A DNA stretch of 64,000 bases from a virus. The DNA lies in the IMG/VR virus record IMGVR_UViG_3300035670_000018, positions 62,001 to 126,000 of that record, one strand, 5' to 3'. Positions 1 to 64,000 of this stretch are shown here, piece after piece. Every line of letters starts with the position of its first letter. Within the stretch, counting starts at the first letter, position 1. A program made the translations under genes and the position numbers. The notes below the pieces were generated by a model. The model ran no database searches. It was given only the letters and a program-made list of their open reading frames with translations, and was not told the DNA's origin.

Positions 1-588
1 GCTACTCTAGAGGAAGAAGTAGAAACACTTAAGGAAGAATTGTCATCTAACGTTGATGACTATCTAAACTATGTGGTTGAACAGTGGGTATCTGATAATG
101 AAGTTGCTATTGAAGCAGGACTTCGCACAGAATTGACCGAAGACTTCATCTCAGGTCTTCGTCAGCTATTTGCTGAAAACTACATTGATATTCCAGAAGA
201 CAAGATTTCAGTCGTTGAAGAATTTGGATCTAAGATTGAAGAACTTGAAGCTAAGTTAAACGAAGAAATCGCACGTAATGTTGAACTTACAAGCATTCTT
301 TCAGAAAGCAAAAAGACAGAAGTTCTTCATGCTATGACAGAAGGTTTAACAGCAACTCAGGCCGAAAAGCTTAAGCAGCTTGCAGAAGGCGTAGAGTTTG
401 TTGATGTTGATACCTTTGCTACAAAGGTTCAGACATTACGCGAAAATTATTTCCCTTCTTCAGTAAACGCTCAGACTGAATTGGACAAGATTGAACCTGG
501 CACAGAAGGCCAGACAATGATTTCGGAAGAGAATAACCCAATGAGCAAGTATGTTCGTGTACTTGGCAAGACTCTTCCAAAGAAGTAA
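1..588 (+). CDS. 22: Prohead core scaffold protein, T4 gp22-like (5' partial)
   Basis: The frame is already open at base 1, so the N-terminus lies outside the window. The visible 195 codons are rich in Glu, Lys and Leu with a coiled-coil-like stretch (IEELEAKLNEEIARN). It ends in a Lys-rich tail 42 bases before the major capsid gene. Known: T4 gp22 forms the internal prohead core and is cleaved by gp21 during maturation. The call rests on composition and on the 22-23 gene order, not on a catalytic motif. A late promoter follows in the gap to gene 23. Confidence 0.75.
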   Translation, partial: ATLEEEVETLKEELSSNVDDYLNYVVEQWVSDNEVAIEAGLRTELTEDFISGLRQLFAENYIDIPEDKISVVEEFGSKIEELEAKLNEEIARNVELTSILSESKKTEVLHAMTEGLTATQAEKLKQLAEGVEFVDVDTFATKVQTLRENYFPSSVNAQTELDKIEPGTEGQTMISEENNPMSKYVRVLGKTLPKK

Positions 589-592
589 AAAC

Positions 593-600
593 TATAAATA
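593..600 (+). promoter_or_regulatory. Late promoter TATAAATA before gene 23
   Basis: TATAAATA lies between the scaffold stop and the capsid start, 31 bases upstream of the ATG at 631. This is the T4 late-promoter box read by gp55-containing polymerase, and gene 55 is also in this window. An AAAGGAG ribosome site follows. Confidence 0.75.
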
Positions 601-630
601 ATACTAAGATATCTCAAAAGGAGAATTTAA

Positions 631-1941
631 ATGTATCTTACAGAACAATTAGAACAGAAGTGGTCTCCAGTACTGGACCACGAAGGTGCAGGAAAGATTA
701 AGGACTCATATCGTCGTGCTGTTACAGCTATCATTCTTGAGAACCAAGAAAAGGCTATGGCAGAAGAAAGCCGTGTTCTTAACGAAGCTGCTCCAACAAA
801 CGCAACTGGTTCTGGTATTCAGAACTATGATCCAATTCTTATCTCATTGGTTCGTCGTTCGCTACCAAAGTTGATTGCTTATGACGTTTGCGGCGTACAG
901 CCAATGACTGGTCCAACAGGACTTATCTTTGCTATGCGTTCACGTTATGACAATCAGGCTGGTACAGAAGCATTCTTCAATGAAGCTAATACCCGCTTTA
1001 CATCTTCTAACAAAGCTGCTAACACTGTTGGTGGTTCACTACAGACAGGTACAGATCCAGTATCAAACGTACTAAACTCTGCTCTATACACAACAGCTAA
1101 CGGTATGTCTACCGCTGCTGCTGAAGCACTTGGTGATTCAGGTGCAAACCTATTCGCTGAAATGGCTTTCAGCATTGAAAAGGTAACTGTAACAGCCCGC
1201 TCACGCGCTCTAAAGGCTGAGTACACAATGGAACTTGCTCAGGATCTTAAGGCTGTTCACGGTCTAGACGCTGAGACAGAGTTGGCCAACATTCTGTCAA
1301 CAGAAATTCTTGCAGAAATCAACCGTGAAGTTATTCGTACAATCTACGAACAGGCTGTTGTTGGTGCTGCATACGGTACTACAACTGCTGGTACATTTGA
1401 CCTTGACACAGACTCAAACGGCCGTTGGTCAGTTGAAAAGTTCAAGGGTCTTGTATTCCAGATTGAACGTGAATGTAACGCAATCGCTAAGGCAACTCGT
1501 CGTGGTAAGGGTAATACCCTAATCGTTTCTTCTGACGTTGCTTCTGCTCTTGCAATGGCTGGCGTTCTAGACTACACACCTGCTCTTCAGGTTAACCTTG
1601 AAGTAGACGATACTGGCAACACCTTTGCTGGTACAATGCACGGCCGTGTAAAGGTCTACATTGATCCTTACTTCGGTGGTTCAGCATCTGGTAACGAACT
1701 AGTTCTAGTTGGTTATAAGGGTACTTCTCCTTATGACGCTGGTCTATTCTACTGCCCATACGTTCCTCTACAGATGGTTCGTGCTATTGGTCAGGATACA
1801 TTCCAGCCAAAGATCGGCTTCAAGACACGTTACGGCATGGTAGCAAACCCATTCGCACAGGGTACAGATGCTGGTCTTGGTGTTCTTACACCACGTACCA
1901 ACAACTACTACAGAATATTCCGTGTCCGCAACCTCATGTGA
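631..1941 (+). CDS. 23: Major capsid protein, T4 gp23-like
   Basis: A 436-residue protein, shorter than the 521 residues of T4 gp23. It has family features: N-terminal YLTEQLEQKWSPVLDH, the MTGPTGLIFAMRSRY segment near residue 93, and the helix around ILSTEILAEINREVI. It forms the hexameric capsid lattice. The ATG at 631 follows AAAGGAG. Codons are pyrimidine-ending and strongly biased, as in a highly expressed gene. The gene has its own late promoter and is followed by a strong terminator. The N-terminal delta piece normally removed by gp21 is probably residues 1 to about 60 (inference). Confidence 0.95.
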   Translation: MYLTEQLEQKWSPVLDHEGAGKIKDSYRRAVTAIILENQEKAMAEESRVLNEAAPTNATGSGIQNYDPILISLVRRSLPKLIAYDVCGVQPMTGPTGLIFAMRSRYDNQAGTEAFFNEANTRFTSSNKAANTVGGSLQTGTDPVSNVLNSALYTTANGMSTAAAEALGDSGANLFAEMAFSIEKVTVTARSRALKAEYTMELAQDLKAVHGLDAETELANILSTEILAEINREVIRTIYEQAVVGAAYGTTTAGTFDLDTDSNGRWSVEKFKGLVFQIERECNAIAKATRRGKGNTLIVSSDVASALAMAGVLDYTPALQVNLEVDDTGNTFAGTMHGRVKVYIDPYFGGSASGNELVLVGYKGTSPYDAGLFYCPYVPLQMVRAIGQDTFQPKIGFKTRYGMVANPFAQGTDAGLGVLTPRTNNYYRIFRVRNLM

Positions 1942-1970
1942 CATATTGTCGCACTTTGCGATATAAGTTT

Positions 1971-1996
1971 GGGGAGCTTCGGCTCCCCTTTCTTTT
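1971..1996 (+). terminator. Rho-independent terminator after gene 23
   Basis: A perfect 7-bp stem GGGGAGC/GCTCCCC closes a TTCG tetraloop (1971-1988) and is followed by a T-rich run. It lies 30 bases after the capsid stop and should end the abundant capsid transcript. Confidence 0.9.
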
Positions 1997-2000
1997 GTTA

Positions 2001-2007
2001 CTAAATA
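2001..2007 (+). promoter_or_regulatory. Late promoter CTAAATA before GIY-YIG gene
   Basis: CTAAATA sits directly behind the gene 23 terminator and 34 bases upstream of the endonuclease start, so the inserted gene has its own late transcription signal. Confidence 0.6.
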
Positions 2008-2040
2008 CATAAGATTATTAGTTATAGGAAATAAATGTGA

Positions 2041-2637
2041 ATGGGTATCATCTATCTTTGGACTAACAAAAATACCAACAAACATTATGTTGGACAAACA
2101 ATACATCCAGATCAGCGCAAACGCAATCATATACATGAAGCTTTTGTTCGTGGATCAGATTATTATTTTCATCGTTCATTACGTAAACATGGTTTAGATG
2201 CTTTTACATACATCGTACTTGAAGATAATGTTGACAGAGACAAACTCAATGATCGTGAAAACTTCTATATCAACAAATACAATACTATCTGGCCAAATGG
2301 CTACAATGAATGTGAAGCGAATAGTCTGTCTCAAGATTCCATTAGAAAAATGAGTGAGACTAAAAAACAACAGTGGCAAACAATGAGTGATGAAGACAAA
2401 ATAAAATGGAAACAAGAGCGTGAAAACTTTACTATGAAAGGTAAAACTCAAACACCTAAACAAAAGAGAGCCGCAGCAGAAGCTAATCAGAAAGAATGGT
2501 TGATTACCTATCCAAATGGCATCATAGTAAAAATAACAAATCTTCGTCAGTTTTGCATCGATGAAGGACTAGGTACAAACGGCCAGTCAAATCTTGTTAG
2601 AGGTTCTTACAAAGGATATAAGGCCATCAAAGTATAA
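2041..2637 (+). CDS. GIY-YIG homing endonuclease
   Basis: A free-standing endonuclease of 198 residues. The GIY-YIG domain is at the N-terminus: IIYLWTNKNTNKHYVGQT contains the two signature strands, then Arg at about residue 23 and a His/Glu-containing helix. The rest is basic, with a KMSETKKQQW-type DNA-binding element and a TPKQKRAA stretch near residue 140. It lies between the capsid gene and a tail-tube-family gene, a typical intergenic homing site. It has its own late promoter. Its target site is unknown. Confidence 0.9.
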   Translation: MGIIYLWTNKNTNKHYVGQTIHPDQRKRNHIHEAFVRGSDYYFHRSLRKHGLDAFTYIVLEDNVDRDKLNDRENFYINKYNTIWPNGYNECEANSLSQDSIRKMSETKKQQWQTMSDEDKIKWKQERENFTMKGKTQTPKQKRAAAEANQKEWLITYPNGIIVKITNLRQFCIDEGLGTNGQSNLVRGSYKGYKAIKV

Positions 2638-2640
2638 ATA
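2633..2640 (+). promoter_or_regulatory. Late promoter TATAAATA overlapping endonuclease stop
   Basis: TATAAATA overlaps the TAA of the GIY-YIG gene and lies 17 bases upstream of the tail-tube-like ATG, giving that structural gene independent late expression. Confidence 0.7.
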
Positions 2641-2656
2641 GTGTTAGAGGTAATCA

Positions 2657-3175
2657 ATGACAACAGAATCATTTCTCACAACTATACCAGACAATACTAG
2701 TTTTCTTCAGACAACTAGATACACTTTTGTTATACCTAACTTGCCTTTTGCAAGATACTTTTGTCAGAGTATCAATCTTCCTGGTGTCACATCCAACGAA
2801 GTTGAAGTTCCTACTCCATTCTCAAACACGTTCAGACATGCAACCAAAATGTCTTTTGAGCCATTCTCTATTACTTTTCTAATAGACGAAGACTTGAAAG
2901 TGTGGGAAGAAACATATAAATGGATTGTATCTCTAACTCGTCCTGAAAGCAACAAGCAATACATCAAGTATAGAGATGAAAACGCATCACCTTATCAGGA
3001 CGGTATATTGACGCTCAATACAAACGCAAACATACCAAACATGAGAATCAAGTTTAAAAACGTCCATCCTACTTCTCTCAGTGGCATACAGTTTGGCACA
3101 ATAGCATCCGCTGAAACTACTCCTACAGCAGATCTTTCTTTCAGATACGATTTACTTGAGATTGAAAGATTTTAG
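2657..3175 (+). CDS. Tail tube-family protein, T4 gp19/gp54-like
   Basis: 172 residues with the layout of myovirus tube proteins: an N-terminal F-x-V strand, SINLPGV, then VPTPFSNTFRHATK, then a region ending in EDLKVWEETYKWI. The C-terminal VHPTSLSGIQFG...LSFRYDLLEI aligns in pattern with the end of T4 gp19. It could be the tube monomer or a tube-like baseplate component (gp48/gp54 type); sequence alone does not separate these. It is expressed from the late promoter overlapping the upstream stop codon. Confidence 0.7.
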   Translation: MTTESFLTTIPDNTSFLQTTRYTFVIPNLPFARYFCQSINLPGVTSNEVEVPTPFSNTFRHATKMSFEPFSITFLIDEDLKVWEETYKWIVSLTRPESNKQYIKYRDENASPYQDGILTLNTNANIPNMRIKFKNVHPTSLSGIQFGTIASAETTPTADLSFRYDLLEIERF

Positions 3176-3204
3176 TTGACAGGAACTTAATTTCCTTATA
3201 TACT
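3176..3204 (+). promoter_or_regulatory. Sigma70-type promoter TTGACA-N17-TATACT
   Basis: TTGACA (3176-3181), 17 bases, TATACT (3199-3204), directly after the tail-tube stop and 28 bases before uvsY. It marks the switch from late structural genes to the recombination genes. The spacer contains the imperfect palindrome GGAACTTAATTTCC. Confidence 0.8.
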
Positions 3205-3232
3205 TACAATCATTTTTTGTAATGGAGATGTA

Positions 3233-3682
3233 ATGAAACCGCCAGTGAACATTGACACACTCATGGAAGAATGGGTCAAAGACTCAGCATGGGATGAAAC
3301 TGAACCACAAAAAGCCATGGCTAACATACCAAAGCTTCATGCGAAGTATTTGCGTATCATGACACATCACAATCTGTTAGTCAAGAAGCTTTATGCTGAG
3401 TATAACACTCGGCGCAAGATCAAGTGGGAATACTACAGCGGTGATCTGAACAATCCAGAAGACCTTGAGAAGTATGGCCTTGAACCTATGATGAAGAAGG
3501 TATTGCGCGCAGACTTGTCTCACTATCTTGATTCAGATACTGAACTAAATAACATACTGTTGAAGAAAGTGATACATGAAGAGATTGTTGAGTTCTGTAA
3601 GAATGTATTGAAGGAGTTGAACAATCGTACTTGGCAGTTGAAAGAATACATGTCATGGGAAAGATTTGTTGGTGGACAGTAA
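3233..3682 (+). CDS. uvsY: Recombination mediator UvsY
   Basis: 149 residues, close to the 137 of T4 UvsY. It shares the N-terminal LMEEWVKD-type segment, the central KWEYYSG motif (T4: ARLDYYSG) and the MMKKVLRADLSHYLDSDTEL stretch. Known: UvsY loads UvsX recombinase on gp32-coated single-stranded DNA. ATG at 3233 follows GGAG and the strong promoter at 3176. uvsW follows, as in T4, but the pair is split by a zinc-finger gene that overlaps the uvsY end. Confidence 0.9.
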   Translation: MKPPVNIDTLMEEWVKDSAWDETEPQKAMANIPKLHAKYLRIMTHHNLLVKKLYAEYNTRRKIKWEYYSGDLNNPEDLEKYGLEPMMKKVLRADLSHYLDSDTELNNILLKKVIHEEIVEFCKNVLKELNNRTWQLKEYMSWERFVGGQ

Positions 3683-4199
3683 TAGTAAAATAATAGATCC
3701 TTTATCAGAAGCCTTAGGTATTGAATGTTCTATTGAAATAGATTATTCAGATTGTGTAATCTTTGATCCTGTTACTAACAGAGAAGAAGCTATAAAGCGT
3801 AATGCTGAAATAGTTGAATGTGATAGGTGTGGAGTAAAAGGCAATAGACCTAACATGATAAGGTGGCATTTTGAAAATTGCACAACTAAACTAAAAAAAT
3901 GTAAGCAGTGTCAGAACATTATACCGAGACAAGGCATTAAGGACAGTTTGTATAAAGATAAGAAATATTGCAGTAGAAGTTGTTATATGAAAACTAAGAT
4001 TGGTAAAACACCAATCGTGATGACACAAGAAGTCAGAACAAAGATATCAAAATCTGCTCTAAGCAGGTCTGAACAATTGAGCGTTAGAATGAAAAACAAC
4101 ATTAGTCAACTGGAAAAGTTAACATGTTCCAATTGTGGTAAAACCATGAACAAAGGAAACTTTATAAAATGGAATCATGGAGAACAGTGTGAACAATAG
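3672..4199 (+). CDS. Zinc-finger protein, probable homing-endonuclease relative without catalytic domain
   Basis: About 175 residues. GTG at 3672 is preferred, with GGGAAAG upstream; TTG codons at 3666 and 3669 are alternatives. It has three Cys clusters: CDRCGVKGN...WHFENC (about residue 51), CKQCQNI...YCSRSC (about 77), and CSNCGKTMNKGNFIKWNHGEQC at the end. The CxxCGKxx...WHxxxC finger is common in T4-type homing endonucleases. A helix with ISKSALSRSEQ resembles a NUMOD3 element. No GIY-YIG or HNH core is seen. It overlaps both uvsY and uvsW ends, as an invader of that pair would. Confidence 0.6.
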   Translation: MDSNSKIIDPLSEALGIECSIEIDYSDCVIFDPVTNREEAIKRNAEIVECDRCGVKGNRPNMIRWHFENCTTKLKKCKQCQNIIPRQGIKDSLYKDKKYCSRSCYMKTKIGKTPIVMTQEVRTKISKSALSRSEQLSVRMKNNISQLEKLTCSNCGKTMNKGNFIKWNHGEQCEQ

Positions 4200-5664
4200 A
4201 TTGATTGTTATGAATGTTGATGAGGCTTATGTCAAGGTTATATGTGATGACGGTATCGCATATGAACTACGTGAAGCATTCAAGTTCAAAGTTCCTAACT
4301 ATCAGTTTACACCCCAGTATAAGGCAAGACTGTGGAGTGGTGATATTTTTCTTTTTGATGTGCGTAGTAGGCGGCTTTACAGGGGTTTAGTTCCCTATCT
4401 GTTTAAGTTTGCCGAAGAAAGAGATTATGATATTGATTATGAAAACGAAGACTATGATGAAGAGTTTTCGTTAGCGGAAGCAAAAGAGTTTGTAGAACTA
4501 ATAAGGCCGAAACATGCTCCAAGAGATTACCAGTTGGATGCATTCGTTCACGCTATTCGCACAAGGCGCGCTTTACTACTTAGCCCCACTGCAAGTGGTA
4601 AGTCTCTTATTATTTATTTTCTTACTCGTTTTCTGGAACACAGAGGTTTAAAACGAGGTTTGATAATCGTACCAACTGTTTCTCTTGTAGAACAGTTGAC
4701 AAGCGATTTCAAAGATTATAGTGAAACGAATGGATGGAACGTTAGCGACAAAGTACATAAGATTTATCAGGGTCAGGAAAAGTCTAGCGATAAGTTTCTG
4801 ACGATTTCAACTTGGCAGTCTATCTATCAACTGCCGAAGAAGTATTTTATTGACTACGATTTCGTGATTGGTGATGAAGCACATCTATTCAAAGCCAAAT
4901 CTCTAATAGATATTATGACGGGATTATCTAATGCAAGATATAGAATCGGAACTACTGGAACTTTGGACGGTACAAAAACCCATAGATTGGTACTTGAAGG
5001 ACTGTTTGGCTCAGTTCGTAAAGTTATCACCACCAAAGAACTCATGGATGCAAAGCACTTGGCTGAGTTCCAAATCAAGTGCTTACTACTTAGACACAGT
5101 GAGTCTATCTGTCAAGCATCAAAGAACTTTACCTATCAGCAGGAGATTGAATACCTTGTCCTTAACGATGCCAGAAATCGGTTCATCTCTAATCTGGCTG
5201 TCTCACTTGAAGGAAACACGCTCGTTCTCTTCCAGTACGTTGACAAGCACGGACGCATTCTACACAAACTCATTTCTGACAAATTGGGAGTGGACAGAAA
5301 GGTATTCTTCGTAAGTGGTAAAACAGATGTGGACATACGTGAAGAGATTCGTAAGATCGTTGAACAGGAAACGCAGGCTATTATTGTTGCTAGTTTTGGC
5401 ACTTTTAGCACTGGCATCAATATTAGAAATCTTCATAACATTATCTTTGCTAGCCCGTCTAAGTCTAGGATAAGAAACTTGCAATCCATTGGTCGTGTAT
5501 TACGTAAGAGTGAAACAAAAGATTCAGCAACTTTGTTTGATATCGCCGATGATATGAGATACAAAAAGCATGAGAACTATACATTGAAGCATTTTGCTGC
5601 CAGAATACAGATATATGGTGAAGAAAAGTTCAAGTTTAAAATATACAAAATCGAATTGAAATAG
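4177..5664 (+). CDS. uvsW: UvsW RNA-DNA/recombination helicase
   Basis: 495 residues, superfamily 2. The N-terminal about 100 residues match the T4 UvsW DNA-binding domain pattern (YELREAFKFKVPNYQFTP...LWSG). Then come Walker A PTASGKSL (about residue 136), DEAH (about 233), the TGTLDG motif III (about 262), and SIGRVLRK motif VI near 431. It unwinds R-loops and branched DNA and helps the shift from origin to recombination-dependent replication. ATG at 4177 overlaps the end of the zinc-finger gene. Confidence 0.92.
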   Translation: MENSVNNRLIVMNVDEAYVKVICDDGIAYELREAFKFKVPNYQFTPQYKARLWSGDIFLFDVRSRRLYRGLVPYLFKFAEERDYDIDYENEDYDEEFSLAEAKEFVELIRPKHAPRDYQLDAFVHAIRTRRALLLSPTASGKSLIIYFLTRFLEHRGLKRGLIIVPTVSLVEQLTSDFKDYSETNGWNVSDKVHKIYQGQEKSSDKFLTISTWQSIYQLPKKYFIDYDFVIGDEAHLFKAKSLIDIMTGLSNARYRIGTTGTLDGTKTHRLVLEGLFGSVRKVITTKELMDAKHLAEFQIKCLLLRHSESICQASKNFTYQQEIEYLVLNDARNRFISNLAVSLEGNTLVLFQYVDKHGRILHKLISDKLGVDRKVFFVSGKTDVDIREEIRKIVEQETQAIIVASFGTFSTGINIRNLHNIIFASPSKSRIRNLQSIGRVLRKSETKDSATLFDIADDMRYKKHENYTLKHFAARIQIYGEEKFKFKIYKIELK

Positions 5665-5675
5665 ACATTTGAACA

Positions 5676-5708
5676 TCCTTTGTTGTCTAAATAGTAGAAG
5701 ATAAAGGA
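5676..5708 (+). promoter_or_regulatory. Late promoter inside an RBS-sequestering hairpin (HNH gene)
   Basis: TCCTTT (5676-5681) pairs with AAAGGA (5703-5708), which is the ribosome site of the next gene. CTAAATA (5687-5693) lies in the loop. Read-through transcripts would hide the ribosome site while a late transcript starting in the loop would not. The stem is only 6 bp. Confidence 0.5.
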
Positions 5709-5715
5709 AATAACT

Positions 5716-6261
5716 ATGGATATCATTAAACTCAAAGAAGCAAAAGACAAAGGTTTAACATACTACTATACAGGTAAACCTTGTAAACATGGTCATGATT
5801 CGGTCAGACTTGTAAAAGGTGGTTCTTGTCGTGAGTGTAAAAATTTAAAGGCAGCAATAGAACGTTCTAAACCAGAATACAAACAAAAATCTGCAAAATA
5901 TCACCATGAGAGACATAAAAAGTTATATACAACAGAAAAAAGAAGAGAGAAATATAACAAAGACATAGTTGGTGCTATGTGGTATAGAGCAAAGAAACGT
6001 GCTGAACGTCGAGGTATTGAGTTTAGCATAAAACCAAGCGATATCATCATACCTGATGTATGTCCTATTTTAGGTATTACTATAAACAAGATTATTGACG
6101 GTAAAAAAGAGACATCTCCTTCGTTAGATAGAAAAGATGCTAAAGTTGGTTACACAAAAGAAAACATCGCTGTTATATCAAATAGAGCAAATCGCATAAA
6201 AAGTGATGCTACTTTAGAAGAAATAACAAAGATTATGGAATACATGAAAGGAATACAGTGA
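5716..6261 (+). CDS. HNH/endonuclease VII-like homing endonuclease
   Basis: 181 residues. The N-terminus has a zinc site KPCKHGH...GGSCRECK (residues 22-41). The C-terminal half has the phage endonuclease signature: A-x-x-RAERRGIEFSI, IPDVCPILGI, then PSLDRKDAKVGYTKENIAVIS, RANRIKSDAT. His or Asn residues of the beta-beta-alpha metal fold are placed around SLDRKD and EN. It follows uvsW and has a late promoter in its leader. Likely a free-standing homing endonuclease (inference). Confidence 0.8.
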   Translation: MDIIKLKEAKDKGLTYYYTGKPCKHGHDSVRLVKGGSCRECKNLKAAIERSKPEYKQKSAKYHHERHKKLYTTEKRREKYNKDIVGAMWYRAKKRAERRGIEFSIKPSDIIIPDVCPILGITINKIIDGKKETSPSLDRKDAKVGYTKENIAVISNRANRIKSDATLEEITKIMEYMKGIQ

Positions 6262-6719
6262 TGGCGAGGAAAAGTTCAAGTTCAAAATCTACAAAATCGA
6301 ACTCAAGTGATATCAGATTTATCAGACTTGTTACAGGTGAAGACATTGTTGCTGAAGTTACTGATGTTGCTAATGGCAAAATGATCATAAACAATCCATT
6401 GAAGATAGTCTATGCTCCTTCTGTACAAACAGGCTTTCTTTCAATATCACTCATGCAATGGGTATTTACTAGAATATCAAGAAACCAGACATTTAACTTG
6501 GACTTACATAACATTTTAGTTATGACGCAAGCCGACGATGCACTTGAAAAACACTACAAGGAATCTTTGGATACCTTTGATACTAAAAATTTTGAAACAG
6601 AATATAATGATTATACTGAAGAATCTGATGAGTTTGACACTCTTGAACCTGATAAAGGACTTGAAATGTTGAAGAATCTTATGGACAAGATAAAGAACAA
6701 TAAAGGAAAGTTACACTAA
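6261..6719 (+). CDS. Sm/Hfq-like conserved phage protein (paralogue of 42529-42828)
   Basis: 152 residues from ATG 6261, which overlaps the upstream TGA. A Ser/Lys-rich tail (residues 1-15) precedes a compact domain: FIRLVTGEDIVAEVTD, then MIINNPLKIV, then MQWV. The K/RL(V/I)xGEDI(V/I)A-x-V pattern with a following NPxxIV strand is shared with the protein at 42529-42828. It resembles small Sm-like beta-barrels (inference). The C-terminus is acidic. Function is unknown; many T4-like phages of non-enteric hosts have such genes near recombination genes. Confidence 0.55.
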   Translation: MARKSSSSKSTKSNSSDIRFIRLVTGEDIVAEVTDVANGKMIINNPLKIVYAPSVQTGFLSISLMQWVFTRISRNQTFNLDLHNILVMTQADDALEKHYKESLDTFDTKNFETEYNDYTEESDEFDTLEPDKGLEMLKNLMDKIKNNKGKLH

Positions 6720-6982
6720 TGGCAAAAGAAACTATAACAGAGTTAGATGAATCTAACGATTTTGGTTTTTCATTTCATGATGAAGAAGAGATTGTAACAT
6801 CTTCTGGTGTTACTAATGAAGTTGAATTACTAAAGAACAGATTGAAGACCATAAGAAAGACATATCTTCCTTTGCTTCAACATTTAGCAAAAGATCCTGA
6901 TAAGCCTATGATCAAGTGGCCTAACAGAAAAGACATACTGGATAAGCAGATCAAGAAGATGATTGAACTGACAGAAGTATAA
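6719..6982 (+). CDS. Conserved small T4-superfamily protein, function unknown
   Basis: 87 residues, ATG overlapping the previous stop by one base. Acidic N-terminus, then a helix VELLKNRLKTIRKTYLPLLQHLAKDPDKPMIKWPNR. The NL-x-K(D/N)P-x-K-x-x-I-x-WPNR pattern recurs in T4-like phages. No known enzyme motif. Its place between the Sm-like gene and gene 55 suggests middle or late expression. Confidence 0.5.
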   Translation: MAKETITELDESNDFGFSFHDEEEIVTSSGVTNEVELLKNRLKTIRKTYLPLLQHLAKDPDKPMIKWPNRKDILDKQIKKMIELTEV

Positions 6983-7054
6983 TTAAAGGTATTCATATCA
7001 TCGCTGGCATAGCTAGAATACAGCTATGTCAAGCGTTTGTCAAGAGGAAAGTGC

Positions 7055-7642
7055 ATGACCAAACAAAATAATAAAGTACACTACGTAGATAATCAAAAGT
7101 TCTATCAGGAAATCTTAGAACACAAGAGAAAGCTAAAAGAAGCGAGAGAACAAGGTAAAGAAGATCCTAGATTGTCCAACTACATAGGTGAATGTATATG
7201 GAAGATAGCAAACAAGCTGTCATGTAAGCCTTGCTTTATCAACTATTCCTACAGAGATGAGATGATTTCAGATGCCATAGAAAACTGTATACTATATTTC
7301 AATGACTATGATCCAAATAGAGGTTCCAATCCATTTGCATACTTTACTCAGGTCATATACTTTGCTTTCCTGAGACGCATCAATAAGGAAGAAAAGAACA
7401 GATACATCATCTATAAGAATTTCCAAGAGACTGTTATAAACAATGGACATGCAGGATTCCTCGTAGATGGAGATGACAATCACTTGCTTTCCGTAAATCT
7501 TTATGATAACATAAATGAGTTTATGGAAAAGTATGAGAAGAAAGAAGCTATCAAAAAGCAAAAGCGAAAAGAACAAAAGTTAGGTCTAACAAAGTTTTAT
7601 GAGGAAGAAAAAGATGAACAGCGAAGTACCGTTTCAAGTTGA
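7055..7642 (+). CDS. 55: Late sigma factor, T4 gp55-like
   Basis: 195 residues from ATG 7055, chosen over the TTG at 7037 because GAGGAAAG precedes it. The core SYRDEMISDAIENCILYFNDYDP...NPFAYFTQVIYFAFLRRI is the conserved region-2-like part of gp55. Known: gp55 binds host RNA polymerase and recognises TATAAATA late promoters, using the gp45 clamp as activator; gp45 is also in this window. The C-terminus is very basic and acidic-patchy, as in T4. Confidence 0.93.
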   Translation: MTKQNNKVHYVDNQKFYQEILEHKRKLKEAREQGKEDPRLSNYIGECIWKIANKLSCKPCFINYSYRDEMISDAIENCILYFNDYDPNRGSNPFAYFTQVIYFAFLRRINKEEKNRYIIYKNFQETVINNGHAGFLVDGDDNHLLSVNLYDNINEFMEKYEKKEAIKKQKRKEQKLGLTKFYEEEKDEQRSTVSS

Positions 7643-7799
7643 ACACTTGATTAATAGTCTTCTGAACCAGAAAGAAAATATCCATATTCGTGGAAACTAT
7701 AGAAACAGACTGGAAACGATAAAAGAAGCTATTGACAAAAGCATCCGTTTATACGATAATGAGTTATATATGTCTAACAATAGAAAAAGGAAGGCATAA
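7614..7799 (+). CDS. Small conserved phage protein, function unknown
   Basis: 61 residues from ATG 7614, preceded by GAGGAAGA, and overlapping the end of gene 55 by 29 bases. It contains VPFQVEHLINSLLNQKENIHIRGNYRNRLETIKEAI, a short helical protein with a basic tail. Translation is probably coupled to gp55. No function is recognised. Confidence 0.5.
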   Translation: MNSEVPFQVEHLINSLLNQKENIHIRGNYRNRLETIKEAIDKSIRLYDNELYMSNNRKRKA

Positions 7800-7810
7800 A
7801 TCATAGGAAT

Positions 7811-7818
7811 GATAAATA
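7811..7818 (+). promoter_or_regulatory. Late promoter GATAAATA
   Basis: GATAAATA lies 59 bases before the ATG at 7877. A GTGGGT/ACCCAC hairpin lies between promoter and gene, and CGCT...AGCG flanks the AAGGAG ribosome site. Confidence 0.5.
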
Positions 7819-7876
7819 GATGTGGGTCGCAGGACGGGAATCCTCACCCACTCTAACGCTATGAAGGAGCGCCAGC

Positions 7877-8383
7877 ATGTCTATTTATACTTACCGCATA
7901 AACAAATCTATTTCTGAAGCTTTAGGAATAGAATATCAAGAAATTCCAGAACTATCCGATCAAGAACTGAATAAATTTGAGATTTCTGAAACAGAAAGTA
8001 TTCCAGGTCCAAAACATTGTGATGAAACCAAACTAAGCATTTCACTTAGTAATAAGGAATACTACAAGACTGATAGAGGTTTGAAAAGACGCAAAATCAT
8101 ATCAGAAAGAAATAAGATTATCAAGTCTCAAGAAATGAAAAGTAGATGGGAACAAAACTATGAACAACTTAGAGAGTTGACAAAGAATAAAGGACGAAGA
8201 AAAGGTTGTAAAGACTTACGTAAGAGAAAGCAAAGAGACCTTAGAAAAGTTCAAAAAGATATGATACAATATAATGATGTGTATGCTGCTGCGTCTGTTC
8301 ACTATAAAGACAATCCAAACGGAGCGCATTATATAAGACGAATGTGTAGACTACAGATTTCAGGATGGAAGTATAATGACTAA
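7877..8383 (+). CDS. NUMOD3-containing protein, probable homing-endonuclease relative
   Basis: 168 residues, very basic. Around residue 49 GPKHCDETKLSISLSNK matches the NUMOD3 DNA-binding element seen behind GIY-YIG and HNH domains. No nuclease core is present. The N-terminal ISEALGIEYQEI resembles LSEALGIECSIE of the protein at 3672-4199. It sits just before gene 47, overlapping it by 8 bases. It may be a DNA-binding remnant or a distinct regulator. Confidence 0.5.
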   Translation: MSIYTYRINKSISEALGIEYQEIPELSDQELNKFEISETESIPGPKHCDETKLSISLSNKEYYKTDRGLKRRKIISERNKIIKSQEMKSRWEQNYEQLRELTKNKGRRKGCKDLRKRKQRDLRKVQKDMIQYNDVYAAASVHYKDNPNGAHYIRRMCRLQISGWKYND

Positions 8384-9455
8384 AGTTGCTATGATAACAG
8401 ATTTACATCTTGGTGTTAGAAATGACAATCCAATCTTTTATGAATACTTCAAAAAATCGTTTGATTGGTTTTTCAATTACCTTGATGAACATAACATCAA
8501 AGATTGTATTGTGTTAGGTGATCTTGTTGATCGCAGGAAGTATATCAATATACTTACTGCTAATCGACTTAGGGAAGATTTTTTAGAACAACTTGAAAGT
8601 AGAAATATCAAAACACATGTTATTCCTGGAAATCACGATTGCTACTTCAAGAACACTAATGATGTAAACATATTGGAAGAAATAATCGGTAATCGCTACC
8701 AGAACATCAATATATACTCAACACCAACAGAGATTGAGATTGATGGTTGTGCATTCTTTCTTTTGCCTTGGATCACAAAGGCCAATGAAAAGGCGTGTTA
8801 TGAAGCTGTAGAGAATACCAAGTCACTTATTTGTTGTGGCCATCTTGAACTTGATGGGTTTGAGATGCAGAAAGGATTGTTATCAGACCATGGCTGGAAT
8901 CATAAAGTGTTTTCACGTTTTGATCATGTCTTTACTGGTCATTATCATCACCGTTCCACTCGGGATAATATTTACTATATTGGTGCTTTTTGTGAGCATA
9001 TATGGAGCGATTACAATGATCCTCGCGGTTTTATTATCTTTGATACAGGAACCCGTGTTGTTGAGTTTCTTCGCAATCCTTTTCGTATTTTTCATATGGT
9101 GGCTTATGATGATGTGAAGCATCCTGATATTCTTGAGAAGATTAGTGCAACTGACTATTCCAAGTTCAAAGATACCTATGTAAAGATTGTGTGTGTGAAT
9201 AAGACTAATCCATATGCGTTTGATGTTTTACTTGACAGATTGTATCAAGCACAAGCAGCAGACATTTCCATTGTGGAAGATATCAATTCGTTCACTGACA
9301 ATAATGCAGATGAACTTGTAGACGAAGCACAAGACACATTGACGATCCTAGATAATTTTATAAGTGGGTTGACATTACCTGTAGAAAATGATAAAATGAA
9401 ACATTACATGCGTGAGGTATATACCGAAGCACTGTCGTTGGAGACTATAGAATGA
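8376..9455 (+). CDS. 47: Recombination endonuclease subunit gp47 (Mre11-like)
   Basis: 359 residues, close to T4 gp47 (339). Metallophosphoesterase motifs are in order: DLHLG (about residue 9), GDLVDRR (about 48), GNHDC (about 85), GHLELDG (about 154), GHYHH (about 188). With gp46 it resects double-strand ends for recombination-dependent replication. ATG at 8376 overlaps the upstream NUMOD3 gene. A small gene separates it from gene 46. Confidence 0.93.
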   Translation: MTKVAMITDLHLGVRNDNPIFYEYFKKSFDWFFNYLDEHNIKDCIVLGDLVDRRKYINILTANRLREDFLEQLESRNIKTHVIPGNHDCYFKNTNDVNILEEIIGNRYQNINIYSTPTEIEIDGCAFFLLPWITKANEKACYEAVENTKSLICCGHLELDGFEMQKGLLSDHGWNHKVFSRFDHVFTGHYHHRSTRDNIYYIGAFCEHIWSDYNDPRGFIIFDTGTRVVEFLRNPFRIFHMVAYDDVKHPDILEKISATDYSKFKDTYVKIVCVNKTNPYAFDVLLDRLYQAQAADISIVEDINSFTDNNADELVDEAQDTLTILDNFISGLTLPVENDKMKHYMREVYTEALSLETIE

Positions 9456-9826
9456 AGTATAACATTGGTAACAAATTCTGGCGTGTGAATAAGATATTCA
9501 ACCGTCTCACAGGCGTACAGAAGAAGCTGAAGATGGTTGATGCTGATGGTATTGAATGGTATCGCTATGATAAGGATAGTGTCGATTTTGACTTGATGGA
9601 AGTCGAAATTGTAGGTACATTCAATGCTGTTGTCGAAGGGCACAACATTTGGAATGAAGAAGAGTATTGTGACCGCTACTGTATGAAGATCGGTGATCAC
9701 TACGATGAAGTGTGGGAAGATGAATTTGATGGTGAACATCGCGGACACTATACTTCTTATTTCCATACCAAAGAAGAAGCTGAAGAATACATCAAGGAAC
9801 AGCGTGAGTATCACAACGCACTATGA
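9452..9826 (+). CDS. Conserved protein between genes 47 and 46, function unknown
   Basis: 124 residues, overlapping both neighbours by 4 bases (ATGA type), so it is translationally coupled to gp47 and gp46. It is acidic, rich in Trp and Tyr (NKFWRVNKIF, IEWYRYDKD, NIWNEEEYCDRYC), and ends in a helix KEEAEEYIKEQREY. No catalytic motif is visible. Position suggests a role near the recombination nuclease, but that is inference. Confidence 0.55.
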   Translation: MKYNIGNKFWRVNKIFNRLTGVQKKLKMVDADGIEWYRYDKDSVDFDLMEVEIVGTFNAVVEGHNIWNEEEYCDRYCMKIGDHYDEVWEDEFDGEHRGHYTSYFHTKEEAEEYIKEQREYHNAL

Positions 9827-11535
9827 TTACATTTGAACTGATTAGATGGAAGAACCTTCTTTCTACTGGTAATGCGTGGACTGAGATTGAACTGAATTCC
9901 TCAAAGACAAACTTGATAGTAGGCGCGAACGGGCATGGTAAATCAACCATACTTGACGCGCTTACTTTTGTTTTGTTTGGTAAACCATTCCGTAAAATCA
10001 ACAAGCCTCTACTTATAAACAGTGTGAATAACAAAGACTGTAAAGTTGAGATTGTATTCAAGGCCTACGGCAAAGACTACAAGATTGTGCGTGGCATTCG
10101 TCCTAATATCTTTGAGATATGGGTTGATGGTTCATTGTTGAATCAGGACTCAGCTTCCAGAGACTATCAGGAATATCTTGAAAAGTTCATTCTCAAGATG
10201 AACATGAAGTCCTTCTGTCAGATTGTCATTCTTGGTTCAGCATCTTTTACACCGTTCATGCAGCTAACACCTGCTGATCGTCGCACTATCATTGAAGACT
10301 TGTTGGACATTCAAATCTTCTCAGTAATGAGTCTATTGGTAAAGCAGCGTTGGCAAGAAAACAAGGAAAGTGTAGAGAAGAACCGTATGCTTCTCAAGTC
10401 TGCACAGGACAAGAGAGACTATGTTGAGCGTACACTTGCCAATCTAAAGCAGAACAATGATGACAGACTGCTTGAACTTGAAAAGCAGCTTGCAGATTTT
10501 ACACAGCAAAAGAAAGATTTGTTAGAGAAAGTGAAAGGTCTTCTGGATGAAAAAGAAGACCTGATGACAGATGTTCTCACACTGACAGATGTTCGCAATG
10601 ACTATTCAAACTCTATTGTATCGCTCACAACTCAGGAAACAAACATTCAAAGATGCGACAAAGAGATTGAGTTTCTGACTGAACATGATGAGTGTCCAAC
10701 CTGTAAGCAGCATATTGATGAACACTTCAGAGCAAGACGAAAGATCAAGCTTCATGAAGAAGCAGCAGAAGCACAGAAGTATGCTGATCTGCTAAAGAAG
10801 TATATGGACGATCTTCTCACAAAGATCAACAATCTTGAAGACAAGTCTAAGCGGTCGCATTCTATCTCTGCTGAAATCAAGTCCAGTAAGCAGACAATGA
10901 TGCATATCGTTTCCATGATGAACGACATTGAAGACAATATGAATAAGATCCGAAATGCAGACAAGCTTGTAATGGACAGCGAAAAGGACTTGAAATCTGC
11001 TGAAGAAGAAATCTATCGCATGGAAGGGTCTTTGCAGTTCCGTCTAAACGAACGTACCATGATTGAAACGGCCATGTCTCTACTCAAGGATGGTGGTATC
11101 AAGACGAAGATCATCAAGCAATATATTCCAATCATTAACAAGCTTGTAAATAAGTATCTTGCTCAGATGGGCTTTTTTGTCAACTTCAACATTGATGAGA
11201 ACTTCAATGAGGTAATCAAGTCTAGATATCGTGATGAGTTTTCATATTCCAATTTCTCAGAAGGTGAGAAGACACGCATTGATCTTGCATTGCTGTTTAC
11301 TTGGCGTTCCATTGCAAAGATGAAGAACAGTGTGAATACCAATCTGCTTATTCTGGACGAGATTCTTGATGGAAGTCTTGATGCAAATGGTACCGATGAG
11401 TTCCTCAAGATCATTCAGACATTGACAGATGACACGAACACCTATATAATATCACACAAACAAGATCAACTCTTGGACAAGTTTGATAAAGTATACCGCT
11501 TTGAGAAGCAAAAGAATTTTAGTAGGATGGTATAA
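9823..11535 (+). CDS. 46: Recombination endonuclease subunit gp46 (Rad50-like ATPase)
   Basis: 570 residues. Walker A GANGHGKST (about residue 35), long coiled coil, zinc-hook CPTC (about 290), ABC signature FSEGEKTRIDLALL (about 478), Walker B LLILDEILDGSLD (about 509). It pairs with gp47 to form the SbcCD/Mre11-Rad50-like complex. The coiled coil is short, as in T4 gp46. The gene starts inside the preceding stop (ATGA). A near-perfect promoter lies inside its 3' end. Confidence 0.94.
   Translation: MITFELIRWKNLLSTGNAWTEIELNSSKTNLIVGANGHGKSTILDALTFVLFGKPFRKINKPLLINSVNNKDCKVEIVFKAYGKDYKIVRGIRPNIFEIWVDGSLLNQDSASRDYQEYLEKFILKMNMKSFCQIVILGSASFTPFMQLTPADRRTIIEDLLDIQIFSVMSLLVKQRWQENKESVEKNRMLLKSAQDKRDYVERTLANLKQNNDDRLLELEKQLADFTQQKKDLLEKVKGLLDEKEDLMTDVLTLTDVRNDYSNSIVSLTTQETNIQRCDKEIEFLTEHDECPTCKQHIDEHFRARRKIKLHEEAAEAQKYADLLKKYMDDLLTKINNLEDKSKRSHSISAEIKSSKQTMMHIVSMMNDIEDNMNKIRNADKLVMDSEKDLKSAEEEIYRMEGSLQFRLNERTMIETAMSLLKDGGIKTKIIKQYIPIINKLVNKYLAQMGFFVNFNIDENFNEVIKSRYRDEFSYSNFSEGEKTRIDLALLFTWRSIAKMKNSVNTNLLILDEILDGSLDANGTDEFLKIIQTLTDDTNTYIISHKQDQLLDKFDKVYRFEKQKNFSRMV
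11422..11450 (+). promoter_or_regulatory. Consensus promoter inside gene 46
   Basis: TTGACA (11422-11427), 17 bases, TATAAT (11445-11450): both hexamers match consensus exactly. It lies within the gp46 coding sequence, 85 bases before the next gene, and could drive the downstream set 11535-13515. Confidence 0.6.
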
Positions 11536-11885
11536 TGACAAAGACACCCGTTGAAGAATCTGCACCATATGATAATTTCATTGGACAAACTACTGAACCA
11601 GTAGTGCCTGAAGAGCCAACTCTTGCAGACTTTCTTGGTATGGAAGATGATGAGGAAAGTGAACGTGAAAAGCTTTGGGTAGGAATGCCTGAGTTTGTTC
11701 AGAAAGACAATCCTCCATTCAAGACAATATATTTGCATTTCCGCAATCAGCAAGACTTTGATGAGTTTGTCTCTAAGTATAAGTCGGTTGATGATGAGCA
11801 AACGATTTCAAAGAAGACAAAGAGCATGTGGTATCCTCACCTTGACAAGGACGAGAACTCTTTGAAGAGATGGTTTGAAGAATGA
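11535..11885 (+). CDS. Conserved phage protein with WxGMPEF motif, function unknown
   Basis: 116 residues, overlapping gp46 by one base. A Pro/Glu-rich N-terminus precedes KLWVGMPEFVQKDNPPFKTIYLHFRNQQDFDEF and KKTKSMWYPHLD. The W-x-x-MPEF...I-x-(V/L)-HF...D-x-x-x-F...T-K-S-x-WYP pattern is a widespread phage domain of unknown role, often near DNA-modification genes. Here it precedes an FkbM methyltransferase and a TAGT-like transferase. Confidence 0.55.
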   Translation: MTKTPVEESAPYDNFIGQTTEPVVPEEPTLADFLGMEDDEESEREKLWVGMPEFVQKDNPPFKTIYLHFRNQQDFDEFVSKYKSVDDEQTISKKTKSMWYPHLDKDENSLKRWFEE

Positions 11886-12565
11886 CAGTTAAGACAGTAA
11901 CCTATAGAGACATCCAAGCAGAAGTAAGAGAAGGCACCTCAGATGAATTTGTAGTTCATGAGGTGTTTTCTGGTGAGTACAATAAGCTACAGATAAAGCC
12001 TGATGATGTTGTAGTTGACTTTGGTTTGAACATCGGAATGTTCACAACATTTGCATTGAAAAAGGGTGCAGCACTTGTTCATGGATACGAACCTGATATT
12101 GACAATTATAATCTCGCATGTAAAAATGTGGCAATGAATATTCCAGATACAAGCAAGTATGTACTACACAACGAAGCTGTTGTAGGCAATGATGATAAGA
12201 CCCGCGACTTTTCTATTAATCTCAAGAAGAACAAAGGCGCACACTCACTTGTTGCAAAGCGAGGCAGAGATACGGTTACAGTCAATTGTACCAATATCAA
12301 CTATGTCTTTGAGACAGTTCAACCAACAATAGTCAAGATGGACATTGAAGGTGGTGAACTAGAGTGTTTGCCTGCAATCAATAATTGGTACAACATTCGT
12401 GAGTTTATTATGGAATTTCATCATGCACATTTGAATGATCTAAAGACACATGAGAAGTATAATGACACTCTTGATCTTCTTCGCAAGCAGTTCAACTTTG
12501 TGCAAGCCAGAGAAGACACAAAGGGTGCATGGGTAAACATTGTATATTGCAGGAATGATGTATGA
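11882..12565 (+). CDS. FkbM-family SAM methyltransferase
   Basis: 227 residues. SAM-binding motif VVVDFGLNIGMFTTFALKKGA (about residue 41), acidic loop GYEPD, and the FkbM hallmark IVKMDIEGGELECLP near residue 153. These enzymes O-methylate sugars or small acceptors. The start overlaps the upstream stop (ATGA). The next gene is a base-modification-type glycosyltransferase, so the substrate could be a modified sugar or DNA adduct (inference). Confidence 0.8.
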   Translation: MTVKTVTYRDIQAEVREGTSDEFVVHEVFSGEYNKLQIKPDDVVVDFGLNIGMFTTFALKKGAALVHGYEPDIDNYNLACKNVAMNIPDTSKYVLHNEAVVGNDDKTRDFSINLKKNKGAHSLVAKRGRDTVTVNCTNINYVFETVQPTIVKMDIEGGELECLPAINNWYNIREFIMEFHHAHLNDLKTHEKYNDTLDLLRKQFNFVQAREDTKGAWVNIVYCRNDV

Positions 12566-13515
12566 CGAATCCAAAATGGCCAGTATATATTATATCAAAA
12601 GGTAGACATGAAAGCATGTTTACCTCACGCTCACTCGCGCGTATGAAGATACCACATTACATTGCTATTGAACCACAAGATGAAGAGAACTATGAAAATG
12701 CGCTGGATAACTTTAGCATTCGCGATTATGTTACCCTTCTTATTGCTCCTTTTTCTAACCACGGTGACGGTCCTGGTCGCGCAAGAAACTGGTGTTGGGA
12801 TCACTCAATCTCTATAGGTGCTGAGAAGCATTGGGTGTGTGATGATAATATTCAAGACTTCTACAGATTGAATCGCAATCAGCGTATTCGTGTAGAATCT
12901 GGAGTGATGTTCAAAGCGTGTGAAGACTTTGTGAACAGATTTGAGAATGTGCCAATCTCAGGGCTACAGTATCGTTTCTTCATTGCGCCGAATCAAAGCT
13001 ATTATCCTTTTGTGCTGAACACTCGTATCTATTCTACTCTGCTAATCTCAAACGATTGCAAGCATCGTTGGCGTGGCCGATACAATGAAGACACTGACAT
13101 TTGCCTTCGTGTATTGAAAGATGGCGATTGTACGATTCAGTTCAATAACTTTCTGCAAGGCAAAGCGGCAACGCAAACAGTCAAGGGTGGTAATACGGCC
13201 GAGTTCTATCATGCAGAAGGTGATCTTGACAAGAGCAAGTGGCGTGATGGTCATTTGAATGCAACGGGCACAATTAACAAATCCCAGATGCTGGTAGACA
13301 TGCACCCAGATGTGGCTCGAATCGCATGGAAATATGGACGCTGGCACCATTATGTGAATTATGAGCCTTTTCAGAATCTCAATCATCCGTTGAGAAGACA
13401 GCTTGGTTTAGGACCAGAGGATAATAAGCTGAGATTAAAACCAGGGGTTGATTTGAAGAGTTTCCCTAAGGTCAACAATTATGGGATGATTCTGCGAAAG
13501 ATATCAAAGACTTAG
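12562..13515 (+). CDS. TAGT/GREB1-like glycosyltransferase, possible DNA base modifier
   Basis: 317 residues. Begins WPVYIISKGRHESMFTSRSLARMKIPHYIAIEPQDEENY and continues GPGRARNWCWDHSISIGAEKHWVCDDNIQDFYR, with a DDN in place of the GT-A DxD at about residue 94. A second acidic pair, NEDTDIC, lies near residue 176. This layout matches the TET/JBP-associated glycosyltransferases described in phages, which add sugars to modified bases. No hydroxymethylase is visible in the window, so the acceptor is unproven. Alternative: a glycan GT-A enzyme. Confidence 0.65.
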   Translation: MTNPKWPVYIISKGRHESMFTSRSLARMKIPHYIAIEPQDEENYENALDNFSIRDYVTLLIAPFSNHGDGPGRARNWCWDHSISIGAEKHWVCDDNIQDFYRLNRNQRIRVESGVMFKACEDFVNRFENVPISGLQYRFFIAPNQSYYPFVLNTRIYSTLLISNDCKHRWRGRYNEDTDICLRVLKDGDCTIQFNNFLQGKAATQTVKGGNTAEFYHAEGDLDKSKWRDGHLNATGTINKSQMLVDMHPDVARIAWKYGRWHHYVNYEPFQNLNHPLRRQLGLGPEDNKLRLKPGVDLKSFPKVNNYGMILRKISKT

Positions 13516-13622
13516 CCGAACCTAATAAAATCAATGACTTAGCCAACCAGCTATGCGTCCAGCGTATGGCTGGTATGCATTTGGGATACTTGTAAATCCG
13601 ACTTGCAATACCCATATATAGT
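13503..13622 (+). promoter_or_regulatory. Iteron/palindrome promoter cassette, copy A
   Basis: Two direct repeats, ATCAAAGACTTAGCC (13503-13517) and ATCAATGACTTAGCC (13530-13544), are followed by TATGCGTCCAGCGTATG (13552-13568) and TATGC. TTGTAA (13590-13595) then precedes the block CCCATATATAGTATATGAC (13611-13629). The same arrangement recurs near 50558-50680 and, without the repeats, near 53933-54018. The first repeat overlaps the upstream stop codon. Confidence 0.6.
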
Positions 13623-13642
13623 ATATGACAACGGAGACCTGT

Positions 13643-13906
13643 ATGACCATCACTCTCAATCTGAACTCTGAGCAAGCAGCCATGCTTTCTCATGCCATTG
13701 TTGAGTTTCAAGATTCTTTCCACCGTCTTTCTCATGAAGATCATATGATCATTGAAAAAGACGTTTCCGATCTTGAGAAGCTTGTAATGCAGATTCTCGC
13801 TCAAACTAAAGTTGAACCCAATGTTCCTGTCATGCCCTCTGCTTTTGATTCAGATGAATTGATTGCAGAATGGAACGAGTGCTTTCATGAAGATCGAATC
13901 GGTTGA
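13643..13906 (+). CDS. Small protein of unknown function
   Basis: 87 residues from ATG 13643, preceded by CGGAG at a good distance; ATG 13625 is an in-frame alternative. Sequence is helical and acidic (ITLNLNSEQAAMLSHAIVEFQDSF, SDELIAEWNECF). It is the first gene behind promoter cassette A and is separated from the VWA gene by another promoter. No family is recognised. Confidence 0.5.
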   Translation: MTITLNLNSEQAAMLSHAIVEFQDSFHRLSHEDHMIIEKDVSDLEKLVMQILAQTKVEPNVPVMPSAFDSDELIAEWNECFHEDRIG

Positions 13907-13931
13907 CATGCATCACATTTCAGTCTATGAT
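13903..13931 (+). promoter_or_regulatory. Sigma70-type promoter TTGACA-N17-TATGAT
   Basis: TTGACA (13903-13908), 17 bases, TATGAT (13926-13931). The -35 overlaps the stop of the upstream small gene. It drives the VWA/metallopeptidase gene, whose ribosome site AAGAGG follows. Confidence 0.8.
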
Positions 13932-13954
13932 ATGTCCATAATCAAGAGGACACT

Positions 13955-16186
13955 ATGGAAGTAGTACACAATCACAATGCTAAGTCCCAGCTAGCCAAGT
14001 TGCTGGCTACGGAAAACATTACGGTACAGCACTCGGCCGCCGCACAAACTGCTATGTTTGATGTGGTTAAGCGTGTTCTGATTCTCCCTGTCTGGCGCGA
14101 AATGTCCAATGACCTGTATGACATGCTGGTTGTTCACGAGGTTGGTCATGCTCTTGACACACCCTCTGACGGCTGGCTTGACGCATTGTCTGACATTGCA
14201 AAGCGAGTCACTGGTGCGGCTTCCAATCGTGCTATGGGTGCAGTCAAGGGCTTTCTAAACGTCATTGAAGACGCCCGCATTGACAAGCGCCAGAAGCGCC
14301 GTTTCCCTGGCTCTCGCCGCAACTATGTCAAGGGCTATGCTGAACTCATTGAACGTGACTTCTTTGGCACCAAGTCCAAGGACGTTAACTCTATGGCTTT
14401 CATTGACCGCTTGAATATCTACTTCAAGGGCGGTGCAATGTCTGGTATCAAGTTCTCGGCCGAAGAAAAGGCTATGGTTGCTAAGGTTGAAGCGGCTGAG
14501 ACTTTTGATGAGGTGCTTGCACTCACCGAGGAAATCTTCGGTTGGTCTAAGTCTAAGCAGGAACAGGACGAGCCTGAAACTGACTCGGACGATATTAGTG
14601 CTAAGGGTGGAATGTCCGACGAGGACGACTATGACTTTTCCGACGAGTCTGATGAGGAAGATTTCGGCGATGATGATGAGGAAGAAAACTATACCTCTGG
14701 TCGCGGCGATGACGACTCTGATGATGAGGACGAGGATGAAGACGGTGAGTCTGACTCGGACTATGATGCCGAAGCTAATGACGGCGTTCTCAAGCGCGAC
14801 TCTGATGATCCGATAAACGTCGGTGCAAAGTCTGATGATGACATTCCCGAGTCTGAAACTGAAAAGGCTTGGCAAAAGAATCAGGAAGACTTGGTAATCA
14901 AGTCGGACGAGGAATATGTCTATGTGAAGATCCCTCGCCCTGTCAAGTATGAACAGGTTGTAAATGATTACAAGATTGTTCTGGCGGATCAGCGCAAGTG
15001 TATTGCTGGCTTCTGGAACCAGGATTGGCTCAAGGCTGTTCGGACTGAACTCCAGAAGTTCAAGGCTGATGAAAACGCATCAATCTCTTTCATGGTTAAG
15101 GAGTTTGAAATGCGGAAGTCGGCTGATGAATACAGCCGTACCAGCATCTCTAAGACTGGCGTGATTGACACAAACAAGCTTCATTCATACAAGTATAATG
15201 ATGACCTGTTCCGTCGGATCACCACTGTTGCTTCTGGCAAGAACCACGGCTTTGTCATGTTTGTTGACTGGTCTGGCTCTATGGACATTCATCTTAAGAA
15301 GACTGTAAAGCAGCTTCTTTCGCTGACCATGTTCTGTAAGCGGGTTCAGATTCCGTTTGAGGTCTACTCGTTCCGTAGTGTCACTGGCTTTGATGTTGAT
15401 TCTGGTCGTATTAGTGGCAATCTTTTCACTACCAACCAGAATGAACTGTTCTTTGACAACTTCGTGGCCCGTAATCTGCTTTCATCGCGGATGAATGTTG
15501 CTGAATTCAATGATGCAATGTTCCATCTTTATGTGATGGCTTGCGGCGGTCATATTCGGAGCGATAGTCTCCAGTCCACTCCTCTTAACGAGTGTATTGG
15601 TGTGGCTGACATGATTGTCAATCGGTTCAAGGCTAAGTCTCAGGTTCAGATTGTTAACACAATCTTCCTGACTGACGGCGACTCTGATCCGATCCATGCT
15701 GTTAACGGTCTTATGTCTTCCTGGAAGTCCCGCAAGTATATTCTGCAGGATGAGATTACCAAGAAGACCTACGATATCCGTGCTAACAAGGACTCTTATC
15801 GGTATCGTGATCCTTACTCTGATAAGGAGATGACCAATCTCCTGCTCCGTGTTCTCAAGGATCGGACTGGCTGCAATCTGATCGGCTTCTATATCACCTC
15901 TTATGGCTTTAATTCAGCATATGACCGTGTGAACGGTCAGTCTGGCGAAGCGCAAAAGAAGGCTTCGGCCGATTGGCGTGATAATGGCTTCTTCGGTGTG
16001 TCAACTGCTGGTTATGATGAATACTATATTATCAACCAGAAGACGTTTGATGTATCGTCTGGAAATCTTAAGATTGATTCCAAAATGACCAAGAACAAGA
16101 TGGCCAAGGAATTCATCAAGTTTTCGGAAAAGAAAGCTGTGTCCCGCGTCTTACTCTCTCGGTTTGTCAAGCGAATTGCCGCTTGA
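13955..16186 (+). CDS. Metallopeptidase-like VWA protein (CobT-like)
   Basis: 743 residues. The N-terminus carries a zinc-peptidase motif, VVHEVGHALDT (about residue 60), followed by NVIEDARIDK. Residues about 205-295 are a nearly continuous Asp/Glu/Ser linker, as in CobT. The C-terminal VWA domain has the MIDAS motif FVDWSGSMD near residue 438 and TIFLTDGDSDP near 570. Next gene is a CobS/MoxR AAA+ ATPase, the usual partner. In CobNST these drive metal insertion; in the phage they more likely act as a MoxR-VWA chaperone pair (inference). GC looks higher than in neighbours. Confidence 0.8.
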   Translation: MEVVHNHNAKSQLAKLLATENITVQHSAAAQTAMFDVVKRVLILPVWREMSNDLYDMLVVHEVGHALDTPSDGWLDALSDIAKRVTGAASNRAMGAVKGFLNVIEDARIDKRQKRRFPGSRRNYVKGYAELIERDFFGTKSKDVNSMAFIDRLNIYFKGGAMSGIKFSAEEKAMVAKVEAAETFDEVLALTEEIFGWSKSKQEQDEPETDSDDISAKGGMSDEDDYDFSDESDEEDFGDDDEEENYTSGRGDDDSDDEDEDEDGESDSDYDAEANDGVLKRDSDDPINVGAKSDDDIPESETEKAWQKNQEDLVIKSDEEYVYVKIPRPVKYEQVVNDYKIVLADQRKCIAGFWNQDWLKAVRTELQKFKADENASISFMVKEFEMRKSADEYSRTSISKTGVIDTNKLHSYKYNDDLFRRITTVASGKNHGFVMFVDWSGSMDIHLKKTVKQLLSLTMFCKRVQIPFEVYSFRSVTGFDVDSGRISGNLFTTNQNELFFDNFVARNLLSSRMNVAEFNDAMFHLYVMACGGHIRSDSLQSTPLNECIGVADMIVNRFKAKSQVQIVNTIFLTDGDSDPIHAVNGLMSSWKSRKYILQDEITKKTYDIRANKDSYRYRDPYSDKEMTNLLLRVLKDRTGCNLIGFYITSYGFNSAYDRVNGQSGEAQKKASADWRDNGFFGVSTAGYDEYYIINQKTFDVSSGNLKIDSKMTKNKMAKEFIKFSEKKAVSRVLLSRFVKRIAA

Positions 16187-16211
16187 CAACCACCTCTTCC
16201 TAGACTATAAT
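16183..16211 (+). promoter_or_regulatory. Consensus promoter TTGACA-N17-TATAAT
   Basis: TTGACA (16183-16188) begins inside the last codons of the VWA gene; 17 bases later TATAAT (16206-16211). It gives the AAA+ gene its own strong promoter, 39 bases before its ATG. Confidence 0.85.
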
Positions 16212-16249
16212 ATACACATAATCCAAAACACACACAAAGGAAAGTTCTA

Positions 16250-17488
16250 ATGGCTAAGTCCGTTGATAAGAGTGCCTTTTTTGCCGCTGTCAAGGCTGAG
16301 TATGGTGATATCAAGACCATCACTCGCCAGCAGCTGGTTCATCTTTACGAGAATTGCAATGTTTCCTATCCGACGTGGCTTGTCAAGGACGATTCGCGGC
16401 GTATCGGTCGTGGTGTTTACTCTCTTGATGACTCTGGTATTAATGTCCAGACTGTGGCTAAGGCTGCTTGGATTGTGAAGCGGGCTAAGAATGTTATTGC
16501 AGCTTCCGACATTGCTTCGGAAGTTCCTGTTGCTCCGAATACTGCTATCTCGGTGGCTAACCAGTCCGATCTGAGCATGGCTGCTCTCCATGCTTCAGAA
16601 GCTATTACTCTGGTGCCTTCCAAGGCTAAGGGTTACGTTCCCTTCGGCCACTTTGCCGATGTTCGCATGATCATCAAGTCTGGTAAGTTCTATCCGACTT
16701 ATGTGACTGGTCTGTCTGGCAACGGTAAGACCATGATGATTGAACAGATTTGCGCCCAGGAAGGTCGTGAACTGGTTCGCGCCAACATTACCAAGGAAAC
16801 GGACGAGGATGATCTGATCGGTGGCTTTCGTCTCATTGACGGTAAGACTGTCTGGCAGAACGGCCCTGTTATCGTGGCTATGGAACGTGGTGCGATTCTG
16901 CTTCTGGACGAGGTTGATCTTGGTGACGCCAAGCTTATGTGTCTCCAGCCTGTGCTTGAAGGCAAGCCGATCTATCTCAAGAAGATCAATCGGGTTGTGA
17001 CGCCTGCCGCTGGCTTCAACATTCTAGCCACTGCGAACACCAAGGGTAAGGGTTCGGACGATGGTCGCTTCATCGGTACCAATGTCATGAATGAAGCCTT
17101 CCTTGAAAGGTTCAGCATCACCTTTGAGCAGGAATATCCGCCGCTCAAGACCGAAGCCAAGATCCTTAACAATGTGCTTCAGGCATCTGGCATTGAAGAC
17201 AAGGACTTTGCCGACAAGCTTGTCAACTGGGCTGACATGATCCGCAAGGCGTTCTATGATGGTGCGGTTTCCGATATCATCTCGACCCGTCGACTCGTCC
17301 ACATTTGCGAAGCGTTCGCAATCTTCGGCCGTGACCGTGAGAAGGCAATCAAGCTTTGTCTGAACCGCTTTGATGTTGATACCAAGAACGGCTTCATGGA
17401 TCTCTACCTGAAGCTGGACGAGACTGTCAATCCTCAGCCGGTTAAGACCGAAGAAGCTGCGGTTTCCGATGCTGAGATTGCTTTTTAG
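16250..17488 (+). CDS. cobS: MoxR/CobS-type AAA+ ATPase
   Basis: 412 residues. Residues 1-60 form a small N-terminal domain (TRQQLVHLYENCNVSYPTW). The AAA+ core has Walker A GLSGNGKTM (about residue 153), Walker B ILLLDEVDLGD (about 217), sensor 1 ILATANTKGKG (about 261), and the arginine-finger region NEAFLERFSITF (about 283). It matches CobS-like ATPases carried by many T4-like cyanophages and related phages. It probably works with the VWA protein upstream. Real role in infection is unknown. Confidence 0.85.
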   Translation: MAKSVDKSAFFAAVKAEYGDIKTITRQQLVHLYENCNVSYPTWLVKDDSRRIGRGVYSLDDSGINVQTVAKAAWIVKRAKNVIAASDIASEVPVAPNTAISVANQSDLSMAALHASEAITLVPSKAKGYVPFGHFADVRMIIKSGKFYPTYVTGLSGNGKTMMIEQICAQEGRELVRANITKETDEDDLIGGFRLIDGKTVWQNGPVIVAMERGAILLLDEVDLGDAKLMCLQPVLEGKPIYLKKINRVVTPAAGFNILATANTKGKGSDDGRFIGTNVMNEAFLERFSITFEQEYPPLKTEAKILNNVLQASGIEDKDFADKLVNWADMIRKAFYDGAVSDIISTRRLVHICEAFAIFGRDREKAIKLCLNRFDVDTKNGFMDLYLKLDETVNPQPVKTEEAAVSDAEIAF

Positions 17489-17517
17489 TTGACAGAGGGA
17501 CTATGTCCCTCTATAAT
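17489..17517 (+). promoter_or_regulatory. Consensus promoter with perfect palindrome filling the spacer
   Basis: TTGACA (17489-17494) and TATAAT (17512-17517) enclose a 17-base spacer that is wholly an inverted repeat, GAGGGAC-tat-GTCCCTC (17495-17511). A dimeric repressor bound there would block the promoter. The next gene encodes a helix-turn-helix protein. Confidence 0.85.
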
Positions 17518-17520
17518 AAT

Positions 17521-17574
17521 GGGATGGTGGTAAGAGTCACACACCGTCCCATTATCTTTGTTTGAATGTGACTC
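17521..17574 (+). promoter_or_regulatory. Pseudoknot-like leader of the HTH gene
   Basis: Stem 1: GGGATGGTG (17521-17529) with CACCGTCCC (17542-17550), one G-T pair. Its loop contains GAGTCAC (17534-17540), perfectly complementary to GTGACTC (17568-17574) downstream. This is an H-type pseudoknot topology ending 21 bases before the start codon, near the ribosome site. Confidence 0.5.
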
Positions 17575-17594
17575 GTTTATTATGGAGTGTTTGA

Positions 17595-17807
17595 ATGTCT
17601 CAGTTGTCTAAGGTTGCTAAGGTTCTCCGTCAGAATAACAAGGGTGCAGGTATCACTGTTGCTCAGGTTGCTCGTCTGACTGGAATGCCTAAGGCAAGCG
17701 TCTCTAAGCGTGTGTATGATCTACGCACTCTTGAAGGCAAGACCATTTACAGCAACTACCGTACTGTGAATGGCAAGCGCAAGATGTTTTATCGTTTTGC
17801 TGCCTAA
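17595..17807 (+). CDS. Small winged-helix/HTH protein
   Basis: 70 residues. LSKVAKVLRQNNKGAGITVAQVARLTGMPKASVSKRVYDLRTLEGKTIYSNYRTVNGKRKMFYRF has the MarR/ROK-like recognition helix (VARLTGMPKASVSKRVYDL) followed by a beta wing. GGAG lies 8 bases before the ATG. The promoter spacer palindrome and the structured leader suggest autoregulation. A strong terminator follows, so it is a single-gene unit. Confidence 0.7.
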   Translation: MSQLSKVAKVLRQNNKGAGITVAQVARLTGMPKASVSKRVYDLRTLEGKTIYSNYRTVNGKRKMFYRFAA

Positions 17808-17826
17808 CTTTTACTAACATCGCTAA

Positions 17827-17864
17827 AAGGGATGCTATATAGTTCTGTAGCGTCCCTTTTTTTA
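17827..17864 (+). terminator. Rho-independent terminator after HTH gene
   Basis: AAGGGATGCTA and TAGCGTCCCTT form an 11-bp stem with one G-T pair around a 10-base loop, followed by TTTTTTT. It also decides the next gene start: ATG 17832 lies inside the stem, so ATG 17880 is used. Confidence 0.85.
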
Positions 17865-17879
17865 TCATGGAGTTTAATT

Positions 17880-18773
17880 ATGCAATTACAAGTAAAAGTG
17901 GAAGATTTGAGAAAGTGCAAACTGTTCGTTGCTACACCTATGTATGGTGGTCAATGTCACGGTATGTATTCCAAAGCAAGTCTTGATTTGCAAGGACTGT
18001 GTATGCAGTATGGCATTGATGTCCGATTCTCATTTCTATTCAACGAATCTCTAATCACTCGCGCACGAAACTATCTTGTTGATGAGTTCTTGCGCTCAGA
18101 TTTTACCCATCTGCTATTCATCGACTCTGATATCTGTTTTGATCCACAAGATGTTTTAGCCCTCATTGCACTGGATAAGGATGTAATTGGTGCACCATAT
18201 CCAAAGAAGTCTATCAACTGGCGTAACATTGCTCTTGCTCTTACAAAGAATCCTGCCATGAATGCTGGTGATCTTGATGCATTAACAGGCGATTATGTCT
18301 TCAATCCAGTTCCTGGTACAAAGTCATTTCGTGTTACAGAACCTCTTGAGGTAATGGAAATTGGTACAGGCTACATGATGGTCAAGCGTCATGTGTTTGA
18401 TAAGTTTAAGGAAGCTTATCCTAATCTTACATACAAGCCTGATCATGTGGGTCAAGCACACTTTGATGGCTCACGATACATTCATGCATACTTTGATACA
18501 GTGATTGATCGTGGTGAACCCTTTGATAAGGTCCATGAAATGATGGAAGCTGCTGCAAAGGGCGAGAATGTACAAGAGTTGGCTAAGGAACTCCTTGATA
18601 AGGAAACAAATTCTTCTCACCGATATCTGTCAGAAGATTATATGTTCTGTCAGTATTGGAGAAAGATTGGTGGTTCAATCTGGCTATGTCCTTGGATGAG
18701 AACTACACATATGGGTACATATGCCTTCAACGGTAATATGCCCAAAATAGCCGAGTTGACAGGAAATCTCTAA
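17880..18773 (+). CDS. GT-A fold glycosyltransferase
   Basis: 297 residues from ATG 17880, preceded by ATGGAG. Features: KLFVATPMYGGQCHGMY near residue 14, ESLITRARNYLVDEFL, the DxD-containing FIDSDICFDP near 81, IGAPYPKK, and late SEDYMFCQYWRKIGG. This is the pattern of a retaining-type GT-A family common in T4-like marine and rhizobial phages. Acceptor unknown. It stands between the HTH gene and the nucleotide/replication genes. Confidence 0.7.
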   Translation: MQLQVKVEDLRKCKLFVATPMYGGQCHGMYSKASLDLQGLCMQYGIDVRFSFLFNESLITRARNYLVDEFLRSDFTHLLFIDSDICFDPQDVLALIALDKDVIGAPYPKKSINWRNIALALTKNPAMNAGDLDALTGDYVFNPVPGTKSFRVTEPLEVMEIGTGYMMVKRHVFDKFKEAYPNLTYKPDHVGQAHFDGSRYIHAYFDTVIDRGEPFDKVHEMMEAAAKGENVQELAKELLDKETNSSHRYLSEDYMFCQYWRKIGGSIWLCPWMRTTHMGTYAFNGNMPKIAELTGNL

Positions 18774-19429
18774 TGATCATTGGTGTAGTTGGTTTTATTG
18801 GATCTGGCAAGGGAACGATTGCTGATATCCTTGTACAGAAACATAACTTCACAAAACTGTCCTTTGCAGACTCGCTAAAAGACGCTACAGCGGCCATCTT
18901 CGGATGGCCGCGGCATCTTCTAGAGGGCGAGACTGCTGAAAGTCGTGCATGGCGTGAAGAAAAGGATGAGTGGTGGTCTGAGAAGACTGGCAAGCATATT
19001 ACTCCACGAAACATGCTCCAGATGATGGGTACAGAAGTCGGTCGTGACATGCTTGATCCAAACATCTGGATATATTCACTTGAGCGAAAGATGGATCTTT
19101 ATCCGAATGTAGTCATCGCTGACGTTCGCTTTCCAAATGAAATCAAGTTCATTCAAGACAAGGGCGGATTTGTTATTCGTGTGAAGCGCGGTGCTGACCC
19201 TGAGTGGTATGATACTGCACTTTCTGATAACAAGAATGGATTTGAATCAGAAGTATCGCAGATGTCCATTTATTATCCAGAAGTTCACTACTCAGAGTGG
19301 GCATGGATCGGACAGAATTTTGACTACCAATTGGACAACATAGGTCCACTTTCCATGCTGGACGGTGATGTACAACATATGATTCGTGTCTTTACAGGCC
19401 CGCAAAAGCCTGCTACAATAGCTGCCTAA
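18773..19429 (+). CDS. 1: Deoxynucleoside monophosphate kinase, T4 gp1-like
   Basis: 218 residues. P-loop VGFIGSGKGTIAD (residues 5-17), LSFADSLKDA, and the lid-like MLQMMGTEVGRDMLDPNIWI followed by VIADVRFPNEI match T4 gene 1 dNMP kinase. It phosphorylates dNMPs, possibly including modified ones, for DNA synthesis. Start overlaps the upstream stop (TAATG). A promoter for the clamp gene lies in its last codons. Confidence 0.85.
   Translation: MIIGVVGFIGSGKGTIADILVQKHNFTKLSFADSLKDATAAIFGWPRHLLEGETAESRAWREEKDEWWSEKTGKHITPRNMLQMMGTEVGRDMLDPNIWIYSLERKMDLYPNVVIADVRFPNEIKFIQDKGGFVIRVKRGADPEWYDTALSDNKNGFESEVSQMSIYYPEVHYSEWAWIGQNFDYQLDNIGPLSMLDGDVQHMIRVFTGPQKPATIAA
19391..19419 (+). promoter_or_regulatory. 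Promoter TTTACA-N17-TACAAT before gene 45
   Basis: TTTACA (19391-19396), 17 bases, TACAAT (19414-19419), inside the end of the kinase gene and 36 bases before the clamp start. Two mismatches to consensus in total. Confidence 0.5.
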
Positions 19430-19454
19430 ACTGAAATAACTTGGAGATTATATT

Positions 19455-20120
19455 ATGAAGTTGAGTGAAAATACCCTGAGTGTTCTGAAGAACTTTTCCG
19501 CAATCAATTCTGGGCTTGTGCTTCAGAAGGGAAAGACTCAGAAGACTATTTCCCCTGAGAAGTCCATTCTTGTTGAGGTAGAACTTGATGATTCTCTGCC
19601 TGAACAGTTTGGCATCTACGATCTAAATCAGTTCCTTGGTAATATCAGCACATTGAATAGCCCAGAACTCACGTTCTCGGACAGTGCTGTTATCATGAAT
19701 GATGGTGAGATTAGCTTTAACTATTACTCATGTTCTACCAATCTAATCGTATCACCGCCTGACAAGGAACTCAAGCTGAAGCAGACGGATGTTAGCTTTA
19801 CTCTAACGAATGCTGTTCTGACAAAGCTTCTTCGTCTTGCGTCTATGAACAATCTTACTCATCTGTCCGTTGTTGGTCAGAACGGTGAGATTCGTTTGCA
19901 GACACATGAGAAGGCTAATGACACTTCCAATCATGCGTCATTCAAGTTGAACGATTACAATGGTGAAGACTTTACCGCATCGTTCAAGGTTGATAACATC
20001 AAGTTGATCCCAGGAGACTATGATGTTGAAATTCAGCTTGGTGCATTTGCAAAGTTCACTGCATCGGCTGGCTCATTCAAGGACAAGATCAAGTATTTCA
20101 TCGCCCTGGAGAGCAAGTAA
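19455..20120 (+). CDS. 45: Sliding clamp gp45
   Basis: 221 residues, close to T4 gp45 (228). Starts MKLSENTLSVLKNFSAINSGLVLQKG and contains IYDLNQFLG and VSPPDKELKLK, all clamp-family patterns. The trimeric ring tethers gp43 polymerase and activates late transcription with gp55. TTGGAG precedes the ATG. The order 45-(dsbA-like)-44-62-regA resembles the T4 replication operon. Confidence 0.92.
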   Translation: MKLSENTLSVLKNFSAINSGLVLQKGKTQKTISPEKSILVEVELDDSLPEQFGIYDLNQFLGNISTLNSPELTFSDSAVIMNDGEISFNYYSCSTNLIVSPPDKELKLKQTDVSFTLTNAVLTKLLRLASMNNLTHLSVVGQNGEIRLQTHEKANDTSNHASFKLNDYNGEDFTASFKVDNIKLIPGDYDVEIQLGAFAKFTASAGSFKDKIKYFIALESK

Positions 20121-20404
20121 TGGCTGGTATCGGACACAATCAAAACTTCGTTAGCATTAACTCCCTTTCTGACACTCAGAAGAAGGAACTCAAGGAAGCT
20201 ATTGTTCAGTTGAATGATAGCCTTACGCGCGTAGCTTCTGAGCGTGACTATCAGAAGGACTCTATCAATGCAATCTCTGACAAGACTGGTGTTGATAAGA
20301 AGATTATTCGTCGCATGGCTAAGGTATACTTCCGTGCAAACTACACTCAGGAACAGGAAGAGAATCGTCAGTTTGAAGACTTCTACGATGGTGTCATGAA
20401 GTGA
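20120..20404 (+). CDS. dsbA: DsbA-like double-strand DNA-binding protein
   Basis: 94 residues. LKEAIVQLNDSLTRVASERDYQKDSINAISDKTGVDKKIIRRMAKVYFRANYTQEQEENRQFEDFYDGVMK matches the pattern of T4 DsbA (helix, KD, ELGVDGKMFNRL-like segment, acidic end). Known: DsbA binds DNA near late promoters and supports late transcription. Start overlaps the clamp stop by one base. The family call is from pattern recall without alignment. Confidence 0.65.
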   Translation: MAGIGHNQNFVSINSLSDTQKKELKEAIVQLNDSLTRVASERDYQKDSINAISDKTGVDKKIIRRMAKVYFRANYTQEQEENRQFEDFYDGVMK

Positions 20405-20658
20405 CAAAGAAGGACAAACAGGATATTATCCAACGTATGGAAGAACTCATGAGGCCTATTGACAGGCAGATCATGATGTGTGATAATGTTGAAGACATAC
20501 TAATGTTAGCTTCCAATATGCTGATTACCGCCAAGAGTATCTACGTACAGAACCTTGTCGGTGCTGGCGCTAAAGAACTTCTTCAAAGAATGGTAGATGA
20601 AATTTATGACCGAATCCTTCCTCTGGACAGAAAAGTTCCGCCCGAAGACAATAAGTGA
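20401..20658 (+). CDS. Small protein upstream of gene 44, function unknown
   Basis: 85 residues from GTG 20401, overlapping the previous gene by 4 bases and gene 44 by about 60. Mostly helical: RMEELMRPIDRQIMMCDNVEDILMLASNMLITAKSIYVQNLVGAGAKELLQRMVDEIY. No motif recognised; could replace gp33 by position but no gp33 similarity is visible. Confidence 0.5.
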   Translation: MTKKDKQDIIQRMEELMRPIDRQIMMCDNVEDILMLASNMLITAKSIYVQNLVGAGAKELLQRMVDEIYDRILPLDRKVPPEDNK

Positions 20659-21544
20659 TTGTATTCTTCCTGATCGGCTGAAGAAGCCATTTCAAGAATA
20701 TGTAAACAACAAAGAGATTCCAAATCTCATGCTGACTGGTACAGCAGGTGTTGGTAAGACAACTGTTGCACGGGCCATGTGTGATGAGATTGGTATCAAC
20801 CACTTGTACATCAACGCCTCAGAAAATCGTGGTATTGATGTACTGAGAACGACAATTCGTAACTATGCTTCAACCGTGTCTTTGACTGGTGGCAAAAAGG
20901 TCATCATTCTAGACGAAGCAGACTATATGACTCCAGATGCACAAGCAGCCATGCGTGGTGCAATTGAAGAGTTTGCTGCAAATTGTACTTTCATCTTCAC
21001 TTGTAACTTTAAGTCTAAGTTGATTGAAGCCATTCATTCACGATGTTCAGTGATTGACTTTGCCCTTCGCAATGATGAGAAGGCAAAGATGGCTTCACAG
21101 TTGATGAAGCGTATGGAATACATTCTCACACAAGAGAATGTGACATACAACAAAACGGTTCTAGCTAAGATCATTGAAAAGTATTTTCCTGACTATCGCC
21201 GTACTCTCAATGAGTTACAGCGTTACAGTTCTTCTGGTTCTCTTGATGCCGGCATTGTTGCCCAGCTTTCAGATGTAAGAAAGATAGGTGATCTTGTCAA
21301 GCATCTAAAGGACAAGAACTTCAGTGAAATGCGGAAGTGGTGTGTAGCAAACTCTGACATTGAGCCTGCACGAATCTACCGCAAGATTTACGATGGTCTG
21401 TATGAGTATATGAAGCCACACAGCATTCCGCAAGCTGTTGTGACTATCGGTAAGTATCAGTATCAGTCTGCATTTGTTGCGGATCAAGAGATAAATTTGG
21501 TTGCATGTCTGACCGAACTTATGGTAGAATGTGAGTATAATTGA
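20597..21544 (+). CDS. 44: Clamp-loader ATPase subunit gp44
   Basis: 315 residues. EKFRPKTISDCILP, Walker A LTGTAGVGKTT (about residue 47), Walker B IILDEADYM (about 103), SRC motif IHSRC (about 147). It assembles with gp62 to load gp45. ATG 20606 (MTESFLWTEKFRP) is an equally good start. The gene begins inside the preceding frame. Unlike T4, gene 62 does not follow directly: two genes are inserted. Confidence 0.92.
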   Translation: MKFMTESFLWTEKFRPKTISDCILPDRLKKPFQEYVNNKEIPNLMLTGTAGVGKTTVARAMCDEIGINHLYINASENRGIDVLRTTIRNYASTVSLTGGKKVIILDEADYMTPDAQAAMRGAIEEFAANCTFIFTCNFKSKLIEAIHSRCSVIDFALRNDEKAKMASQLMKRMEYILTQENVTYNKTVLAKIIEKYFPDYRRTLNELQRYSSSGSLDAGIVAQLSDVRKIGDLVKHLKDKNFSEMRKWCVANSDIEPARIYRKIYDGLYEYMKPHSIPQAVVTIGKYQYQSAFVADQEINLVACLTELMVECEYN

Positions 21545-22191
21545 TGGAAAGTCAAAGGCACGGATTTGACTTTGAAAATGAAGTGATATATCAGATCACT
21601 GGATTCTTCAAAGAGGAATACGAAAAGAAAATTACGAATAGCTATACTTCTTCGATGGACATTGTGAAAGGTGTCCATAGTGAATATGATTATTCTATTA
21701 AGGTTAGTAAGAATGGACGAGGAATAGGCGGTGGTGATATTCTAAGATTCAACAAACATTGTGAGAAGGGGTTCAAGCTTATCGTTGGTTGTTGGAATCA
21801 AAAGAATTCTTCCATCAAAGTTTATGACTGTATCTATGAGTTCACAATCACACCTAAAGATTATAAGAAACTGTGGGGATCAATACCATTAGATGAACTA
21901 AAAAACTTTGTGAACTATGTGAAATCAATCCCTTCAGGCAAAGAAGCACAAAAGAAAAACACTCTTTTGTGGAAAGAAAAAAGAGATATTTTATATCATA
22001 CATATGATAAAGGTGTTGTTGATATCGCAGCAAAAATTGATAGTGTATCTCAAAGAAGAGTTCAGTGTTCAATGAGACTTGAAGAATTGATTTCTTCTGG
22101 TATCGATTATGTGAAGTATACAAAGTCTTATAAAGGAATTAAGTTACCATATGAGCAAAAAAGCACATCAAGAAAATTCAAGAAAGCTTGA
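21544..22191 (+). CDS. Putative PD-(D/E)xK-type nuclease paired with a methyltransferase
   Basis: 215 residues from ATG 21544, overlapping the gp44 stop. HGFDFENEVIYQITG, then SSMDIVKG...DYSIKVSKNGRGIGGGDILRF: Asp in MDIV and Lys in IKVSK are spaced like a PD-(D/E)xK core. The C-terminal KIDSVSQRRVQCSMRLEEL may bind DNA. The last 41 bases overlap an adenine methyltransferase start, the classic restriction-modification layout. No named restriction enzyme is recognised, so the nuclease call is inference. Confidence 0.5.
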   Translation: MESQRHGFDFENEVIYQITGFFKEEYEKKITNSYTSSMDIVKGVHSEYDYSIKVSKNGRGIGGGDILRFNKHCEKGFKLIVGCWNQKNSSIKVYDCIYEFTITPKDYKKLWGSIPLDELKNFVNYVKSIPSGKEAQKKNTLLWKEKRDILYHTYDKGVVDIAAKIDSVSQRRVQCSMRLEELISSGIDYVKYTKSYKGIKLPYEQKSTSRKFKKA

Positions 22192-22984
22192 TCAATTCTA
22201 CACTAATCCTGAGTATGCAAAAGCACTATATAGGATTATTGAATCGAAGTATGAATTGTCTTCATTTGATTATATTCTAGAACCTTCAGCGGGAACTGGA
22301 AGCTTTTATAATTTGATGGATCCAAATAAGAGAATTGGATTGGACTTAGATCCTAAAAGTCCTGGTATCATCAAGCAAGACTTTCTAACATGGACAGCTC
22401 CTCTAAATGTTAATATGATAGCAATAGGCAATCCACCTTTCGGTAAAAACTCAAGTCTGGCTGTAAAGTTTTTTAACAAATGTTCAGAATCATGTTCTGT
22501 CATCGCTTTCATTGTTCCGAAAACATTTAGAAAAACCAGTATCATCAACAGACTATCATTTCATTTTCATTTGATTCATGATGATGATTTACCAAAAAAC
22601 AGTTTTGTCTATAATGATAAACCATATGATGTTCCTTGTGTGTTTCAGATTTGGGAAAAGAAAAAAGTGAAACGTGATGTCATCAAGACATATAGTTTTG
22701 ATGATATGAAAGCTTGGTTCACTCTTACAGATCCAAATTCAGCACACATATGCATTCAAAGAGTTGGTCAGAAAGCTGGAACAGTAAAGAAATCTCATTT
22801 TTCTTCTTATAGTCCACTCAGTCATTTTTTCTTAAAGTGTGCAAATGATAATGTGATATCCGTGTTTGACAAACTGAACTTTGATGCAGTAAAATACAAT
22901 ACTGCTGGTAATCCTTCGGTAAGTGCCAGCGAGTTGATTGAACTTTGGATAGAACAAGCAAGAAAGGAAAAACTATATGTCTGA
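22151..22984 (+). CDS. DNA adenine (N6) methyltransferase-like protein
   Basis: 277 residues. KLDQFYTNPEYAKAL, motif I ILEPSAGTGSFYNL (about residue 42), motif IV IAIGNPPFGKNSSLAVKFFN (about 91), then FIVPKTFRKTS. NPPF is the N6-adenine catalytic motif. ATG 22151 overlaps the upstream nuclease-like gene and the end overlaps gene 62 by 8 bases, so the pair is embedded in the clamp-loader operon. It could protect phage DNA from its partner nuclease or from a host system. Confidence 0.8.
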   Translation: MSKKAHQENSRKLDQFYTNPEYAKALYRIIESKYELSSFDYILEPSAGTGSFYNLMDPNKRIGLDLDPKSPGIIKQDFLTWTAPLNVNMIAIGNPPFGKNSSLAVKFFNKCSESCSVIAFIVPKTFRKTSIINRLSFHFHLIHDDDLPKNSFVYNDKPYDVPCVFQIWEKKKVKRDVIKTYSFDDMKAWFTLTDPNSAHICIQRVGQKAGTVKKSHFSSYSPLSHFFLKCANDNVISVFDKLNFDAVKYNTAGNPSVSASELIELWIEQARKEKLYV

Positions 22985-23402
22985 TCTTTTCAAGGATATC
23001 ATACCGTCTATTCTTCAAACTAAGAAGGTAGTCGTGACACAAGAGAATGAACGGGATTATGTCCCGTTCATTATCAATCGCGCATTATCGTTTCATCATG
23101 ACGTTATCATGTTCGCAAACGAGATGAATAAACAGTCCAGTCTGGATTCCCTTCTACAATACCACTATATGCTAAATACTGTGAGAGGGTATAAGCGACC
23201 TTTTCAGAAATGGCAAAAGCGTGAGATTGTTGAGGACTTGGAAGCAGTGAAGGAATACTTTGGCTATTCCAACGAAAAGGCCAAAGAAGCAATTTCCATT
23301 TTGTCTGACAAACAGATCGAACAGATCAAAAAGACGCTAAACAAAGGTGGTTTGAATGTTAGACATAAGAGAACTAGTGGAGGTAACACTACCAAATCCT
23401 GA
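22977..23402 (+). CDS. 62: Clamp-loader small subunit gp62
   Basis: 141 residues, shorter than T4 gp62 (187). NERDYVPFIINRALSFHHDVIMFANEMNKQS, then LLQYHYMLNTVRGYKRPFQKWQK, matches the gp62 N-terminal region including the NEMN motif. It bridges gp44 and gp45. Overlaps regA by 47 bases, as in T4 where 62 and regA are adjacent. Confidence 0.88.
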   Translation: MSDLFKDIIPSILQTKKVVVTQENERDYVPFIINRALSFHHDVIMFANEMNKQSSLDSLLQYHYMLNTVRGYKRPFQKWQKREIVEDLEAVKEYFGYSNEKAKEAISILSDKQIEQIKKTLNKGGLNVRHKRTSGGNTTKS

Positions 23403-23760
23403 CAACTTTTTAAAGGTTCGTGAGACACTTTCACGTATTGGAGTAGCCTCAAAGAAAGATAAGACATTGTTTCAGTCTTGTCATATACTGCATAAGCAGG
23501 GTAAATATTACATTACCCACTTTAAACAACTATTCTTGTTAGACGGAAAGCAGTCAGACTTTACAGAGGATGACCGTGCCCGTCTTAATTCTATTGCCAA
23601 TCTGTTAGATGAATGGAAATTAGTAGAATTAGTAGACGTTCAGAAAAGTTCTGAACCTGTTGCTCCATTGTCTCAAATCAAGATCATATCACATAAAGAA
23701 AAGTCTGAATGGAATCTTGTAGCTAAATACAATATAGGCAAGAAGCGCAAGGAAGACTGA
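23356..23760 (+). CDS. regA: Translational repressor RegA
   Basis: 134 residues (T4: 122). VEVTLPNPDNFLKVRETLSRIGVASKKDKTLFQSCHILHKQGKYYITHFKQLFLLDGKQ follows T4 RegA closely, ending ISHKEKSEWNLVAKYNIGKK. RegA binds ribosome sites of early phage mRNAs. It has about 7 extra N-terminal residues compared with T4. It closes the 45-44-62 operon. Confidence 0.94.
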   Translation: MLDIRELVEVTLPNPDNFLKVRETLSRIGVASKKDKTLFQSCHILHKQGKYYITHFKQLFLLDGKQSDFTEDDRARLNSIANLLDEWKLVELVDVQKSSEPVAPLSQIKIISHKEKSEWNLVAKYNIGKKRKED

Positions 23761-23761
23761 T

Positions 23762-24514
23762 ATGGTTCAATCATATTATCCAAACGAAGATACAAACCTT
23801 AACATAGCCAGAGGTTTGGTAAAGGGTACATTTGGTGTTCATAAGCAAGGTGCTGTTCAAGAACTTTCTCAAAATCAAACTGGTACCGTTTGGGGATATA
23901 ATGACACAAAATATCCATGGAGTGCTTGGGATGCTGGAGCAAATACAGTCGTTATAACATCTGATGCATTAGATGTGGGTAAATTTCTAACGATAGAAGG
24001 TTTGGATAGTAATTTTGAAACTGTTAAAGAAGATGTTAATTTATCATCTACCGTTGTAACAACAAATACAGAGTTCTCCCGTATAAACTTTATGTACGTT
24101 CACAACGGCGGCACTAATAACATAAAGGATATTGTGCTGAATACAAATGGTGCAAATGTTGCGATAGTTAAAGCAAATACAGGACAAGCACTAATGGGTG
24201 TATATACTGTTCCTGCTGGATACACCGCATACATTACAAAAGGTGTTATGTCATGCCAGGCTAGTGCTGATGGTACAGGTAATATGTATATTCGCTTCAA
24301 AGAAGGCTATTTCGCAGAAAACACTGTAACAGGTTTCATAACAGCACATACATTTGAAGTTTCAGGAGCAGGCGGCAAATATTGCTATGACTTCACGATA
24401 CCTCAAGCTATACCAGAAAAGTCAGATATAGATATTCAAGTGACAACAAGAACGAACAATGGTAGGTTCACTTGTGCTTGGGATATGATTTTAATTAAAA
24501 ATGGACTATCTTAA
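23762..24514 (+). CDS. Virion structural protein (head fibre/decoration-like)
   Basis: 250 residues. IARGLVKGTFGVHKQGAVQELSQNQTGTVWGYNDTKYPWSAWDAG and YTVPAGYTAYITKGVMSCQASADGTGNMYIRF resemble a virion protein family shared by podo- and myoviruses of marine and soil bacteria. Beta-rich, Gly/Thr-rich, few charged residues. ATG lies 1 base after the regA stop, unusual for a late structural gene; no clear late promoter was seen. Confidence 0.65.
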   Translation: MVQSYYPNEDTNLNIARGLVKGTFGVHKQGAVQELSQNQTGTVWGYNDTKYPWSAWDAGANTVVITSDALDVGKFLTIEGLDSNFETVKEDVNLSSTVVTTNTEFSRINFMYVHNGGTNNIKDIVLNTNGANVAIVKANTGQALMGVYTVPAGYTAYITKGVMSCQASADGTGNMYIRFKEGYFAENTVTGFITAHTFEVSGAGGKYCYDFTIPQAIPEKSDIDIQVTTRTNNGRFTCAWDMILIKNGLS

Positions 24515-24537
24515 TACAAATGACAATGGAGTATATT

Positions 24538-25164
24538 ATGAACAGATTGAACGTTTACAAGACACATCCTAATATCGTATTGCCTAAGTTTGCTACAAAG
24601 CAATCAGCATGTTTTGATATTGCATTTCAGGCTGAAGGTAAATATGAATACACTGGATACAATATGAACAATGCACCATTCAGTCGGCCACTATCTACAG
24701 GGACAATTCGTCTTATGCCTGGCGATAGAATTTTAGTTCCGACTGGACTCATTTTTGATATTCCAAAAGGTTATTCACTTCGTATTCATCCTCGGTCAGG
24801 GCTTTCATACAAGCAAGGACTTGTTCTAGCCAATCTTGAGGCTGTAATTGATTCTGATTATATTCAAGAGACATTCATCATTCTTACTAACACAACTCAG
24901 GTTGATCAGACTATCAGTAATGGTGATAGAATCGCTCAAGCTGAAATGATTAAGAGTGAAGAATATGTGCTTTGGGAAATTTTTGAAGCTCCTACTCAGA
25001 AGACAGATCGCATTGGTGGTTTAGGATCAACAGGTGTTGCTGTATTCAACGGCGAAGAAATGATGAAGAATATTACAATGTCTAAAGAAGAAGCAGATAA
25101 AGTCACTATTCCTCTAGAAGAACCTATCAAGCGTGGTAGAGGAAGACCAAGGAAGGTGGCATAA
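24538..25164 (+). CDS. dut: dUTPase with C-terminal AT-hook-like tail
   Basis: 208 residues from ATG 24538 (GGAG 7 bases upstream; ATG 24520 rejected). Trimeric dUTPase motifs: ACFDIAF, LRIHPRSGLSYKQGL, NLEAVIDSDY, NGDRIAQAEMI, and motif 5 RIGGLGSTGV. After about residue 160 come 45 extra residues ending IKRGRGRPRKVA, a GRP-centred AT-hook-like motif. It hydrolyses dUTP to dUMP. The tail could tether it to AT-rich DNA (inference). Confidence 0.9.
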   Translation: MNRLNVYKTHPNIVLPKFATKQSACFDIAFQAEGKYEYTGYNMNNAPFSRPLSTGTIRLMPGDRILVPTGLIFDIPKGYSLRIHPRSGLSYKQGLVLANLEAVIDSDYIQETFIILTNTTQVDQTISNGDRIAQAEMIKSEEYVLWEIFEAPTQKTDRIGGLGSTGVAVFNGEEMMKNITMSKEEADKVTIPLEEPIKRGRGRPRKVA

Positions 25165-25457
25165 TGCCAGCAGCACATAGAGATACTGATGATAGAGCAT
25201 GTGGAGCTAAAACAGAAGTTATCGGTCAATCAACAGTCTATGTGAATGGGCTATTATGGGCTGTTGAAGATGATATTGACAATCACTGTGATCCAAAAGG
25301 TCCTCTTGATCCTTCAGGCACAACAGTCTTCATTGAAGGTAAAAATGTGATAGTTGTTGGAGATGGATTTAAAGCACCTGATTATCAGCCGCCAGATTGT
25401 GTGATTGAACATTCTCCTACAGCACAAACTGGTTCTGGTGATGTAAGTGCTTATTGA
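25164..25457 (+). CDS. PAAR-domain tail spike tip protein (gp5.4-like)
   Basis: 97 residues. MPAAHRDTDDRACGAKT at the start, VYVNGLLWAVEDDIDNHC, and VFIEGKNVIVVGDGF give the repeating P-x-x-R/H...G...V-x-V-x-G PAAR pattern with His and Cys metal ligands. PAAR proteins sharpen the tip of the gp5 spike. Start overlaps the dut stop by one base. Followed by an early/late composite promoter. Confidence 0.85.
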   Translation: MPAAHRDTDDRACGAKTEVIGQSTVYVNGLLWAVEDDIDNHCDPKGPLDPSGTTVFIEGKNVIVVGDGFKAPDYQPPDCVIEHSPTAQTGSGDVSAY

Positions 25458-25484
25458 CATTCTAATCTCAATGTGATATAAATA
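25454..25484 (+). promoter_or_regulatory. Overlapping sigma70-type and late promoter before hsp20
   Basis: TTGACA (25454-25459), 17 bases, TATAAA (25477-25482); the -10 is also the start of TATAAATA (25477-25484), the late box. The same site could serve both phases. A GTCTTC/GAAGAC hairpin follows in the leader. Confidence 0.7.
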
Positions 25485-25544
25485 TACGTGTCTTCGCCGA
25501 AAGGGAAGACTTACAACTAACTTGCTAACATAGGAGTTAAGCAC

Positions 25545-26045
25545 ATGAATACTAAGCTTTTAGACCCGTTTTCTTTTTCAACTTTTCCTAAGCAACTTAA
25601 TACCACAATTGGCTTTGAACCCATTCTCAAGCGTCTTGCTGAGATGAGTGAAGCAATGCCAAAGATTCCAACCTATCCTCCATACAACATCAAGAAGCTT
25701 GATGAAAACAAGTATGTGATTGAGATGGCTGTTGCTGGCTTCGGCAAGCAGGATCTTGAACTTGAGTTGCAGGATGGTACACTTACCATTAAGGGTAATG
25801 TATCTTCAGAAGACGCTGACTATATCTACAAGGGTATTGCTGAACGCGCATTCACTCGTCAGTTCACTCTTGCTGATACAGTGGAAGTCAAGAATGCAGA
25901 CCTCATCAATGGTATGCTCAAAATTTGGCTTGAACGCTTCATTCCAGAAGAGAAGAAGCCAAAAAAGATTTCGATTGGTGACACTGAAACAGAAAAAGAA
26001 TCTAGCACAAAGCAGTTCTTATCTGAGAAGTATGGTGACAAGTAA
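25545..26045 (+). CDS. hsp20: Small heat-shock protein, Hsp20/IbpA-like
   Basis: 166 residues. The alpha-crystallin domain spans about 45-135: PPYNIKKLDENKYVIEMAVAGFGKQDLELELQDGTLTIKG, YIYKGIAERAFTRQFTLADTVEVKNADLINGMLKIWLER. N-terminal DPFSFSTFPKQLNTTIGFEPILKRL matches alphaproteobacterial IbpA. ATP-independent holdase; phage homologues are known in cyanophages. Driven by the composite promoter upstream. Confidence 0.92.
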   Translation: MNTKLLDPFSFSTFPKQLNTTIGFEPILKRLAEMSEAMPKIPTYPPYNIKKLDENKYVIEMAVAGFGKQDLELELQDGTLTIKGNVSSEDADYIYKGIAERAFTRQFTLADTVEVKNADLINGMLKIWLERFIPEEKKPKKISIGDTETEKESSTKQFLSEKYGDK

Positions 26046-26194
26046 TGTTATCATACCTAAAAAAGTTGTTTGCTATTCGTAGTGAACAGGAACGAATGTA
26101 TGATTTTCTAAGTCAGGCTACGGATCGTGTGCATCTTGAATATCTCCAGCGTGAATGGGATCGTATGTCTCATGCACAAAAGAGTAACTGGTAA
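26045..26194 (+). CDS. DUF3563-like small protein
   Basis: 49 residues, ATG overlapping the hsp20 stop by one base. It reads LFAIRSEQERMYDFLSQATDRVHLEYLQREWDRM; the YLSQATD-x-x-x-LE-x-x-x-RE-x-(E/D)R pattern is that of small DUF3563 proteins of proteobacteria. Function unknown. Probably acquired from a bacterial host (inference). A 15-codon frame (26194-26241) follows with TAATG overlap but is too short to support. Confidence 0.5.
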   Translation: MLSYLKKLFAIRSEQERMYDFLSQATDRVHLEYLQREWDRMSHAQKSNW

Positions 26195-26250
26195 TGGCAC
26201 CGTATACTAACGAAGAAGCTGACTGGCTATCTGGCCAGTAACACTACATA

Positions 26251-26278
26251 CTGAGGGAGACCATTCTCCCTCAGTTTT
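26251..26278 (+). terminator. Rho-independent terminator after hsp20 unit
   Basis: CTGAGGGAGA (26251-26260) and TCTCCCTCAG (26265-26274) form a perfect 10-bp stem with a 4-base loop, followed by TTTT. Confidence 0.9.
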
Positions 26279-26293
26279 CATTATGGAGAAACT

Positions 26294-27025
26294 GTGAATA
26301 TGAAACTCATTATTGAAAAGTCTGTCGTAGTCATCACGCCCACAATTGGTTCCCGAAAACTGAAAGACGCAATTCAAAGCGTTAAAAATCAAACTTATCA
26401 AAACATTGAACATCTAATTGTTGTTGATGGTCAGGAACATGAATTCACTGCTATGGATAATGGCGGTGCTCACCTATGTAAAATGCTTGTTCTTCCATAC
26501 AACACCGGCGCAAATGGCTTCTACGGTCATCGCATCTATGCTGGTATTCCTCATCTCGTCAACGCTGATTATGTGTTCTTCTTAGACGAAGACAACTGGT
26601 ATGAATCAGATCATGTTGCTTCACTTGTAGAGGTACTGGACAGAGGCAATGACTTTGCACATTCGCTTCGTAAGATTTATCATCCAGATAAGACATATGT
26701 GTGCGATGATAACTGCGAAGCACTTGGCAAGTGGCCAATCTATTTCTCACATAATGACCCACAGTATCTTGTAGATACATCCTCATTTGCATTCAATACC
26801 AAGTTCTTACAGAAGACTTGTCATCTCTGGCATTCTGGTTGGGGTGGTGATAGAAGATATCTATACTCTGTCATGCAGGGTGCAAAGTGGGATACAAATC
26901 GTAAGCATACATTATGCTATCGTCTTGATGGAAATCCAGGTTCAGTCAATGCTGATTTCTTTATCAAGGGCAATGAAGAGCAACTGAAACATTATAATGG
27001 AGAACTACCGTGGCTAAAGACTTAA
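26294..27025 (+). CDS. Family 2 glycosyltransferase
   Basis: 243 residues; GTG 26294 or ATG 26300 after TGGAGAA. SVVVITPTIGSRKLKDAIQSVKNQTYQNIEHLIVVDGQ at the N-terminus, and the metal-binding FFLDEDNWYESDHVASLVEVL near residue 95, are GT2 hallmarks. First gene of a 15-kb glycan island in which nearly all genes overlap. Substrate unknown. Confidence 0.85.
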   Translation: MNMKLIIEKSVVVITPTIGSRKLKDAIQSVKNQTYQNIEHLIVVDGQEHEFTAMDNGGAHLCKMLVLPYNTGANGFYGHRIYAGIPHLVNADYVFFLDEDNWYESDHVASLVEVLDRGNDFAHSLRKIYHPDKTYVCDDNCEALGKWPIYFSHNDPQYLVDTSSFAFNTKFLQKTCHLWHSGWGGDRRYLYSVMQGAKWDTNRKHTLCYRLDGNPGSVNADFFIKGNEEQLKHYNGELPWLKT

Positions 27026-27900
27026 TCATAGGCGGCGCAGCAAACTACAAATACGATGATGTAAAATACTGGATCAACTCAATCAAGAAGTCTGGTTTTG
27101 ATGGTGATATTGTTCTCGTTGTCACAAACATAGCATTGACTGAACTAGAAAAGATTGCACAGAAGGGCGTCCAGATTCTTGCATACGGGCAGAAAGATGC
27201 AGATGGCAATTACTCATCTAACAGCAAGATGCCGCCTCATGTTGAGCGGTTCTTTCATATCTGGAACTTTCTGAATACGACAAAAGAAGAATACGATTTC
27301 GTCATCACAACGGACGTTCGTGACGTGGTATTTCAGCGCAATCCTGTAAACTTTCTAAGAGGCGACACTTTTACCGGCTTTGTTGCTGCTGGTGAAGGTC
27401 TTGCTTATGAAGATGAGCCGTGGGGTAATAACAACTATCTTCAAGCGTTTGGTCCATTTTTTCACAATATCATCAAGTCGAAAGAAATCTATAATGTTGG
27501 TGTGATGGCAGGAGAAATGTCTCTTGTTCGTGATATGCTGTTGATGATCCTACAGTTGAGCGTCAATCGTCCTATTCCTATCGTTGATCAGGCTGTCTAC
27601 AACTTCATCCTAAGTACAGACATTTTCAAGAATCGAACCGAATTCTTTGGAAACGACTCAGGTTGGACATGTAATCTAGGCACAACTCTTGCTGCTATTC
27701 AGTCTGGCTCTGGTGATATCGGACAGAGAAATGATCCTACATCTCAAATTATGTACCAGACGAAGTATCTAGCAAATCAACCTATCATCAAGAAAGATGG
27801 TACGGTATATAATAGCTATGACATGCCGTTCTATATTGTTCATCAGTATGACCGCGTTGCTGATCTAGCAGAAAAGATCAGGATCAAGTATAATGACTAA
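27010..27900 (+). CDS. GT-A type glycosyltransferase
   Basis: 296 residues from GTG 27010, overlapping the previous gene by 16 bases. KDLIIGGAANYKYDDVKYWINSIKKSGF, VITTDVRDVVFQRNPVNFL (DxRD near residue 100), IYNVGVMAGEMSLVRDML and VDQAVYNFIL. The pattern is that of galactosyltransferase-like GT-A enzymes. Ends overlapping the fucosyltransferase-like gene. Confidence 0.7.
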   Translation: MAKDLIIGGAANYKYDDVKYWINSIKKSGFDGDIVLVVTNIALTELEKIAQKGVQILAYGQKDADGNYSSNSKMPPHVERFFHIWNFLNTTKEEYDFVITTDVRDVVFQRNPVNFLRGDTFTGFVAAGEGLAYEDEPWGNNNYLQAFGPFFHNIIKSKEIYNVGVMAGEMSLVRDMLLMILQLSVNRPIPIVDQAVYNFILSTDIFKNRTEFFGNDSGWTCNLGTTLAAIQSGSGDIGQRNDPTSQIMYQTKYLANQPIIKKDGTVYNSYDMPFYIVHQYDRVADLAEKIRIKYND

Positions 27901-28762
27901 GCCAAAGTTGAAACTCGGATTCACAGACTACTACAAGACACTTGATGATTTCTTCATGAGTGTCTTGTCAATGTCTTTTGACATTGAACGAGATGATGTA
28001 AATCCGGACTATCTTATCTTCTGTGATGAAACATTTGGACAGAACAATAAGAACTTTGATCCAAACAAGACTGTAAAGATTTTCTTCACTGGCGAAAACA
28101 GACGACCATATCATTATCAAGCACATCATGCTATCTCATTTGATCACTTAGATGGACACCAGTTCTATCGTTTGCCTCTTTATGTCTTAGACAATTGGGT
28201 GCAGACTAAGAATGGTGTCCCTGATATGTTGGAAGAAAAAAGAAGCTATGTTCACTATGACGATAAAGAATGGTTCTGCGGATTTGTAGCATCTAATCCT
28301 GCTGGTGAATATCGCAATCACATCTTTCACAAATTAAATGAATATAAGCCAGTCATGTCTGGTGGACCTTTGTTCAATAATATTGGTAGTGTGTTGCCGC
28401 GTGATGTAAACTCTAAGATTGATTTCTTTCGTAAGTGTCGTTTCTCTTTGTGCTTTGAGAATAGTTCATGGCCAGGTTATTGTACCGAAAAGATAATGCA
28501 CGGCTTCATTGCTAGGACTGTTCCAATCTATTGGGGTTCACCAACTGTTTCTATGGATTTTCAAGAGGGATCATATATCTCTCGTCATGATTTTGTGAGT
28601 GACAATAGCTTCATTGATGCTATTATTCGCGTGGATCAAGACAAGAGTGTTTGGCAAATTATAGCAAATACTCATCCTCTTCCATATAATAACGATAAAT
28701 TTTGGAGCTTAGAACGCTTCAATAGATGGTTCTTAGAGAATGTTTATAGAGGTGAAAGATGA
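27893..28762 (+). CDS. GT10 alpha-1,3-fucosyltransferase-like enzyme
   Basis: 289 residues. IFFTGENRRPYHYQAHHAISFDH, then FFRKCRFSLCFENSSWPGYCTEKIMHGFIARTVPIYWGSPTVSMDF: the last stretch is the GT10 donor-binding motif (FENS...YxTEKI...PVYxG). These enzymes transfer fucose from GDP-fucose. Gmd and an Fcl-like reductase are encoded 2.5 kb downstream, so a donor route is present. It could use a related GDP-sugar such as colitose. Confidence 0.85.
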   Translation: MTKPKLKLGFTDYYKTLDDFFMSVLSMSFDIERDDVNPDYLIFCDETFGQNNKNFDPNKTVKIFFTGENRRPYHYQAHHAISFDHLDGHQFYRLPLYVLDNWVQTKNGVPDMLEEKRSYVHYDDKEWFCGFVASNPAGEYRNHIFHKLNEYKPVMSGGPLFNNIGSVLPRDVNSKIDFFRKCRFSLCFENSSWPGYCTEKIMHGFIARTVPIYWGSPTVSMDFQEGSYISRHDFVSDNSFIDAIIRVDQDKSVWQIIANTHPLPYNNDKFWSLERFNRWFLENVYRGER

Positions 28763-29463
28763 AGATTGCTGTTTGTATCTCAGGTCAGCCTCGCGCGTAC
28801 AAGCAAGGCTATGAATATCTAAAGCGCAATCTGCTAGACAGGTATGACTGTGACATATTCATTCATTCGTGGTACAATAGTGTATATGACTCAAATGATG
28901 TTGTGAAGTTGTATAATCCAAAATCATATAAGTTTGATGCGCCTTTCTCAAAAGAGCCATTTGATTCCAAATACACGAATACACCGAATGCAAAAGGTTG
29001 GCCGCCTCATGCAACTGTGTCTATGTTCTATTCTGTCTTCCTGTCTTTGCTACTCAAAATCGAACATGAACTTGTGTTCAAAAGATATGATTGGATTGTA
29101 AAGACGCGCTTTGATTATGCACTGAATGGTGTTTTGCCTTTTGAGCAGTTAGATAAGACGAAGCTTTATATTCCAAACTGTCGTATGACACCGCTGAGAG
29201 ATTTTGGCAACGATCAGTTTGCTTTTGGTAGCAATGCTGTAATGACCGATTATATGTCTACATATCTACACATGGATCATTACTACAATGCTGATTGTGC
29301 TATGATTGGTGAAGACATGATGAGTGCGAATCTACATAGACATGGATTAGTTGGTGAAAGACTTGTTTATGTTGACATGAACAATCCATTTCCGCCAGGC
29401 CCATACAATGGAACACCTCACTCTCTTATTCGTGATGATATGGAACTATGGAAAAACTTTTAA
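28759..29463 (+). CDS. Glycosyltransferase-like protein (SGQPR family)
   Basis: 234 residues, ATGA overlap with the previous gene. KIAVCISGQPRAYKQGYEYLKRNLL, CDIFIHSWYNSVYD and WIVKTRFDYALNG near residue 114 match a GT-A-like family seen in polysaccharide loci. A DNDQFAFG-type segment follows. Acceptor unknown. Confidence 0.65.
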   Translation: MKIAVCISGQPRAYKQGYEYLKRNLLDRYDCDIFIHSWYNSVYDSNDVVKLYNPKSYKFDAPFSKEPFDSKYTNTPNAKGWPPHATVSMFYSVFLSLLLKIEHELVFKRYDWIVKTRFDYALNGVLPFEQLDKTKLYIPNCRMTPLRDFGNDQFAFGSNAVMTDYMSTYLHMDHYYNADCAMIGEDMMSANLHRHGLVGERLVYVDMNNPFPPGPYNGTPHSLIRDDMELWKNF

Positions 29464-30188
29464 AGAAACTCAAAGGTCATTCTGGCTCAACTGTTGCGTT
29501 GATGCAGGCCGATGACAATATGTTTGTCCGTAAGATTGAGAACGTTCAGCGTAACTATGAAAGGCTATCAGCCCTTATAGGATACGTTGACGTTCCTAAA
29601 ATCTATCACTATGATGGAACAATTCTTGACATGGAATATATTCATGGTACAGACATGAGAAACTACTTGCTCAACAATCCAATCAAAGACCTAAAAGAAT
29701 TTCTAGTGAACACAATATCAATGTTCGCTTCGAAATCTGTTGACAAAGACTATACTAACGTGTACAATGAGATGTTGTCATGGTTAGAAGATGGTATGTT
29801 TCCATTCACGAAAGATGAGTTGATTGCCAAGCTACCTAAGATACTGCCTAAGTCAGTATATCATGGTGATATGACACTAGAGAATATCATTTATTCCACA
29901 TCTGGTCGTTTCTACTTTATAGATGCTGTAACATTGAAGTATGATTCCTGGGTATTTGATATCGCAAAGATGAGACAAGATTTAGAATGTAAGTGGTTTC
30001 TTCGTCATGATCCTGTAATGCTAGATGTAAAGCTGCTCAACATTCAAGATCATATCCTGAAGAAGTTTCCTATAGCAAACGATGATTATTTTTTGATTCT
30101 CATGTTGCTTCGCGTCTATTTACATTGTGAGAAAGATACGCTAGAATACAATTTTATTATGAAGGAGATTAACAGACTATGGAAGTGA
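29448..30188 (+). CDS. APH/choline-kinase-fold phosphotransferase
   Basis: 246 residues. VYHGDMTLENIIYSTSGRFYFIDAVTLKYDSWVFDIAKMRQDLE near residue 143 supplies the HGD-x4-N catalytic loop and the Mg-binding Asp of the aminoglycoside/choline kinase fold. The N-lobe is short. The next gene is a nucleotidyltransferase-HAD fusion, so this may phosphorylate a sugar or alcohol to be activated (inference). Confidence 0.75.
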   Translation: MEKLLKKLKGHSGSTVALMQADDNMFVRKIENVQRNYERLSALIGYVDVPKIYHYDGTILDMEYIHGTDMRNYLLNNPIKDLKEFLVNTISMFASKSVDKDYTNVYNEMLSWLEDGMFPFTKDELIAKLPKILPKSVYHGDMTLENIIYSTSGRFYFIDAVTLKYDSWVFDIAKMRQDLECKWFLRHDPVMLDVKLLNIQDHILKKFPIANDDYFLILMLLRVYLHCEKDTLEYNFIMKEINRLWK

Positions 30189-31213
30189 TTGTACCAGCCG
30201 CTGGTCTTTCTACCAGATTTCCAAATGTAAAGCCAAAGTATCTACACTTTGGATATGATAACAAGATGATGCTTGTGAAGGCAGTTGAACCTTACATCGG
30301 CAAGCATGATATTACGGTTGTTATTCTACAGGAACATGTTGAGAAGTATAATGCACTTGAATTTGTTCGTAATGAACTTCCTGGTGCGTATATTATCATT
30401 GTCGATAAGCCAACAAAGGGTCCTGCCCAGACAGTACAGATTGCTATCAATGATATCAAGTTGACAAAGAAACATGATTTTCCAATTCTTGTGAAGGACT
30501 GTGATTCCTTTTTCGATCATCAAGTGAGTGGTGGCAACTATATCTGTACATCAAACATTTCAGACCATGAACGATTGAATAAGCTTGCCTCTAAGAGCTT
30601 TGTGAAGTATAATGATCAAAGTGTTATTACCGATATCATTGAGAAGAAGGTTGTATCCGATTCTTTCTGTGTCGGCGCTTATCGTTTTGAGTCTGCCGAA
30701 GACTATCTCGCAACATATGATGCCATCAAAGACCGCAATGGTGAATTGTTTGTATCCCATATTATTCAGCATATGTTAGCTAATGGCAGAATCTTTACCA
30801 AGAAGGATGTCACTAACTACGTTGACGTTGGCACTGCTGATGACTGGCATAGGTACAATGACATGCCTGTTATCTTCTGTGACATTGATGGCACTCTTGT
30901 CAAGGCACAGTCTCGCTATGGCAAGAATAAATATGGCACTGTTCCTGAAGTTCTAGAAGAGAATGTGAAGCGTATTCGTGAATATCATGACAAAGGATGT
31001 CAAATTTTCTTCACAACGGCCAGACCTCACATTTATCGTGAACAGACAGACAGGATGCTTCGTGATCTTGGCTTTATAAATTTCGAACTTATAACTGGTC
31101 TATATAATGCTAGACGGGTATTGATCAACGATTACAATACATCTAATCCGTACCCGCGCGCAGAAGCAATAAATATCTACCGTGATCATGATAACTTGAA
31201 GGATTTTCTATGA
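30179..31213 (+). CDS. Nucleotidyltransferase-HAD phosphatase fusion
   Basis: 344 residues in two domains. Residues 1 to about 230: sugar nucleotidyltransferase with [34 protein letters not shown] and VKDCDSFF. Residues about 235-344: HAD phosphatase with [12 protein letters not shown] (DxDGT), [14 protein letters not shown] and LINDYNTSN. Overlaps the kinase upstream by 10 bases and gmd downstream by 4. The trio looks like one activation route; nucleotide specificity (GDP or CDP) cannot be read from sequence. It could supply GDP-mannose to Gmd. Confidence 0.8.
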
Positions 31214-32211
31214 GATTTGTGGCATTAATTACAGGCATTACAGGACAAGACGGATCATATCTGGCCGAATTGCTCCTTGAAAAAGGTTATGAAGTACATG
31301 GCATTGTTCGCAGATCCAGTTCTATCAATACTGATCGCATCGACCATATTTACCCTCGTATTAATCTACACTACGGGGATTTGACAGATAGTTCATCACT
31401 CATTCGACTAATTCAGGAAATCAGACCAACCGAGATTTATAATCTTGCGGCACAATCACATGTGAAAGTGTCATTTGAGATTCCTGAATACACCGGACAA
31501 GTAGACGCACTTGGCACTCTGAGAATATTGGAAGCTGTGCGTCTACTTGGCATGGAAAAAGACGTTCGTATCTATCAAGCGTCTACATCTGAACTCTATG
31601 GGCTTGTGCAAGAAACACCACAGTCAGAAACAACTCCATTTTATCCTCGCTCACCATATGGTGTTGCGAAGCTATATGGCTTTTGGATTGTGAAGAACTA
31701 TCGTGAAGCATATAATATGCATTGTTCATCCGGCATTCTGTTCAACCATGAAAGTCCTCGCCGTGGTGAAACATTTGTGACACGAAAGATTGTTCGTGGA
31801 CTATCGCGCATCTCTACTGGTTATCAATCTTGTTTAGAATTAGGTAATTTAAATGCTAAGAGAGATTGGGGACATGCTAAGGATTTTGTTGAAGCAATGT
31901 GGCTAATGCTACAAGAGCCAGAACCAGATGATTATGTGATTGCAACAGGTGAACAATATTCAGTGAAGCAGTTTGTAGAGACCGCTGCTCCTTATTTTGG
32001 CATTCGCATCAAGTGGGAAGGCGAAGGTTTAAATGAAGTTGGTGTAGATCAAGATGGTATTGTTCGTATTCGTGTGAATGAACGTTATTTCCGTCCTGCT
32101 GAAGTTGAAACGCTGCTTGGTAATCCTGAGAAAGCCAAGAAGAAGCTTGGTTGGCGTCCTAAGTTTACATTTGAAAAGCTTGTAGAGGATATGTGTATCA
32201 ATGGACAGTAA
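31210..32211 (+). CDS. gmd: GDP-mannose 4,6-dehydratase
   Basis: 333 residues. Rossmann motif [47 protein letters not shown], and catalytic Y-x3-K in [13 protein letters not shown] (about residue 148), then [16 protein letters not shown]. Converts GDP-mannose to GDP-4-keto-6-deoxymannose, the branch point to fucose, colitose and perosamine. Next two genes encode enzymes able to use that product. Confidence 0.95.
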
Positions 32212-33139
32212 TAGTAAAATCTATGTTGCAGGACATAAAGGTCTTGTTGGCTCTGCACTCATTCGTCAGTTGCAGAAGCAGGGTTATATGAATATCCAAG
32301 TGAGTGATAATTTAGACCTTAGAAATCAGAGAGATGTTAACACATGGTTTAACAATCATAAGCCTGAGTATGTGTTTCTTGCTGCTGCTAAGGTCGGTGG
32401 TATCGGCTTTAACAAAACATATCCAGCAGACTTCATTCGTGATAATCTACTCATTCAAACGAATGTCATTGATGCTGCTAACTGGTACGGAACAAGAAAG
32501 CTAATGTTTTTAGGTACAGCCTGTATCTATCCTAAACATGCACCTGTGCCGATCAAAGAAGAATACTTGATGACTGGTCCGCTAGAAGAGACTAACATTG
32601 GTTATGCTCTAGCGAAGATTGCCGGTCTTACCATGTGCCAGAAGTACACTGAGCAGTATAGTATGAAAACTGTTTCCGTCATGCCAAATAATCTCTATGG
32701 CATTTTCGATAATTTCAGACTGAATGAATGTCATGTTATTCCTGCATTCATCAATCGATTTATCCACGCGAAAGAAAAGGGTTTGTCGCAAGTGGTGTGC
32801 TTTGGTGACGGTACGCCTACGCGCGAGTTTCTTTTTGCCGATGATTTGGCTGACGGACTAATTTTTCTAATGAACAATTACGATGACCCAAAGCCAATCA
32901 ACATTGGACCAAATCGTGAAGTGTCAATTCGTTATCTGTCTGAGTTGATTGCATCGCTTGTTGGTTATACAGGCGATATCATCTGGGATACCGCACAACC
33001 AAATGGCACACCAAGACGCGCTCTAGATACTAGCAAGATGGATGCACTTGGTTGGAAAGCCAAGACTTCACTTGAAGATGGTTTGAAGGTTACGATTGAT
33101 TGGTTCTTAGAGAATAGGAAAACATATGACCGAGTATAA
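32201..33139 (+). CDS. fcl: GDP-L-fucose synthase / ColC-like epimerase-reductase
   Basis: 312 residues. [56 protein letters not shown], catalytic [14 protein letters not shown] (about residue 132), and VMPNNLYG match GDP-4-keto-6-deoxymannose epimerase-reductases. ColC of the colitose pathway is a close relative, so the product may be GDP-fucose or, after ColD, GDP-colitose. The first codons repeat 19 bases found at 3673. Confidence 0.92.
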
Positions 33140-34280
33140 TTGGCCATTGATGAAAGACACACTGACTTGGAGTGATCGCTTCAAGTTGGCCAAATTTGTA
33201 ATGACTGCTGGTCGTTTCACTCAAGGCAAGAAAGTTGAAGAGTTTGAAGAGGCTTGGTCTAATTGGCTAGGTGTAGAACATTCGTTGTTTGTCACATCTG
33301 GTAGTACTGCAAATTTCTTGTTGCTTGATGCAGTCAAGGAAATGTACTTTAAGAAAAAGAAGAAGATCAAGGTGCTAGTGCCCGCTTGCACATGGGTGAC
33401 TAACGTCAATCCGGTGTTTCAGCTTGGTATGGAACCAATCTTCTGTGATATCAATCTGTACGACTACAGCTTTGACCTTGTAGAAGCTGAAAAGATTTCA
33501 AAGAAACATGAAATTGATATTGTGTTCACAACACATCTTCTTGGTTTACCTGCTTCTGTTAGCTTGTTGAGAAGCATGTTTTTTAAAGCTGTTATGATTG
33601 AGGATGTATGTGAAAGTCATGGCGCAGAGAATGTCTCTGGTAAAGTTGGATCAAAGTATGATGGTTCAACATTCAGCTTCTACTTTGGTCATCATATGTC
33701 TACCGTTGAAGGTGGTATGGTCAGCACAAACAATAGTCAACTCTATACAATGATGAAGATGAAGCGTTCTCATGGTATGTCCAGAGTGATTGATGATCCA
33801 CAAGTATTCAACGATCTGTTTCCTGACATTGATCCGCAGTTTCTATTTGTGACTGCCGGGTATAACTTCCGAAACACTGAATTAGGTGCTGTACTTGGTC
33901 TTTCACAGTTGAAGAGACTGGATCAATTCATTGATATAAGAAGAAAGAATTTTGACCGATATCATAAGATCATTCGTGACAGAAATGATATCTTTCACAT
34001 TCCTTTCCCTGATACCGGCAACAGTTCTTTCTGTTTTCCATTCGTCGCAAAAGACAAGAAGATAAAGAATGATTTGATCCATGAGTTGATCATGAATGGC
34101 ATTGAGTATCGTCCAGTTGTGGGTGGTAATCTGCTTCGTCAACCATACCTCTCAAAGTATAATACAATATCATGCCCTAATGCTGACATTGTACATGAGA
34201 ATGGTATATACATAGGCAATAACCAGTTTGTCGGTAAAAAAGAACTGGATCTACTTGAACAGATAATTGGAGATTTGTAA
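33126..34280 (+). CDS. ColD-like PLP-dependent GDP-4-keto-6-deoxymannose 3-dehydratase
   Basis: 384 residues of the DegT/DnrJ/EryC1 fold: FTQGKKVEEFEEAWSNWLG, VTSGSTANFLLLDA, IEDVCESHGAE. At the PLP site the usual SFxxxK-N...EGG reads FSFYFGHHMSTVEGG, so His189 occupies the lysine position. ColD of E. coli uses His188 this way to remove the 3-hydroxyl rather than transaminate. With gmd and fcl upstream it points to GDP-colitose or another 3,6-dideoxy sugar. An aminotransferase is unlikely without Lys. Confidence 0.85.
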   Translation: MTEYNWPLMKDTLTWSDRFKLAKFVMTAGRFTQGKKVEEFEEAWSNWLGVEHSLFVTSGSTANFLLLDAVKEMYFKKKKKIKVLVPACTWVTNVNPVFQLGMEPIFCDINLYDYSFDLVEAEKISKKHEIDIVFTTHLLGLPASVSLLRSMFFKAVMIEDVCESHGAENVSGKVGSKYDGSTFSFYFGHHMSTVEGGMVSTNNSQLYTMMKMKRSHGMSRVIDDPQVFNDLFPDIDPQFLFVTAGYNFRNTELGAVLGLSQLKRLDQFIDIRRKNFDRYHKIIRDRNDIFHIPFPDTGNSSFCFPFVAKDKKIKNDLIHELIMNGIEYRPVVGGNLLRQPYLSKYNTISCPNADIVHENGIYIGNNQFVGKKELDLLEQIIGDL

Positions 34281-34639
34281 TGAGCAATAAGATTGTTGCA
34301 GAGATGTTGGATGCAATCATTCGTGAACATGTCAAGGAAATTCTTGATAGAAGAATTGCGTTTGGTATTGAACCGCCAGATTATGCTGCATCTGATAACA
34401 TCGGCGAAATTCTAGAGAAGCTGGCCATTCTTCACATTCGGACATGGCACCTTGAAGATGCGATGCAAGCTGTTAAGTCTGATGAAGAACTGGCTGAACT
34501 CAAGCGCAAGGTTGATATCTGTTTCAAGATCAAGCGGCCAAAGTTAGTTGCTGCATTGAATGCTATCATTGATGATGCCATTATAAATGCAAAGTCTCTG
34601 CGTGAAGATTCTGTAAAACTGTATAAGGGCATCAAGTGA
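34280..34639 (+). CDS. DUF4254-like helical protein
   Basis: 119 residues. Begins VAEMLDAIIREHVKEIL, then ILEKLAILHIRTWHLEDAMQAVKSDEELAELKRKVDICFKIKRPKLV. The LH-x-x-x-WHxED...E-x-A-x-x-K-R-x-(I/V)D pattern resembles DUF4254 proteins, which sit in bacterial glycan loci. Function unknown. Overlaps its neighbours by 1 and 4 bases. Confidence 0.5.
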   Translation: MSNKIVAEMLDAIIREHVKEILDRRIAFGIEPPDYAASDNIGEILEKLAILHIRTWHLEDAMQAVKSDEELAELKRKVDICFKIKRPKLVAALNAIIDDAIINAKSLREDSVKLYKGIK

Positions 34640-35505
34640 CAAAGCTATGTTTCTTCAACTTCTATCATAACGGTGATCTATTTCATAGTAAGCCATTTGT
34701 TCGTGAAGTCATAAAGTATCTAGGCAAAGAGAAAGTTCTATATGCACACAATAAAGATCCTCGTGCAATTGAGGACTTAGGTTTGCAGCATGTCAGACTT
34801 GAAGGCCTATCTGATAAAGTAAAGGTCTTTCGTCCAAAAGATCCAGATATTCTCTTCGTAAATACATGGATTGGTTCTTACTTTGACAAGTATACAGGTG
34901 AATGCACACTCAATTTCAACATGAAAATGTGGGCAGATATCTACGAGGATATCAATACTGTCTTTGGTAAGAAGATGAAGCTTGGACCAGTTGAGAACTA
35001 TCTGCCTTACGTTGACTACACAAAGTATGATTTAGCCAATGTCAAAATGTATATTGATAATGAATCAAAACGCAAGATCATGTTCTGTAATGGCCCTGCA
35101 TTATCAGGCCAGTGTGAATACAATGGTAATATGGATTACATAATTAATCCATTAGCAGAAAGAAATCCAGATAAGATTTTCATAACAACACATAAGATTT
35201 CTACAGGTCTAGAAAATGTGGTGTATACAGGTGATATCATCAAGTCTGATAGATGTGACCTGAACGAGATTTCATACTTGTCAAAGTATTGTGATCTTTT
35301 TGTTGGTAGAAACTCAGGTCCTTTCTGTTATGTGTCAACAGGTGAGAACCTAAATGATACAAGAAAGACCTTCTATGCATTTGGTCATCAAGAATCAGAT
35401 TGTTTCTCATTAGGCATTCCAAAGAAGTCAAACTACATATTTGAGAAGTATGAGAATCAAATTCAACTTTTTCACTCAATAGAAGAACTTGTAACCAAGC
35501 TATGA
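34636..35505 (+). CDS. GT-B-like glycosyltransferase
   Basis: 289 residues from GTG 34636. LCFFNFYHNGDLFHSKPFVREVIKYLG, KKMKLGPVENYLPYVDY, KIMFCNGPALSGQCEYNGN, then ISYLSKYCDLFVGRNSGPFCYVSTGENL. The layout resembles heptosyltransferase/GT9-like enzymes with the donor site late in the chain. Found also in other phage glycan clusters. Acceptor unknown. Confidence 0.6.
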   Translation: MTKLCFFNFYHNGDLFHSKPFVREVIKYLGKEKVLYAHNKDPRAIEDLGLQHVRLEGLSDKVKVFRPKDPDILFVNTWIGSYFDKYTGECTLNFNMKMWADIYEDINTVFGKKMKLGPVENYLPYVDYTKYDLANVKMYIDNESKRKIMFCNGPALSGQCEYNGNMDYIINPLAERNPDKIFITTHKISTGLENVVYTGDIIKSDRCDLNEISYLSKYCDLFVGRNSGPFCYVSTGENLNDTRKTFYAFGHQESDCFSLGIPKKSNYIFEKYENQIQLFHSIEELVTKL

Positions 35506-35687
35506 CAAATTCAATTTGTAGAAAGGTATGTGAATATGAAGACGATCAAAGAATATGCAGAGGCTGCGGCCGCACGGCTGAAGAAATCACAGAATGGTTC
35601 TACGCCAACAAAGAACGAAAAATTGAAATTGCCAAAGCAGCAAGGGCGCGTACAAAAGCCAAACGTGAGGCCAACAGGCAGGGGTAG
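35502..35687 (+). CDS. DUF1289 protein
   Basis: 61 residues. CRKVCEYEDDQRICRGCGRTAEEITEWFY is the DUF1289 motif with four Cys in C-x3-C-x8-C-x2-C. Small DUF1289 proteins are common in alpha-, beta- and gammaproteobacteria; role unknown. Basic Ala/Lys/Arg tail. Likely a host-derived passenger. Overlaps the previous gene (ATGA). Confidence 0.75.
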   Translation: MTNSICRKVCEYEDDQRICRGCGRTAEEITEWFYANKERKIEIAKAARARTKAKREANRQG

Positions 35688-35690
35688 ATA

Positions 35691-36389
35691 ATGTCAGAAG
35701 TAAAAACATTGGCACTTTTTCCTGTGCCAGTATCAATTGTAAATTTTGGAGAAGAAGCAAAGGAATTAAACGAGAGTTTGATTGCGGACGCTTTTTCTGA
35801 ACAGAATATGGTGCCAAAAACAGCAGGTCGTTCTGCTGTCAATGGATGGCAATCAGAAGGATATATGGATGAGAAGTATGAGAGTTTTGCTCTATTGAGA
35901 GGAAACATCAAGACGATTATATACAATCTTCTTCCTAAGTATGGCTTTGAGACTGATTTTCCATATGATGATATCTTTGATTGTGGTATGCTCTGGGCAA
36001 ACATATTGACAAAACACTCTGCATATCACATGCCACACATTCATGGTACAGGTGAGACTTTGTTTTCTGGTGTGTATTATCCATCATCAGGACTGACACC
36101 ACAATACGAAGATTACTTCACTGACGAAGACTACAGCGATGTGGAAATAAGAGCGTCTTCTGTTCCTGAATCTGGTGATCTTGTTTTGTTTGATCCAGCG
36201 GCTGTTGAAAAACGTCAAGTTATACCAGCTTTCGTTAAGAGATATCCATACTACGGTTCAGAGATTTGCATAAAGCCTAAGAAGTCGCATCTGATTATCT
36301 TTCCTAACTACATGACACACATGGTTGCACCTATAACCATGGACAATTTTTACAGACTTAGCGTCTCATTCAGCTTCAGAAAGAAATGA
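35691..36389 (+). CDS. 2OG-Fe(II) oxygenase (phage type)
   Basis: 232 residues. AYHMPHIHGTGETLFSGVYYPSS near residue 110 gives the first His ligands, and HLIIFPNYMTHMVAP...FYRLSVSFSF near residue 200 the distal His and Arg. This is the oxygenase family common in cyanophages (PF13759 type). Substrate unknown; lying among glycosyltransferases, it could hydroxylate a glycan or protein precursor. Confidence 0.8.
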   Translation: MSEVKTLALFPVPVSIVNFGEEAKELNESLIADAFSEQNMVPKTAGRSAVNGWQSEGYMDEKYESFALLRGNIKTIIYNLLPKYGFETDFPYDDIFDCGMLWANILTKHSAYHMPHIHGTGETLFSGVYYPSSGLTPQYEDYFTDEDYSDVEIRASSVPESGDLVLFDPAAVEKRQVIPAFVKRYPYYGSEICIKPKKSHLIIFPNYMTHMVAPITMDNFYRLSVSFSFRKK

Positions 36390-38077
36390 CATTCACTCTT
36401 GTAACAGGACTATGGGACATTAAACGTGGCAATCTAACAGAGTTCGGACGTTCTTTTGATCACTATCTTGAAAACTTTGATAAGCTTCTGTCATTAGACT
36501 TCAACATGGCCATATATGTGCCTGCTGAATTGAAGCAGTATGTCCTAAAACGTAGAACACATAGAAATACAAGAGTATATGTCCAGGAACTATCTGATTT
36601 TGAAAGATCATTTGAGTTCTACAAAGAAGTTCAGTGTATCAGAATAAAAGAAGACTGGTATAAGAAAGCAGCTTGGTTAGAGAACTCACCTCAAGCAAAG
36701 CTGCCTCATTACAATCCAATTGTAATGTCCAAGTTCTTCATGTTGAATGATGTTGCAATATTCAATCCTTTTGACACCCAATATCATTTTTGGATTGATG
36801 CTGGTCTGACTAATACTGTTGATGTAAATCTCCTCAACAATCTAAGCCATATCAAGAACTACATGAAGAGTGTGAATGATAAGTTTCTTTTCTTATCTTT
36901 TCCATATGAGAACAGCAACGAAGTTCATGGCTTTGACAGCCAAGCTTTCGCTGAGTTCTGCAATGTAGATAAGACTGAATATGTTTGCAGAGGTGGATTC
37001 TTTGGTGGCACAAAAGAAAAAATCCACAGAATGAATGGTATATACTACGGGCTTCTCAAAGATACTCTTGATAAAGGTCTGATGGGTACCGAAGAGAACA
37101 TTCACACTATCATGACATATAACTATTCCAGTTCTATAGACAGATTTGAGTTGGATGAAAATGGACTCGTATATCCTTTCTTTGATAATCTAGGAAAGAT
37201 CAAGTCGGATATAGTTACGCACAATTCAGATTTGATTGCTTGGGAAAAGAACAAGCCGATTGAAGAAATCAAAACGTCATTGTATGTTCTAACATTCAAT
37301 AGTCCGAGACAATTTGAGGCTCTTGTTAAGTCATATGAAAAGAATGATCAAGACTTTCTGAATAGGACTAGAAAGATTCTTATTGATAATTCCACAGACA
37401 GAAAAACATACAAGGTCTACAATCAGTTGTGTAAGCAGTATGGTTTTGAGCATATCAAGAAAGAGAATAACATAGGCATATGTGGCGCAAGACAATTCGT
37501 GGCTGAACATTTCAATGAGAGTGATTCTGAATACTATGTGTTTCTAGAAGACGATATGACATTGAATGATGAAACGAGTGAACTTTGCGTATCTGGATAC
37601 AGGAAGCACGTTGACAATCTGTTCATAAAATCGCTTGCAATTGTTCATAAAAACAAGTATGATTATTTAAAGCTGTCCTTCTCTGAATTTTATGGAACGA
37701 ACAAGACACAATGGGCATGGTATAATGTTCCTCAAGATGTGAGAACAGAATACTTTCCAGATAGACCTAATTTGCCTGAGACAGGATTAGATCCTAATCC
37801 ACCACAAACAATCATTCTGCAAGAGAAGAGATATAAGGACTTGAAGTATTTTGAAGGTGAGTTTCACTATTGCAACTGGCCTCTGTTCTTTTCCAGAACA
37901 GGAAACAGAAAAGTTTTTCTTGACACGAAATGGAATAATCCGTATGAACAGACATGGATGAGCAACGTATTCCAGCTTCAGAAGATTGGAAAGATAAAGT
38001 GTGCTACTCTAGCCTTGAGTCCTATCTTCCATCATAGATTTGAATTTTATGATGACGACGAAAGAAAAGAGTCTTGA
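36386..38077 (+). CDS. Two-domain HtrL/YibB-like and GT2 glycosyltransferase
   Basis: 563 residues. Residues 1 to about 290 match the HtrL/YibB-WlaTC family: VTGLWDIKRGNLTEFGRSFDHYLENFDKLL, MSKFFML, FWIDAGL. Residues about 295-563 are GT2-like: SLYVLTFNSPRQFEALVKSYE, ILIDNSTD, YVFLEDDMTLND. It is the last gene of the overlapping island. Two transferase domains in one chain suggest a disaccharide-building enzyme (inference). Confidence 0.75.
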   Translation: MTFTLVTGLWDIKRGNLTEFGRSFDHYLENFDKLLSLDFNMAIYVPAELKQYVLKRRTHRNTRVYVQELSDFERSFEFYKEVQCIRIKEDWYKKAAWLENSPQAKLPHYNPIVMSKFFMLNDVAIFNPFDTQYHFWIDAGLTNTVDVNLLNNLSHIKNYMKSVNDKFLFLSFPYENSNEVHGFDSQAFAEFCNVDKTEYVCRGGFFGGTKEKIHRMNGIYYGLLKDTLDKGLMGTEENIHTIMTYNYSSSIDRFELDENGLVYPFFDNLGKIKSDIVTHNSDLIAWEKNKPIEEIKTSLYVLTFNSPRQFEALVKSYEKNDQDFLNRTRKILIDNSTDRKTYKVYNQLCKQYGFEHIKKENNIGICGARQFVAEHFNESDSEYYVFLEDDMTLNDETSELCVSGYRKHVDNLFIKSLAIVHKNKYDYLKLSFSEFYGTNKTQWAWYNVPQDVRTEYFPDRPNLPETGLDPNPPQTIILQEKRYKDLKYFEGEFHYCNWPLFFSRTGNRKVFLDTKWNNPYEQTWMSNVFQLQKIGKIKCATLALSPIFHHRFEFYDDDERKES

Positions 38078-38101
38078 CATTCTGTTGGAATAGTGTATTA
38101 T
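38074..38101 (+). promoter_or_regulatory. Promoter TTGACA-N16-TATTAT
   Basis: TTGACA (38074-38079) overlaps the end of the glycosyltransferase; TATTAT at 38096-38101 after 16 bases. It restarts transcription for the small gene at 38134 and the tRNA-Gly behind it. Confidence 0.7.
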
Positions 38102-38133
38102 ATACAGACTGACACAGACACATAGAGGAAGTT

Positions 38134-38364
38134 ATGACAAAGACCAAGTATTTTACCGAAACAGTTGAGATTGATGTTAGTCTTGATGATTGGGAAGATC
38201 AGGAACTCATTGAGGAACTTGAGGCTCGCGGCTACAAGGTTGAAGAGGAAGAAAATCTGGTTGAAGCCTTCCACTATTGGTCTCGCGGTCAGAAAAAGGA
38301 AGCACTCATTCTTCTTGAACGAGAATTTAAGTGGCTTCGTGGAATTTCTGATTTAGCAAACTAA
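38134..38364 (+). CDS. Small acidic protein, function unknown
   Basis: 76 residues: TETVEIDVSLDDWEDQELIEELEARGYKVEEEENLVEAFHYWSRGQKKEALILLEREFKWLRG. The first half is DUF-like (VDVDLDDFDDEDLIEEL pattern seen in many phages), the second helical. Preceded by AGAGGAAG. No function recognised. Confidence 0.5.
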   Translation: MTKTKYFTETVEIDVSLDDWEDQELIEELEARGYKVEEEENLVEAFHYWSRGQKKEALILLEREFKWLRGISDLAN

Positions 38365-38367
38365 ATA
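38361..38367 (+). promoter_or_regulatory. Late promoter CTAAATA before tRNA-Gly
   Basis: CTAAATA overlaps the stop of the small gene, 8 bases upstream of the tRNA 5' end. It could serve tRNA-Gly or the gene at 38471. Confidence 0.4.
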
Positions 38368-38374
38368 CAAACAG

Positions 38375-38448
38375 GCGGAGTTGGCATATTGGTTGTGTTC
38401 CAGCCTTCCAAGCTGGCTAAACGAGTTCGATTCTCGTACTCCGCTCCA
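38375..38448 (+). tRNA. tRNA-Gly (TCC)
   Basis: Acceptor GCGGAGT/ACTCCGC, anticodon stem CCAGC/GCTGG with loop CTTCCAA, T-arm CGAG-TTCGATT-CTCG, encoded CCA. It stands alone, 14 kb before the main tRNA cluster. Confidence 0.9.
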
Positions 38449-38470
38449 ATTTAAATAATGAGGTATAAAC

Positions 38471-38710
38471 ATGATTTGGTTTATCGTTTTGAATATTGTA
38501 ATGAACAATGGTGATGTTTATACCGATGTTCATTATCCTAATGCTCCCCAATACAACAATGAACAGGAATGCAATGCCGCTGGCCGCGCTCTTGTAGACG
38601 CAAAGCAGATTGAGGTCGGCACAAACTCAGGTCGCACTTTCTATGCTTGCATGGCAATCACTCCTGAGCAGATTCGGGCAGCAACAGGAAAGTCCGGCAG
38701 CAACTCATGA
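38471..38710 (+). CDS. Small protein with hydrophobic N-terminus
   Basis: 79 residues. MIWFIVLNIVMNNGDVYTDVHYPNAPQYNNEQECNAAGRALVDAKQIEVGTNSGRTFYACMAITPEQIRAA. The start is a short hydrophobic stretch; two Cys lie at about residues 34 and 59. It may be exported or periplasmic (inference). ATGAGG precedes the start. Confidence 0.45.
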   Translation: MIWFIVLNIVMNNGDVYTDVHYPNAPQYNNEQECNAAGRALVDAKQIEVGTNSGRTFYACMAITPEQIRAATGKSGSNS

Positions 38711-39402
38711 ACTACGTGTTTGATGTTGACGGAACTCTAACACCATCAAGAGGCAGAATAGATCCTGAGTTTGGTATTTTCTTTGCAACATTCTGTAAAA
38801 ACAATCCTGTTTATTTGGTAACAGGATCAGACTATGAAAAGACTGAAGAGCAACTTGGCGCACTCGTCTGCTTAGTTGAAGGTGTCTATAGCTGTTCCGG
38901 CAACATGCTGACACGATATGGTGTTGAAGTATATCGTAAAGAGTTCAAGTTACCCGAAGCTGTGCGTATGACATTGAATCATGAATATATGAAGTCTGGA
39001 TTTAGTGTAAGAACTGGTAATCACATTGAATACAGACCGGGCACAGTGAACTTCTCTGTTGTCGGCCGAAATGCTAGTAAGTGGGAACGGCAGGCATACA
39101 TTGATTGGGACATTGCCACTAATGAACGCGCCGAAATCTGTAAGCGAATGAGCAATCTGTTTCCGGACATTGAGTTTGTTGTTGGCGGTGAGACAGGTAT
39201 TGATATCTATCCAAAGGGATGTGATAAGTCTCAGATTGTAAAAGATGTATGCCCCTTCACATTCTTTGGTGATAGATGTGAAGTTGGTGGCAATGATCAC
39301 ACAATCTATCTTGAAGCTGATCAAGCACATTGGGTAAAAAGCTGGCAAGATACATATGACATACTACGAAGACTAAATGAAAAAGAAGATCAAGCACTAT
39401 AA
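38707..39402 (+). CDS. Phosphomannomutase, eukaryotic PMM2-like HAD type
   Basis: 231 residues. FDVDGTLTPSRGRIDPEFGIFF, LVTGSDYEKTEEQLG, YSCSGN, HIEYRPGTVNFSVVGRNA, IEFVVGGETGIDIYPKGCDKSQI and FFGDRCEVGGNDH are the PMM2/Sec53 pattern. Converts mannose-6-phosphate to mannose-1-phosphate. This small HAD enzyme differs from bacterial ManB (about 450 residues). With the isomerase cupin at 46642 and gmd it completes most of a GDP-deoxymannose supply. Confidence 0.88.
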   Translation: MNYVFDVDGTLTPSRGRIDPEFGIFFATFCKNNPVYLVTGSDYEKTEEQLGALVCLVEGVYSCSGNMLTRYGVEVYRKEFKLPEAVRMTLNHEYMKSGFSVRTGNHIEYRPGTVNFSVVGRNASKWERQAYIDWDIATNERAEICKRMSNLFPDIEFVVGGETGIDIYPKGCDKSQIVKDVCPFTFFGDRCEVGGNDHTIYLEADQAHWVKSWQDTYDILRRLNEKEDQAL

Positions 39403-40132
39403 ATCAATTTTCATATCTGATGTTCATCTTGGTAGCGAAGGTTGCCAAGCTGAGATTGTTAATTCATTCTTGAAGAATCATTCTTGCGACAATCTATTTC
39501 TTGTTGGTGATATCATAGATGGATGGAAGCTTAGTAAGCGCATTTATTGGCCAAAAGAACATTCTCTTGTTATCCGTCAAGTTATTAACAAGCAGAAGCA
39601 TGGTTCTAATGTTGTCTATCTAACAGGCAACCATGATGAGTTTCTGAGAGATTGGTCTGATATTTCCATTGACATTGAGTCTATTGAAATCAAAGACACA
39701 CATGATTATTATGCTATCAACGGTAAGAGATATCTAGTTGTTCATGGTGATTTGTTTGACGGTGTGCATAAAGTTGCAAAGTGGTTAAGCTATCTTGGTG
39801 ATAATGCTTATGCTATTCTTCTCAAGCTTAACAAGTTTTACAATCGTATTCGGCACTTACTTGGCTTCGGTTATTGGAGTTTGTCTGCATATCTTAAAGC
39901 CAATGTGAAAGGTGCAGTTAACTTCATATTTGATTTTGAAAACACTTTGTCTGATTACTGTAAGTCTCAAGGTTATGATGGTGTTATATGTGGGCATATA
40001 CATACTGCTGTGATTAAAGAAATCAACGGCGTTGAATATATGAACAGTGGTGATTGGGTTGAAAGCTGCACCGCTCTCGTAGAACACATAGACGGCACTT
40101 GGGAGATAGTTAATTGGACTTCAAAAGAATAG
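39377..40132 (+). CDS. LpxH-like UDP-2,3-diacylglucosamine diphosphatase family phosphoesterase
   Basis: 251 residues. Metallophosphoesterase motifs: FISDVHLGSEG (residue 12), LVGDIIDGWKL (about 43), LTGNHDEFL (about 80), VVHGDLFDG (about 118), ICGHIHTAVI (about 203). This LpxH-related family often sits beside a GT4 glycosyltransferase in alphaproteobacteria, and the same pair is present here. It may act on lipid A or phospholipid precursors of the host envelope. Confidence 0.8.
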   Translation: MKKKIKHYKSIFISDVHLGSEGCQAEIVNSFLKNHSCDNLFLVGDIIDGWKLSKRIYWPKEHSLVIRQVINKQKHGSNVVYLTGNHDEFLRDWSDISIDIESIEIKDTHDYYAINGKRYLVVHGDLFDGVHKVAKWLSYLGDNAYAILLKLNKFYNRIRHLLGFGYWSLSAYLKANVKGAVNFIFDFENTLSDYCKSQGYDGVICGHIHTAVIKEINGVEYMNSGDWVESCTALVEHIDGTWEIVNWTSKE

Positions 40133-41118
40133 TCATAGTAACTGACGCATGGGAACCACAAGTTAGCGGTGTTGTTACAACACTCAAGAAGATGGTAGAG
40201 TTTGCTGAAAAAGATGGATACGATATCGTTGTTGTTCATCCTGGCTTGTTTAAGAGAAAATTTTACTCTAAGCTTTATCCTGAAATACCATTTGCAGTAC
40301 CTTTCGGTATCTCAAAATATCTCGAATATAAGACAGATACAGTTTATCATATCGCAACAGAAGGACCGTTAGGTCTGGCTGCTGCATTCATTCTAACATT
40401 CAAGAATAGAAGATATACAACATCTTATCATACCGACTGGTCAAAGTTTATGAAAGATGTTGCTGGTATTCCTGAATGGATTACCAGGACATATCTCAAA
40501 TGGTTTCACAGAAAACGCAAAGTATTTTGCCCAACTGAAACTGTTAAGCAGTATATGATTGATAATGAAATTGGTCGCAGACAAATTGTTTGGCCTAGAG
40601 GAGTTGATCCTGAAATTTTTGTCGCAAGAATAAAAGCACATTTAAGAGGAACAAAAACAATACTCTCTGTTGGTCGCGTATCAAAAGAAAAAAATCTAGA
40701 TGCTTTTTGTCAGTTGTCAAACAAGTATAAAAAGATTGTGGTTGGTGATGGACCATATAAAGAAGAACTGAAAAGAAAATATCCTGATGTGATCTTTGTA
40801 GGATACAAGTTTGGAGCAGAACTAGCAGAGTATTACAGACAAGCTGATTGTTTTGTTTTTACCAGCAAAGCTGATACATTCGGTGTTGTAATGATTGAAT
40901 CGATGTATTGTGGAACGCCTGTTGCTGCTTATCCAGTTCAAGGTCCAATTGATGTTGTGGATAACAAGTACACAGGAATACTTGATGATAATATAGAAAC
41001 TGCGATTGAAAAGTGTTTGACATTATCACGAAAAAAGTGTAGTATAGTGGCAAGAGATAGCTGGTCGTGGAATGTTGTTTGGAACATCTTCGTTAATAAC
41101 TTGGAGAAAGATAAGTGA
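40114..41118 (+). CDS. GT4 glycosyltransferase (GDP-mannose-dependent mannosyltransferase-like)
   Basis: 334 residues from TTG 40114 (no upstream ATG; GGGAGAT precedes). RIVIVTDAWEPQVSGVVTTLKKM, TSYHTDWSKFMK, WPRGVDPEIF, ILSVGRVSKEKNLDAF, and the E-x7-E region SKADTFGVVMIESMYCGTPVAAYP. Overlaps the LpxH-like gene by 19 bases, indicating a transferred two-gene cassette. Likely adds a hexose to a lipid acceptor (inference). Confidence 0.85.
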   Translation: MDFKRIVIVTDAWEPQVSGVVTTLKKMVEFAEKDGYDIVVVHPGLFKRKFYSKLYPEIPFAVPFGISKYLEYKTDTVYHIATEGPLGLAAAFILTFKNRRYTTSYHTDWSKFMKDVAGIPEWITRTYLKWFHRKRKVFCPTETVKQYMIDNEIGRRQIVWPRGVDPEIFVARIKAHLRGTKTILSVGRVSKEKNLDAFCQLSNKYKKIVVGDGPYKEELKRKYPDVIFVGYKFGAELAEYYRQADCFVFTSKADTFGVVMIESMYCGTPVAAYPVQGPIDVVDNKYTGILDDNIETAIEKCLTLSRKKCSIVARDSWSWNVVWNIFVNNLEKDK

Positions 41119-41852
41119 AAGTATATATCGGACCATACGTAGATAGTCGCTACGTTGTTTCTTTTCATTACAAGTATATGAACAAGAAGTATAAGTGGGA
41201 ATGGGAAAAGAGCAATACTCGCTTTGAGCGAACGCTTGAGAAGCTTGAAGATTGGACTCAGGTTGTTCTGGACGCGACAATCAACAAGCTGATCAAGGAT
41301 CGTAAGCGCAAGTTTGATGTTCAGATTGACGATTATGATACCTGGTCTATGGATCATACACTCGCATACATCATTCTTCCTATGCTGAAACAGCTTAAGG
41401 CTACCAAGCACGGCAGCCCTTACATTGATAAGGAAGACCTGCCAGAGCATCTTCGTCTTTCTGAAAGAGAAGAAGCTGTTTTCAATCACGGCTATTATGA
41501 TAAGAGTCTAAATGCATCCGAAGAAGAACTTGAAGCAGCAAGCGAGAAGTTTCATTCACAGTGGGTTTGGGTTCTTGATCATATGATCTGGAGCTTTGAA
41601 CAGGAACTTGATGAGGACGAAGGTGATCATAACTTCTATGAACCCTATGCTCCTGATGAAGTTATCAAGCCACGCATGATCAGTGTCGTTAATAAAGATG
41701 GCACCACACTTGAAAAAGAATGGCCGAACTGGTCTGAAGATCGTGAGCGTGAGCGCGGCAAGTTCAGCAAAGAAAAGTATGAGGCTTATCACAAGCGCAA
41801 GCAGCTTGGCTTTACTCTCTTCGGCAAATACTATCAGAGTTTGTGGGACTGA
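41115..41852 (+). CDS. Conserved phage protein, function unknown
   Basis: 245 residues from GTG 41115. KFDVQIDDYDTWSMDHTLAYIILPMLKQLKATKHGSPYIDKEDLPEHLR, then SQWVWVLDHMIWSFEQEL. The DTWSMDxTLAxIIxPMLKQLK pattern occurs in many phages of several families, without known role. Acidic. A TTGACA-N17-TAGTAT element lies inside the upstream gene at about 41018-41046. Confidence 0.55.
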   Translation: MKVYIGPYVDSRYVVSFHYKYMNKKYKWEWEKSNTRFERTLEKLEDWTQVVLDATINKLIKDRKRKFDVQIDDYDTWSMDHTLAYIILPMLKQLKATKHGSPYIDKEDLPEHLRLSEREEAVFNHGYYDKSLNASEEELEAASEKFHSQWVWVLDHMIWSFEQELDEDEGDHNFYEPYAPDEVIKPRMISVVNKDGTTLEKEWPNWSEDRERERGKFSKEKYEAYHKRKQLGFTLFGKYYQSLWD

Positions 41853-41855
41853 CAA

Positions 41856-42116
41856 ATGAAATGTGAAACATGTAAGACCGAATACAAACCGATGCAAGGT
41901 CTTGAAGATACAGATCAAGCATCTGGTTGTGCTGCAACTCTGTATCTACATGGTGGTGTGCATTATATTCTTGCTCATTATGGTTCGCGGTTTGACATGC
42001 AACGATATGCTCTTAAACGCGGATCATTCTATGATACAGGCAACATATGTGACAACTGCATAAATAACCTTATCAATGAAGGCAAAGCAGGTCTCATTGA
42101 AGATGGAGTTTGGTAA
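41856..42116 (+). CDS. Small Cys-rich probable zinc protein
   Basis: 86 residues. CETCKTEYKP at the start and GNICDNCINNLINEG near the end form two CxxC pairs, likely one zinc site. Middle ATLYLHGGVHYILAHYGSRFDMQRYAL. Similar small proteins occur in other phages. Function unknown. Confidence 0.5.
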   Translation: MKCETCKTEYKPMQGLEDTDQASGCAATLYLHGGVHYILAHYGSRFDMQRYALKRGSFYDTGNICDNCINNLINEGKAGLIEDGVW

Positions 42117-42135
42117 ACAACAGAAGGAATAGAAC

Positions 42136-42336
42136 ATGGCATATCAGACTATTTCCGAAGAAATCCTAAAGCAAGCAGCAGAGATTATGGGACCAGACAG
42201 CAACTTTCACACAGCATTAAAATGGGGAGAAGAGTATAGACAAGCAGGGATGAACCCTGTATACTATACAGACGATACCGAGAAAATGGTATTCGTAACA
42301 ACAGAAGAAAAGATGAGCGGCGTTAAGTTTAACTAA
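42136..42336 (+). CDS. Small protein, function unknown
   Basis: 66 residues: ISEEILKQAAEIMGPDSNFHTALKWGEEYRQAGMNPVYYTDDTEKMVFVTTEEKMSG. AAGGAAT precedes the ATG. No family recognised. Confidence 0.45.
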   Translation: MAYQTISEEILKQAAEIMGPDSNFHTALKWGEEYRQAGMNPVYYTDDTEKMVFVTTEEKMSGVKFN

Positions 42337-42349
42337 TTTGGAGATTGTA

Positions 42350-42532
42350 ATGAATATTCTTGAAACACAGTGGAAGCAGCGGGCCTTTGATAGTAAGTGG
42401 GAAAAGCTTGCTAAGGTTATGGACTACGATAACAAGTATGTCTATAAGTCCGAGTCGGGTGGCAATCTGACTTACATTCCCACAAAGTGGGTCACTGTTG
42501 GTGTGTTTGACTATGTGGGGGAACTTGAATGA
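42350..42532 (+). CDS. Small protein, function unknown
   Basis: 60 residues from ATG 42350 (TTGGAG 7 bases upstream; TTG 42338 rejected). NILETQWKQRAFDSKWEKLAKVMDYDNKYVYKSESGGNLTYIPTKWVTVGVFDYVGE. Overlaps the Sm-like gene by 4 bases. Confidence 0.45.
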   Translation: MNILETQWKQRAFDSKWEKLAKVMDYDNKYVYKSESGGNLTYIPTKWVTVGVFDYVGELE

Positions 42533-42828
42533 ATATTAAGATTATCAAGCTAATCAATGGTGAAGACCTGATTGCAAAGGTTCTTCCTTCATCTAGTGAA
42601 GTGGTAAAGGTAGAAAATCCTGTTCGCATTGTTGTGATGCCAAACAAGATTGATCCAAAGACACCAAATGTTGGTCTTGCTCCTTGGGCAGAGTTCAGTG
42701 ATGAGAAGGTCTTTCATCTTGACAAATCACATGTATTGTGTATAATGACGCCTGTAAAAGAGTTTGTCAATCAATACAATACCATCTTTGGTGGACTCGT
42801 ATTACCTAACTCTGGATTGGTTACTTAA
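42529..42828 (+). CDS. Sm/Hfq-like conserved phage protein (paralogue of 6261-6719)
   Basis: 99 residues. IKIIKLINGEDLIAKVLPSSSEVVKVENPVRIVVMP matches FIRLVTGEDIVAEV...NNPLKIV of the protein at 6261. Then LAPWAEFSDEKVFHLDKSHVLCIMTPVKEFVNQY. One copy lies beside uvsW/55 and one before gp43. RNA binding is possible by fold analogy only. A promoter for gp43 lies in its 3' half. Confidence 0.55.
   Translation: MNIKIIKLINGEDLIAKVLPSSSEVVKVENPVRIVVMPNKIDPKTPNVGLAPWAEFSDEKVFHLDKSHVLCIMTPVKEFVNQYNTIFGGLVLPNSGLVT
42719..42746 (+). promoter_or_regulatory. Promoter TTGACA-N16-TATAAT before gene 43
   Basis: TTGACA (42719-42724) and TATAAT (42741-42746), spacer 16, inside the Sm-like gene and 94 bases before the polymerase start. 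Confidence 0.5.
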
Positions 42829-42839
42829 CAAGGAATATA

Positions 42840-45392
42840 ATGACCGACTTTTACACTAACGTTCAAGTGTATGGTTCCAGAATTCTTTATAGAGGTGTAG
42901 AAAACGGCAGGAAAGTAAGACGCAAGATCGATTACTTTCCTACTTTTTTTGTGCCTGCTAAGAGTAAGACTGACTGGACTACCATTCACGGTGAGTATGT
43001 ATCAGAACTGAAGCCAGGTAACATTCGTGATGCGCGAGACTTCATCAAGCAATACGAAGATGTTGATGGCTTCAAGATTTATGGCAACAACAAGTATGAG
43101 TATGCGTTCATCGGAGATACATTTGCCGATGACATTGAGTGGGATCTATCTCATATCAACATTACCAATATTGACATTGAGGTAGGCTCAGAGAATGGTT
43201 TTCCTGAGCCTGCAACTGCATCTGAACCTATCACCGCAATCACGTTCAAGAATAAGAATAAGTTTGTGGTGTTAGGTTGTGGTGCATTTGATAATCGTCG
43301 TGAAGATGTTTGGTACATTCAGTGTCGTGATGAAGCCGATTTGCTAAATAAGTTTCTTGATGAGTGGACATTCGATTATCCAGATATCATCACTGGTTGG
43401 AATGTCAAGTTCTTTGATATTCCCTATCTTGTTAATCGGATCACCAAGATCCTTGGTGAAGTAGATGCAAAACGTCTTTCGCCGTGGCTTAATCTTGATG
43501 AGCGCCGTGTAGTCATCATGGGTCGTGAACAGATTGCATTCGTGCCTTCTGGTATCTCGGTGCTTGACTACATTGAACTCTATAAGAAGTTTGCTCCTGG
43601 TGGTCAGTCTCAAGAGTCATATAAGCTTGATGCTATCTGTAATGTAGAACTTGGTGAGCGTAAGCTTTCATATGAAGAGTATGGTTCGCTCCATACTCTT
43701 TACAAGGACAACTATCAGAAGTTCATTGAGTATAACATTCGTGACGTGGAACTGGTTGGTAAGCTTGAAGATAAGTTGCGATTGATTGAACTTGCGCTCA
43801 CTCTGGCTTATGATTCCAAGTCTAACTACGATGATGTGTTCACACAGGTGCGTATGTGGGATAACATCATATATAATTATCTGAAGAAGAAGAACATGGT
43901 CGTTCCTCCGATCATTAGGCATTCTAAGGATGCAGCGTATGTTGGTGCGTTTGTGAAAGATCCATTGATTGGTATTCACAAGTGGATTGCAAGCTTTGAC
44001 TTGAATTCACTGTATCCACATTTGATTATGCAGTACAATATCAGCCCTGATACACTGATTGAACCTGCAAACTATGATGGTACTATGAGAGAGTTTATCT
44101 CACGAAACAATGTGACGATTGATTCACTCTTGAACCAAGAATGTAAGACTAGCGTCCTTAAGGTTGCTAATGTGACATTGACACCGAATGGCCAGTTCTT
44201 CACGAAAGAGAAGCACGGGTTCTTACCTGAAATCATGGAGACAATGTACAATGATAGGTCTGCGTACAAGAAGAAAGCTATCGCAGCTAAACAAGAAGCT
44301 GAACGCGAAACAGATCCAGGAAGAAAAGTTGAAATTGAAAAAAGAATCGCTAGGTTCAACAATCTTCAATTGGCTAAAAAAGTTTCTCTGAACTCGGCCT
44401 ATGGTGCTTTGGGTAATGAGTTCTTCCGCTTCTTTGATGTAAGACAGGCTTCTGCTATCACAACAGCAGGTCAGTTGTCTATTCGCTGGATTGAGAATAA
44501 GCTAAATGATTATATGAACAAGCTACTCAAAACGGAGAATGAAGACTATGTTATTGCATCGGATACGGATAGCATCTATCTCTCTCTTGATAAACTGGTC
44601 AGCAAGACTATTGTTGAGCAGAACCCAGATGCTAGTACAAAGCAAATCATCAAGTTCATGGATAAGGTTTGTGAAGATCGCATTCAACCGTTTATTGACA
44701 AAGCTTATGCTGAACTTGCTGAGTATATTAATGCCTACGAACAAAAGATGCAAATGAAGCGTGAGGCTCTTGCTGACAAGGGTATCTGGACAGCAAAGAA
44801 GCGTTACATCATGAACGTTTACAATAACGAAGGCGTTGAGTATGCGAAGCCGAAAGTAAAGGTGATGGGCTTGGAAGTAAAGAAATCTTCCACACCAGCA
44901 TTCTTTCGAGATAAGATGGAAGAGTGTATTCATATCATGCTCAACTCCACAGAAGACAAGCTGATTAGCTATGTTGAATCTGTGCGAGACGAAATGAAGA
45001 AAGCCTTGATTTCGGACATTGCATTTCCTCGTGGTGTCAATGGACTTGAGAAGTTTAGTGATGCTAAGATGATATATGGCAAAGGTTGTCCGATACATGT
45101 TAGAGGCGCTCTTGTTTACAATCATATGCTTTCGGCCAAGAAACTGAACAAAGTGTATCCACAAATCAATGAGGGTGAAAAAATCAAGTTCATCTACATG
45201 AAAGAGCCGAATCCTATTCGCAGTAATGTCATTGCCTTTCCAATGTCTCTGCCTAAAGAGTTTGGTATCGATTCATATGTTGACTATGAAACACAGTTTC
45301 TAAAGGCTTTCGTTGAACCAATCAAGATCATAACTGAAAGCATAGGATGGAAAACTGAAAGTGTATCCAGTTTAGAAGATTTTTTCTTGTAA
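42840..45392 (+). CDS. 43: Family B DNA polymerase gp43
   Basis: 850 residues (T4: 898). Exonuclease motif ITNIDIEVGSENG (about residue 107), TGWNVKFFDIPYL (about 184); polymerase motif A SFDLNSLYPHLI (about 384), motif B KVSLNSAYGALGN (about 513), motif C ASDTDSIYL (about 572). The C-terminal SSLEDFFL is the clamp-binding PIP-like tail, as in T4. Immediately followed by a homing endonuclease under hairpin control. Confidence 0.96.
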   Translation: MTDFYTNVQVYGSRILYRGVENGRKVRRKIDYFPTFFVPAKSKTDWTTIHGEYVSELKPGNIRDARDFIKQYEDVDGFKIYGNNKYEYAFIGDTFADDIEWDLSHINITNIDIEVGSENGFPEPATASEPITAITFKNKNKFVVLGCGAFDNRREDVWYIQCRDEADLLNKFLDEWTFDYPDIITGWNVKFFDIPYLVNRITKILGEVDAKRLSPWLNLDERRVVIMGREQIAFVPSGISVLDYIELYKKFAPGGQSQESYKLDAICNVELGERKLSYEEYGSLHTLYKDNYQKFIEYNIRDVELVGKLEDKLRLIELALTLAYDSKSNYDDVFTQVRMWDNIIYNYLKKKNMVVPPIIRHSKDAAYVGAFVKDPLIGIHKWIASFDLNSLYPHLIMQYNISPDTLIEPANYDGTMREFISRNNVTIDSLLNQECKTSVLKVANVTLTPNGQFFTKEKHGFLPEIMETMYNDRSAYKKKAIAAKQEAERETDPGRKVEIEKRIARFNNLQLAKKVSLNSAYGALGNEFFRFFDVRQASAITTAGQLSIRWIENKLNDYMNKLLKTENEDYVIASDTDSIYLSLDKLVSKTIVEQNPDASTKQIIKFMDKVCEDRIQPFIDKAYAELAEYINAYEQKMQMKREALADKGIWTAKKRYIMNVYNNEGVEYAKPKVKVMGLEVKKSSTPAFFRDKMEECIHIMLNSTEDKLISYVESVRDEMKKALISDIAFPRGVNGLEKFSDAKMIYGKGCPIHVRGALVYNHMLSAKKLNKVYPQINEGEKIKFIYMKEPNPIRSNVIAFPMSLPKEFGIDSYVDYETQFLKAFVEPIKIITESIGWKTESVSSLEDFFL

Positions 45393-45399
45393 ACACTGA

Positions 45400-45447
45400 C
45401 TTGACTATCTCAAAATACTAAATAGAAGTGAAGAGGAGATAGTCAAG
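45400..45447 (+). promoter_or_regulatory. RBS-sequestering hairpin with late promoter in its loop
   Basis: CTTGACTATCTC (45400-45411) is perfectly complementary to GAGATAGTCAAG (45436-45447). The 3' arm takes in part of the GAGGAGA ribosome site and touches the GTG start at 45447. CTAAATA (45418-45424) lies in the loop, so only late transcripts escape the hairpin. This is the arrangement known for T4 I-TevI. Confidence 0.8.
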
Positions 45448-46115
45448 TGAAATACAACTTCTACAAAATCATCAATAAGGCAAACGATAAGTCATACATA
45501 GGTATGACGAAGCGCGACATTGAGACACGATATCAGGAACACATTAGATGTGCCCTAAGCAATCACGATCTAAACAACGATTACATCATGCCATTATATA
45601 ACGCAATAAGAAAGTATGGAATCGACTCGTTTCATATCGTAGAACTCGATTCTACAGAACTTTCATCTCACAGAGATGCAGAGATATATGAAGGTAAACT
45701 GATAACAGAGAATGCATCACTATTACACATGAATGGTTATAATCTTAATCACATGAACGAAAATGGCACAAGAACATATGAAGCACACATCAAAACAAAG
45801 ATCGTAGAAAACAATACTGGTAAAAACAATCCTTTCTTCGGCAAGAAACACAGTGATGAGACGCGAAAGAAGATGTCAGATAAGGCAAAGAAAAGACTGT
45901 CTGATCCTAAAAACAATCCGCGATATGGTTATCAATACACAGAAGAAGATAGAGCAAAACACAGAGAGTCGAAAAGAAAGTTCGGTAAACCTTTCATGGC
46001 CGAAGGCATTCGATATCAGACATTATGTGAAGCATCAATGAGGTATAATGTGACGAAACAGGCAATACAGTTTAGATTGAAATCTAACACATATGAAGAT
46101 TGGTATTGGTTATGA
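45447..46115 (+). CDS. GIY-YIG homing endonuclease
   Basis: 222 residues from GTG 45447. GIY-YIG domain: YNFYKIINKANDKSYIGMTKRDIETRYQEHI, HDLNNDYIMPLYNAIRKYG. Then a NUMOD3 element NPFFGKKHSDETRKKMSDKAKKR (about residue 132), and a C-terminal NUMOD1/HTH-like CEASMRYNVTKQAIQFRLKS. Inserted between gene 43 and a methyltransferase. Translation appears limited to late transcripts. Confidence 0.92.
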   Translation: MKYNFYKIINKANDKSYIGMTKRDIETRYQEHIRCALSNHDLNNDYIMPLYNAIRKYGIDSFHIVELDSTELSSHRDAEIYEGKLITENASLLHMNGYNLNHMNENGTRTYEAHIKTKIVENNTGKNNPFFGKKHSDETRKKMSDKAKKRLSDPKNNPRYGYQYTEEDRAKHRESKRKFGKPFMAEGIRYQTLCEASMRYNVTKQAIQFRLKSNTYEDWYWL

Positions 46116-46651
46116 GTCTGGAACAGTTCACAAGACTGGCTGGCTCAGGGAATCCTAATCGTGAGAAGGATGACTTCTACGCGACTCCAGATTGGGCTAT
46201 CGACGCTCTTCTGGATCGCGAGAAGTTTGAAGGTGAAATCTGGGAACCTGCATGTGGTGATGGTGCTATCTGTAAAAGGTTACAGCAATATGGATACAAT
46301 CACATCTACGCAACCGATCTGATTGACAGAGGATATGGTGATGCTCATTTTGATTTCATGAATAGCAATCGAAAGACAGACAACATCATTACCAATCCTC
46401 CATTTAAGATTGGAACCAAGTTTACACTTCATGCTCTTAATCTAGCCAATGATAAGGTAGTCATGTTCAATAAGCTTTCTTTTCTTGAAGGGAAAGAAAG
46501 AAGAGATAGACTTTACTCTTTGAATATGCTAGAATGCTGTTATGTTTTTGGTGAACGAGTTGGATTTAATGGTGGAGGTGGTATGTTGGCCTTCGCATGG
46601 TTCGTGTTCAACAAAAAGTATAATGGTAAATCAAGATTGGAATGGATATGA
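46112..46651 (+). CDS. Phage DNA N6-adenine methyltransferase
   Basis: 179 residues from ATG 46112, overlapping the endonuclease stop. DFYATPDWAIDALLDREKFEGEIWEPACGDGAICKRL (motif I), DLIDRGYGDAHFDF, NIITNPPFKIGTKFTLHAL (motif IV NPPF). Single-domain enzyme. Second adenine methyltransferase in the window, unrelated in detail to the one at 22151. May protect phage DNA. Confidence 0.8.
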   Translation: MSLEQFTRLAGSGNPNREKDDFYATPDWAIDALLDREKFEGEIWEPACGDGAICKRLQQYGYNHIYATDLIDRGYGDAHFDFMNSNRKTDNIITNPPFKIGTKFTLHALNLANDKVVMFNKLSFLEGKERRDRLYSLNMLECCYVFGERVGFNGGGGMLAFAWFVFNKKYNGKSRLEWI

Positions 46652-47220
46652 GATGTAACTGTGACGCATCATGTGGTGAGAATCGATATCACAACGTTGG
46701 TGATCGTGAATGTAGATTCCATACGGTAGAAGAATATGAAGCATATTGGGGCATTAAAAAGACTATACTACCTGAACCAGAACGAAAGTTTTCAGACAAA
46801 TATCGGGAAAAAATACAAGAGTTGAAAGACATGACAGATTATAGAGACTTTGATGAAATCATGGAACAGATTGCAGCGGAACGTAAGCAGCCTTATATTC
46901 AATCAATGAAGCGCCCTTGGGGTGAGTGGCATGTGCTTGATGTAGATCGCGGATACAAGGTCAAGCGTCTTGAGATTCTACCTGATCAGGCCATCTCGCT
47001 TCAGTATCACAATCATCGCAGTGAGCATTGGACGATTGTGCAGGGCAAAGGTAAGGTCATTGTTGATGGCAATATCTTTACCGTTGAAAAGGGAGAATCG
47101 TTTCATGTTCCTCGCATGGCTCTTCACAAGATCACGAATACTCACCTAACTGAAACTTTGATTGCTATTGAAGTGCAGATGGGTGAGATATGCAGCGAAG
47201 ACGATATCGTTCGTTGCTAA
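46642..47220 (+). CDS. Mannose-6-phosphate isomerase-type cupin (ManC C-terminal-like)
   Basis: 192 residues. A Cys-rich start MRCNCDASCGENRYHNVGDRECRFH, then from about 95: SMKRPWGEWHVLDVDRGYKVKRLEILPDQAISLQYHNHRSEHWTIVQGKGKVIVDG, ending IEVQMGEICSEDDIVRC. This is the type II PMI cupin with Gln, His and Glu metal ligands. It interconverts fructose-6-P and mannose-6-P. The nucleotidyltransferase half of ManC is absent here. Confidence 0.85.
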   Translation: MDMRCNCDASCGENRYHNVGDRECRFHTVEEYEAYWGIKKTILPEPERKFSDKYREKIQELKDMTDYRDFDEIMEQIAAERKQPYIQSMKRPWGEWHVLDVDRGYKVKRLEILPDQAISLQYHNHRSEHWTIVQGKGKVIVDGNIFTVEKGESFHVPRMALHKITNTHLTETLIAIEVQMGEICSEDDIVRC

Positions 47221-47223
47221 ATA
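47217..47223 (+). promoter_or_regulatory. Late promoter CTAAATA before uvsX
   Basis: CTAAATA overlaps the end of the cupin gene, 51 bases before uvsX. A GTCAC/GTGAC hairpin follows in the leader. Confidence 0.45.
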
Positions 47224-47273
47224 AAGCGTCACGGAGATACGTGACATTAACATAGACATAAAGGAGATACGAT

Positions 47274-48326
47274 ATGTCAAATCTATTCAACTCTCTACTA
47301 AAGGAGATCGACAATGAGTATGCGGGAATTGCTGATGAAGGAGTGGAAGCTGGCGATGTTACTGGCTTTATTGGCACTGGTAGCTACAGTCTCAATGCCC
47401 TCCTTTCTGGCAGCATTTACGGAGGTCTTCCTGCCAATAAAGTCACAGCACTCGCTGGAGAACCTTCTACAGGAAAGACCTTCTATGCAATCAACATTGT
47501 CAGGCAGTTCCTCAGAGACAACGACAACGGATTCGTTTTCTACTTTGAATCCGAATCTGCTATATCTAAACAAATGCTGGCAGATCGTGGAGTTGACACC
47601 AAGAGAGTTGCAGTTGTGCCAGTCGCAACTATCCAAGAGTTTAGAACTCAAGCAGTAAAGATCCTCGACAAGTACATTGCAGACAAGGAAAGCAAAGAGC
47701 GTCCTCCAATGCTGTTCGTTCTCGACTCACTTGGCAATCTTTCTACTGACAAAGAAATGGCCGACATTGCTGACGGCAAAGACACACGCGACATGACACG
47801 CGCACAGCTTGTTCGTGGTGCATTCCGTGTTCTTACATTGAAGCTTGGTAAGGCAAAGGTGCCTCTCATCGTGACCAATCACGTTTATGATGTAGTTGGA
47901 TCATATGTGCCGACCAAGAAGATGGGTGGTGGTTCTGGTCTAGAGTATGCTGCATCTACTATTCTGTTTCTCTCTAAGAAGAAAGACAAGGACAAGGACG
48001 GTGGTGTGTCTGGTGCTATCATCACAGCAAATCTAAAGAAGGCACGACTGACGATTGAGAACAAGAAAGTAGAGACGTTACTTGATTATGCAACCGGTCT
48101 TGATCCTTATTATGGACTTCTTGACCTTGCTGAGAAGTTTGGAATCATTAAGAAAGTCTCAACAAGATACGAACTACCGGATGGCACTAAAGCTTTTGAA
48201 TCAGTCATTCTGATGAACCCAGAAAAGTATTTCACAAAGGACATTCTTGACCAGATTGATGAAGCATGTAAGAATGAGTTTTTGTATGGCAAGTCTAGTG
48301 TCACTGATGTGGAGGATGCATCATGA
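47274..48326 (+). CDS. uvsX: UvsX RecA-like recombinase
   Basis: 350 residues. [44 protein letters not shown] (Walker A about residue 61), [30 protein letters not shown] (Walker B), [35 protein letters not shown]. Strand exchange with UvsY and gp32. AAAGGAG precedes the ATG. Confidence 0.95.
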
Positions 48327-48679
48327 TTCTAGGAACAGATTTCAGATTCAGCAATGTCTATAATACTGACACTTCTGCAATTGAACTATTGACAGAAGCA
48401 TACAAGGGTGTTATATTTCGCTTTACGAATGTTGGTGTTCGTGAGAATGATGATGGAACAGCAACTCTTAGATTCTCATATGAGATCCTTTCTCCTGGCA
48501 AGTTCAAGGAAGAGAAGCTTAGAGATGATCAATACTTTGAACAACATCTTGGACTGATCCTTAATACCTTAATTCTAGACATTGTGGAGTTAGAGAGTGC
48601 AGATAGAGAAAGTTATACTGAAGAATCTGTTGATGAAAGAATCGTACACTCGGAAGACTCTACCGTTTCTGAAAAGTGA
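48323..48679 (+). CDS. Conserved small protein between uvsX and gene 41
   Basis: 118 residues, ATGA overlap with uvs[63 protein letters not shown], acidic tail. Similar frames lie near uvsX or 41 in other T4-like phages. Function unknown. Overlaps gp41 by 83 bases. Confidence 0.55.
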
Positions 48680-49979
48680 ATACTTCACGAATGAGGTTGA
48701 ACGTAACATATTCAACGAAATTCGTGACTTCACTATCAAGTATAACAATCTACCAACCGCAGATGCATTGAAGATTGAGGTTGATTCGCTTCGTAATCTT
48801 ACAGCGGATCAAGCAAGAGATGCTGCCAAGCTTATTGATGATTTACAAAACGACAATGTAGATACCAATATTGATTGGCTCATTGATAGCACTGAAAAGT
48901 TCTGTCAAGAAAAAGCAATCTACAATGCAATCATGCAGTCCATTGATATCATGAACAACAAGGGTGGCGCTCTCACAAAGGGCGCCATCCCTGATCTTCT
49001 GACACAAGCACTTGCTATCTCATTTGATCCTAATGTTGGTCACGACTATCTTGAAGACTTTGAAGAACGTTATGAGTATTACCATCGCGTAGAACACAAG
49101 ATTCCTTTTGATCTTGATTTCTTCAACAAGATCACCAAGAATGGTTTCAGCAAGAAGACACTCAACATCTTTCTTGCTGGTACTGGTGTTGGTAAGTCTC
49201 TGACGATGTGTCATATCGCTGCTGCTGCACTCGCTCAAGGCAAGAATGTATTGTATATCACTCTTGAATTGGCCGAAGAAGAGGTTGCAAAACGTATTGA
49301 CGCAAATCTGATGAACATCACCATTGATGATCTTCTACAGTTGCCGCAAGACTTGTATATGAAGAAAGCTGCTGTTCTCAAAAATAAGTCTCAAGGCAAG
49401 TTGATTGTGAAAGAGTATCCGACTGCATCTGCTTCTACACTGCATTTCAAAGCATTGTTGAATGAGTTGCATTTGAAGAAATCGTTTCAGCCAGATATCA
49501 TCTTTGTTGACTATCTCAACATCTGTGCTTCTGCAAGAATCAAACCTGGTGGTAATGTGAATAGTTATACATACATCAAGGCTATCGCAGAAGAGTTGCG
49601 TGGGCTTGCTGTTGAGTTTGAAGTTCCATTGGTATCTGCTACTCAGACAAACAGAACAGGCTTCACAAGCACCGATGTTGGTCTTGAAGATACATCTGAA
49701 TCGTTTGGTCTACCTGCAACTGCTGACTTCATGGCTGCTCTAATCTCTACTGAACAGCTTCAAGAGTTGAACCAAATCATGGTAAAGCAGTTGAAGAATC
49801 GCTATGCTGATCCAGCAACAAACAAGAGATTTGTCATTGGAATCGACAGAGCAAAAATGAAGCTGTATGATGTAGAGCAATCTGCACAGGTAGATATTGT
49901 TGACAGTGGCCAAAAACAAGGAGCAGATGATAAGATGGTAAACCGTATGACAAACAAGTTCAAATCTTTGAAGGTGTGA
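48597..49979 (+). CDS. 41: Replicative DNA helicase gp41
   Basis: 460 residues from GTG 48597 with GGAG upstream. DnaB-type: N-terminal [24 protein letters not shown], Walker A FLAGTGVGKSL (about residue 193), VLYITLELAEEEVAKRIDANLM, Walker B DIIFVDYLNIC (about 302), VSATQTNRTGF. Hexameric 5'-3' helicase that works with primase gp61 (not in window). Confidence 0.94.
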   Translation: MQIEKVILKNLLMKESYTRKTLPFLKSEYFTNEVERNIFNEIRDFTIKYNNLPTADALKIEVDSLRNLTADQARDAAKLIDDLQNDNVDTNIDWLIDSTEKFCQEKAIYNAIMQSIDIMNNKGGALTKGAIPDLLTQALAISFDPNVGHDYLEDFEERYEYYHRVEHKIPFDLDFFNKITKNGFSKKTLNIFLAGTGVGKSLTMCHIAAAALAQGKNVLYITLELAEEEVAKRIDANLMNITIDDLLQLPQDLYMKKAAVLKNKSQGKLIVKEYPTASASTLHFKALLNELHLKKSFQPDIIFVDYLNICASARIKPGGNVNSYTYIKAIAEELRGLAVEFEVPLVSATQTNRTGFTSTDVGLEDTSESFGLPATADFMAALISTEQLQELNQIMVKQLKNRYADPATNKRFVIGIDRAKMKLYDVEQSAQVDIVDSGQKQGADDKMVNRMTNKFKSLKV

Positions 49980-49980
49980 T

Positions 49981-50217
49981 ATGAATGATAAGATAGAACT
50001 CAGACAAAAGTTTGAAGATATAGACATATCAGATCCGTCAAAGCTAAAAGATGAAGACTTTGTTAAGATTTGGGTAAAAGACTGTTATCGCTGGCATGAT
50101 AGACTACTGACCGGCAATTATCAGCACTACTGTCCAGACTGGGACTATCTACCGATTGATGATACATGTATGGAATTTGAAGCTTGCACTTGTAATAAGG
50201 AAACCAGCGATGAGTAA
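49981..50217 (+). CDS. Small acidic protein, function unknown
   Basis: 78 residues: NDKIELRQKFEDIDISDPSKLKDEDFVKIWVKDCYRWHDRLLTGNYQHYCPDWDYLPIDDTCMEFEACTCN. Five Cys in the second half, several close together. Starts 1 base after the gp41 stop. Function unknown. Confidence 0.5.
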   Translation: MNDKIELRQKFEDIDISDPSKLKDEDFVKIWVKDCYRWHDRLLTGNYQHYCPDWDYLPIDDTCMEFEACTCNKETSDE

Positions 50218-50449
50218 GTATTACGTTCTGCCTCTTGAAACTGACGAACATGATTTCATTTGGTGCGTCATGGAAAATCAAACCGAACAATTGATTCAAG
50301 CCTTTGGATTTGAGGAAGACGCATTAGAGTATGCTAATTTTCTAGAAGATGGTGGTGCATTTGCCGGTTTTACTCCTTCATTTGTTCTACGTGAGGTTGT
50401 AATCCAGAAAGACATGAACAAGGAATTTACTTCTTTCATATCTGAATAA
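50210..50449 (+). CDS. Small acidic protein, function unknown
   Basis: 79 residues from ATG 50210, overlapping the previous gene by 8 bases. KYYVLPLETDEHDFIWCVMENQTEQLIQAFGFEEDALEYANFLEDGGAFAGFTPSFVLREV. No known motif. Followed by a strong isolated hairpin. Confidence 0.5.
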   Translation: MSKYYVLPLETDEHDFIWCVMENQTEQLIQAFGFEEDALEYANFLEDGGAFAGFTPSFVLREVVIQKDMNKEFTSFISE

Positions 50450-50458
50450 CAAGACACA

Positions 50459-50536
50459 GGAAAGCGGCTGGAGAGCGTTCCGGAAGACGGTTGCTACGGA
50501 TCTATCAACCCCAGAACCCTCGCTCCAGCCGCTTCC
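50459..50536 (+). ncRNA. Structured element closed by a 14-bp stem
   Basis: GG-A-AAGCGGCTGGAG (50459-50473) pairs with CTCCAGCCGCTTCC (50523-50536); one A is bulged. The 49-base interior can form smaller stems. No T run follows, so it is not a typical terminator, and no T-loop or CCA is present, so it is not a tRNA. Possibly a processed small RNA or an mRNA 3'-end element. Confidence 0.5.
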
Positions 50537-50557
50537 TACCTCATTCCAAACGATCCC

Positions 50558-50680
50558 AATAAAATCAATGACTTAGCCACCATATAAATCAATGACTTAG
50601 CCTATGCGTCTGGTGCATATCTGCTATGCGGAGATAACCCTTGAAAATCGGGGTTGCCGACCCCATATCTAGTATGTAAC
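50558..50680 (+). promoter_or_regulatory. Iteron/palindrome promoter cassette, copy B
   Basis: Two copies of ATCAATGACTTAGCC (50564-50578 and 50588-50602), then TATGCGTCTGGTGCATATC (50603-50621) containing the hairpin GCATA-tctgc-TATGC, then TTGAAA (50641-50646), a GGGGT/ACCCC hairpin, and CCCATATCTAGTATGTAAC (50662-50680). Same order and spacing as copy A; a 22-base stretch around the first repeat is identical in both (13524-13545, 50558-50579). Confidence 0.65.
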
Positions 50681-50697
50681 AAGAGAAGAGGTATTCC

Positions 50698-50898
50698 ATG
50701 TGAGTGTTCGCGATGTTCGGTTCTATTCATTATGAGGGCGATGACTTGCTCGGCGTATACTCTACCCTTGAAGCGGCCCGCGCTGCTCGGGACACGTATC
50801 AGTTGCAAGAACGTCAGTATGAGTATGACGAGTTTCGTATTCGCGCTCTGGATGTAGACGCTGCGGCTTATGCCGTGCCGTTCTTCACCTCGCTCTGA
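50698..50898 (+). CDS. Small protein with AUG-UGA start-stop at its 5' end
   Basis: AGAGG is ideally placed for ATG 50698, but the second codon is TGA. GTG 50704 and ATG 50713 follow in the same frame and open a frame of 64 or 61 residues (MFGSIHYEGDDLLGVYSTLEAARAARDTYQLQERQYEYDEFRIRALDVDAAAYAV). Codon use is GC-richer than average. Restart or UGA read-through would be needed to use the ATG at 50698. Function unknown. Confidence 0.45.
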
Positions 50899-50989
50899 TA
50901 TGCGTTCCGCGCATATCAGACATGCGTTTGCTGCTCTTGATAATCTGATCGACCGACACTATCTTATGAGTATGACAAAGGAGAATAAC

Positions 50990-51154
50990 ATGACATATCG
51001 TTGGGGTGAATACATTCTTGTCATTACTGAGAATGAAAGTGGTAAGGTCGTCTATACTAAGCGGTATGAGAATATGTCTGGTACTGCTATGATGGATGAA
51101 CAGAAGTTCTTTCGTCGGGACTACCCGATGCCCAAGTATCGTATTGAATGGTAA
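50990..51154 (+). CDS. Small protein, function unknown
   Basis: 54 residues from ATG 50990, preceded by AAAGGAG. TYRWGEYILVITENESGKVVYTKRYENMSGTAMMDEQKFFRRDYPMPKYRIEW. Basic C-terminus. First of a run of tightly spaced tiny genes. Confidence 0.5.
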   Translation: MTYRWGEYILVITENESGKVVYTKRYENMSGTAMMDEQKFFRRDYPMPKYRIEW

Positions 51155-51165
51155 GGAAAATTGAA

Positions 51166-51330
51166 ATGGAAAAAGTCTACGTCCTCCTTGAGAAGAATCT
51201 TGATACGAAAAATGTTCGTATTGAGGGTGTCTATGAATCTCTCAAGAAGCTTGAAGATCAAATGTGGTTTCTCATGAACTTCAATGAGGAACAAAAGTAT
51301 TACATGATTGAGGAGATGGATGTGCAATGA
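51166..51330 (+). CDS. Small protein, function unknown
   Basis: 54 residues from ATG 51166, with AAGGAAA upstream. EKVYVLLEKNLDTKNVRIEGVYESLKKLEDQMWFLMNFNEEQKYYMIEEMDVQ. The pattern of a two-strand plus helix domain resembles small phage proteins with VYVV...EDVxIxGVFxS. Function unknown. Confidence 0.5.
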   Translation: MEKVYVLLEKNLDTKNVRIEGVYESLKKLEDQMWFLMNFNEEQKYYMIEEMDVQ

Positions 51331-51503
51331 TTAGGCACTATGCAAACGAATATCAGATTCAGCTTCAAGCTGAGGCTCTGATGGACGCTCTGGATCACAA
51401 GTATATCAACACCGCAATGACGGAAATGGAATACGACATGCGTGTGGATGCAATCAACAAGTGGGAAAAAGCGCGACTCAAGGAGTTGAAGCAGTATGCT
51501 TAG
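51327..51503 (+). CDS. Small helical protein, function unknown
   Basis: 58 residues, ATGA overlap with the previous gene. IRHYANEYQIQLQAEALMDALDHKYINTAMTEMEYDMRVDAINKWEKARLKELKQYA: amphipathic helices, charged. No family recognised. Confidence 0.5.
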   Translation: MIRHYANEYQIQLQAEALMDALDHKYINTAMTEMEYDMRVDAINKWEKARLKELKQYA

Positions 51504-51642
51504 GTTCCTGCTCGGTATGGTTGTCGGCGCTTCGGCCACAACTGGTTTCGGTTTTCAGATTGTGATGGGCGCAATCGGTCTCGGCTTCATGGCTTGGGGC
51601 TTCTATGCAATGTATATGAATGGTGAACTCAGTGAATATTGA
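51496..51642 (+). CDS. Small membrane protein
   Basis: 48 residues. LRFLLGMVVGASATTGFGFQIVMGAIGLGFMAWGFYAMYM forms one or two hydrophobic segments with a Gly-rich middle, then a short acidic tail. Overlaps the previous gene by 8 bases. Probably inserts in the inner membrane; function unknown. Confidence 0.5.
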   Translation: MLRFLLGMVVGASATTGFGFQIVMGAIGLGFMAWGFYAMYMNGELSEY

Positions 51643-52150
51643 TATCTATGGCAAGTCTAAGCATATGTGCAAAGCGGAAATCAAGTTCGCTACTGCATTC
51701 TTTGCTCAGTATCTAATGGGTACCAGACTCGCAAAGAATCTTGACATTGAGATTCGGATTGAGGGTCAGGGTCGCGCAGAGGGGCATTGTAATCCTCTTG
51801 ATGGTGAACGGCGCCCTCGGTCCTTTGAGATTGGTATCAGACCTGGAATGCAGCGGTACAAGATGCTCCAGTGCCTCGCGCATGAGATGGTGCATTTGAA
51901 GCAGTATGCTAAGGGTGAGTTGTCCAATGAGTTGATCACTGCAAAGTGGCAGGGAAAGACTTACAAGCTTACCAACTCAATGGAAGACTATTTCAACTGG
52001 CCTTGGGAAATTGAAGCTTATGGTCGTGATCGGTCGCTTTATCTGTTCTATCAGGTGATGTTGAACTCGGAAAAGATCAAGTTCAAGAATGGTAAGATGT
52101 ATATGAAGGGTAAGCTTTTCAAGCTTGACAAGGCTAAGAATACCAAGTAA
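51620..52150 (+). CDS. SprT-like zinc metallopeptidase
   Basis: 176 residues. CLAHEMVHLKQYAKGEL near residue 86 is a HExxH zinc motif with downstream Glu candidates, and PWEIEAYGRD supplies the ExxA-type third ligand. Early IDIYGKSKHMCKAEIKFATAFF. Comparable SprT-like proteins are common in phages. Start at ATG 51620 lies inside the membrane-protein gene; GTG 51632 is an alternative. Confidence 0.7.
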   Translation: MVNSVNIDIYGKSKHMCKAEIKFATAFFAQYLMGTRLAKNLDIEIRIEGQGRAEGHCNPLDGERRPRSFEIGIRPGMQRYKMLQCLAHEMVHLKQYAKGELSNELITAKWQGKTYKLTNSMEDYFNWPWEIEAYGRDRSLYLFYQVMLNSEKIKFKNGKMYMKGKLFKLDKAKNTK

Positions 52151-52159
52151 GATATACGC

Positions 52160-52387
52160 ATGATCAAGACACAGTGGAAAATCAAGATTGGCGACATGAT
52201 CCATGTTCGCACTCATTACAAGTATGGTGTGATGGATAATGTCCATATCAAGTCTGGAAAGGTAGTGCAAAGTGAGCGACATGATCCCGTTGGTACTTTT
52301 CGTTTGTATACAGGTAATCCTCAGTACCCCGTTTCTCTTATCGCAGATGAACGGGTCACTGGCATTAAGCTTCGTGAGGTCGCGTAA
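52160..52387 (+). CDS. Small protein, function unknown
   Basis: 75 residues. IKTQWKIKIGDMIHVRTHYKYGVMDNVHIKSGKVVQSERHDPVGTFRLYTGNPQYPVSLIADERVTGIKLREV: beta-rich, SH3-like in outline (inference). Starts 9 bases after the peptidase stop. Confidence 0.45.
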   Translation: MIKTQWKIKIGDMIHVRTHYKYGVMDNVHIKSGKVVQSERHDPVGTFRLYTGNPQYPVSLIADERVTGIKLREVA

Positions 52388-52566
52388 TGGCTAGTATTCA
52401 TGTACCGTCAGGTAAACTGACATGGGAAGAAAAGTTGGAGATCCGCAAACACGCGCTAGAGTGTGCCGCTAGGACGTATCAAGGACAAGGCGCATTTAAT
52501 GCAGAAAACGTTACCAATCGTGCTGCAATCTTTGAAGACTACTTGATGGGGAAGAATGATGGTTAA
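52387..52566 (+). CDS. Small protein, function unknown
   Basis: 59 residues, ATG overlapping the previous TAA by one base. ASIHVPSGKLTWEEKLEIRKHALECAARTYQGQGAFNAENVTNRAAIFEDYLMG. Helical; the ending resembles small phage proteins of unknown role. Confidence 0.45.
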   Translation: MASIHVPSGKLTWEEKLEIRKHALECAARTYQGQGAFNAENVTNRAAIFEDYLMGKNDG

Positions 52567-52747
52567 GTCTTATGATGTAAGTTTTCATCTTGACGAATCT
52601 CTTGCAGGATGGTATCTTTACTGCTTTGAGGACGATGATGTAGTCCATGAGCAGTTCTTCCGCGACCGCGATGATGCTCACGCTATGGGCCATCGCTTTC
52701 TTGATGGACTGTATGTCAAGGGTTTCCCGATTGAGGAACTGGCATGA
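52559..52747 (+). CDS. Small acidic protein, function unknown
   Basis: 62 residues from ATG 52559 (52556 also possible). VKSYDVSFHLDESLAGWYLYCFEDDDVVHEQFFRDRDDAHAMGHRFLDGL. Overlaps both neighbours. No motif. Confidence 0.45.
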   Translation: MVKSYDVSFHLDESLAGWYLYCFEDDDVVHEQFFRDRDDAHAMGHRFLDGLYVKGFPIEELA

Positions 52748-52974
52748 GAAAGCAGAGTCTTTGGAATCGATTTCTTAACTGGTACAGTCCAGTTTGGGGT
52801 ATGCTCGTTCCGCTTGTCATCGCAGTAGGCTTTCTTTTTGTTCTAGAATATAAAGCAGATGAACAAAAGCTTGCATTTTCTAATGCCTGTGCTACAATGG
52901 GTGGTGTCGCATTGATTGGACGTAACGGAACAAAAGTTTGCTTCAAGCAGGATGTTGTCCTGTCTGTACACTAA
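52744..52974 (+). CDS. Single-pass membrane protein
   Basis: 76 residues. Basic start RKQSLWNRFLNWYSPVWG, hydrophobic segment MLVPLVIAVGFLFVLEY (residues about 20-36), then a soluble part NACATMGGVALIGRNGTKVCFKQD with two Cys, possibly periplasmic. Function unknown. Confidence 0.5.
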   Translation: MRKQSLWNRFLNWYSPVWGMLVPLVIAVGFLFVLEYKADEQKLAFSNACATMGGVALIGRNGTKVCFKQDVVLSVH

Positions 52975-52977
52975 ATA
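52971..52977 (+). promoter_or_regulatory. Late promoter CTAAATA before the tRNA cluster
   Basis: CTAAATA overlaps the membrane-protein stop, 15 bases upstream of the first cluster tRNA-like gene. Confidence 0.4.
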
Positions 52978-52991
52978 AAATACAGTTTAAT

Positions 52992-53074
52992 GGCCACGTA
53001 ACCGATGGCGGCTTCTACCCGCTTAACCGTAACTGGAGTTGAAAATGGGAGTTCGAATCTCTCCGTGGTCGCCA
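52992..53074 (+). tRNA. Atypical tRNA-Arg (TCT), no D-arm
   Basis: Acceptor GGCCACG/CGTGGTC plus G and encoded CCA, T-arm GGGAG-TTCGAAT-CTCTC. Only 8 bases separate the acceptor from a stem GGCGG/CCGCT whose loop CTTCTAC gives anticodon TCT. Instead of a D-arm there are 24 bases between anticodon arm and T-arm, including GTAACTGGAG. Partner in oddity: tRNA at 56811. Confidence 0.5.
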
Positions 53075-53096
53075 TTTCAAATTATGGAGAAAGTGA

Positions 53097-53363
53097 ATGT
53101 CTGCACCGAAGACCAAGACCAAGTACACTTCTAAGGGTGAGCGTGAAGCGAACCGTAGCTTGTCAAAGGCTATCAAGCGTGATCGCACAGTCATTGAGAA
53201 GTCTCAGATCAAGCAGAAGGCATGGTTGAAGGGACAGAACCCTTGGATCGTCGTGCCGAATGAGAATACAGCCGATACTAAGGCACGGTTTGTTCGCGTT
53301 CGTGCTGAGACTGAGTGGGGTGATCCGCGCAAGGGCTTCATGTTCGGCGCGATGAAGGACTAA
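53097..53363 (+). CDS. Small basic protein, function unknown
   Basis: 88 residues, GTG or ATG start near 53097 with TGGAGAAAG upstream. SAPKTKTKYTSKGEREANRSLSKAIKRDRTVIEKSQIKQKAWLKGQNPWIVVPNENTADTKARFVRVRAETEWGDP. Strongly basic N-terminal half. Lies between the first two tRNAs. No family recognised. Confidence 0.5.
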   Translation: MSAPKTKTKYTSKGEREANRSLSKAIKRDRTVIEKSQIKQKAWLKGQNPWIVVPNENTADTKARFVRVRAETEWGDPRKGFMFGAMKD

Positions 53364-53370
53364 GATTAAC

Positions 53371-53447
53371 GCCCCCTTAGCCCAGCGGTAGGAGGCACCG
53401 GACTTAAAATCCGTACAGGGACAGTTCGAATCTGTCAGGGGGTACCA
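53371..53447 (+). tRNA. tRNA-Leu (TAA)
   Basis: Acceptor GCCCCCT/AGGGGGT, anticodon stem CCGGA/TCCGT with loop CTTAAAA, T-arm ACAG-TTCGAAT-CTGT, CCA encoded. Short variable loop rather than the long arm usual for Leu. Confidence 0.85.
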
Positions 53448-53451
53448 AATT

Positions 53452-53528
53452 TGCATCTGTAGCACAGCGGTTAGTGCTATCGGCTCATAACCGATTGGTC
53501 CTTGGTTCGAATCCAAGCGGATGCACCA
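53452..53528 (+). tRNA. tRNA-Met/Ile2 (CAT)
   Basis: Acceptor TGCATCT/GGATGCA, anticodon stem ATCGG/CCGAT with loop CTCATAA, T-arm CTTGG-TTCGAAT-CCAAG, CCA encoded. Elongator Met or lysidine-modified Ile2 cannot be separated here. Confidence 0.88.
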
Positions 53529-53533
53529 AATAA

Positions 53534-53623
53534 CGGAGTGAGACTAAGAGTCAGAGAGGACTTATAAACCTTTTGCAGCCGATTACTGCCTTTGAGGTGG
53601 AGCGTTACCACCCACTCCGACCA
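53534..53623 (+). tRNA. Degenerate class II tRNA-like gene (loop reads TAT, Ile)
   Basis: Acceptor CGGAGTG/CACTCCG plus ACCA; D-like hairpin GACT-AAG-AGTC without GG; anticodon-like AGAGG/CCTTT with CTTATAA inside; variable arm GCAG/CTGC; T-like stem GGTGG/CCACC with loop AGCGTTA instead of TTCRANY. tRNA-Thr(GGT) at 59589 has a related loop, ATCGTTA, so it may still work. Confidence 0.4.
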
Positions 53624-53628
53624 ATATT

Positions 53629-53705
53629 GCCCTCGTAGCCCAACTGGCAGAGGCAGCAGATTCAAATCCTGCTCAGTGTAAGTTCGACTCTTACCGAGGG
53701 CACCA
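53629..53705 (+). tRNA. tRNA-Leu (CAA)
   Basis: Acceptor GCCCTCG/CGAGGGC, D-arm GCCC...GGC, anticodon loop TTCAAAT in stem GCAGA/CCTGC with one A-C mismatch, T-arm TAAG-TTCGACT-CTTA, CCA encoded. Confidence 0.75.
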
Positions 53706-53714
53706 AAAAAAAAG

Positions 53715-53755
53715 TTGACAAAAACATAAAATCCAGCTAGGATGTTGTATAAATA
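53715..53755 (+). promoter_or_regulatory. Early promoter followed by late box, before leader peptide
   Basis: TTGACA (53715-53720), 17 bases, TAGGAT (53738-53743); five bases later TATAAATA (53748-53755). Both would transcrib the 28-codon leader frame and the terminator at 53892. Confidence 0.7.
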
Positions 53756-53779
53756 GAATACAGTTTAAGAAAGACGGAA

Positions 53780-53866
53780 ATGAAACCCATTCTACCTCCA
53801 TTTACAATTAATCAAGAAACATGCCAGCCATCATGGGCAGGTGTGATGAGGGGTTCTATGTATTAA
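53780..53866 (+). CDS. Leader peptide of a putative attenuator
   Basis: 28 codons (MKPILPPFTINQETCQPSWAG...). ACGGAA precedes the ATG. The frame covers GGGGTTCT (53850-53857), which can pair with the 5' arm of the downstream terminator. The short length, placement between promoter and terminator and overlap with a competing stem fit a regulatory leader. Contains Trp19, Cys15 and three Pro. Confidence 0.5.
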   Translation: MKPILPPFTINQETCQPSWAGVMRGSMY

Positions 53867-53891
53867 GTCTTAGTACAGACTTAGTTTCTTA

Positions 53892-53929
53892 GAACCCCGA
53901 AGCCAAAAGTTTCGGGGTTCTTCGTTTTT
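53892..53929 (+). terminator. Terminator/attenuator after the leader peptide
   Basis: GAACCCCGAA (53892-53901) and TTCGGGGTTC (53911-53920) form a perfect 10-bp stem, followed by TTCGTTTTT. AGAACCCC (53891-53898) can instead pair with GGGGTTCT at 53850-53857 inside the leader frame. Confidence 0.8.
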
Positions 53930-53932
53930 ATA

Positions 53933-54018
53933 GTTGCGTCCAGTGCATAGCAGATATGCGAAAAAAGAATAAGAAAAGACTTGAAATTGGCTGCGACAAG
54001 CACTATATTAGATATGTA
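53933..54018 (+). promoter_or_regulatory. Palindrome promoter cassette, copy C
   Basis: TTGCGTCCAGTGCATAGC...TATGCG (53934-53960) contains GCATA-gcaga-TATGC, the exact reverse complement of the 15-mer in copy B. Then TTGAAA (53981-53986), 17 bases, TATATT (54004-54009) and the shared AGATATGTAA block. The direct repeats of copies A and B are missing. Confidence 0.6.
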
Positions 54019-54288
54019 AGAGAGAAAAGAGTTTCCCAGCCGCGCGGGACAAGATGCGGTCGCTGTTTAACATTGTTAAGTTCCTATGAGTTACCCTTGC
54101 TCACTCAAGGGCGCACTGAGTAGCGAAATATCCAGTGAGGGACTGTGACTCAGCACAGCCTCACATTCTATCTCTTCAGATATGCACCGGGCATTGTAGC
54201 TACTGCCTAGTGTGGCACAGTCGCGCTGCTTCGGTGGCGTTCAAGATGAACTGTTCGATTCAGTTGGTGCATATCTGAAGTGATAGAA
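54019..54288 (+). ncRNA. Large structured RNA candidate downstream of promoter C
   Basis: No protein frame is supported between 53930 and the tRNA at 54294. Hairpins: CCTTG/CAAGG, and GTGAGG-CTGTG/CACAG-CCTCAC (54135-54164). Then a 22-bp near-perfect stem, 54166-54188 with 54266-54288 (one T-T mismatch), encloses a UUCG hairpin CGCTGC/GTGGCG and a T-arm-like hairpin AACTG-TTCGATT-CAGTT next to the stem. The last part resembles a tRNA with a very long acceptor stem and no CCA. Confidence 0.55.
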
Positions 54289-54293
54289 TACAT

Positions 54294-54370
54294 TCCTCTC
54301 AAGCCAACTAGGTGGAGGCAACTGACTGTTAATCAGTGTACGACAGGTTCGAATCCTGTGGGGGGAGCCA
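54294..54370 (+). tRNA. tRNA-Asn (GTT)
   Basis: Acceptor TCCTCTC/GGGGGGA with G-T pairs, anticodon stem ACTGA/TCAGT with loop CTGTTAA, T-arm ACAGG-TTCGAAT-CCTGT, CCA encoded. Starts 6 bases after the large structured RNA. Confidence 0.88.
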
Positions 54371-54376
54371 ATTCAT

Positions 54377-54463
54377 GGACCAGTCGCCTAGTGGCTATGG
54401 CAGCAGACTCTTAATCTGTCGTGAGAAATCACATCGTGGGTTCGAGTCCCACTTGGTCCTCCA
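54377..54463 (+). tRNA. tRNA-Lys (CTT) with long variable arm
   Basis: Acceptor GGACCAG/TTGGTCC, anticodon stem GCAGA/TCTGT with loop CTCTTAA, variable hairpin GTGA-GAAA-TCAC, T-arm GTGGG-TTCGAGT-CCCAC, CCA encoded. A class II variable arm is unusual for Lys. Confidence 0.8.
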
Positions 54464-54468
54464 ATCAT

Positions 54469-54542
54469 GGCCTATTAGTGAATGGATATCACACCGCTCT
54501 GTCTAAGCGGAGAAGCGAGTTTGAGCCTCGCATAGGTCGCCA
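54469..54542 (+). tRNA. tRNA-Asp (GTC)
   Basis: Acceptor GGCCTAT/ATAGGTC, anticodon stem CCGCT/AGCGG with loop CTGTCTA, T-arm GCGAG-TTTGAGC-CTCGC, CCA encoded. Followed by a 71-base spacer with hairpins ACGGC/GCCGT and GGGT/ACCC. Confidence 0.88.
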
Positions 54543-54613
54543 TTTAGTACGCCTGTCCCGCTTTGGGAAGTTGGGTAGGGTTGACGGCACCCTCGCAGTA
54601 CGAAAGCCGTTAT

Positions 54614-54691
54614 CTGAGTGTACGAGAGTCTGGTTACATCCCATAGATTTGGAATCTATGAACGCAGGTTCGAATCCTGCCACTCAGACCA
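54614..54691 (+). tRNA. tRNA-Pro (TGG)
   Basis: Acceptor CTGAGTG/CACTCAG, anticodon stem ATAGA/TCTAT with loop TTTGGAA, T-arm GCAGG-TTCGAAT-CCTGC, CCA encoded. Confidence 0.9.
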
Positions 54692-54696
54692 ATTAT

Positions 54697-54770
54697 ATCA
54701 GTGTAGTGTAACGGTAGCACGGCAGCCTCCAAAACTGCTTGTCAGGGTTCGAATCCTTGCACTGGTGCCA
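54697..54770 (+). tRNA. tRNA-Trp (CCA)
   Basis: Acceptor ATCAGTG/CACTGGT, anticodon stem GCAGC/ACTGC (one mismatch) with loop CTCCAAA, T-arm CAGGG-TTCGAAT-CCTTG, CCA encoded. Confidence 0.85.
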
Positions 54771-54773
54771 GTC

Positions 54774-54884
54774 AGAAAGAGCGGTAGTCGGAGTGCGAAT
54801 CCGATGAGAACATGCCTGTGATCGCACACAGGCATTAAGTATCCTCACCATAGACTTCGGTCAACATAGAGGAACGCTCTTTCT
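54774..54884 (+). ncRNA. Multi-hairpin RNA closed by a 10-bp stem
   Basis: AGAAAGAGCG (54774-54783) pairs with CGCTCTTTCT (54875-54884). Inside: TCGGA-gtgcgaa-TCCGA, ATGCCTGTG-atcgca-CACAGGCAT (9 bp, perfect), and CCTC/GAGG enclosing GAC-TTCG-GTC. It is tRNA-sized and branched but has no T-loop, anticodon or CCA. It starts 4 bases after tRNA-Trp and ends just before a promoter. Confidence 0.65.
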
Positions 54885-54886
54885 AC

Positions 54887-54915
54887 TTGACTTTACGTGA
54901 TGCCTCGTCTATAAT
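54887..54915 (+). promoter_or_regulatory. Promoter TTGACT-N17-TATAAT
   Basis: TTGACT (54887-54892), 17 bases, TATAAT (54910-54915), 24 bases before the gene at 54940. It restarts transcription within the cluster, directly after the multi-hairpin RNA. Confidence 0.85.
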
Positions 54916-54939
54916 AAGACAACAATCAACGAGGTAACT

Positions 54940-55155
54940 ATGGCAAAGATGACGATTAAGAAAGTGATGGAATTACAAGATCATTTCATCAAAGCTGGTA
55001 TTATGAAAGACCCTAAGTCTTATACCGCAGATGAATTGAAGTATCTTAATCCTGCTATTCCATCTGACTTCATTGATGATTATGTTGATGTTCGTGATGG
55101 TAAGAAGAAAGAAAGCGACTGGCAGCGTATTCCGCTGAAGATCGAAGATTTGTAA
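54940..55155 (+). CDS. Small protein, function unknown
   Basis: 71 residues after GAGGTAA. AKMTIKKVMELQDHFIKAGIMKDPKSYTADELKYLNPAIPSDFIDDYVDVRDGKKKESDWQRIPLKIEDL. Helical with a polar C-terminus. Its promoter also serves the tRNAs behind it. No family recognised. Confidence 0.5.
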   Translation: MAKMTIKKVMELQDHFIKAGIMKDPKSYTADELKYLNPAIPSDFIDDYVDVRDGKKKESDWQRIPLKIEDL

Positions 55156-55161
55156 TACAAT

Positions 55162-55236
55162 GGGCTTGTAGTATAATGGGTATTATCTCCCGCTTGCACC
55201 GGGAAGAACAGGGTTCGATTCCCTGCTTGTCCACCA
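55162..55236 (+). tRNA. tRNA-Ala (TGC)
   Basis: Anticodon stem TCCCG/CGGGA with loop CTTGCAC, T-arm CAGGG-TTCGATT-CCCTG, CCA encoded. The acceptor GGGCTTG/CTTGTCC has two T-T mismatches; the Ala-specific G3-U70 pair is present. Confidence 0.82.
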
Positions 55237-55244
55237 AGTTTAAC

Positions 55245-55318
55245 GCCTCTATAGTTCAATGGCAGAACGCCTGTTTTGTAATCAGGATATCAGGGTTCGA
55301 TTCCTTGTCGAGGCACCA
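55245..55318 (+). tRNA. tRNA-Thr (TGT)
   Basis: Acceptor GCCTCTA/TCGAGGC (one mismatch), anticodon stem CCTGT/TCAGG with loop TTTGTAA, T-arm CAGGG-TTCGATT-CCTTG, CCA encoded. Confidence 0.85.
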
Positions 55319-55322
55319 GTTT

Positions 55323-55437
55323 AGCGTTGTAGGAGCAGAAGTGACCTTGTTGGGATGGTCTGCTGTATGCGGCTCACAGGCGAGTTGAGGGGTTTGATCA
55401 CCCCAAGTCTGGCGAGGGTTCAATTCCCTCCAACGCT
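55323..55437 (+). ncRNA. 115-nt tRNA-like RNA without CCA
   Basis: Acceptor-like AGCGTTG/CAACGCT (7 bp, perfect) and a true T-arm GAGGG-TTCAATT-CCCTC. Between them are 84 bases with AGCAGA/TCTGCT and GGGGT-ttgatc-ACCCC hairpins and no standard anticodon arm. CTGTATG could present GTA, but with a weak stem. No CCA follows. It may be an aberrant tRNA or a tRNA-mimic. Confidence 0.55.
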
Positions 55438-55524
55438 AATCTAATTTGATCTGGCTACGTAGCAGCAATGTGCGTCATGAATGTCAGACAGTCAACCAAA
55501 TAACTGTGCGGTTGACACCAGTTT

Positions 55525-55610
55525 GGGTGAGCGGCAACGACGGTGAGTTGCGGCGGACTGTAAATCCCCTGTCTATGACTTAGAAGGTTCGAATCCTTTC
55601 TCACCCACCA
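55525..55610 (+). tRNA. tRNA-Tyr (GTA)
   Basis: Acceptor GGGTGAG/CTCACCC, loop CTGTAAA in stem GCGGA/TCCCC (one mismatch), class II variable region, T-arm GAAGG-TTCGAAT-CCTTT, CCA encoded. The 84-base spacer before it holds GTCAACC/GGTTGAC (55491-55497, 55510-55516). Confidence 0.85.
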
Positions 55611-55617
55611 AATTGAT

Positions 55618-55698
55618 TTAGCTACTCACACAGTATGGTTACGCCATATCTTAGAGTCACGAATGCTAAACAACCAGACTTAATACTGTGCTGTCTGG
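55618..55698 (+). ncRNA. Structured spacer RNA with crossing stems
   Basis: TTAGC (55618-55622)/GCTAA (55665-55669); TATGG-ttacg-CCATA (55634-55648); CACAGTAT (55629-55636)/ATACTGTG (55683-55690); CCAGAC (55674-55679)/GTCTGG (55693-55698). Some stems cross, so alternative folds or a pseudoknot are needed. No frame or tRNA is present. Confidence 0.4.
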
Positions 55699-55708
55699 AT
55701 TATTTTAT

Positions 55709-55794
55709 ACTACCTTATCCAAGTGGTTGAAGGAAGGCGGCCGATAACCGTCTGGCGAAAGCCCGCGTTTGTTCGAATCAAACAGGTAGTACCA
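55709..55794 (+). tRNA. Class II tRNA, loop CCGATAA (Ile GAT or Ser CGA)
   Basis: Acceptor ACTACCT/AGGTAGT, Ser/Leu-like D-arm with GTGGTTGAAGGA, stem GGCGG/CCGTC, variable hairpin GGC-GAAA-GCC, T-arm GTTTG-TTCGAAT-CAAAC, CCA encoded. By position the anticodon is GAT, but base 33 is C, not T; reading one base earlier gives CGA (Ser), which suits the class II body. Confidence 0.65.
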
Positions 55795-55796
55795 TT

Positions 55797-55871
55797 TCCT
55801 GTGCTTGCAATCTCTCAGTTAAAAGCTGTTGCAAGATTAAGTGTTATGTCTAATATGACATAGACACAGGA
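55797..55871 (+). ncRNA. Two-arm structured RNA with 7-bp closing stem
   Basis: TCCTGTG (55797-55803) pairs with CACAGGA (55865-55871). Inside: CTTGCAA/TTGCAAG (55804-55810, 55829-55835) with CAG/CTG, and TATGTC-taatat-GACATA (55845-55862). The size and 7-bp closing stem recall a tRNA, but no tRNA loops are present. It could also act as a terminator for the convergent minus-strand gene. Confidence 0.5.
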
Positions 55872-55872
55872 T

Positions 55873-56157
55873 CTATTCTCTTGAAGGATAAAGACCTTCA
55901 ACCACCATATGTGGTACAAGTTCGTCATCATGCCATTCGCGTCTGACTTTCTTGCCATAGTCTGGTCCAGAATCAACGAATGGTCTTAAGTCTGGTAGTG
56001 CGAAAGTGTGAATACCATCGCCACCCCAACGGGTGCCCAGTAGAGAGAACAAAGGTTCATGATGTTGAATTTCTAATATCTGCCCGCGACATACCACAGT
56101 GTCTCTTGTGTTCCAAGTAAAAGGCAGATAAACAACTTGACTAATATAAGCTTCCAT
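55873..56157 (-). CDS. Tail-collar-domain protein (minus strand)
   Basis: 94 residues from the third ATG at 56157 (minus), which has ATGGAG 7 bases upstream. EAYISQVVYLPFTWNTRDTVVCRGQILEIQHHEPLFSLLGTRWGGDGIHTFALPDLRPFV is the phage tail collar domain (CxGQxLxIxxxxxLFSLLGxxYGGDGxxTFxLPDLR). Tail collar domains occur in phage fibres and in bacterial MdpB-like proteins. It is the only convincing minus-strand gene here and has its own late promoter. Short and stand-alone, it may be a virion accessory protein. Confidence 0.85.
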   Translation of the reverse strand: MEAYISQVVYLPFTWNTRDTVVCRGQILEIQHHEPLFSLLGTRWGGDGIHTFALPDLRPFVDSGPDYGKKVRREWHDDELVPHMVVEGLYPSRE

Positions 56158-56186
56158 GGTATACTCCATTATATGAGTTGACATGG

Positions 56187-56193
56187 TATTTAG
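56187..56193 (-). promoter_or_regulatory. Late promoter CTAAATA on minus strand
   Basis: TATTTAG on the + strand reads CTAAATA on the minus strand, 30 bases upstream of the tail-collar start. It lies 4 bases from the 5' end of the + strand tRNA-Gln. Confidence 0.65.
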
Positions 56194-56197
56194 TTAT

Positions 56198-56271
56198 TGG
56201 GAGATCATCTAAAGGTAGGATAGCGGTCTTTGAAACCGCCGATCTTGGTTCGATTCCAAGTCTCCCAGCCA
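56198..56271 (+). tRNA. tRNA-Gln (TTG)
   Basis: Acceptor TGGGAGA/TCTCCCA, anticodon stem GCGGT/ACCGC with loop CTTTGAA, T-arm CTTGG-TTCGATT-CCAAG, CCA encoded. Confidence 0.92.
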
Positions 56272-56323
56272 ATTCGTGCTTGCATAGCATATAGTCAATA
56301 GATGTAGCCGCACTACAATAGAC

Positions 56324-56407
56324 GGACTGGTTACCGTAGTGGCGAACGGCGCTGACTTTTAATCAGCTATGCAAACACCGTGGGTTCGAGTCCCACCCAG
56401 TCCTCCA
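56324..56407 (+). tRNA. tRNA-Lys (TTT)
   Basis: Acceptor GGACTGG/CCAGTCC, anticodon stem GCTGA/TCAGC with loop CTTTTAA, enlarged variable loop TATGCAAACACC, T-arm GTGGG-TTCGAGT-CCCAC, CCA encoded. Like tRNA-Lys(CTT) it has an extended variable region. Confidence 0.88.
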
Positions 56408-56412
56408 ATTAT

Positions 56413-56487
56413 GGCGCATTAGTTTAGTGGTCAGAATACTGGGCTTTCAATCCGGGGAGAAGGGTTCAATTCCCTTATGCGCTGCCA
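56413..56487 (+). tRNA. tRNA-Glu (TTC)
   Basis: Acceptor GGCGCAT/ATGCGCT, anticodon stem CTGGG/TCCGG with loop CTTTCAA, T-arm AAGGG-TTCAATT-CCCTT, CCA encoded. Confidence 0.9.
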
Positions 56488-56492
56488 AATAT

Positions 56493-56570
56493 TGCGGGAT
56501 AGAGCAGTCAGGTCAGCTTGCTAGGTTCATATCCTAGAGGTCGCAGGTTCGAATCCTGCTCCCGCTTCCA
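56493..56570 (+). tRNA. Initiator-like tRNA-fMet (CAT)
   Basis: T1-T72 mismatch at the acceptor end (TGCGGGA/TCCCGCT), D-stem GAGC/GCTT with the A11-T24 pair typical of bacterial initiators, anticodon stem CTAGG/CCTAG with loop TTCATAT, T-arm GCAGG-TTCGAAT-CCTGC, CCA encoded. The three G-C pairs usual in initiator anticodon stems are not complete. Confidence 0.75.
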
Positions 56571-56571
56571 T

Positions 56572-56646
56572 GCTGCATTAGTCTAGTGGTTAAGACGCAG
56601 GTCTGTGAAACCTGTTACGGCGGTTCGATTCCTCCATGCAGTACCA
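56572..56646 (+). tRNA. tRNA-His (GTG)
   Basis: Acceptor GCTGCAT/ATGCAGT, anticodon stem CAGGT/ACCTG with loop CTGTGAA, T-arm GGCGG-TTCGATT-CCTCC, CCA encoded. Confidence 0.85.
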
Positions 56647-56651
56647 TTTAT

Positions 56652-56725
56652 TGCCCGGTCGTCTAACGGTAGGACGCCAGATTCTGACTCTGGCTATCGT
56701 GGTTCGAATCCATGCTGGGCAGCCA
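56652..56725 (+). tRNA. tRNA-Gln (CTG)
   Basis: Acceptor TGCCCGG/CTGGGCA, anticodon stem CCAGA/TCTGG with loop TTCTGAC, T-arm GTGG-TTCGAAT-CCAT, CCA encoded. Confidence 0.9.
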
Positions 56726-56729
56726 ATAT

Positions 56730-56804
56730 GGGGTAATGGTGAAATGGGAACACCGTGGTCTGCAAAACCATTATGAGTAGGTTCGATTCCTACTTACCCC
56801 TCCA
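56730..56804 (+). tRNA. tRNA-Cys (GCA)
   Basis: Acceptor GGGGTAA/TTACCCC, anticodon stem GTGGT/ACCAT with loop CTGCAAA, T-arm GTAGG-TTCGATT-CCTAC, CCA encoded. Confidence 0.9.
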
Positions 56805-56810
56805 AACTAT

Positions 56811-56904
56811 GCATCCGTATCCCCCTTGGCTACGAACCAAGAGTAAGGTAACTGGAGATGGTCAGAGATGACTAATGCAGGTTCGAATCCTGTCGGATGC
56901 TCCA
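56811..56904 (+). tRNA. Atypical tRNA-Arg (ACG), no D-arm, long insert
   Basis: Acceptor GCATCCG/CGGATGC plus T and CCA, T-arm GCAGG-TTCGAAT-CCTGT. Only TATCCCC separates the acceptor from CTTGG-CTACGAA-CCAAG, the standard Arg(ACG) arm. About 35 bases between anticodon arm and T-arm include GGTAACTGGAG and hairpin GTCA-GAGA-TGAC. The TAACTGGAG string is shared with the other odd tRNA-Arg at 52992. Confidence 0.6.
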
Positions 56905-56920
56905 CTAAAGGAAAACAACA

Positions 56921-57283
56921 ATGAAACTATTAATAGCAGCCTTTGCTGCCCTATTTTTAATGACAGCACCCAGTAATGCTACAACAATGGTAGCATCATG
57001 GTATGATTGTGTTAAGCCTGGTGAATGTAGTAAACATAAGATTACTGCAAGCGGGCAAAAATTCAATCCAAATGCTTTAACAGCAGCACACAAGACATTG
57101 CCTTTCGGCACAAGACTGAGAGTTACACACAAAGGAAGATCGGTAATAGTAGTAATTAATGATAGGGGCCCGTTCATTAGAGGCAGACATTTAGACCTAT
57201 CAAGAGCAGCAGCAAGAAAGATTGGCTGCGGTGGAGTTTGCACAGTCAAGGTTGAAATCTTAGGAAAGAAGAAGAAAAGATAG
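56921..57283 (+). CDS. RlpA-like double-psi beta-barrel protein, exported
   Basis: 120 residues. Signal peptide KLLIAAFAALFLMTAPSNA. Then VASWYDCVKPGECSKHKITASGQKFNPNALTAAHKTLPFGTRLRVTHKGRSVIVVINDRGPFIRGRHLDLSRAAARKIGC: the RlpA/DPBB motif (ASWYG, TASGE, TAAHKTLPFGT, VxINDRGPF, LDLS). RlpA enzymes cut or bind naked peptidoglycan glycan strands. It is located among tRNAs, so probably a host-derived cargo gene acting in the periplasm. Confidence 0.9.
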   Translation: MKLLIAAFAALFLMTAPSNATTMVASWYDCVKPGECSKHKITASGQKFNPNALTAAHKTLPFGTRLRVTHKGRSVIVVINDRGPFIRGRHLDLSRAAARKIGCGGVCTVKVEILGKKKKR

Positions 57284-57285
57284 AC

Positions 57286-57314
57286 TTGACAACATGTGGG
57301 ATTTAGTCTAATAT
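57286..57314 (+). promoter_or_regulatory. Promoter TTGACA-N17-TAATAT
   Basis: TTGACA (57286-57291), 17 bases, TAATAT (57309-57314), right after the RlpA-like gene. It drives a 130-base leader with a GTGG/CCAC hairpin and then tRNA-Ser(TGA). Confidence 0.8.
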
Positions 57315-57444
57315 ATACATCGTGGCGGTAAGTAATGCGTTCCGTCATCCCGCAGCTAGAGGTTTGTGAGTGGACTGTTGACTGGAAACTCTCATTAACA
57401 CAATAGTGGAGGCCGTAACCACTTTAAGAAATCGGAGCGAAATT

Positions 57445-57532
57445 GGATAGGTGGCAGAGTGGTCTATCGCATCGGTCTTGAAAACCGAAGTACCTTCGGG
57501 TACCGTAGGTTCGAATCCTACCCTATCCGCCA
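57445..57532 (+). tRNA. tRNA-Ser (TGA)
   Basis: Acceptor GGATAGG/CCTATCC, anticodon stem TCGGT/ACCGA with loop CTTGAAA, variable arm GTACC-TTCG-GGTAC, T-arm GTAGG-TTCGAAT-CCTAC, CCA encoded. Confidence 0.93.
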
Positions 57533-57549
57533 AACAAGAGGAAGATACA

Positions 57550-57696
57550 ATGAGTAAAGATTGTGGTTGTGGAAGAAGTCCGACTGGTAAGTGTATCGGT
57601 TGGCATGGGTTGACAAATGAACAATACTCTGCTAAACTACAAGAATACGAAAAGAAGAACTTGACGGAATCAGCTCCTCAGTTGCTTCGTGATTGA
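57550..57696 (+). CDS. Small Cys-rich protein
   Basis: 48 residues from ATG 57550 after GAGGAAG. SKDCGCGRSPTGKCIGWHGLTNEQYSAKLQEYEKK: C-x-C-x7-C and a His suggest a metal or Fe-S site, CDGSH-like in outline. Similar short proteins occur in bacteria. Lies between tRNA-Ser and tRNA-Phe. Confidence 0.5.
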   Translation: MSKDCGCGRSPTGKCIGWHGLTNEQYSAKLQEYEKKNLTESAPQLLRD

Positions 57697-57702
57697 ATAA
57701 AC

Positions 57703-57778
57703 GCTGCCTTGGTATAGCTGGTGCGTACATGCGCCTGAAGAGCGTGGGGACTCTGTTCGATTCAGAGAGGCAGCACCA
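57703..57778 (+). tRNA. tRNA-Phe (GAA)
   Basis: Acceptor GCTGCCT/AGGCAGC, anticodon stem TGCGC/GCGTG with loop CTGAAGA, T-arm CTCTG-TTCGATT-CAGAG, CCA encoded. Confidence 0.88.
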
Positions 57779-57792
57779 TTTAGAGAGTTAAT

Positions 57793-57948
57793 ATGAAACT
57801 TAAAACTTGGTGGAAACATGCTGTGTTCCATTATGACATTCTAAAGGTGGATGATACTTGTGTTGATTACCTTAAGATGGTAACATTCTGGCATCCCGAA
57901 TACAAAGAGTATCAGACAACAGTAAGTCATGTTTCAAACATAGAATAA
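57793..57948 (+). CDS. Small protein, function unknown
   Basis: 51 residues: KLKTWWKHAVFHYDILKVDDTCVDYLKMVTFWHPEYKEYQTTVSHVSNIE. Follows tRNA-Phe by 14 bases. No motif. A perfect hairpin GAGGTGA-tgg-TCACCTC (57959-57975) follows the stop, without a T run. Confidence 0.4.
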   Translation: MKLKTWWKHAVFHYDILKVDDTCVDYLKMVTFWHPEYKEYQTTVSHVSNIE

Positions 57949-57991
57949 TGCGTCTTGGGAGGTGATGGTCACCTCACCGCTCTCTGAAATA

Positions 57992-57998
57992 CTAAATA
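57992..57998 (+). promoter_or_regulatory. Late promoter CTAAATA before tRNA-cluster endonuclease
   Basis: CTAAATA lies only 5 bases upstream of the ATG at 58004, so the late transcript would be nearly leaderless. Confidence 0.5.
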
Positions 57999-58003
57999 GT
58001 AGT

Positions 58004-58576
58004 ATGAGATACACCATTTACAAAACGACTAATACAGTCAACGGCAAATACTACATTGGTAAACATCAAACCATTGATCCAATGGATAACTATCTGGGTT
58101 CAGGTAAGGCTATTGCTAATGCCATAAAACTACACGGTAAAGATTCTTTTGTGAAAGAAGTTCTGTTTGATTTTGATACAGAAGAGGAAATGAACAGTAA
58201 AGAGCGTGAACTTATTACTGAAGATATCGTAAACGATCCGATGTCTTACAATTTAGGTGTCGGTGGAGAAGGCGGTCCTCACTTCAGTGGAAGAAAACAT
58301 ACAGACGAAACGCGAAAAAAACAGAAAAACGCAAATACAGGTCGTGTCTATGATTACGATAAGTATAGCGAAGAAAGAAAAAAGACCTTCTTTACTGAAG
58401 GCAATGAATACTGGAAGAAAAGAAAAAAGAACTTTCATACGGAAGAGAGCAAACAAAAGATTCGAGAAAAAAGGTTATTACAACCAACACCGAATTTAGG
58501 GCGCAAAATGTCTGAGGAACAAAAAGAAAAGATTCGTCAGACGCTTCTAAAGCGAAACAAGAATATGCCTGTGTAG
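58004..58576 (+). CDS. GIY-YIG homing endonuclease overlapping tRNA-Met
   Basis: 190 residues from ATG 58004. RYTIYKTTNTVNGKYYIGKHQTIDPMDNYLGSGKAIANAIKLHG is the GIY-YIG domain of the Seg type; then MSYNLGVGGEGG, a NUMOD3 element FSGRKHTDETRKKQKNAN and a second NLGRKMSEEQKEKIRQTLL. The last codons and stop lie inside tRNA-Met (58567). It likely spreads by cutting near this tRNA in related phages. Confidence 0.92.
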   Translation: MRYTIYKTTNTVNGKYYIGKHQTIDPMDNYLGSGKAIANAIKLHGKDSFVKEVLFDFDTEEEMNSKERELITEDIVNDPMSYNLGVGGEGGPHFSGRKHTDETRKKQKNANTGRVYDYDKYSEERKKTFFTEGNEYWKKRKKNFHTEESKQKIREKRLLQPTPNLGRKMSEEQKEKIRQTLLKRNKNMPV

Positions 58577-58641
58577 TTCATTGATAGAACATGCGTCTCA
58601 TAAGCGCAATGTAGGTGGTTTGATTCCACCCACAGGCACCA
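58567..58641 (+). tRNA. tRNA-Met/Ile2 (CAT)
   Basis: Acceptor GCCTGTG/CACAGGC, anticodon stem TGCGT/GCGCA with loop CTCATAA, T-arm GGTGG-TTTGATT-CCACC, CCA encoded. Its first 10 bases are also the end of the endonuclease gene. Confidence 0.88.
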
Positions 58642-58649
58642 AATAAATA

Positions 58650-58860
58650 GAATGCTAACTCCGACGGGAGTTGGCCGAGTGCAAGGAAATGACTGCTCAC
58701 CAGGAGCGGTTAACTTGGCTAGATGGTGTGGTGCCCGTGCGCGACTGACGAGAGTCAGAGGCGTATCGTCTCCGACCAAGAGAATCTAGGCTGACACGTG
58801 GCAGATACAAGGTATCTTGGTCGTGTCTTGTGGGTGTACCCCAGTCCCACCTCACCTTAT
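58650..58860 (+). ncRNA. About 200-base structured region between tRNAs
   Basis: No supported frame. Hairpins: AACTCC-gacg-GGAGTT, CTGCT/AGCGG, CTGAC-gaga-GTCAG, GACACG/CGTGTC enclosing AGATAC-aag-GTATCT, and GTGGG/CCCAC. TTGGCCGAGTGCAAGG resembles a Ser-type D-arm and CTCCGACCA resembles a tRNA end, so part may be a decayed tRNA-Ser. A late-type AATAAATA (58643-58650) precedes it. Confidence 0.45.
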
Positions 58861-58865
58861 TAAAT

Positions 58866-58939
58866 GCGGGTTTGTTGTAGTGGTAGCGAACTACCTTGCC
58901 ATGGTAGAAGCGCGGGTTCGATTCCCGCATCCCGCTCCA
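58866..58939 (+). tRNA. tRNA-Gly (GCC)
   Basis: Acceptor GCGGGTT/ATCCCGC (one mismatch), anticodon stem CTACC/GGTAG with loop TTGCCAT, T-arm GCGGG-TTCGATT-CCCGC, CCA encoded. Confidence 0.88.
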
Positions 58940-58954
58940 ATCATAAATACCAAT

Positions 58955-59131
58955 ATGCTAACTATTCTATTTGTATTTTTGTTGTTGGGAACAGAAGTTC
59001 TTGCTTTCCTTATCATGATAGTGGTGTTAACATATGAAAAGATGTTTCCTAAAGAAGAACAGAAAAACAATATATTCTATGATGATAAGATGATAAATAT
59101 TGATGACCAATCAAGGTCAAACACGAGGTAA
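58955..59131 (+). CDS. Single-pass membrane protein
   Basis: 58 residues from ATG 58955. LTILFVFLLLGTEVLAFLIMIVVLTYEKMF is one long hydrophobic segment, then a charged tail. CATAAATA (58942-58949) just upstream is a late-promoter candidate. Overlaps nothing; the next gene is also membrane-bound. Could be part of a lysis pair (inference). Confidence 0.5.
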   Translation: MLTILFVFLLLGTEVLAFLIMIVVLTYEKMFPKEEQKNNIFYDDKMINIDDQSRSNTR

Positions 59132-59135
59132 GAAT

Positions 59136-59309
59136 ATGTTGAACACAGTTGTTGTTTTGGTTCTTGTTGCTGTTGTACTATGGGTCGGTTGGACTCTTTG
59201 GCAGAACGGCTGGGATGTAAAGAAGGCAGGTGCTGCTCTTGTAGCTGCGGCCGCTGCTGCTTGGCTCTGGATATCAGATTCGATTACATCTCTAACCGCA
59301 GGCATGTAA
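59136..59309 (+). CDS. Small two-segment membrane protein
   Basis: 57 residues from ATG 59136 (GAGGTAAG upstream). NTVVVLVLVAVVLWVGWTLW, then a short polar turn QNGWDVKKAG, then AALVAAAAAAWLWISDSITSL: two hydrophobic segments as in small holins, but no holin family is recognised. Starts 4 bases after the previous stop. Confidence 0.5.
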   Translation: MLNTVVVLVLVAVVLWVGWTLWQNGWDVKKAGAALVAAAAAAWLWISDSITSLTAGM

Positions 59310-59310
59310 T

Positions 59311-59420
59311 CTAGAAACCGCTCTTGGCCCGTAGCGGTATAGAAGTCTTCTGGGTAAGTCGTGCAAATGCTAATTCCAAATTATCAGGTTGCAGGACAAG
59401 CTAACGGGCTTCCAATTCAA
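59311..59420 (+). other. Structured 110-base spacer
   Basis: Holds no frame. ACCGCT-cttggcccgt-AGCGGT, and GCCCGT from that loop can pair with ACGGGC about 75 bases further on, giving a kissing or pseudoknot option. Precedes tRNA-Val. Confidence 0.4.
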
Positions 59421-59495
59421 GCTTCTTTCGCCAAATGGGAAGGCATCGGTTTTACACACCGACATGACAAGGTTCGATTCCTTGAAGAAGCACCA
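59421..59495 (+). tRNA. tRNA-Val (TAC)
   Basis: Acceptor GCTTCTT/AAGAAGC, anticodon stem TCGGT/ACCGA with loop TTTACAC, T-arm CAAGG-TTCGATT-CCTTG, CCA encoded. Confidence 0.9.
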
Positions 59496-59500
59496 TTAAT

Positions 59501-59582
59501 GCGAGTATGGTGAAATGGCAGACACACTTGCCTTAGAAGCAAGCGCGAAAGCATGGGGGTTCAAGTCCCTCTACTCGCACCA
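59501..59582 (+). tRNA. tRNA-Leu (TAG)
   Basis: Acceptor GCGAGTA/TACTCGC, anticodon stem CTTGC/GCAAG with loop CTTAGAA, class II variable region GCGAAAGC, T-arm GGGGG-TTCAAGT-CCCTC, CCA encoded. Confidence 0.9.
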
Positions 59583-59588
59583 ATCACT

Positions 59589-59662
59589 GCCTCTATAGTT
59601 CAAAGGCAGAACACGGCTTTGGTAAAGCCGAAACACAGGATCGTTACCTGTTAGAGGCACCA
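59589..59662 (+). tRNA. tRNA-Thr (GGT)
   Basis: Acceptor GCCTCTA/TAGAGGC, anticodon stem CGGCT/AGCCG with loop TTGGTAA, T-arm ACAGG/CCTGT with the unusual loop ATCGTTA, CCA encoded. Confidence 0.85.
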
Positions 59663-59677
59663 TTTAGGAACTTAACA

Positions 59678-60175
59678 ATGATCAGAAAGAATATGGATTT
59701 AGACGAAGTTCGTGCATTCATCCAAGCACAATCTCCCGAAACAAAGATTTATCTAGGTGGCGACTCTGAACGCTTTCAGTTGAATGGTGTATGGATGGCT
59801 GACTACATCAACGTTGTCGTTGTTCATAAGAACGGCAAGAACGGTTGTCGTGTGTTCGGTTCTGTTGTGCGTGAGCGTGACTATGACCAGCAGAAGGACA
59901 AGCCACGTATGCGTCTCATGAATGAAGTAATGAAGACTGCACAGCTTTACCTTGATCTGGAAGAAGCTATCGGTGAACGTGACTTTGAAATTCATCTGGA
60001 CATCAATCCTGACTTGAAACACGGCTCATCTTGTGTTATAAATGAAGCTGTTGGTTACATTCGTGGTATGTGTAATGTGGTACCGCTAGTGAAGCCAAAT
60101 GCTTGGGCAGCATCTTACTGTGCTGACAGGTACAAGGACGCTATTCAACATATTCCACAAGTGAAGGTAGGATAA
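59678..60175 (+). CDS. YkuK/DUF458-like RNase H-fold protein
   Basis: 165 residues. KIYLGGDSERF (first acidic motif), VVVVHKNGKNGCRVFGSVVRERDY, FEIHLDINPDLKHGSSCVINEAVGYIRGMCNVVPLVKPNAWAASYCADRY. The DS, HLDINP and KPxAWAAxxxADR motifs fit DUF458, predicted RNase H-like nucleases. Occurs in several phages and firmicutes. Substrate unknown. Confidence 0.8.
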   Translation: MIRKNMDLDEVRAFIQAQSPETKIYLGGDSERFQLNGVWMADYINVVVVHKNGKNGCRVFGSVVRERDYDQQKDKPRMRLMNEVMKTAQLYLDLEEAIGERDFEIHLDINPDLKHGSSCVINEAVGYIRGMCNVVPLVKPNAWAASYCADRYKDAIQHIPQVKVG

Positions 60176-60179
60176 AATT

Positions 60180-60629
60180 ATGACTAAGTTTTTTGTTATG
60201 TTGGCAGTGATGGCTGCTGCAATCTTTATGCTTGCTACTGGCACTAGAGCAGGAGTTGAACCTCTTGGTGAGCATGAAGTGATTATTAGGATTGACAAGT
60301 CCGATCAGAAGATGTACGTAGAAACGCCTACTGATTATTTTGAGTGGGATGTTTCTACTGGTCGTAAGGGTTATCGTACTCCTGTTGGCGTGTTTCAGCC
60401 CTATCTTTTGAGACCGATGCATTACTCAAGCAAGTATAATAACGCGCCGATGCCTCATTCAATTTTCTTTCATGGTGGTTATGCAATTCATGCGACAACA
60501 GAAGTAAAGAAGCTTGGTCAACCCGCATCACATGGATGTATTCGTCTTAGCCCTCAGAATGCTCGTTGGTTGTATCGCATCGTAAACGAGTACGGCAAGT
60601 ATAATACATATATAGAGATTACAGAATAA
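60180..60629 (+). CDS. L,D-transpeptidase (YkuD), exported
   Basis: 149 residues. Signal segment TKFFVMLAVMAAAIFMLATGTRA. Catalytic motif ATTEVKKLGQPASHGCIRLSPQNA near residue 105 (HGxxxH-like plus SHGCIRL with catalytic Cys), preceded by GYRTPVGVF. Makes or remodels 3-3 peptidoglycan crosslinks, or anchors proteins to the wall. Rare phage cargo; with the RlpA-like gene, a second periplasmic wall enzyme. Confidence 0.93.
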   Translation: MTKFFVMLAVMAAAIFMLATGTRAGVEPLGEHEVIIRIDKSDQKMYVETPTDYFEWDVSTGRKGYRTPVGVFQPYLLRPMHYSSKYNNAPMPHSIFFHGGYAIHATTEVKKLGQPASHGCIRLSPQNARWLYRIVNEYGKYNTYIEITE

Positions 60630-60633
60630 TATA

Positions 60634-60724
60634 GGAAGGATGGCCGAGAGGCCGAAGGCACCTCACTGCTAACGAGGCGTACCCTAATCAGGTACCGTGG
60701 GTTCGAATCCCACTCCTTCCGCCA
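60634..60724 (+). tRNA. tRNA-Ser (GCT)
   Basis: Acceptor GGAAGGA/TCCTTCC, anticodon stem CCTCA/CGAGG (one mismatch) with loop CTGCTAA, variable arm GTACC...GGTAC, T-arm GTGGG-TTCGAAT-CCCAC, CCA encoded. Last tRNA of the cluster. Confidence 0.92.
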
Positions 60725-60739
60725 AATTATGGATTAGTT

Positions 60740-61429
60740 ATGGAATACGATGGCATTTTCTTTATCAATCATGCGCTGAAGGTAAATCAACTATCAGTGT
60801 ATTCAAATCAGGAGCGTTTCGAGCAAACACTTGAAACGCTCTCTTCTATTAACAAGTATTGTCCCAATAACAAAGTGTTCATCTTTGATTCGTCTCCTGA
60901 AAGACCTGATGTAGAATATTTTGAGGAACTTAGCAACAGAGGCTCAATCGTTTTCTACTCTGGTGAAGAACCGGATGTAAAACGATTTTCTCAACACGGA
61001 CAACGAAGTATTGCCGAATGCATCTCATTCATATACTTTCTAAGCTGGTTTCAAAAACAAGACTTTAAGGCCAAGCGCATCTATAAGCTGTCTGGTAGAT
61101 ACAGACTGAATGACAATTTCATTGTTGATGATGATCGGTATAAGGATGCATTTGTCTTTGCTAATGCTCTAGACTCATGGATGCCAAAGCACATGCAAGA
61201 GAGTATTGGAATTGATAAACTATTCAGACTTAGACTCTGGCATATGGACTACAATCTGTTAGGACTATTCTATATACAGCTTTCAAAAATCCTTCAAGAC
61301 TGTGCCAAATATCACATAGATGTTGAGCATAGCTATTATAAAAACTTGCATACATATAAGACAATTGAACTTGACAAAATTGGTGTATGTGGTAATATAG
61401 CACCAAGTGGAGAATATATTGATGAGTAA
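60740..61429 (+). CDS. Glycosyltransferase-like protein
   Basis: 229 residues. YDGIFFINHALKVNQLSVYSNQERFEQTLETLSSINKYCPNNKVFIFDSSPERPDVEYF, later RIYKLSGRYRLNDNF. The layout (stacked-strand start, IFDSS, YKLSGRYRL) is like GT-A enzymes of phage glycan loci. No DxD confirmed. First gene of the second sugar module; overlaps the dehydratase. Confidence 0.5.
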   Translation: MEYDGIFFINHALKVNQLSVYSNQERFEQTLETLSSINKYCPNNKVFIFDSSPERPDVEYFEELSNRGSIVFYSGEEPDVKRFSQHGQRSIAECISFIYFLSWFQKQDFKAKRIYKLSGRYRLNDNFIVDDDRYKDAFVFANALDSWMPKHMQESIGIDKLFRLRLWHMDYNLLGLFYIQLSKILQDCAKYHIDVEHSYYKNLHTYKTIELDKIGVCGNIAPSGEYIDE

Positions 61430-62447
61430 AACGGTATTGATTACAGGCGGTGCAGGCTTTATTGCACATCATGTTGTAGATTGCTTCCTTAAAAACACCG
61501 ACTGGCATATTGTCACATTGGATAGATTGGACTATTCAGGCAATCTCAATCGTCTACATGAAGTCCTAGAAACATATCCTCATGAAACAAGAAAGCGCGT
61601 TCGGACAGTCTTTCATGATCTGAAGGCTGAACTGAATCCTCTTGTACAGAATTTCATTGGTGATCCAGATATCATTCTACATCTGGCCGCAGCATCACAC
61701 GTTGATAGGTCTATCACACATCCTCTAGAATTCATTACCGACAACATCATGGGTACAGCCAATCTTCTTGAGTATGCAAGACGACTGAACAATCTTGAAA
61801 TGTTCCTATACTTCAGCACAGATGAAATCTTTGGTGTTGCACCTCCAGGCGTTGCGTATAAGGAACGTGATCGCTACAACTCAACTAATCCATACTCTGC
61901 ATCAAAGGCTGGTGCAGAAGAACTATGCGTTGCATATGAGAATACATACAAGATGCCTATGATGGTCACTCACACAATGAATGTGTTCGGTGAGCGTCAG
62001 ACTCCAGAGAAGTTTATTCCGCTCTGTATCAAGAAGGTCATGCGCGATGAGACTGTGACCATTCATGCAGATGCAACAAAGACAAAGGCTGGTTCACGGT
62101 TCTATGTTCATGCTAAGGACGTGGCCGATGCGCTACTATTCTTGCTTCAGAACAATCCTCAGATTGAACCAGATTATGGTCTTGCAAAGTGTCGTAAGTT
62201 TAATATCGTTGGCAAAGAAGAAGTGGACAATCTATCTCTAGCTAAGATGATTGCAGCCGCTCAAGGCAAGGAACTAAAATATGAAATGGTCGACTTCCAT
62301 ACGTCTAGGCCTGGGCATGATTTGCGTTATGCTCTTAGTGGTGATCTTATGCGAAGCCTTGGTTGGGAACCTCGCGTGGCTCTAAGTGATCGCATTAAGG
62401 AAGTATCTGATTGGTACGTTAACAATACAAAATGGTTAGGACTGTAA
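61422..62447 (+). CDS. dTDP-glucose 4,6-dehydratase-like SDR (RmlB family)
   Basis: 341 residues from ATG 61422 (TGGAG upstream; GTG 61407 rejected). VLITGGAGFIAHHVVDCFL, LDRLDYSGNLNRL, LHLAAASHVDRSITHP, YFSTDEIFGVAP, catalytic NPYSASKAGAEEL (about residue 156), HTMNVFGERQTPEKFIP. Makes a 4-keto-6-deoxy sugar nucleotide. Next gene is a sugar C-methyltransferase, so a branched or methylated deoxysugar is likely. Confidence 0.9.
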   Translation: MSKTVLITGGAGFIAHHVVDCFLKNTDWHIVTLDRLDYSGNLNRLHEVLETYPHETRKRVRTVFHDLKAELNPLVQNFIGDPDIILHLAAASHVDRSITHPLEFITDNIMGTANLLEYARRLNNLEMFLYFSTDEIFGVAPPGVAYKERDRYNSTNPYSASKAGAEELCVAYENTYKMPMMVTHTMNVFGERQTPEKFIPLCIKKVMRDETVTIHADATKTKAGSRFYVHAKDVADALLFLLQNNPQIEPDYGLAKCRKFNIVGKEEVDNLSLAKMIAAAQGKELKYEMVDFHTSRPGHDLRYALSGDLMRSLGWEPRVALSDRIKEVSDWYVNNTKWLGL

Positions 62448-62448
62448 T

Positions 62449-63669
62449 ATGAATCAATGTGAAGAAATCAAAGAGTGTATCGCTTGTGGTAACACAAACT
62501 TAGAGCCATTGCTTGATCTTGGTTCTCAGCCACTAGCTAACTCATTCTTGAAGCATGAGAACGAACCTGAGAATTTCTATCCACTTGCAACAAACTATTG
62601 CAAAGATTGCTTTCATGTTCAGTTGACACACAAAGTCAATCCTGATCTTCTATTCAAGAACTATCTGTATGTGTCTGGCACTGCAAAGACACAGCTTGAA
62701 TACTTTGAATGGTTTGCTAAGTTTGTGTATGAGAGATGTGGTAATTTCAGAAGTGTAAAGGTTCTTGACATTGGTTGCAATGATGGATCACAGCTAGATG
62801 AATTAAAGTCTTATGGCGCTCATACCTTTGGTATTGATCCAGCTGAAAATCTTCATAAGCTAAGTTCCAAGAATCACGTTGTTCACTGTGCATATTTTGA
62901 TGGTACACAGTTTGCACCAAATGAATTTGCCGCTGTGATCTGTCAAAATGCATTTGCACACAACTACAATCAGCTTGAGTTTCTCAGCAACATGAAGAAG
63001 GTTGTTGATCCTGAAGGATATATCTATATCACAACATCACAAGCTGACATGATCTTGAATTGTGAGTTTGATACAATCTATCATGAACACCTCTCGTTCT
63101 ATAACATCAAGTCTATGAATGAACTGTGTAAGAGAGCCGGATTGTATATCCATGAAGTTGTGAAGCATCCAATTCATGGTACAAGCTTCATATTTGTTCT
63201 GACAAAGAACTCAGCTAAAAATCGTTCAGCATATGTTGAATTGCTTATTGAAGCTGAGAAGCGTATGGACTTACACAATCCAGAACTATATCAGAACTAT
63301 GTTGAAGAGTGTAAATACATCATTGAAAGCTTTGCCGAAACAGTAGCGCAAATGAAGAGTCAGTATAAGATTATTGGTTATGGTGCACCAGCTAAGGGTA
63401 ATACATTACTCAATGCTGCTAAGGTAAAGCTAGACTTTATCGTGGACGACAATCCATTGAAGCAAGGAACATTTACACCTGGTATACATATTCCTGTTTA
63501 TGGTTCAGATAAGCTGAAGGAATATAAAAACGATGATGTTGTCTTTGTTCCTCTTGCATGGAACTTCTTTGATGAAATCAAGAAGAAGATTACTGAAATG
63601 AGACCTAATCGTCTCGACATGTTTTTGAAAACTTATCCCCTAGTATATTTGGAATCAGCTAATGAATAG
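62449..63669 (+). CDS. Sugar C-methyltransferase (NovU/TylCIII-like)
   Basis: 406 residues. N-terminal zinc part CIACGNTNLEPLLDLGSQPLANSF...YCKDCFHVQLT, SAM site VKVLDIGCNDGSQLDEL (about residue 104), then CQNAFAHNYNQLEFL with the Methyltransf_13/14 layout and C-terminal IIGYGAPAKGNTLLN. This three-part layout is that of SAM-dependent C-methyltransferases acting on keto-deoxysugar nucleotides. Follows the dehydratase by 1 base. Confidence 0.88.
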   Translation: MNQCEEIKECIACGNTNLEPLLDLGSQPLANSFLKHENEPENFYPLATNYCKDCFHVQLTHKVNPDLLFKNYLYVSGTAKTQLEYFEWFAKFVYERCGNFRSVKVLDIGCNDGSQLDELKSYGAHTFGIDPAENLHKLSSKNHVVHCAYFDGTQFAPNEFAAVICQNAFAHNYNQLEFLSNMKKVVDPEGYIYITTSQADMILNCEFDTIYHEHLSFYNIKSMNELCKRAGLYIHEVVKHPIHGTSFIFVLTKNSAKNRSAYVELLIEAEKRMDLHNPELYQNYVEECKYIIESFAETVAQMKSQYKIIGYGAPAKGNTLLNAAKVKLDFIVDDNPLKQGTFTPGIHIPVYGSDKLKEYKNDDVVFVPLAWNFFDEIKKKITEMRPNRLDMFLKTYPLVYLESANE

Positions 63670-64000
63670 AATTGAAGAACTGTTTGAAACAACTGAAAAG
63701 CCCTCTACAAAGTGGTCTGGATACTTTGATGTATACGAGAGACACCTATCAAAGTTTGTAGGCAAAGCACCAAAGATCCTTGAGATTGGTGTGCTTGGCG
63801 GCGGCTCAATTGAACTGTGGCTAAAGTATTTTGGTGCAGACACTAAGGTTATAGGTATTGACATTGATGAAAGATGCTTGAAATATACCTATGATGGTGA
63901 TGCAACTGTCATAATGGGTGATCAGAATTCTACTGAGTTCTGGCAAAAGTTCCTGCAAGATAATACAGACTTTGATATCATCATTGACGATGGTAGTCAT
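63662..64000 (+). CDS. Class I SAM methyltransferase (3' partial)
   Basis: 113 codons, open at the right edge. Starts at ATG 63662 inside the upstream gene. STKWSGYFDVYERHLSKFVGKAPKILEIGVLGGGSIELWLKYFG, VIGIDIDERC and FDIIIDDGSH resemble TylF/macrocin O-methyltransferase-like or cephalosporin-hydroxylase-like enzymes acting on sugars. Probably continues the deoxysugar module. Confidence 0.75.
   Translation, partial: MNRIEELFETTEKPSTKWSGYFDVYERHLSKFVGKAPKILEIGVLGGGSIELWLKYFGADTKVIGIDIDERCLKYTYDGDATVIMGDQNSTEFWQKFLQDNTDFDIIIDDGSH

What the first reader, a model, noticed from the sequence alone, without database searches (positions are those of the whole stretch)
52992..56904. Two D-arm-deficient tRNA-Arg genes sharing a TAACTGGAG insert
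tRNA-Arg(TCT) at 52992 and tRNA-Arg(ACG) at 56811 both have a good acceptor, anticodon arm, T-arm and CCA, but only 7-8 bases where the D-arm should be and 24-35 extra bases between anticodon arm and T-arm. Both inserts contain GTAACTGGAG. This could be a displaced D-arm, an unknown intron-like piece, or a new tRNA architecture. Both are Arg isoacceptors, which makes chance less likely.
Basis: seen in the sequence. Interest (0 to 1): 0.85.

Follow-up and report, generated by a model that had tools for sequence, protein, structure and literature searches.

The report
Phage arginine tRNAs with rearranged D-loop
The two odd genes are real arginine tRNAs of a previously unrecognised build, found in hundreds of phage sequences and missed by the usual tRNA finders, in which the D-loop lies after the anticodon arm instead of before it, so the molecule is predicted to fold from three arms, not the textbook four-armed cloverleaf.

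Summary
Window 52992-53074 (anticodon TCT) and 56811-56904 (ACG) have intact acceptor, anticodon and T arms plus CCA, no D-arm before the anticodon arm, and a D-loop-like UAACUGGA after it. They are the only Arg tRNAs in the 167-kb virus record. I collected 207 distinct relatives from IMG/VR and isolate phages; all carry Arg anticodons. Comparative analysis gives the fold. Two or three spacer bases just before the anticodon stem pair with the bases just before UAACUGGA (11-L1 206/206 and 12-L2 205/206 Watson-Crick, several pair types, above every phylogeny-aware null). D-loop base 15 covaries with base 48 (A-U 190, G-C 11, G-G 5) like the Levitt pair of ordinary tRNAs. So this is neither an intron nor a D-armless tRNA: the D-stem/D-loop is rebuilt with a different strand order, making a three-way junction. 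ARAGORN misses 310 of 313 copies. phiCbK, reported as the one phage of its group lacking an Arg tRNA, carries one. Expression, charging and the 3D fold are inferred. I found no description of this architecture in the open-access papers searched.

The parts
52992..53074 (+). rearranged tRNA-Arg(UCU), type II (8-nt spacer)
   Evidence: sequence; model R1 55.5 bits with this gene not in the training set; relatives
52999..53006 (+). 5' spacer U8 A9 A10 C10a C11 G12 A13 U26; C11-G12 is the 5' strand of the D-helix, and U8-C10a can pair with GUUG 53038-53041
   Evidence: covariation across 206 members
53007..53023 (+). anticodon arm, loop CUUCUAC, anticodon UCU
53028..53029 (+). L2-L1 (CG), 3' strand of the D-helix, pairing with G12 and C11
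53030..53037 (+). displaced D-loop UAACUGGA (A14, A15, G18, G19, A20)
53038..53041 (+). GUUG, second helix with U8-A9-A10-C10a (type II only)
   Evidence: 10-M2 44/50 and 10a-M1 45/50 Watson-Crick
53046..53046 (+). U48, predicted Levitt partner of A15
   Evidence: 15-48 covariation
53047..53063 (+). T-arm GGGAG-UUCGAAU-CUCUC
56811..56904 (+). rearranged tRNA-Arg(ACG), type I (7-nt spacer) with an extra hairpin
   Evidence: model R1 72.5 bits with this gene not in the training set
56818..56824 (+). 5' spacer U8 A9 U10 C11 C12 C13 C26; C11-C12 is the 5' strand of the D-helix
56825..56841 (+). anticodon arm, loop CUACGAA, anticodon ACG
56847..56848 (+). L2-L1 (GG), 3' strand of the D-helix, pairing with C12 and C11
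56849..56856 (+). displaced D-loop UAACUGGA
56859..56874 (+). optional hairpin UGGUCA-GAGA-UGACUA at the variable-region position
   Evidence: fold; long post-D-loop segments (18-21 nt) also occur in about 18 type-I relatives
56876..56876 (+). U48, predicted Levitt partner of A15
56877..56893 (+). T-arm GCAGG-UUCGAAU-CCUGU

Best explanation
These are functional phage tRNA-Arg genes with a rewired core. Order along the chain: acceptor strand, U8-A9-N10, two or three D-helix bases, one base, anticodon arm, 3-4 bases, the complementary D-helix bases, D-loop UAACUGGA, short variable segment, T-arm, acceptor strand, CCA. The D-helix therefore extends the anticodon stem as one irregular hairpin, and the D-loop is the strand joining that hairpin to the T-arm. 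The result is a three-way junction, not the four-way cloverleaf. The D-loop is still delivered to the elbow, where U8-A14, 15-48 and G18G19 with the T-loop can form as in ordinary tRNAs, and A20 is kept for arginyl-tRNA synthetase. It most likely works as a normal elongator tRNA-Arg, charged by the host enzyme and decoding the phage's Arg codons. Shown here: gene conservation, Arg exclusivity, D-helix covariation, 15-48 covariation. Inferred: expression, maturation, 3D fold, charging, and why phages prefer this build.
For: All 207 distinct well-formed members carry Arg anticodons (ACG 98, UCU 78, UCG 20, CCU 7, GCG 3, CCG 1); the other 6 of 213 geometry matches look like misread ordinary tRNAs or noise. 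In the three scans that did not specify an anticodon, all unique members (22, 65 and 10) are also Arg. D-helix: 11-L1 206/206 and 12-L2 205/206 Watson-Crick, no G-U, four pair types each in type I; both exceed every one of 200 tree-based null alignments (scores 250 and 300, largest null 121) and rank with acceptor and anticodon stem pairs. 15-48: A-U 190, G-C 11, G-G 5, G-U 1, A-C 0; 39/39 paired in alignment A2, where slid controls of the whole structure collapse. U8A9 207/207; base 20 is A in 310 of 313. Second helix in type II: UAAC/GUUG, UAGC/GCUG, UAGU/ACUG, UAAA/UUUG, UAGA/UCUG, UAAU/AUUG. Genes lie a median 61 nt from an ordinary tRNA on the same strand. They replace the ordinary isoacceptor: loci with variant UCU have ordinary UCU in 2 of 33, loci without it in 42 of 138, p=0.003. 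The phage's two commonest Arg codons, CGU and AGA, are the ones these anticodons serve.
Against: No RNA data: transcription, CCA processing, modification and charging are untested. Over all column pairs the 15-48 and 10-M2 signals alone are only borderline (about 0.2 expected in the null); they are strong only as pre-stated hypotheses. The third D-helix pair forms in only about 37% of members, so the D-helix is often 2 bp. RNAfold does not fold the UCU gene better than shuffles (z 0.07) and RNAalifold did not add the D-helix unprompted, as one would expect for a 2-bp helix held by tertiary contacts. Relatives were collected partly with Arg-anticodon patterns, though the unbiased scans agree.
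Confidence: 0.87

Rival explanations
1. The insert is an intron or removable piece, and the mature tRNA lacks it and is D-armless.
For: It sits as an insertion between anticodon arm and T-arm, and its length varies from about 17 to 35 nt.
Against: The insert covaries with mature positions 11, 12, 10 and 48 and carries the D-loop consensus needed in the mature tRNA. Its length variation is mostly in the variable segment 3' of the D-loop.
Confidence: 0.03
2. A truly D-armless tRNA (as in animal mitochondria) with an unrelated long variable region.
For: No D-arm in the usual place; RNAalifold shows only the acceptor, anticodon and T helices.
Against: UAACUGGA is conserved as a D-loop with G18G19A20, the 15-48 pair covaries, and a D-like helix covaries in 205-206 of 206 members.
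Confidence: 0.04
3. A tRNA-like decoy or regulatory RNA, for example bait for a host tRNA-cutting defence or for ArgRS, not used in decoding.
For: Phage tRNAs can counter tRNA-targeting defences (PMC10264068, PMC11555353, listed). An altered core could escape or absorb a nuclease.
Against: All six Arg anticodons occur, CCA is encoded in 185 of 213 matches, and the variant substitutes for the ordinary isoacceptor, as expected of a decoding tRNA. Altered nuclease resistance and decoding are compatible.
Confidence: 0.06
4. Degenerate pseudogenes or assembly artefacts.
For: Missed by ARAGORN in 310 of 313 cases.
Against: Full pairing with compensatory changes in hundreds of contigs and in finished isolate genomes.
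Confidence: 0.005

Closest known systems
Canonical bacterial tRNA-Arg (class I cloverleaf)
   Same: Acceptor, anticodon and T arms, CCA, U8, A9, A14, 15-48 pair, G18G19, A20, Arg anticodons; same genomic setting in phage tRNA clusters.
   Different: The D-helix 3' strand and the D-loop come after the anticodon arm, so a three-way junction replaces the four-way cloverleaf; the D-helix continues the anticodon stem with the pairing order reversed.
D-armless mitochondrial tRNAs (animal tRNA-Ser(AGY), nematode and mite tRNAs)
   Same: No D-arm in the usual position; only three helices in simple folding.
   Different: Those drop or replace the D-loop; here the D-loop and its elbow contacts are kept, displaced to the 3' side. 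Those are mitochondrial, these are phage.
Circularly permuted or intron-containing tRNA genes (red algae, archaea)
   Same: Gene order differs from the textbook tRNA.
   Different: There the mature tRNA regains canonical strand order after processing; here the covariation requires the new order in the mature molecule.
Allo-tRNAs and other bacterial tRNAs with odd stem lengths
   Same: Bacterial or phage tRNAs missed or mis-scored by standard tools.
   Different: They keep the four-arm strand order; here the strand order itself changes.

Membership tests
tRNA (functional class) | 7-bp acceptor stem and CCA end | tested here: met
   CCA encoded in 185 of 213 matches; all acceptor pairs covary
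tRNA (functional class) | 5-bp anticodon stem, 7-nt loop with U33 and purine 37 | tested here: met
   stem pairs covary; U33 and purine 37 were required by the search, so they are not independent evidence
tRNA (functional class) | T-arm with TTCRANN loop | tested here: met
   T-stem covaries; the loop was part of the search pattern
Canonical cloverleaf tRNA | D-arm hairpin between acceptor strand and anticodon arm | tested here: not met
   only 7-8 nt (9 in one case) between them in 207 of 207 members
Canonical cloverleaf tRNA | tertiary 15-48 (Levitt) pair | tested here: met
   A-U 190, G-C 11, G-G 5, G-U 1; by covariation only
tRNA-Arg | Arg anticodon | tested here: met
   207 of 207; all unique members in anticodon-blind scans
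tRNA-Arg | A20 in the D-loop as ArgRS identity element | tested here: met
   A in 310 of 313 without requiring it in the final descriptor; the identity role is from general knowledge
tRNA-Arg | aminoacylation by ArgRS | not testable with these tools
   needs biochemistry
Intron-containing tRNA | insert absent from the mature RNA | tested here: inconclusive
   insert-exon covariation argues against it; RNA sequencing is needed
D-armless tRNA | no D-loop or D-stem contribution | tested here: not met
   displaced D-loop and covarying D-helix

The most novel reading that the evidence does not exclude
A widespread, topologically new tRNA fold: a working three-way-junction tRNA-Arg in which the D-loop is supplied from the 3' side of the anticodon arm. 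It would have evolved and spread in phages, possibly because it keeps ArgRS recognition while escaping host nucleases or modification enzymes that read the normal D-arm.
Probability: 0.8. Interest if true: 0.95.

Novelty: new variant of a known kind. Interest (0 to 1): 0.9.

Why it matters
The four-arm strand order of tRNA is treated as nearly universal outside reduced mitochondrial tRNAs. Here hundreds of phage sequences, including isolates infecting Caulobacter, Xanthomonas, Stenotrophomonas, Pseudomonas and Microbacterium, appear to encode a tRNA that reaches the same tertiary core by another chain path. It would show which contacts are essential and that the chain path is not. Standard finders miss it, so phage tRNA inventories undercount Arg, as with phiCbK. 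It also gives a clean test of why phages carry tRNAs: does the altered core evade tRNA-targeting defences while the host ArgRS still accepts it?

Tried and rejected
1) Local hairpin around the D-loop (AAC...GUU in the UCU gene, hinted at by RNAfold): not conserved; in type II, L1 is G in 50 of 50 while M1 is mostly G. 2) Canonical fold in another register: most members have only about 4-9 nt between UAACUGGA and the T-arm, with no room for a second anticodon arm. 3) Intron: see rivals. 4) BLAST with the whole cluster found only ordinary tRNA similarity in unrelated phages. 5) First extraction script wrongly filtered position 36 and lost the UCU members; corrected. 6) MAFFT on mixed 7- and 8-nt spacers misaligned the anticodon stems, so the covariance model used type I only. 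7) Bacterial genomes: the ACG pattern hit 4 loci in the 84,980-species GTDB collection, three in Bradyrhizobium tRNA arrays and one in a phage-like MAG contig; among 120 genomes of that genus and 399 of its phylum only the query genome matched. The larger searches scored few candidates per genome. 8) Ten paper searches gave no description; most subscription journals are not covered.
Full report
WHAT IS THERE. The window is bases 62001-126000 of a 167,363-base IMG/VR virus record. Its tRNA cluster runs from about 53 to 61 kb of the window. ARAGORN tRNAs in the window, covering every amino acid except Arg, and none elsewhere in the record. The two genes of the finding fill that gap: anticodon UCU at 52992-53074 and ACG at 56811-56904. 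The phage's commonest Arg codons are CGU (15.9 per 1000) and AGA (14.6 per 1000), the codons these anticodons serve. The Rfam tRNA model sees them only marginally, at 32.0 and 27.6 bits.

THE FAMILY. A pattern holding only GTAACTGGAG and the T-loop, with no anticodon, was run over IMG/VR. Nearly all of the 40 hits show the same layout: acceptor strand, T-A plus 5-6 nt, anticodon arm, about 6-8 nt, TAACTGGA, a short segment, T-arm, acceptor strand, CCA. Further scans and isolate phages gave 207 distinct members, all with Arg anticodons: ACG 98, UCU 78, UCG 20, CCU 7, GCG 3, CCG 1. In the three anticodon-blind scans taken alone, every unique member is Arg.

THE FOLD. I aligned members by segments and computed covariation for all column pairs with no structure assumed, then compared with 200 null alignments evolved on the FastTree tree. 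Apart from the acceptor, anticodon and T stems and the anticodon itself (34-36), only two pairs stand clear of every null: 12-L2 (score 300) and 11-L1 (250; largest null 121). Positions 11 and 12 lie in the spacer before the anticodon arm; L1 and L2 are the bases directly before UAACUGGA, after the anticodon arm. In 206 members 11-L1 is Watson-Crick in 206 and 12-L2 in 205, with C-G, G-C, A-U and U-A all seen in type I. A third pair, 13-L3, forms in about 37%. On the tool-made alignment A2 the same two pairs are 39/39 with 10 and 9 double changes, and sliding the partners by one base drops whole-structure pairing from 96% to 36-40%.

THE TERTIARY SIGNATURE. The third base of UAACUGGA (position 15) covaries with the last base before the T-stem (position 48): A-U 190, G-C 11, G-G 5, G-U 1 and never A-C. 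This is the pattern of the Levitt pair in ordinary tRNAs (general knowledge). As one of 2,926 pairs its score is borderline, but it was a specific expectation. U8 and A9 are present in 207 of 207. The base after GG is A in 310 of 313, matching A20, an ArgRS identity element (general knowledge). These contacts need the 'insert' in the mature RNA, which argues against an intron.

TWO SUBTYPES. Type I has a 7-nt spacer (156 members; the window ACG gene). Type II has an 8-nt spacer (50 members; the window UCU gene), where U8-A9-N10-N10a also pairs with the four bases after the D-loop: UAAC/GUUG, UAGC/GCUG, UAGU/ACUG, UAAA/UUUG, UAGA/UCUG, UAAU/AUUG. About 18 type I members, including the window ACG gene, carry a longer segment of 18-21 nt after the D-loop; in the window gene it folds as a hairpin.

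HOW IT LIKELY WORKS. Inference: the D-helix stacks on the anticodon stem as in ordinary tRNA, but its 5' strand runs towards the anticodon instead of away from it. The D-loop is the return strand on the way to the T-arm. That makes a three-way junction with the same elbow contacts and a simpler chain path. I expect an L-shaped, ArgRS-charged elongator tRNA. Substitution data agree: loci with a variant UCU gene have an ordinary UCU gene in 2 of 33 cases, loci without it in 42 of 138 (p=0.003); for ACG 5 of 138 against 5 of 33 (p=0.02). The loci are partial contigs, so this is supportive only.

DISTRIBUTION. A model built from 39 type I sequences (R1), with neither window gene in training, scores the window genes 72.5 and 55.5 bits against at most 28.5 for ordinary tRNAs. 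It finds members in phages phiCbK, CcrColossus, Brevundimonas Bajun, Xanthomonas X1 and XacN1, Stenotrophomonas DLP6, Pseudomonas HHBS10_2, Vibrio D260, Ochrobactrum OC, Mesorhizobium Cp1R7A-A1 and Microbacterium Zooman; three of these (XacN1, Cp1R7A-A1, Zooman) were in the training set. Nearly all are unannotated there; Bajun's record calls one simply tRNA-Arg. Gill et al. 2012 (PMC3556154) state that phiCbK is the only phage of its group to lack an Arg tRNA; it has a type II member with anticodon ACG at L255:2495-2574. In bacteria the ACG form is almost absent: four hits in the GTDB collection, three in Bradyrhizobium tRNA arrays, and no further genome among 120 of that genus or 399 of its phylum.

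NOVELTY AND LIMITS. Ten searches of the open-access literature gave no description of such a tRNA. The function is a known kind (tRNA-Arg); the architecture is, to my knowledge, without precedent outside reduced mitochondrial tRNAs, which are built differently. No RNA-level evidence was available, so expression, modification, charging and 3D structure remain to be shown. Resistance to tRNA-targeting defences is a reasonable guess at why phages keep this form, and nothing more.

Noticed in passing
window 58657-58858: manA RNA motif (RF01745, 61.6 bits) inside the tRNA cluster.
   Followed up: no
window 55322-55440: A 119-nt RNA with tRNA-like acceptor pairing (AGCGTTG/CAACGCT) and a good T-arm (GAGGG-TTCAATT-CCCTC) but a long unusual middle with several hairpins and no CCA; no match in the phage collection.
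   Followed up: partly
window 53533-53622: tRNA-like element: CGGAGTG/CACTCCG acceptor plus ACCA, four short hairpins, and a T-arm position without a T-loop sequence; no match in the phage collection.
   Followed up: partly
window 54020-54292 and 54772-54892: Two strongly folded non-coding stretches between tRNA genes; the second has a 10-bp closing stem (AGAAAGAGCG/CGCTCTTTCT) and a T-arm-like hairpin near its 5' end.
   Followed up: no
L255:2586-2670 (phiCbK): Unannotated ordinary-order tRNA-Arg(CCG) with an enlarged D-loop, just downstream of the rearranged tRNA-Arg; seen by eye, possibly relevant to how the rearrangement arose.
   Followed up: no
L403, L404, L405: Bradyrhizobium tRNA arrays with 17-22 tRNA genes in 8 kb that carry the rearranged tRNA-Arg, suggesting phage-derived or mobile arrays.
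   Followed up: partly

What the first reader, a model, noticed from the sequence alone, without database searches (positions are those of the whole stretch)
54019..54288. Long structured RNA with a 22-bp stem and an embedded T-arm
Behind promoter copy C, 270 bases carry no gene but strong stems, ending in a 22-bp near-perfect stem that encloses AACTG-TTCGATT-CAGTT in tRNA geometry. It suggests a tRNA-derived regulatory RNA with an extended acceptor stem. The stem also contains the GGTGCATATCTG word of the promoter cassettes.
Basis: seen in the sequence. Interest (0 to 1): 0.7.

Follow-up and report, generated by a model that had tools for sequence, protein, structure and literature searches.

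The report
Phage tRNA-like RNA in long hairpin
Between the tRNA genes of an uncultured phage lies a conserved, uncatalogued structured RNA that looks like a non-decoding tRNA sealed inside a 23-base-pair hairpin, with a self-complementary loop that could let two copies stick together; sister phages keep the shape while the letters change, so it is real, but what it does is not yet known.

Summary
Window 54165-54289 holds a 23-bp Watson-Crick stem (one T.T mismatch) whose 3' arm directly follows a perfect T-arm. 100 simulated 64-kb sequences reached at most 17 bp. Nine further viral contigs carry the same RNA ("family A"). On ten sequences 97% of pair cells are kept and 19 pairs change on both sides; 0 of 500 shuffles reach this. 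G-U outnumbers A-C nine columns to one: a + strand RNA. Sister phages carry other long-stem RNAs at the same place, and the Rfam tRNA model scores above its cut-off inside "family B" (38.1, 33.3 bits). No Rfam family matches the window RNA. "tRNA-derived with an extended acceptor stem" is thus largely right; the promoter-word link and the tRNA-Asn-leader alternative are not supported. New here: a hairpin after the 5' arm has a palindromic tetranucleotide that differs between variants (AGCU/GAUC/GGCC), the covariation reported for the symmetric kissing loop of OLE RNA (PMC12286853). Best guess: a non-decoding tRNA-derived ncRNA at the head of the second tRNA operon, released by RNase P and perhaps RNase III, that may homodimerise. 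Transcription, ends, dimerisation and function are untested.

The parts
53981..54009 (+). sigma-70-type promoter TTGAAA-N17-TATATT; predicted start about 54016
   Evidence: the same spacing is found before the element in L019 and L025 and, driving a small ORF first, in L013 and L020
54019..54164 (+). 5' part of the transcript (leader)
   Evidence: z = -3.45 for the whole; 3' two-thirds shared with L013, L019, L020, L025, partly L005, L011, L132
54063..54084 (+). conserved box CTGNTTNACATTGTTAAGTTCC, kept in front of families A to D
   Evidence: 24 viral stretches hold the exact CTGATTKACATTGTTAAGTTCC
54165..54188 (+). 5' arm of the long stem (P1)
   Evidence: 10 of its 22 aligned pairs change on both sides in relatives
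54189..54208 (+). inserted hairpin P2, stem GGGCA/TGCCT
   Evidence: 3 of 5 pairs change on both sides
54196..54203 (+). palindromic loop GUAGCUAC of P2; candidate symmetric kissing loop
   Evidence: invariant in 10 family-A sequences; GGGAUCCC in L010 copy 1 and GGUGGCCACC in family B
54210..54220 (+). D-arm-like hairpin P3 (GUG/CAC)
   Evidence: paired in all 10 sequences, never varies, so no covariation support
54221..54245 (+). hairpin P4 in the place of the anticodon arm; loop UUCG here, no anticodon
   Evidence: both-side changes in 4 of 9 pairs; loop length and sequence differ between relatives
54249..54265 (+). T-arm AACUG-UUCGAUU-CAGUU
   Evidence: 2 of 5 pairs change on both sides, UUCGA invariant
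54266..54289 (+). 3' arm of the long stem (P1)
54294..54370 (+). tRNA-Asn(GUU), whose 5' maturation by RNase P would create the 3' end of the RNA
   Evidence: the cleavage itself is inferred

Best explanation
It is a phage-encoded noncoding RNA of a new structural family: a tRNA-derived cloverleaf that can no longer decode (the anticodon arm is a short-loop hairpin), with its acceptor stem extended to 22-25 bp and an extra hairpin (P2) with a self-complementary loop inserted between the 5' acceptor strand and the D-arm. It is made from its own sigma-70-type promoter at the head of the second tRNA operon. RNase P cutting at the 5' end of the following tRNA would leave it with a 3' end 4 nt beyond the long stem; RNase III could trim the stem. 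The long stem prevents RNase P from treating it as a pre-tRNA. Two copies would pair through the palindromic P2 loops, and the stable dimer would act in trans as a tRNA mimic or scaffold during infection. Shown by sequence: structure, covariation, strand, locus, tRNA kinship of the sister elements. Inferred: transcription, processing, dimerisation, action in trans.
For: Covariation on 10 sequences: 97.0% of 440 cells paired against 88.4% shuffled, 19 pairs with both-side changes against 7.6, 0/500; slid controls 2-6. L128 keeps the interior but has a different inner stem (AAGAAACACACC/GGTGTGTTTCTT in place of CAGATATGCACC/GGTGCATATCTG), all pairs kept. GU against AC columns 9:1 in A and 4:0 in B: RNA, this strand. 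Family B at the same locus behind the same leader: RF00005 38.1 bits (L129) and 33.3 bits (L020), gathering 29. With P2 removed and the acceptor cut to 7 bp plus ACCA, ARAGORN calls the window, L013 and L004 elements as tRNAs with three different 'anticodons'; 4-8% of shuffled middles are called. P2 tetranucleotide AGCU, GAUC (L010 copy 1) or GGCC (B), the same palindrome switch that supports the symmetric kissing loop L9.3 of OLE RNA (PMC12286853). Terminator at 53891-53921 and promoter at 53981 make the RNA the start of a unit. Extended acceptor pairing inhibits RNase P (PMC9433436). The RNA persists before tRNA-Lys and tRNA-Pro, and L010 has two copies.
Against: No expression data. The palindrome switch rests on three states, the window-type loop itself never varies, and a hairpin with a 4-nt loop explains the outer letters of the palindrome. 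P3 never varies. Family A is too far from tRNA to be found by the tRNA model directly, so its tRNA descent is inferred from architecture and from family B. Families C and D at the same locus have other interiors, which suits a role of the stem alone. The ARAGORN test used an edited sequence with ACCA added and failed on L008 and L128. No partner protein is known.
Confidence: 0.45

Rival explanations
1. Cis-acting processing and insulation leader of the tRNA operon: the roughly 22-bp stem is an RNase III site (or a roadblock to exonucleases) that separates the leader from the tRNA precursors; the interior matters little and the RNA has no role in trans.
For: A long stem is kept in every relative that covers the tRNA-Leu(CAA)-tRNA-Asn interval, including contigs fetched by a protein and not by the stem (L015, L019, L020-L023, L025, L026); the stem usually ends 1-14 nt before the next tRNA; stem letters change freely and interiors differ between families A, B, C and D. 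RNase III cuts long dsRNA (PMC8708148).
Against: Within family A the interior (GUAGCUAC, GUGU..CACAG, UUCGA) is as conserved as the stem or more so, and P2, P4 and the T-arm covary; a cleavage site would not need a cloverleaf. Short gaps are the rule throughout these arrays.
Confidence: 0.3
2. RNase P or tRNA-enzyme decoy: the T-arm stacked on a long acceptor binds RNase P, tRNA-modifying enzymes or tRNA-targeting host nucleases without being consumed.
For: T-arm and acceptor geometry is kept; pairing that extends the acceptor stem slows RNase P by blocking the step after binding (PMC9433436); phage tRNAs are known to take part in defence against tRNA-targeting nucleases (PMC10264068, abstract seen).
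Against: The anticodon-arm loop is not conserved, so an anticodon-nuclease decoy is unlikely; no binding data; the P2 palindrome is unexplained.
Confidence: 0.12
3. A decaying tRNA pseudogene caught in a DNA element with inverted repeats; structure is only a by-product of the palindrome.
For: Tandem copies (L010) and exchange of stem families between nearly identical leaders.
Against: Compensatory changes in P1, P2, P4 and the T-arm, the G-U excess on one strand, constant orientation with the tRNAs, no second copy in the window's own genome.
Confidence: 0.08
4. A phage Y RNA (YrlA type): a tRNA-like module on a Ro60-binding stem.
For: Y RNAs of bacteria also combine a tRNA-like module with a long stem (own knowledge).
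Against: No Rfam YrlA match in the region even at E up to 10; no TROVE/Ro60 gene in the 167-kb record, which may however be incomplete.
Confidence: 0.03

Closest known systems
ROOL and GOLLD RNAs (phage RNAs near tRNA islands) and OLE RNA
   Same: Structured phage or bacterial ncRNA; ROOL and GOLLD are often encoded near tRNAs; symmetric kissing loops with palindromes that switch GGCC/GAUC/AGCU (OLE L9.3) (PMC12286853).
   Different: 125 nt instead of 600-800; tRNA-like core; long closing stem; no Rfam match to any of them; dimerisation here is only predicted.
Canonical tRNA (RF00005)
   Same: T-arm next to the acceptor stem, D-arm-like hairpin; family-B relatives pass the Rfam cut-off.
   Different: 22-25-bp acceptor stem, inserted hairpin P2, no anticodon, no 3' CCA; the window RNA itself does not match the model.
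tmRNA and YrlA Y RNAs
   Same: Non-decoding tRNA-like domain in a longer RNA (own knowledge).
   Different: No reading frame or tag, no match to either model in the region, no Ro60 gene found.
manA RNA (RF01745)
   Same: Structured RNA inside phage tRNA arrays; one lies in this same array at 58657-58858, 8 nt before tRNA-Gly.
   Different: Unrelated sequence and structure.
Stable RNAs C and D (species 1 and 2) of phage T4
   Same: Non-tRNA stable RNAs made from a phage tRNA operon (own knowledge; no open paper found).
   Different: Not compared by sequence; no T4-like record matched the element.

Membership tests
tRNA (RF00005) | match to the Rfam model at or above 29 bits | tested here: not met
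   no match in 54019-54288 up to E = 10; met only by the family-B relatives L129 and L020
tRNA (RF00005) | 7-nt anticodon loop with U33 and a conserved anticodon | tested here: not met
   loops of 4-6 nt that differ between relatives; family B equally variable
tRNA (RF00005) | T-arm adjoining the acceptor stem | tested here: met
   54249-54265 followed directly by 54266; covarying; one extra base between them in L128
tRNA (RF00005) | aminoacylated CCA 3' end | not testable with these tools
   no CCA is encoded at the 7-bp position; needs biochemistry
ROOL / GOLLD / OLE | match to the Rfam model | tested here: not met
ROOL / GOLLD / OLE | symmetric intermolecular kissing loop | tested here: inconclusive
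   palindrome switch AGCU/GAUC/GGCC; no experiment
YrlA Y RNA (RF02553) | match to the Rfam model | tested here: not met
YrlA Y RNA (RF02553) | Ro60 partner | tested here: not met
   no TROVE domain in the record; host unknown
tmRNA | model match and tag-peptide frame | tested here: not met
RNase III processing site | about 20 bp or more of dsRNA kept in evolution | tested here: met
   cleavage not testable here

The most novel reading that the evidence does not exclude
A tRNA gene in a phage tRNA array has been turned into a non-decoding, homodimerising RNA (kissing through a palindromic loop) that works as a small RNA-only complex during infection, a much smaller relative in kind of the ROOL and GOLLD cages found near phage tRNA islands.
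Probability: 0.28. Interest if true: 0.82.

Novelty: new variant of a known kind. Interest (0 to 1): 0.62.

Why it matters
Phage tRNA arrays are usually read as lists of tRNAs. Here the same slot in related phages is always filled by a long-stem RNA with changing interiors, two of them tRNA-like but unable to decode. If it dimerises, it would be a minimal, tractable model for the question raised by ROOL, GOLLD and OLE: what do RNA-only multimers near phage tRNAs do? It also gives annotators a warning, since tRNA finders report the family-B version as an odd tRNA of undetermined identity.

Tried and rejected
Rfam at gathering and at E up to 10 over the region: nothing but tRNA-Asn and chance. 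Y RNA: no Ro60. RNA repair: no RtcB or RNA_ligase-family gene found; no phage RNase III. INPHARED phages by blastn with the window, L008, L020 and L128 elements: only tRNAs or chance pieces. 84,980 bacterial and archaeal genomes with the P2-P3 pattern: seven matches, none confirmed by the covariance model. Viral contigs with the P2 tetranucleotide left open: only the known members are real, so the search for more loop variants of family A led nowhere. DnaB-anchored relatives L040-L119: no match. First stem statistic counting G-U was too permissive and was replaced by a Watson-Crick count. Functional link of stem and promoter word: rejected. The L021 match at 23 bits (14145-14272) overlaps tRNA genes and was dropped as false.

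Full report
1. Observation. The region lies in a tRNA array of 27 tRNAs on a 167,363-base viral record. No ORF of 60 aa or more covers 54019-54288. The stem 54165-54188 / 54266-54289 has 23 Watson-Crick pairs and one T.T mismatch. Simulated sequences of the same length and dinucleotide composition reached 11 to 17 pairs in 100 trials. The piece folds 7 standard deviations below its shuffles. A first scan that counted G-U pairs did not separate the stem from chance, so I rely on the Watson-Crick count and, above all, on comparison. Upstream there is a terminator-like hairpin at 53891-53921 and a promoter-like TTGAAA-17-TATATT at 53981-54009, which would make the RNA the 5' end of a transcription unit that continues into tRNA-Asn.

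2. Relatives. The pattern GATATGCACC-N60-90-GGTGCATATC gave 11 viral stretches; L007 is chance, L006 and L014 repeat L004 and L013, and 8 are distinct. The conserved leader box gave a ninth, L128, found without using the stem. All lie in tRNA arrays, on the tRNA strand, directly before tRNA-Asn, except tRNA-Pro in L004 and tRNA-Lys in L010. L010 has two copies; the first, at 7245-7419, scores 85 bits with the model.

3. Structure. RNAalifold gives one long stem P1 closing P2, P3, P4 and the T-arm. For this structure on ten sequences 97.0% of cells are paired (88.4% shuffled), 19 pairs have both-side changes (7.6), covariation score 0.290 (0.126), none of 500 shuffles as high; sliding the partners gives 2 to 6 such pairs. 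P1 has 10 such pairs, P2 three, the two parts of P4 four, the T-arm two; P3 never varies. The ten sequences are related, so shuffles overstate significance; the slid control does not share that fault. Nine of the stem-pattern sequences were chosen for ten exact bases in each arm, so only L128, found independently, is fair evidence for changes in the inner stem; it changes four inner pairs on both sides (columns 21, 25, 27 and 28). Columns with G-U number 9 and with A-C 1 in family A, 4 and 0 in family B, as expected if the + strand RNA is what is selected.

4. Other elements at the same locus. Contigs L019, L020-L023 and L025 were fetched through an 88-aa protein encoded upstream, not by the stem. 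They have almost the same leader as the window but another stem, ATTCTACTTTCGTCAGTAGTCAC/GTGACTACTGACGAAAGTAGAAT. This family B (with L129) also covaries, and its interior is a cloverleaf that Rfam's tRNA model accepts: 38.1 bits in L129, 33.3 in L020. ARAGORN reports L129 as a tRNA of undetermined type. The arm in the anticodon position differs in length and sequence between the four members. Family C (L026, L120 and others) and L132 have further interiors in long stems. Upstream of the family-A copy, L005, L010, L011 and L012 have yet another long-stem element of about 170 nt. All protein-fetched relatives that cover the tRNA-Leu(CAA) to tRNA-Asn interval have a long stem there.

5. tRNA kinship of the window RNA. 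Order of parts in A and B is the same: 5' long strand, hairpin with palindromic loop, D-arm-like GUGU-GG-CAC, arm without anticodon, T-arm UUCGA, 3' long strand. With P2 deleted, the acceptor cut to 7 bp and ACCA added, ARAGORN calls three of five family-A members, with three different anticodons, against 4 to 8% of versions with shuffled middles. This is suggestive, not proof.

6. The palindromic loop. P2 carries GUAGCUAC in all ten family-A sequences, GGGAUCCC in L010 copy 1 and GGUGGCCACC in family B. The outer letters can pair within the hairpin; the inner AGCU, GAUC and GGCC cannot, because adjacent bases in one loop cannot pair. Kretsch and colleagues used this argument, with the same three tetranucleotides, for the symmetric kissing loop of OLE RNA (PMC12286853). 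Energy calculation allows strong dimers, but that calculation models extended duplexes, not kissing loops. The sample of states is small (three), and I noticed the pattern after the fact.

7. Processing. RNase P must cut at the 5' end of the next tRNA, 4 nt past the stem in the window (general knowledge). Pairing that extends an acceptor stem inhibits RNase P at the step after first binding (PMC9433436), so the cloverleaf would not be cut out by RNase P. A stem of this length is a typical RNase III substrate (general knowledge; PMC8708148). None of this was tested. The phage record shows no RNase III.

8. Promoter word. GGTGCATATCTG is exact in the stem and at 50612. Of family-A relatives, L008, L009, L010, L012 and L013 have no promoter word within 900 nt (up to 3 mismatches) although the stem holds the 12-mer; L019 and L025 have the word with an unrelated stem. 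The link is accidental as far as I can tell.

9. Verdict. A real, conserved, uncatalogued structured RNA, most likely tRNA-derived and non-decoding. Function remains open: action in trans as a dimer (0.45), cis processing element (0.3), decoy (0.12).

Noticed in passing
53780-53866: Micro-ORF MKPILPPFTINQETCQPSWAGVMRGSMY between tRNA-Leu(CAA) and the terminator, behind its own promoter-like site; conserved as 26-28-aa versions (MKxxYCPFTINQETRQPSWAGV...) in L015, L020-L023, L025, L026, L120, L125, L126, L129, L136.
   Followed up: partly
58657-58858: manA RNA (RF01745, 61.6 bits) inside the tRNA array, 8 nt before tRNA-Gly.
   Followed up: no
53534-53623: A tRNA-Ile(UAU)-like gene with an unusual T-loop (AGCGTTA), not called by ARAGORN in the window; called as Ile(tat) at the same place in L005, L011, L019 and others.
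   Followed up: no
55324-55437: tRNA-like element: 7-bp acceptor AGCGTTG/CAACGCT and T-arm GAGGG-TTCAATT-CCCTC around about 80 nt that is no normal tRNA body.
   Followed up: partly
L039 9984-10080: In the cultured Rhizobium phage RHph_I1_18 the tRNA-Asn itself, with anticodon, sits in a 16-bp extended acceptor stem (CTAGTGCTTAGCTCCGG/CCGGAGCTAAACACTAG) and has no encoded CCA; a possible intermediate.
   Followed up: partly
L004 5698-5813: A further 21-bp perfect stem, 8 nt before tRNA-Glu, with an unrelated interior.
   Followed up: no
L017 5431-5827, L024 3686-4067: Permuted tmRNA genes (tag ANDNFAPRMALAA) upstream of the arrays of relatives; none found in the window.
   Followed up: no
50605-50690 and 53940-54015: Repeated promoter cassette with an imperfect palindrome GCATAGCAGATATGC before the -35 box, in opposite orientation in the two copies; possible operator.
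   Followed up: partly
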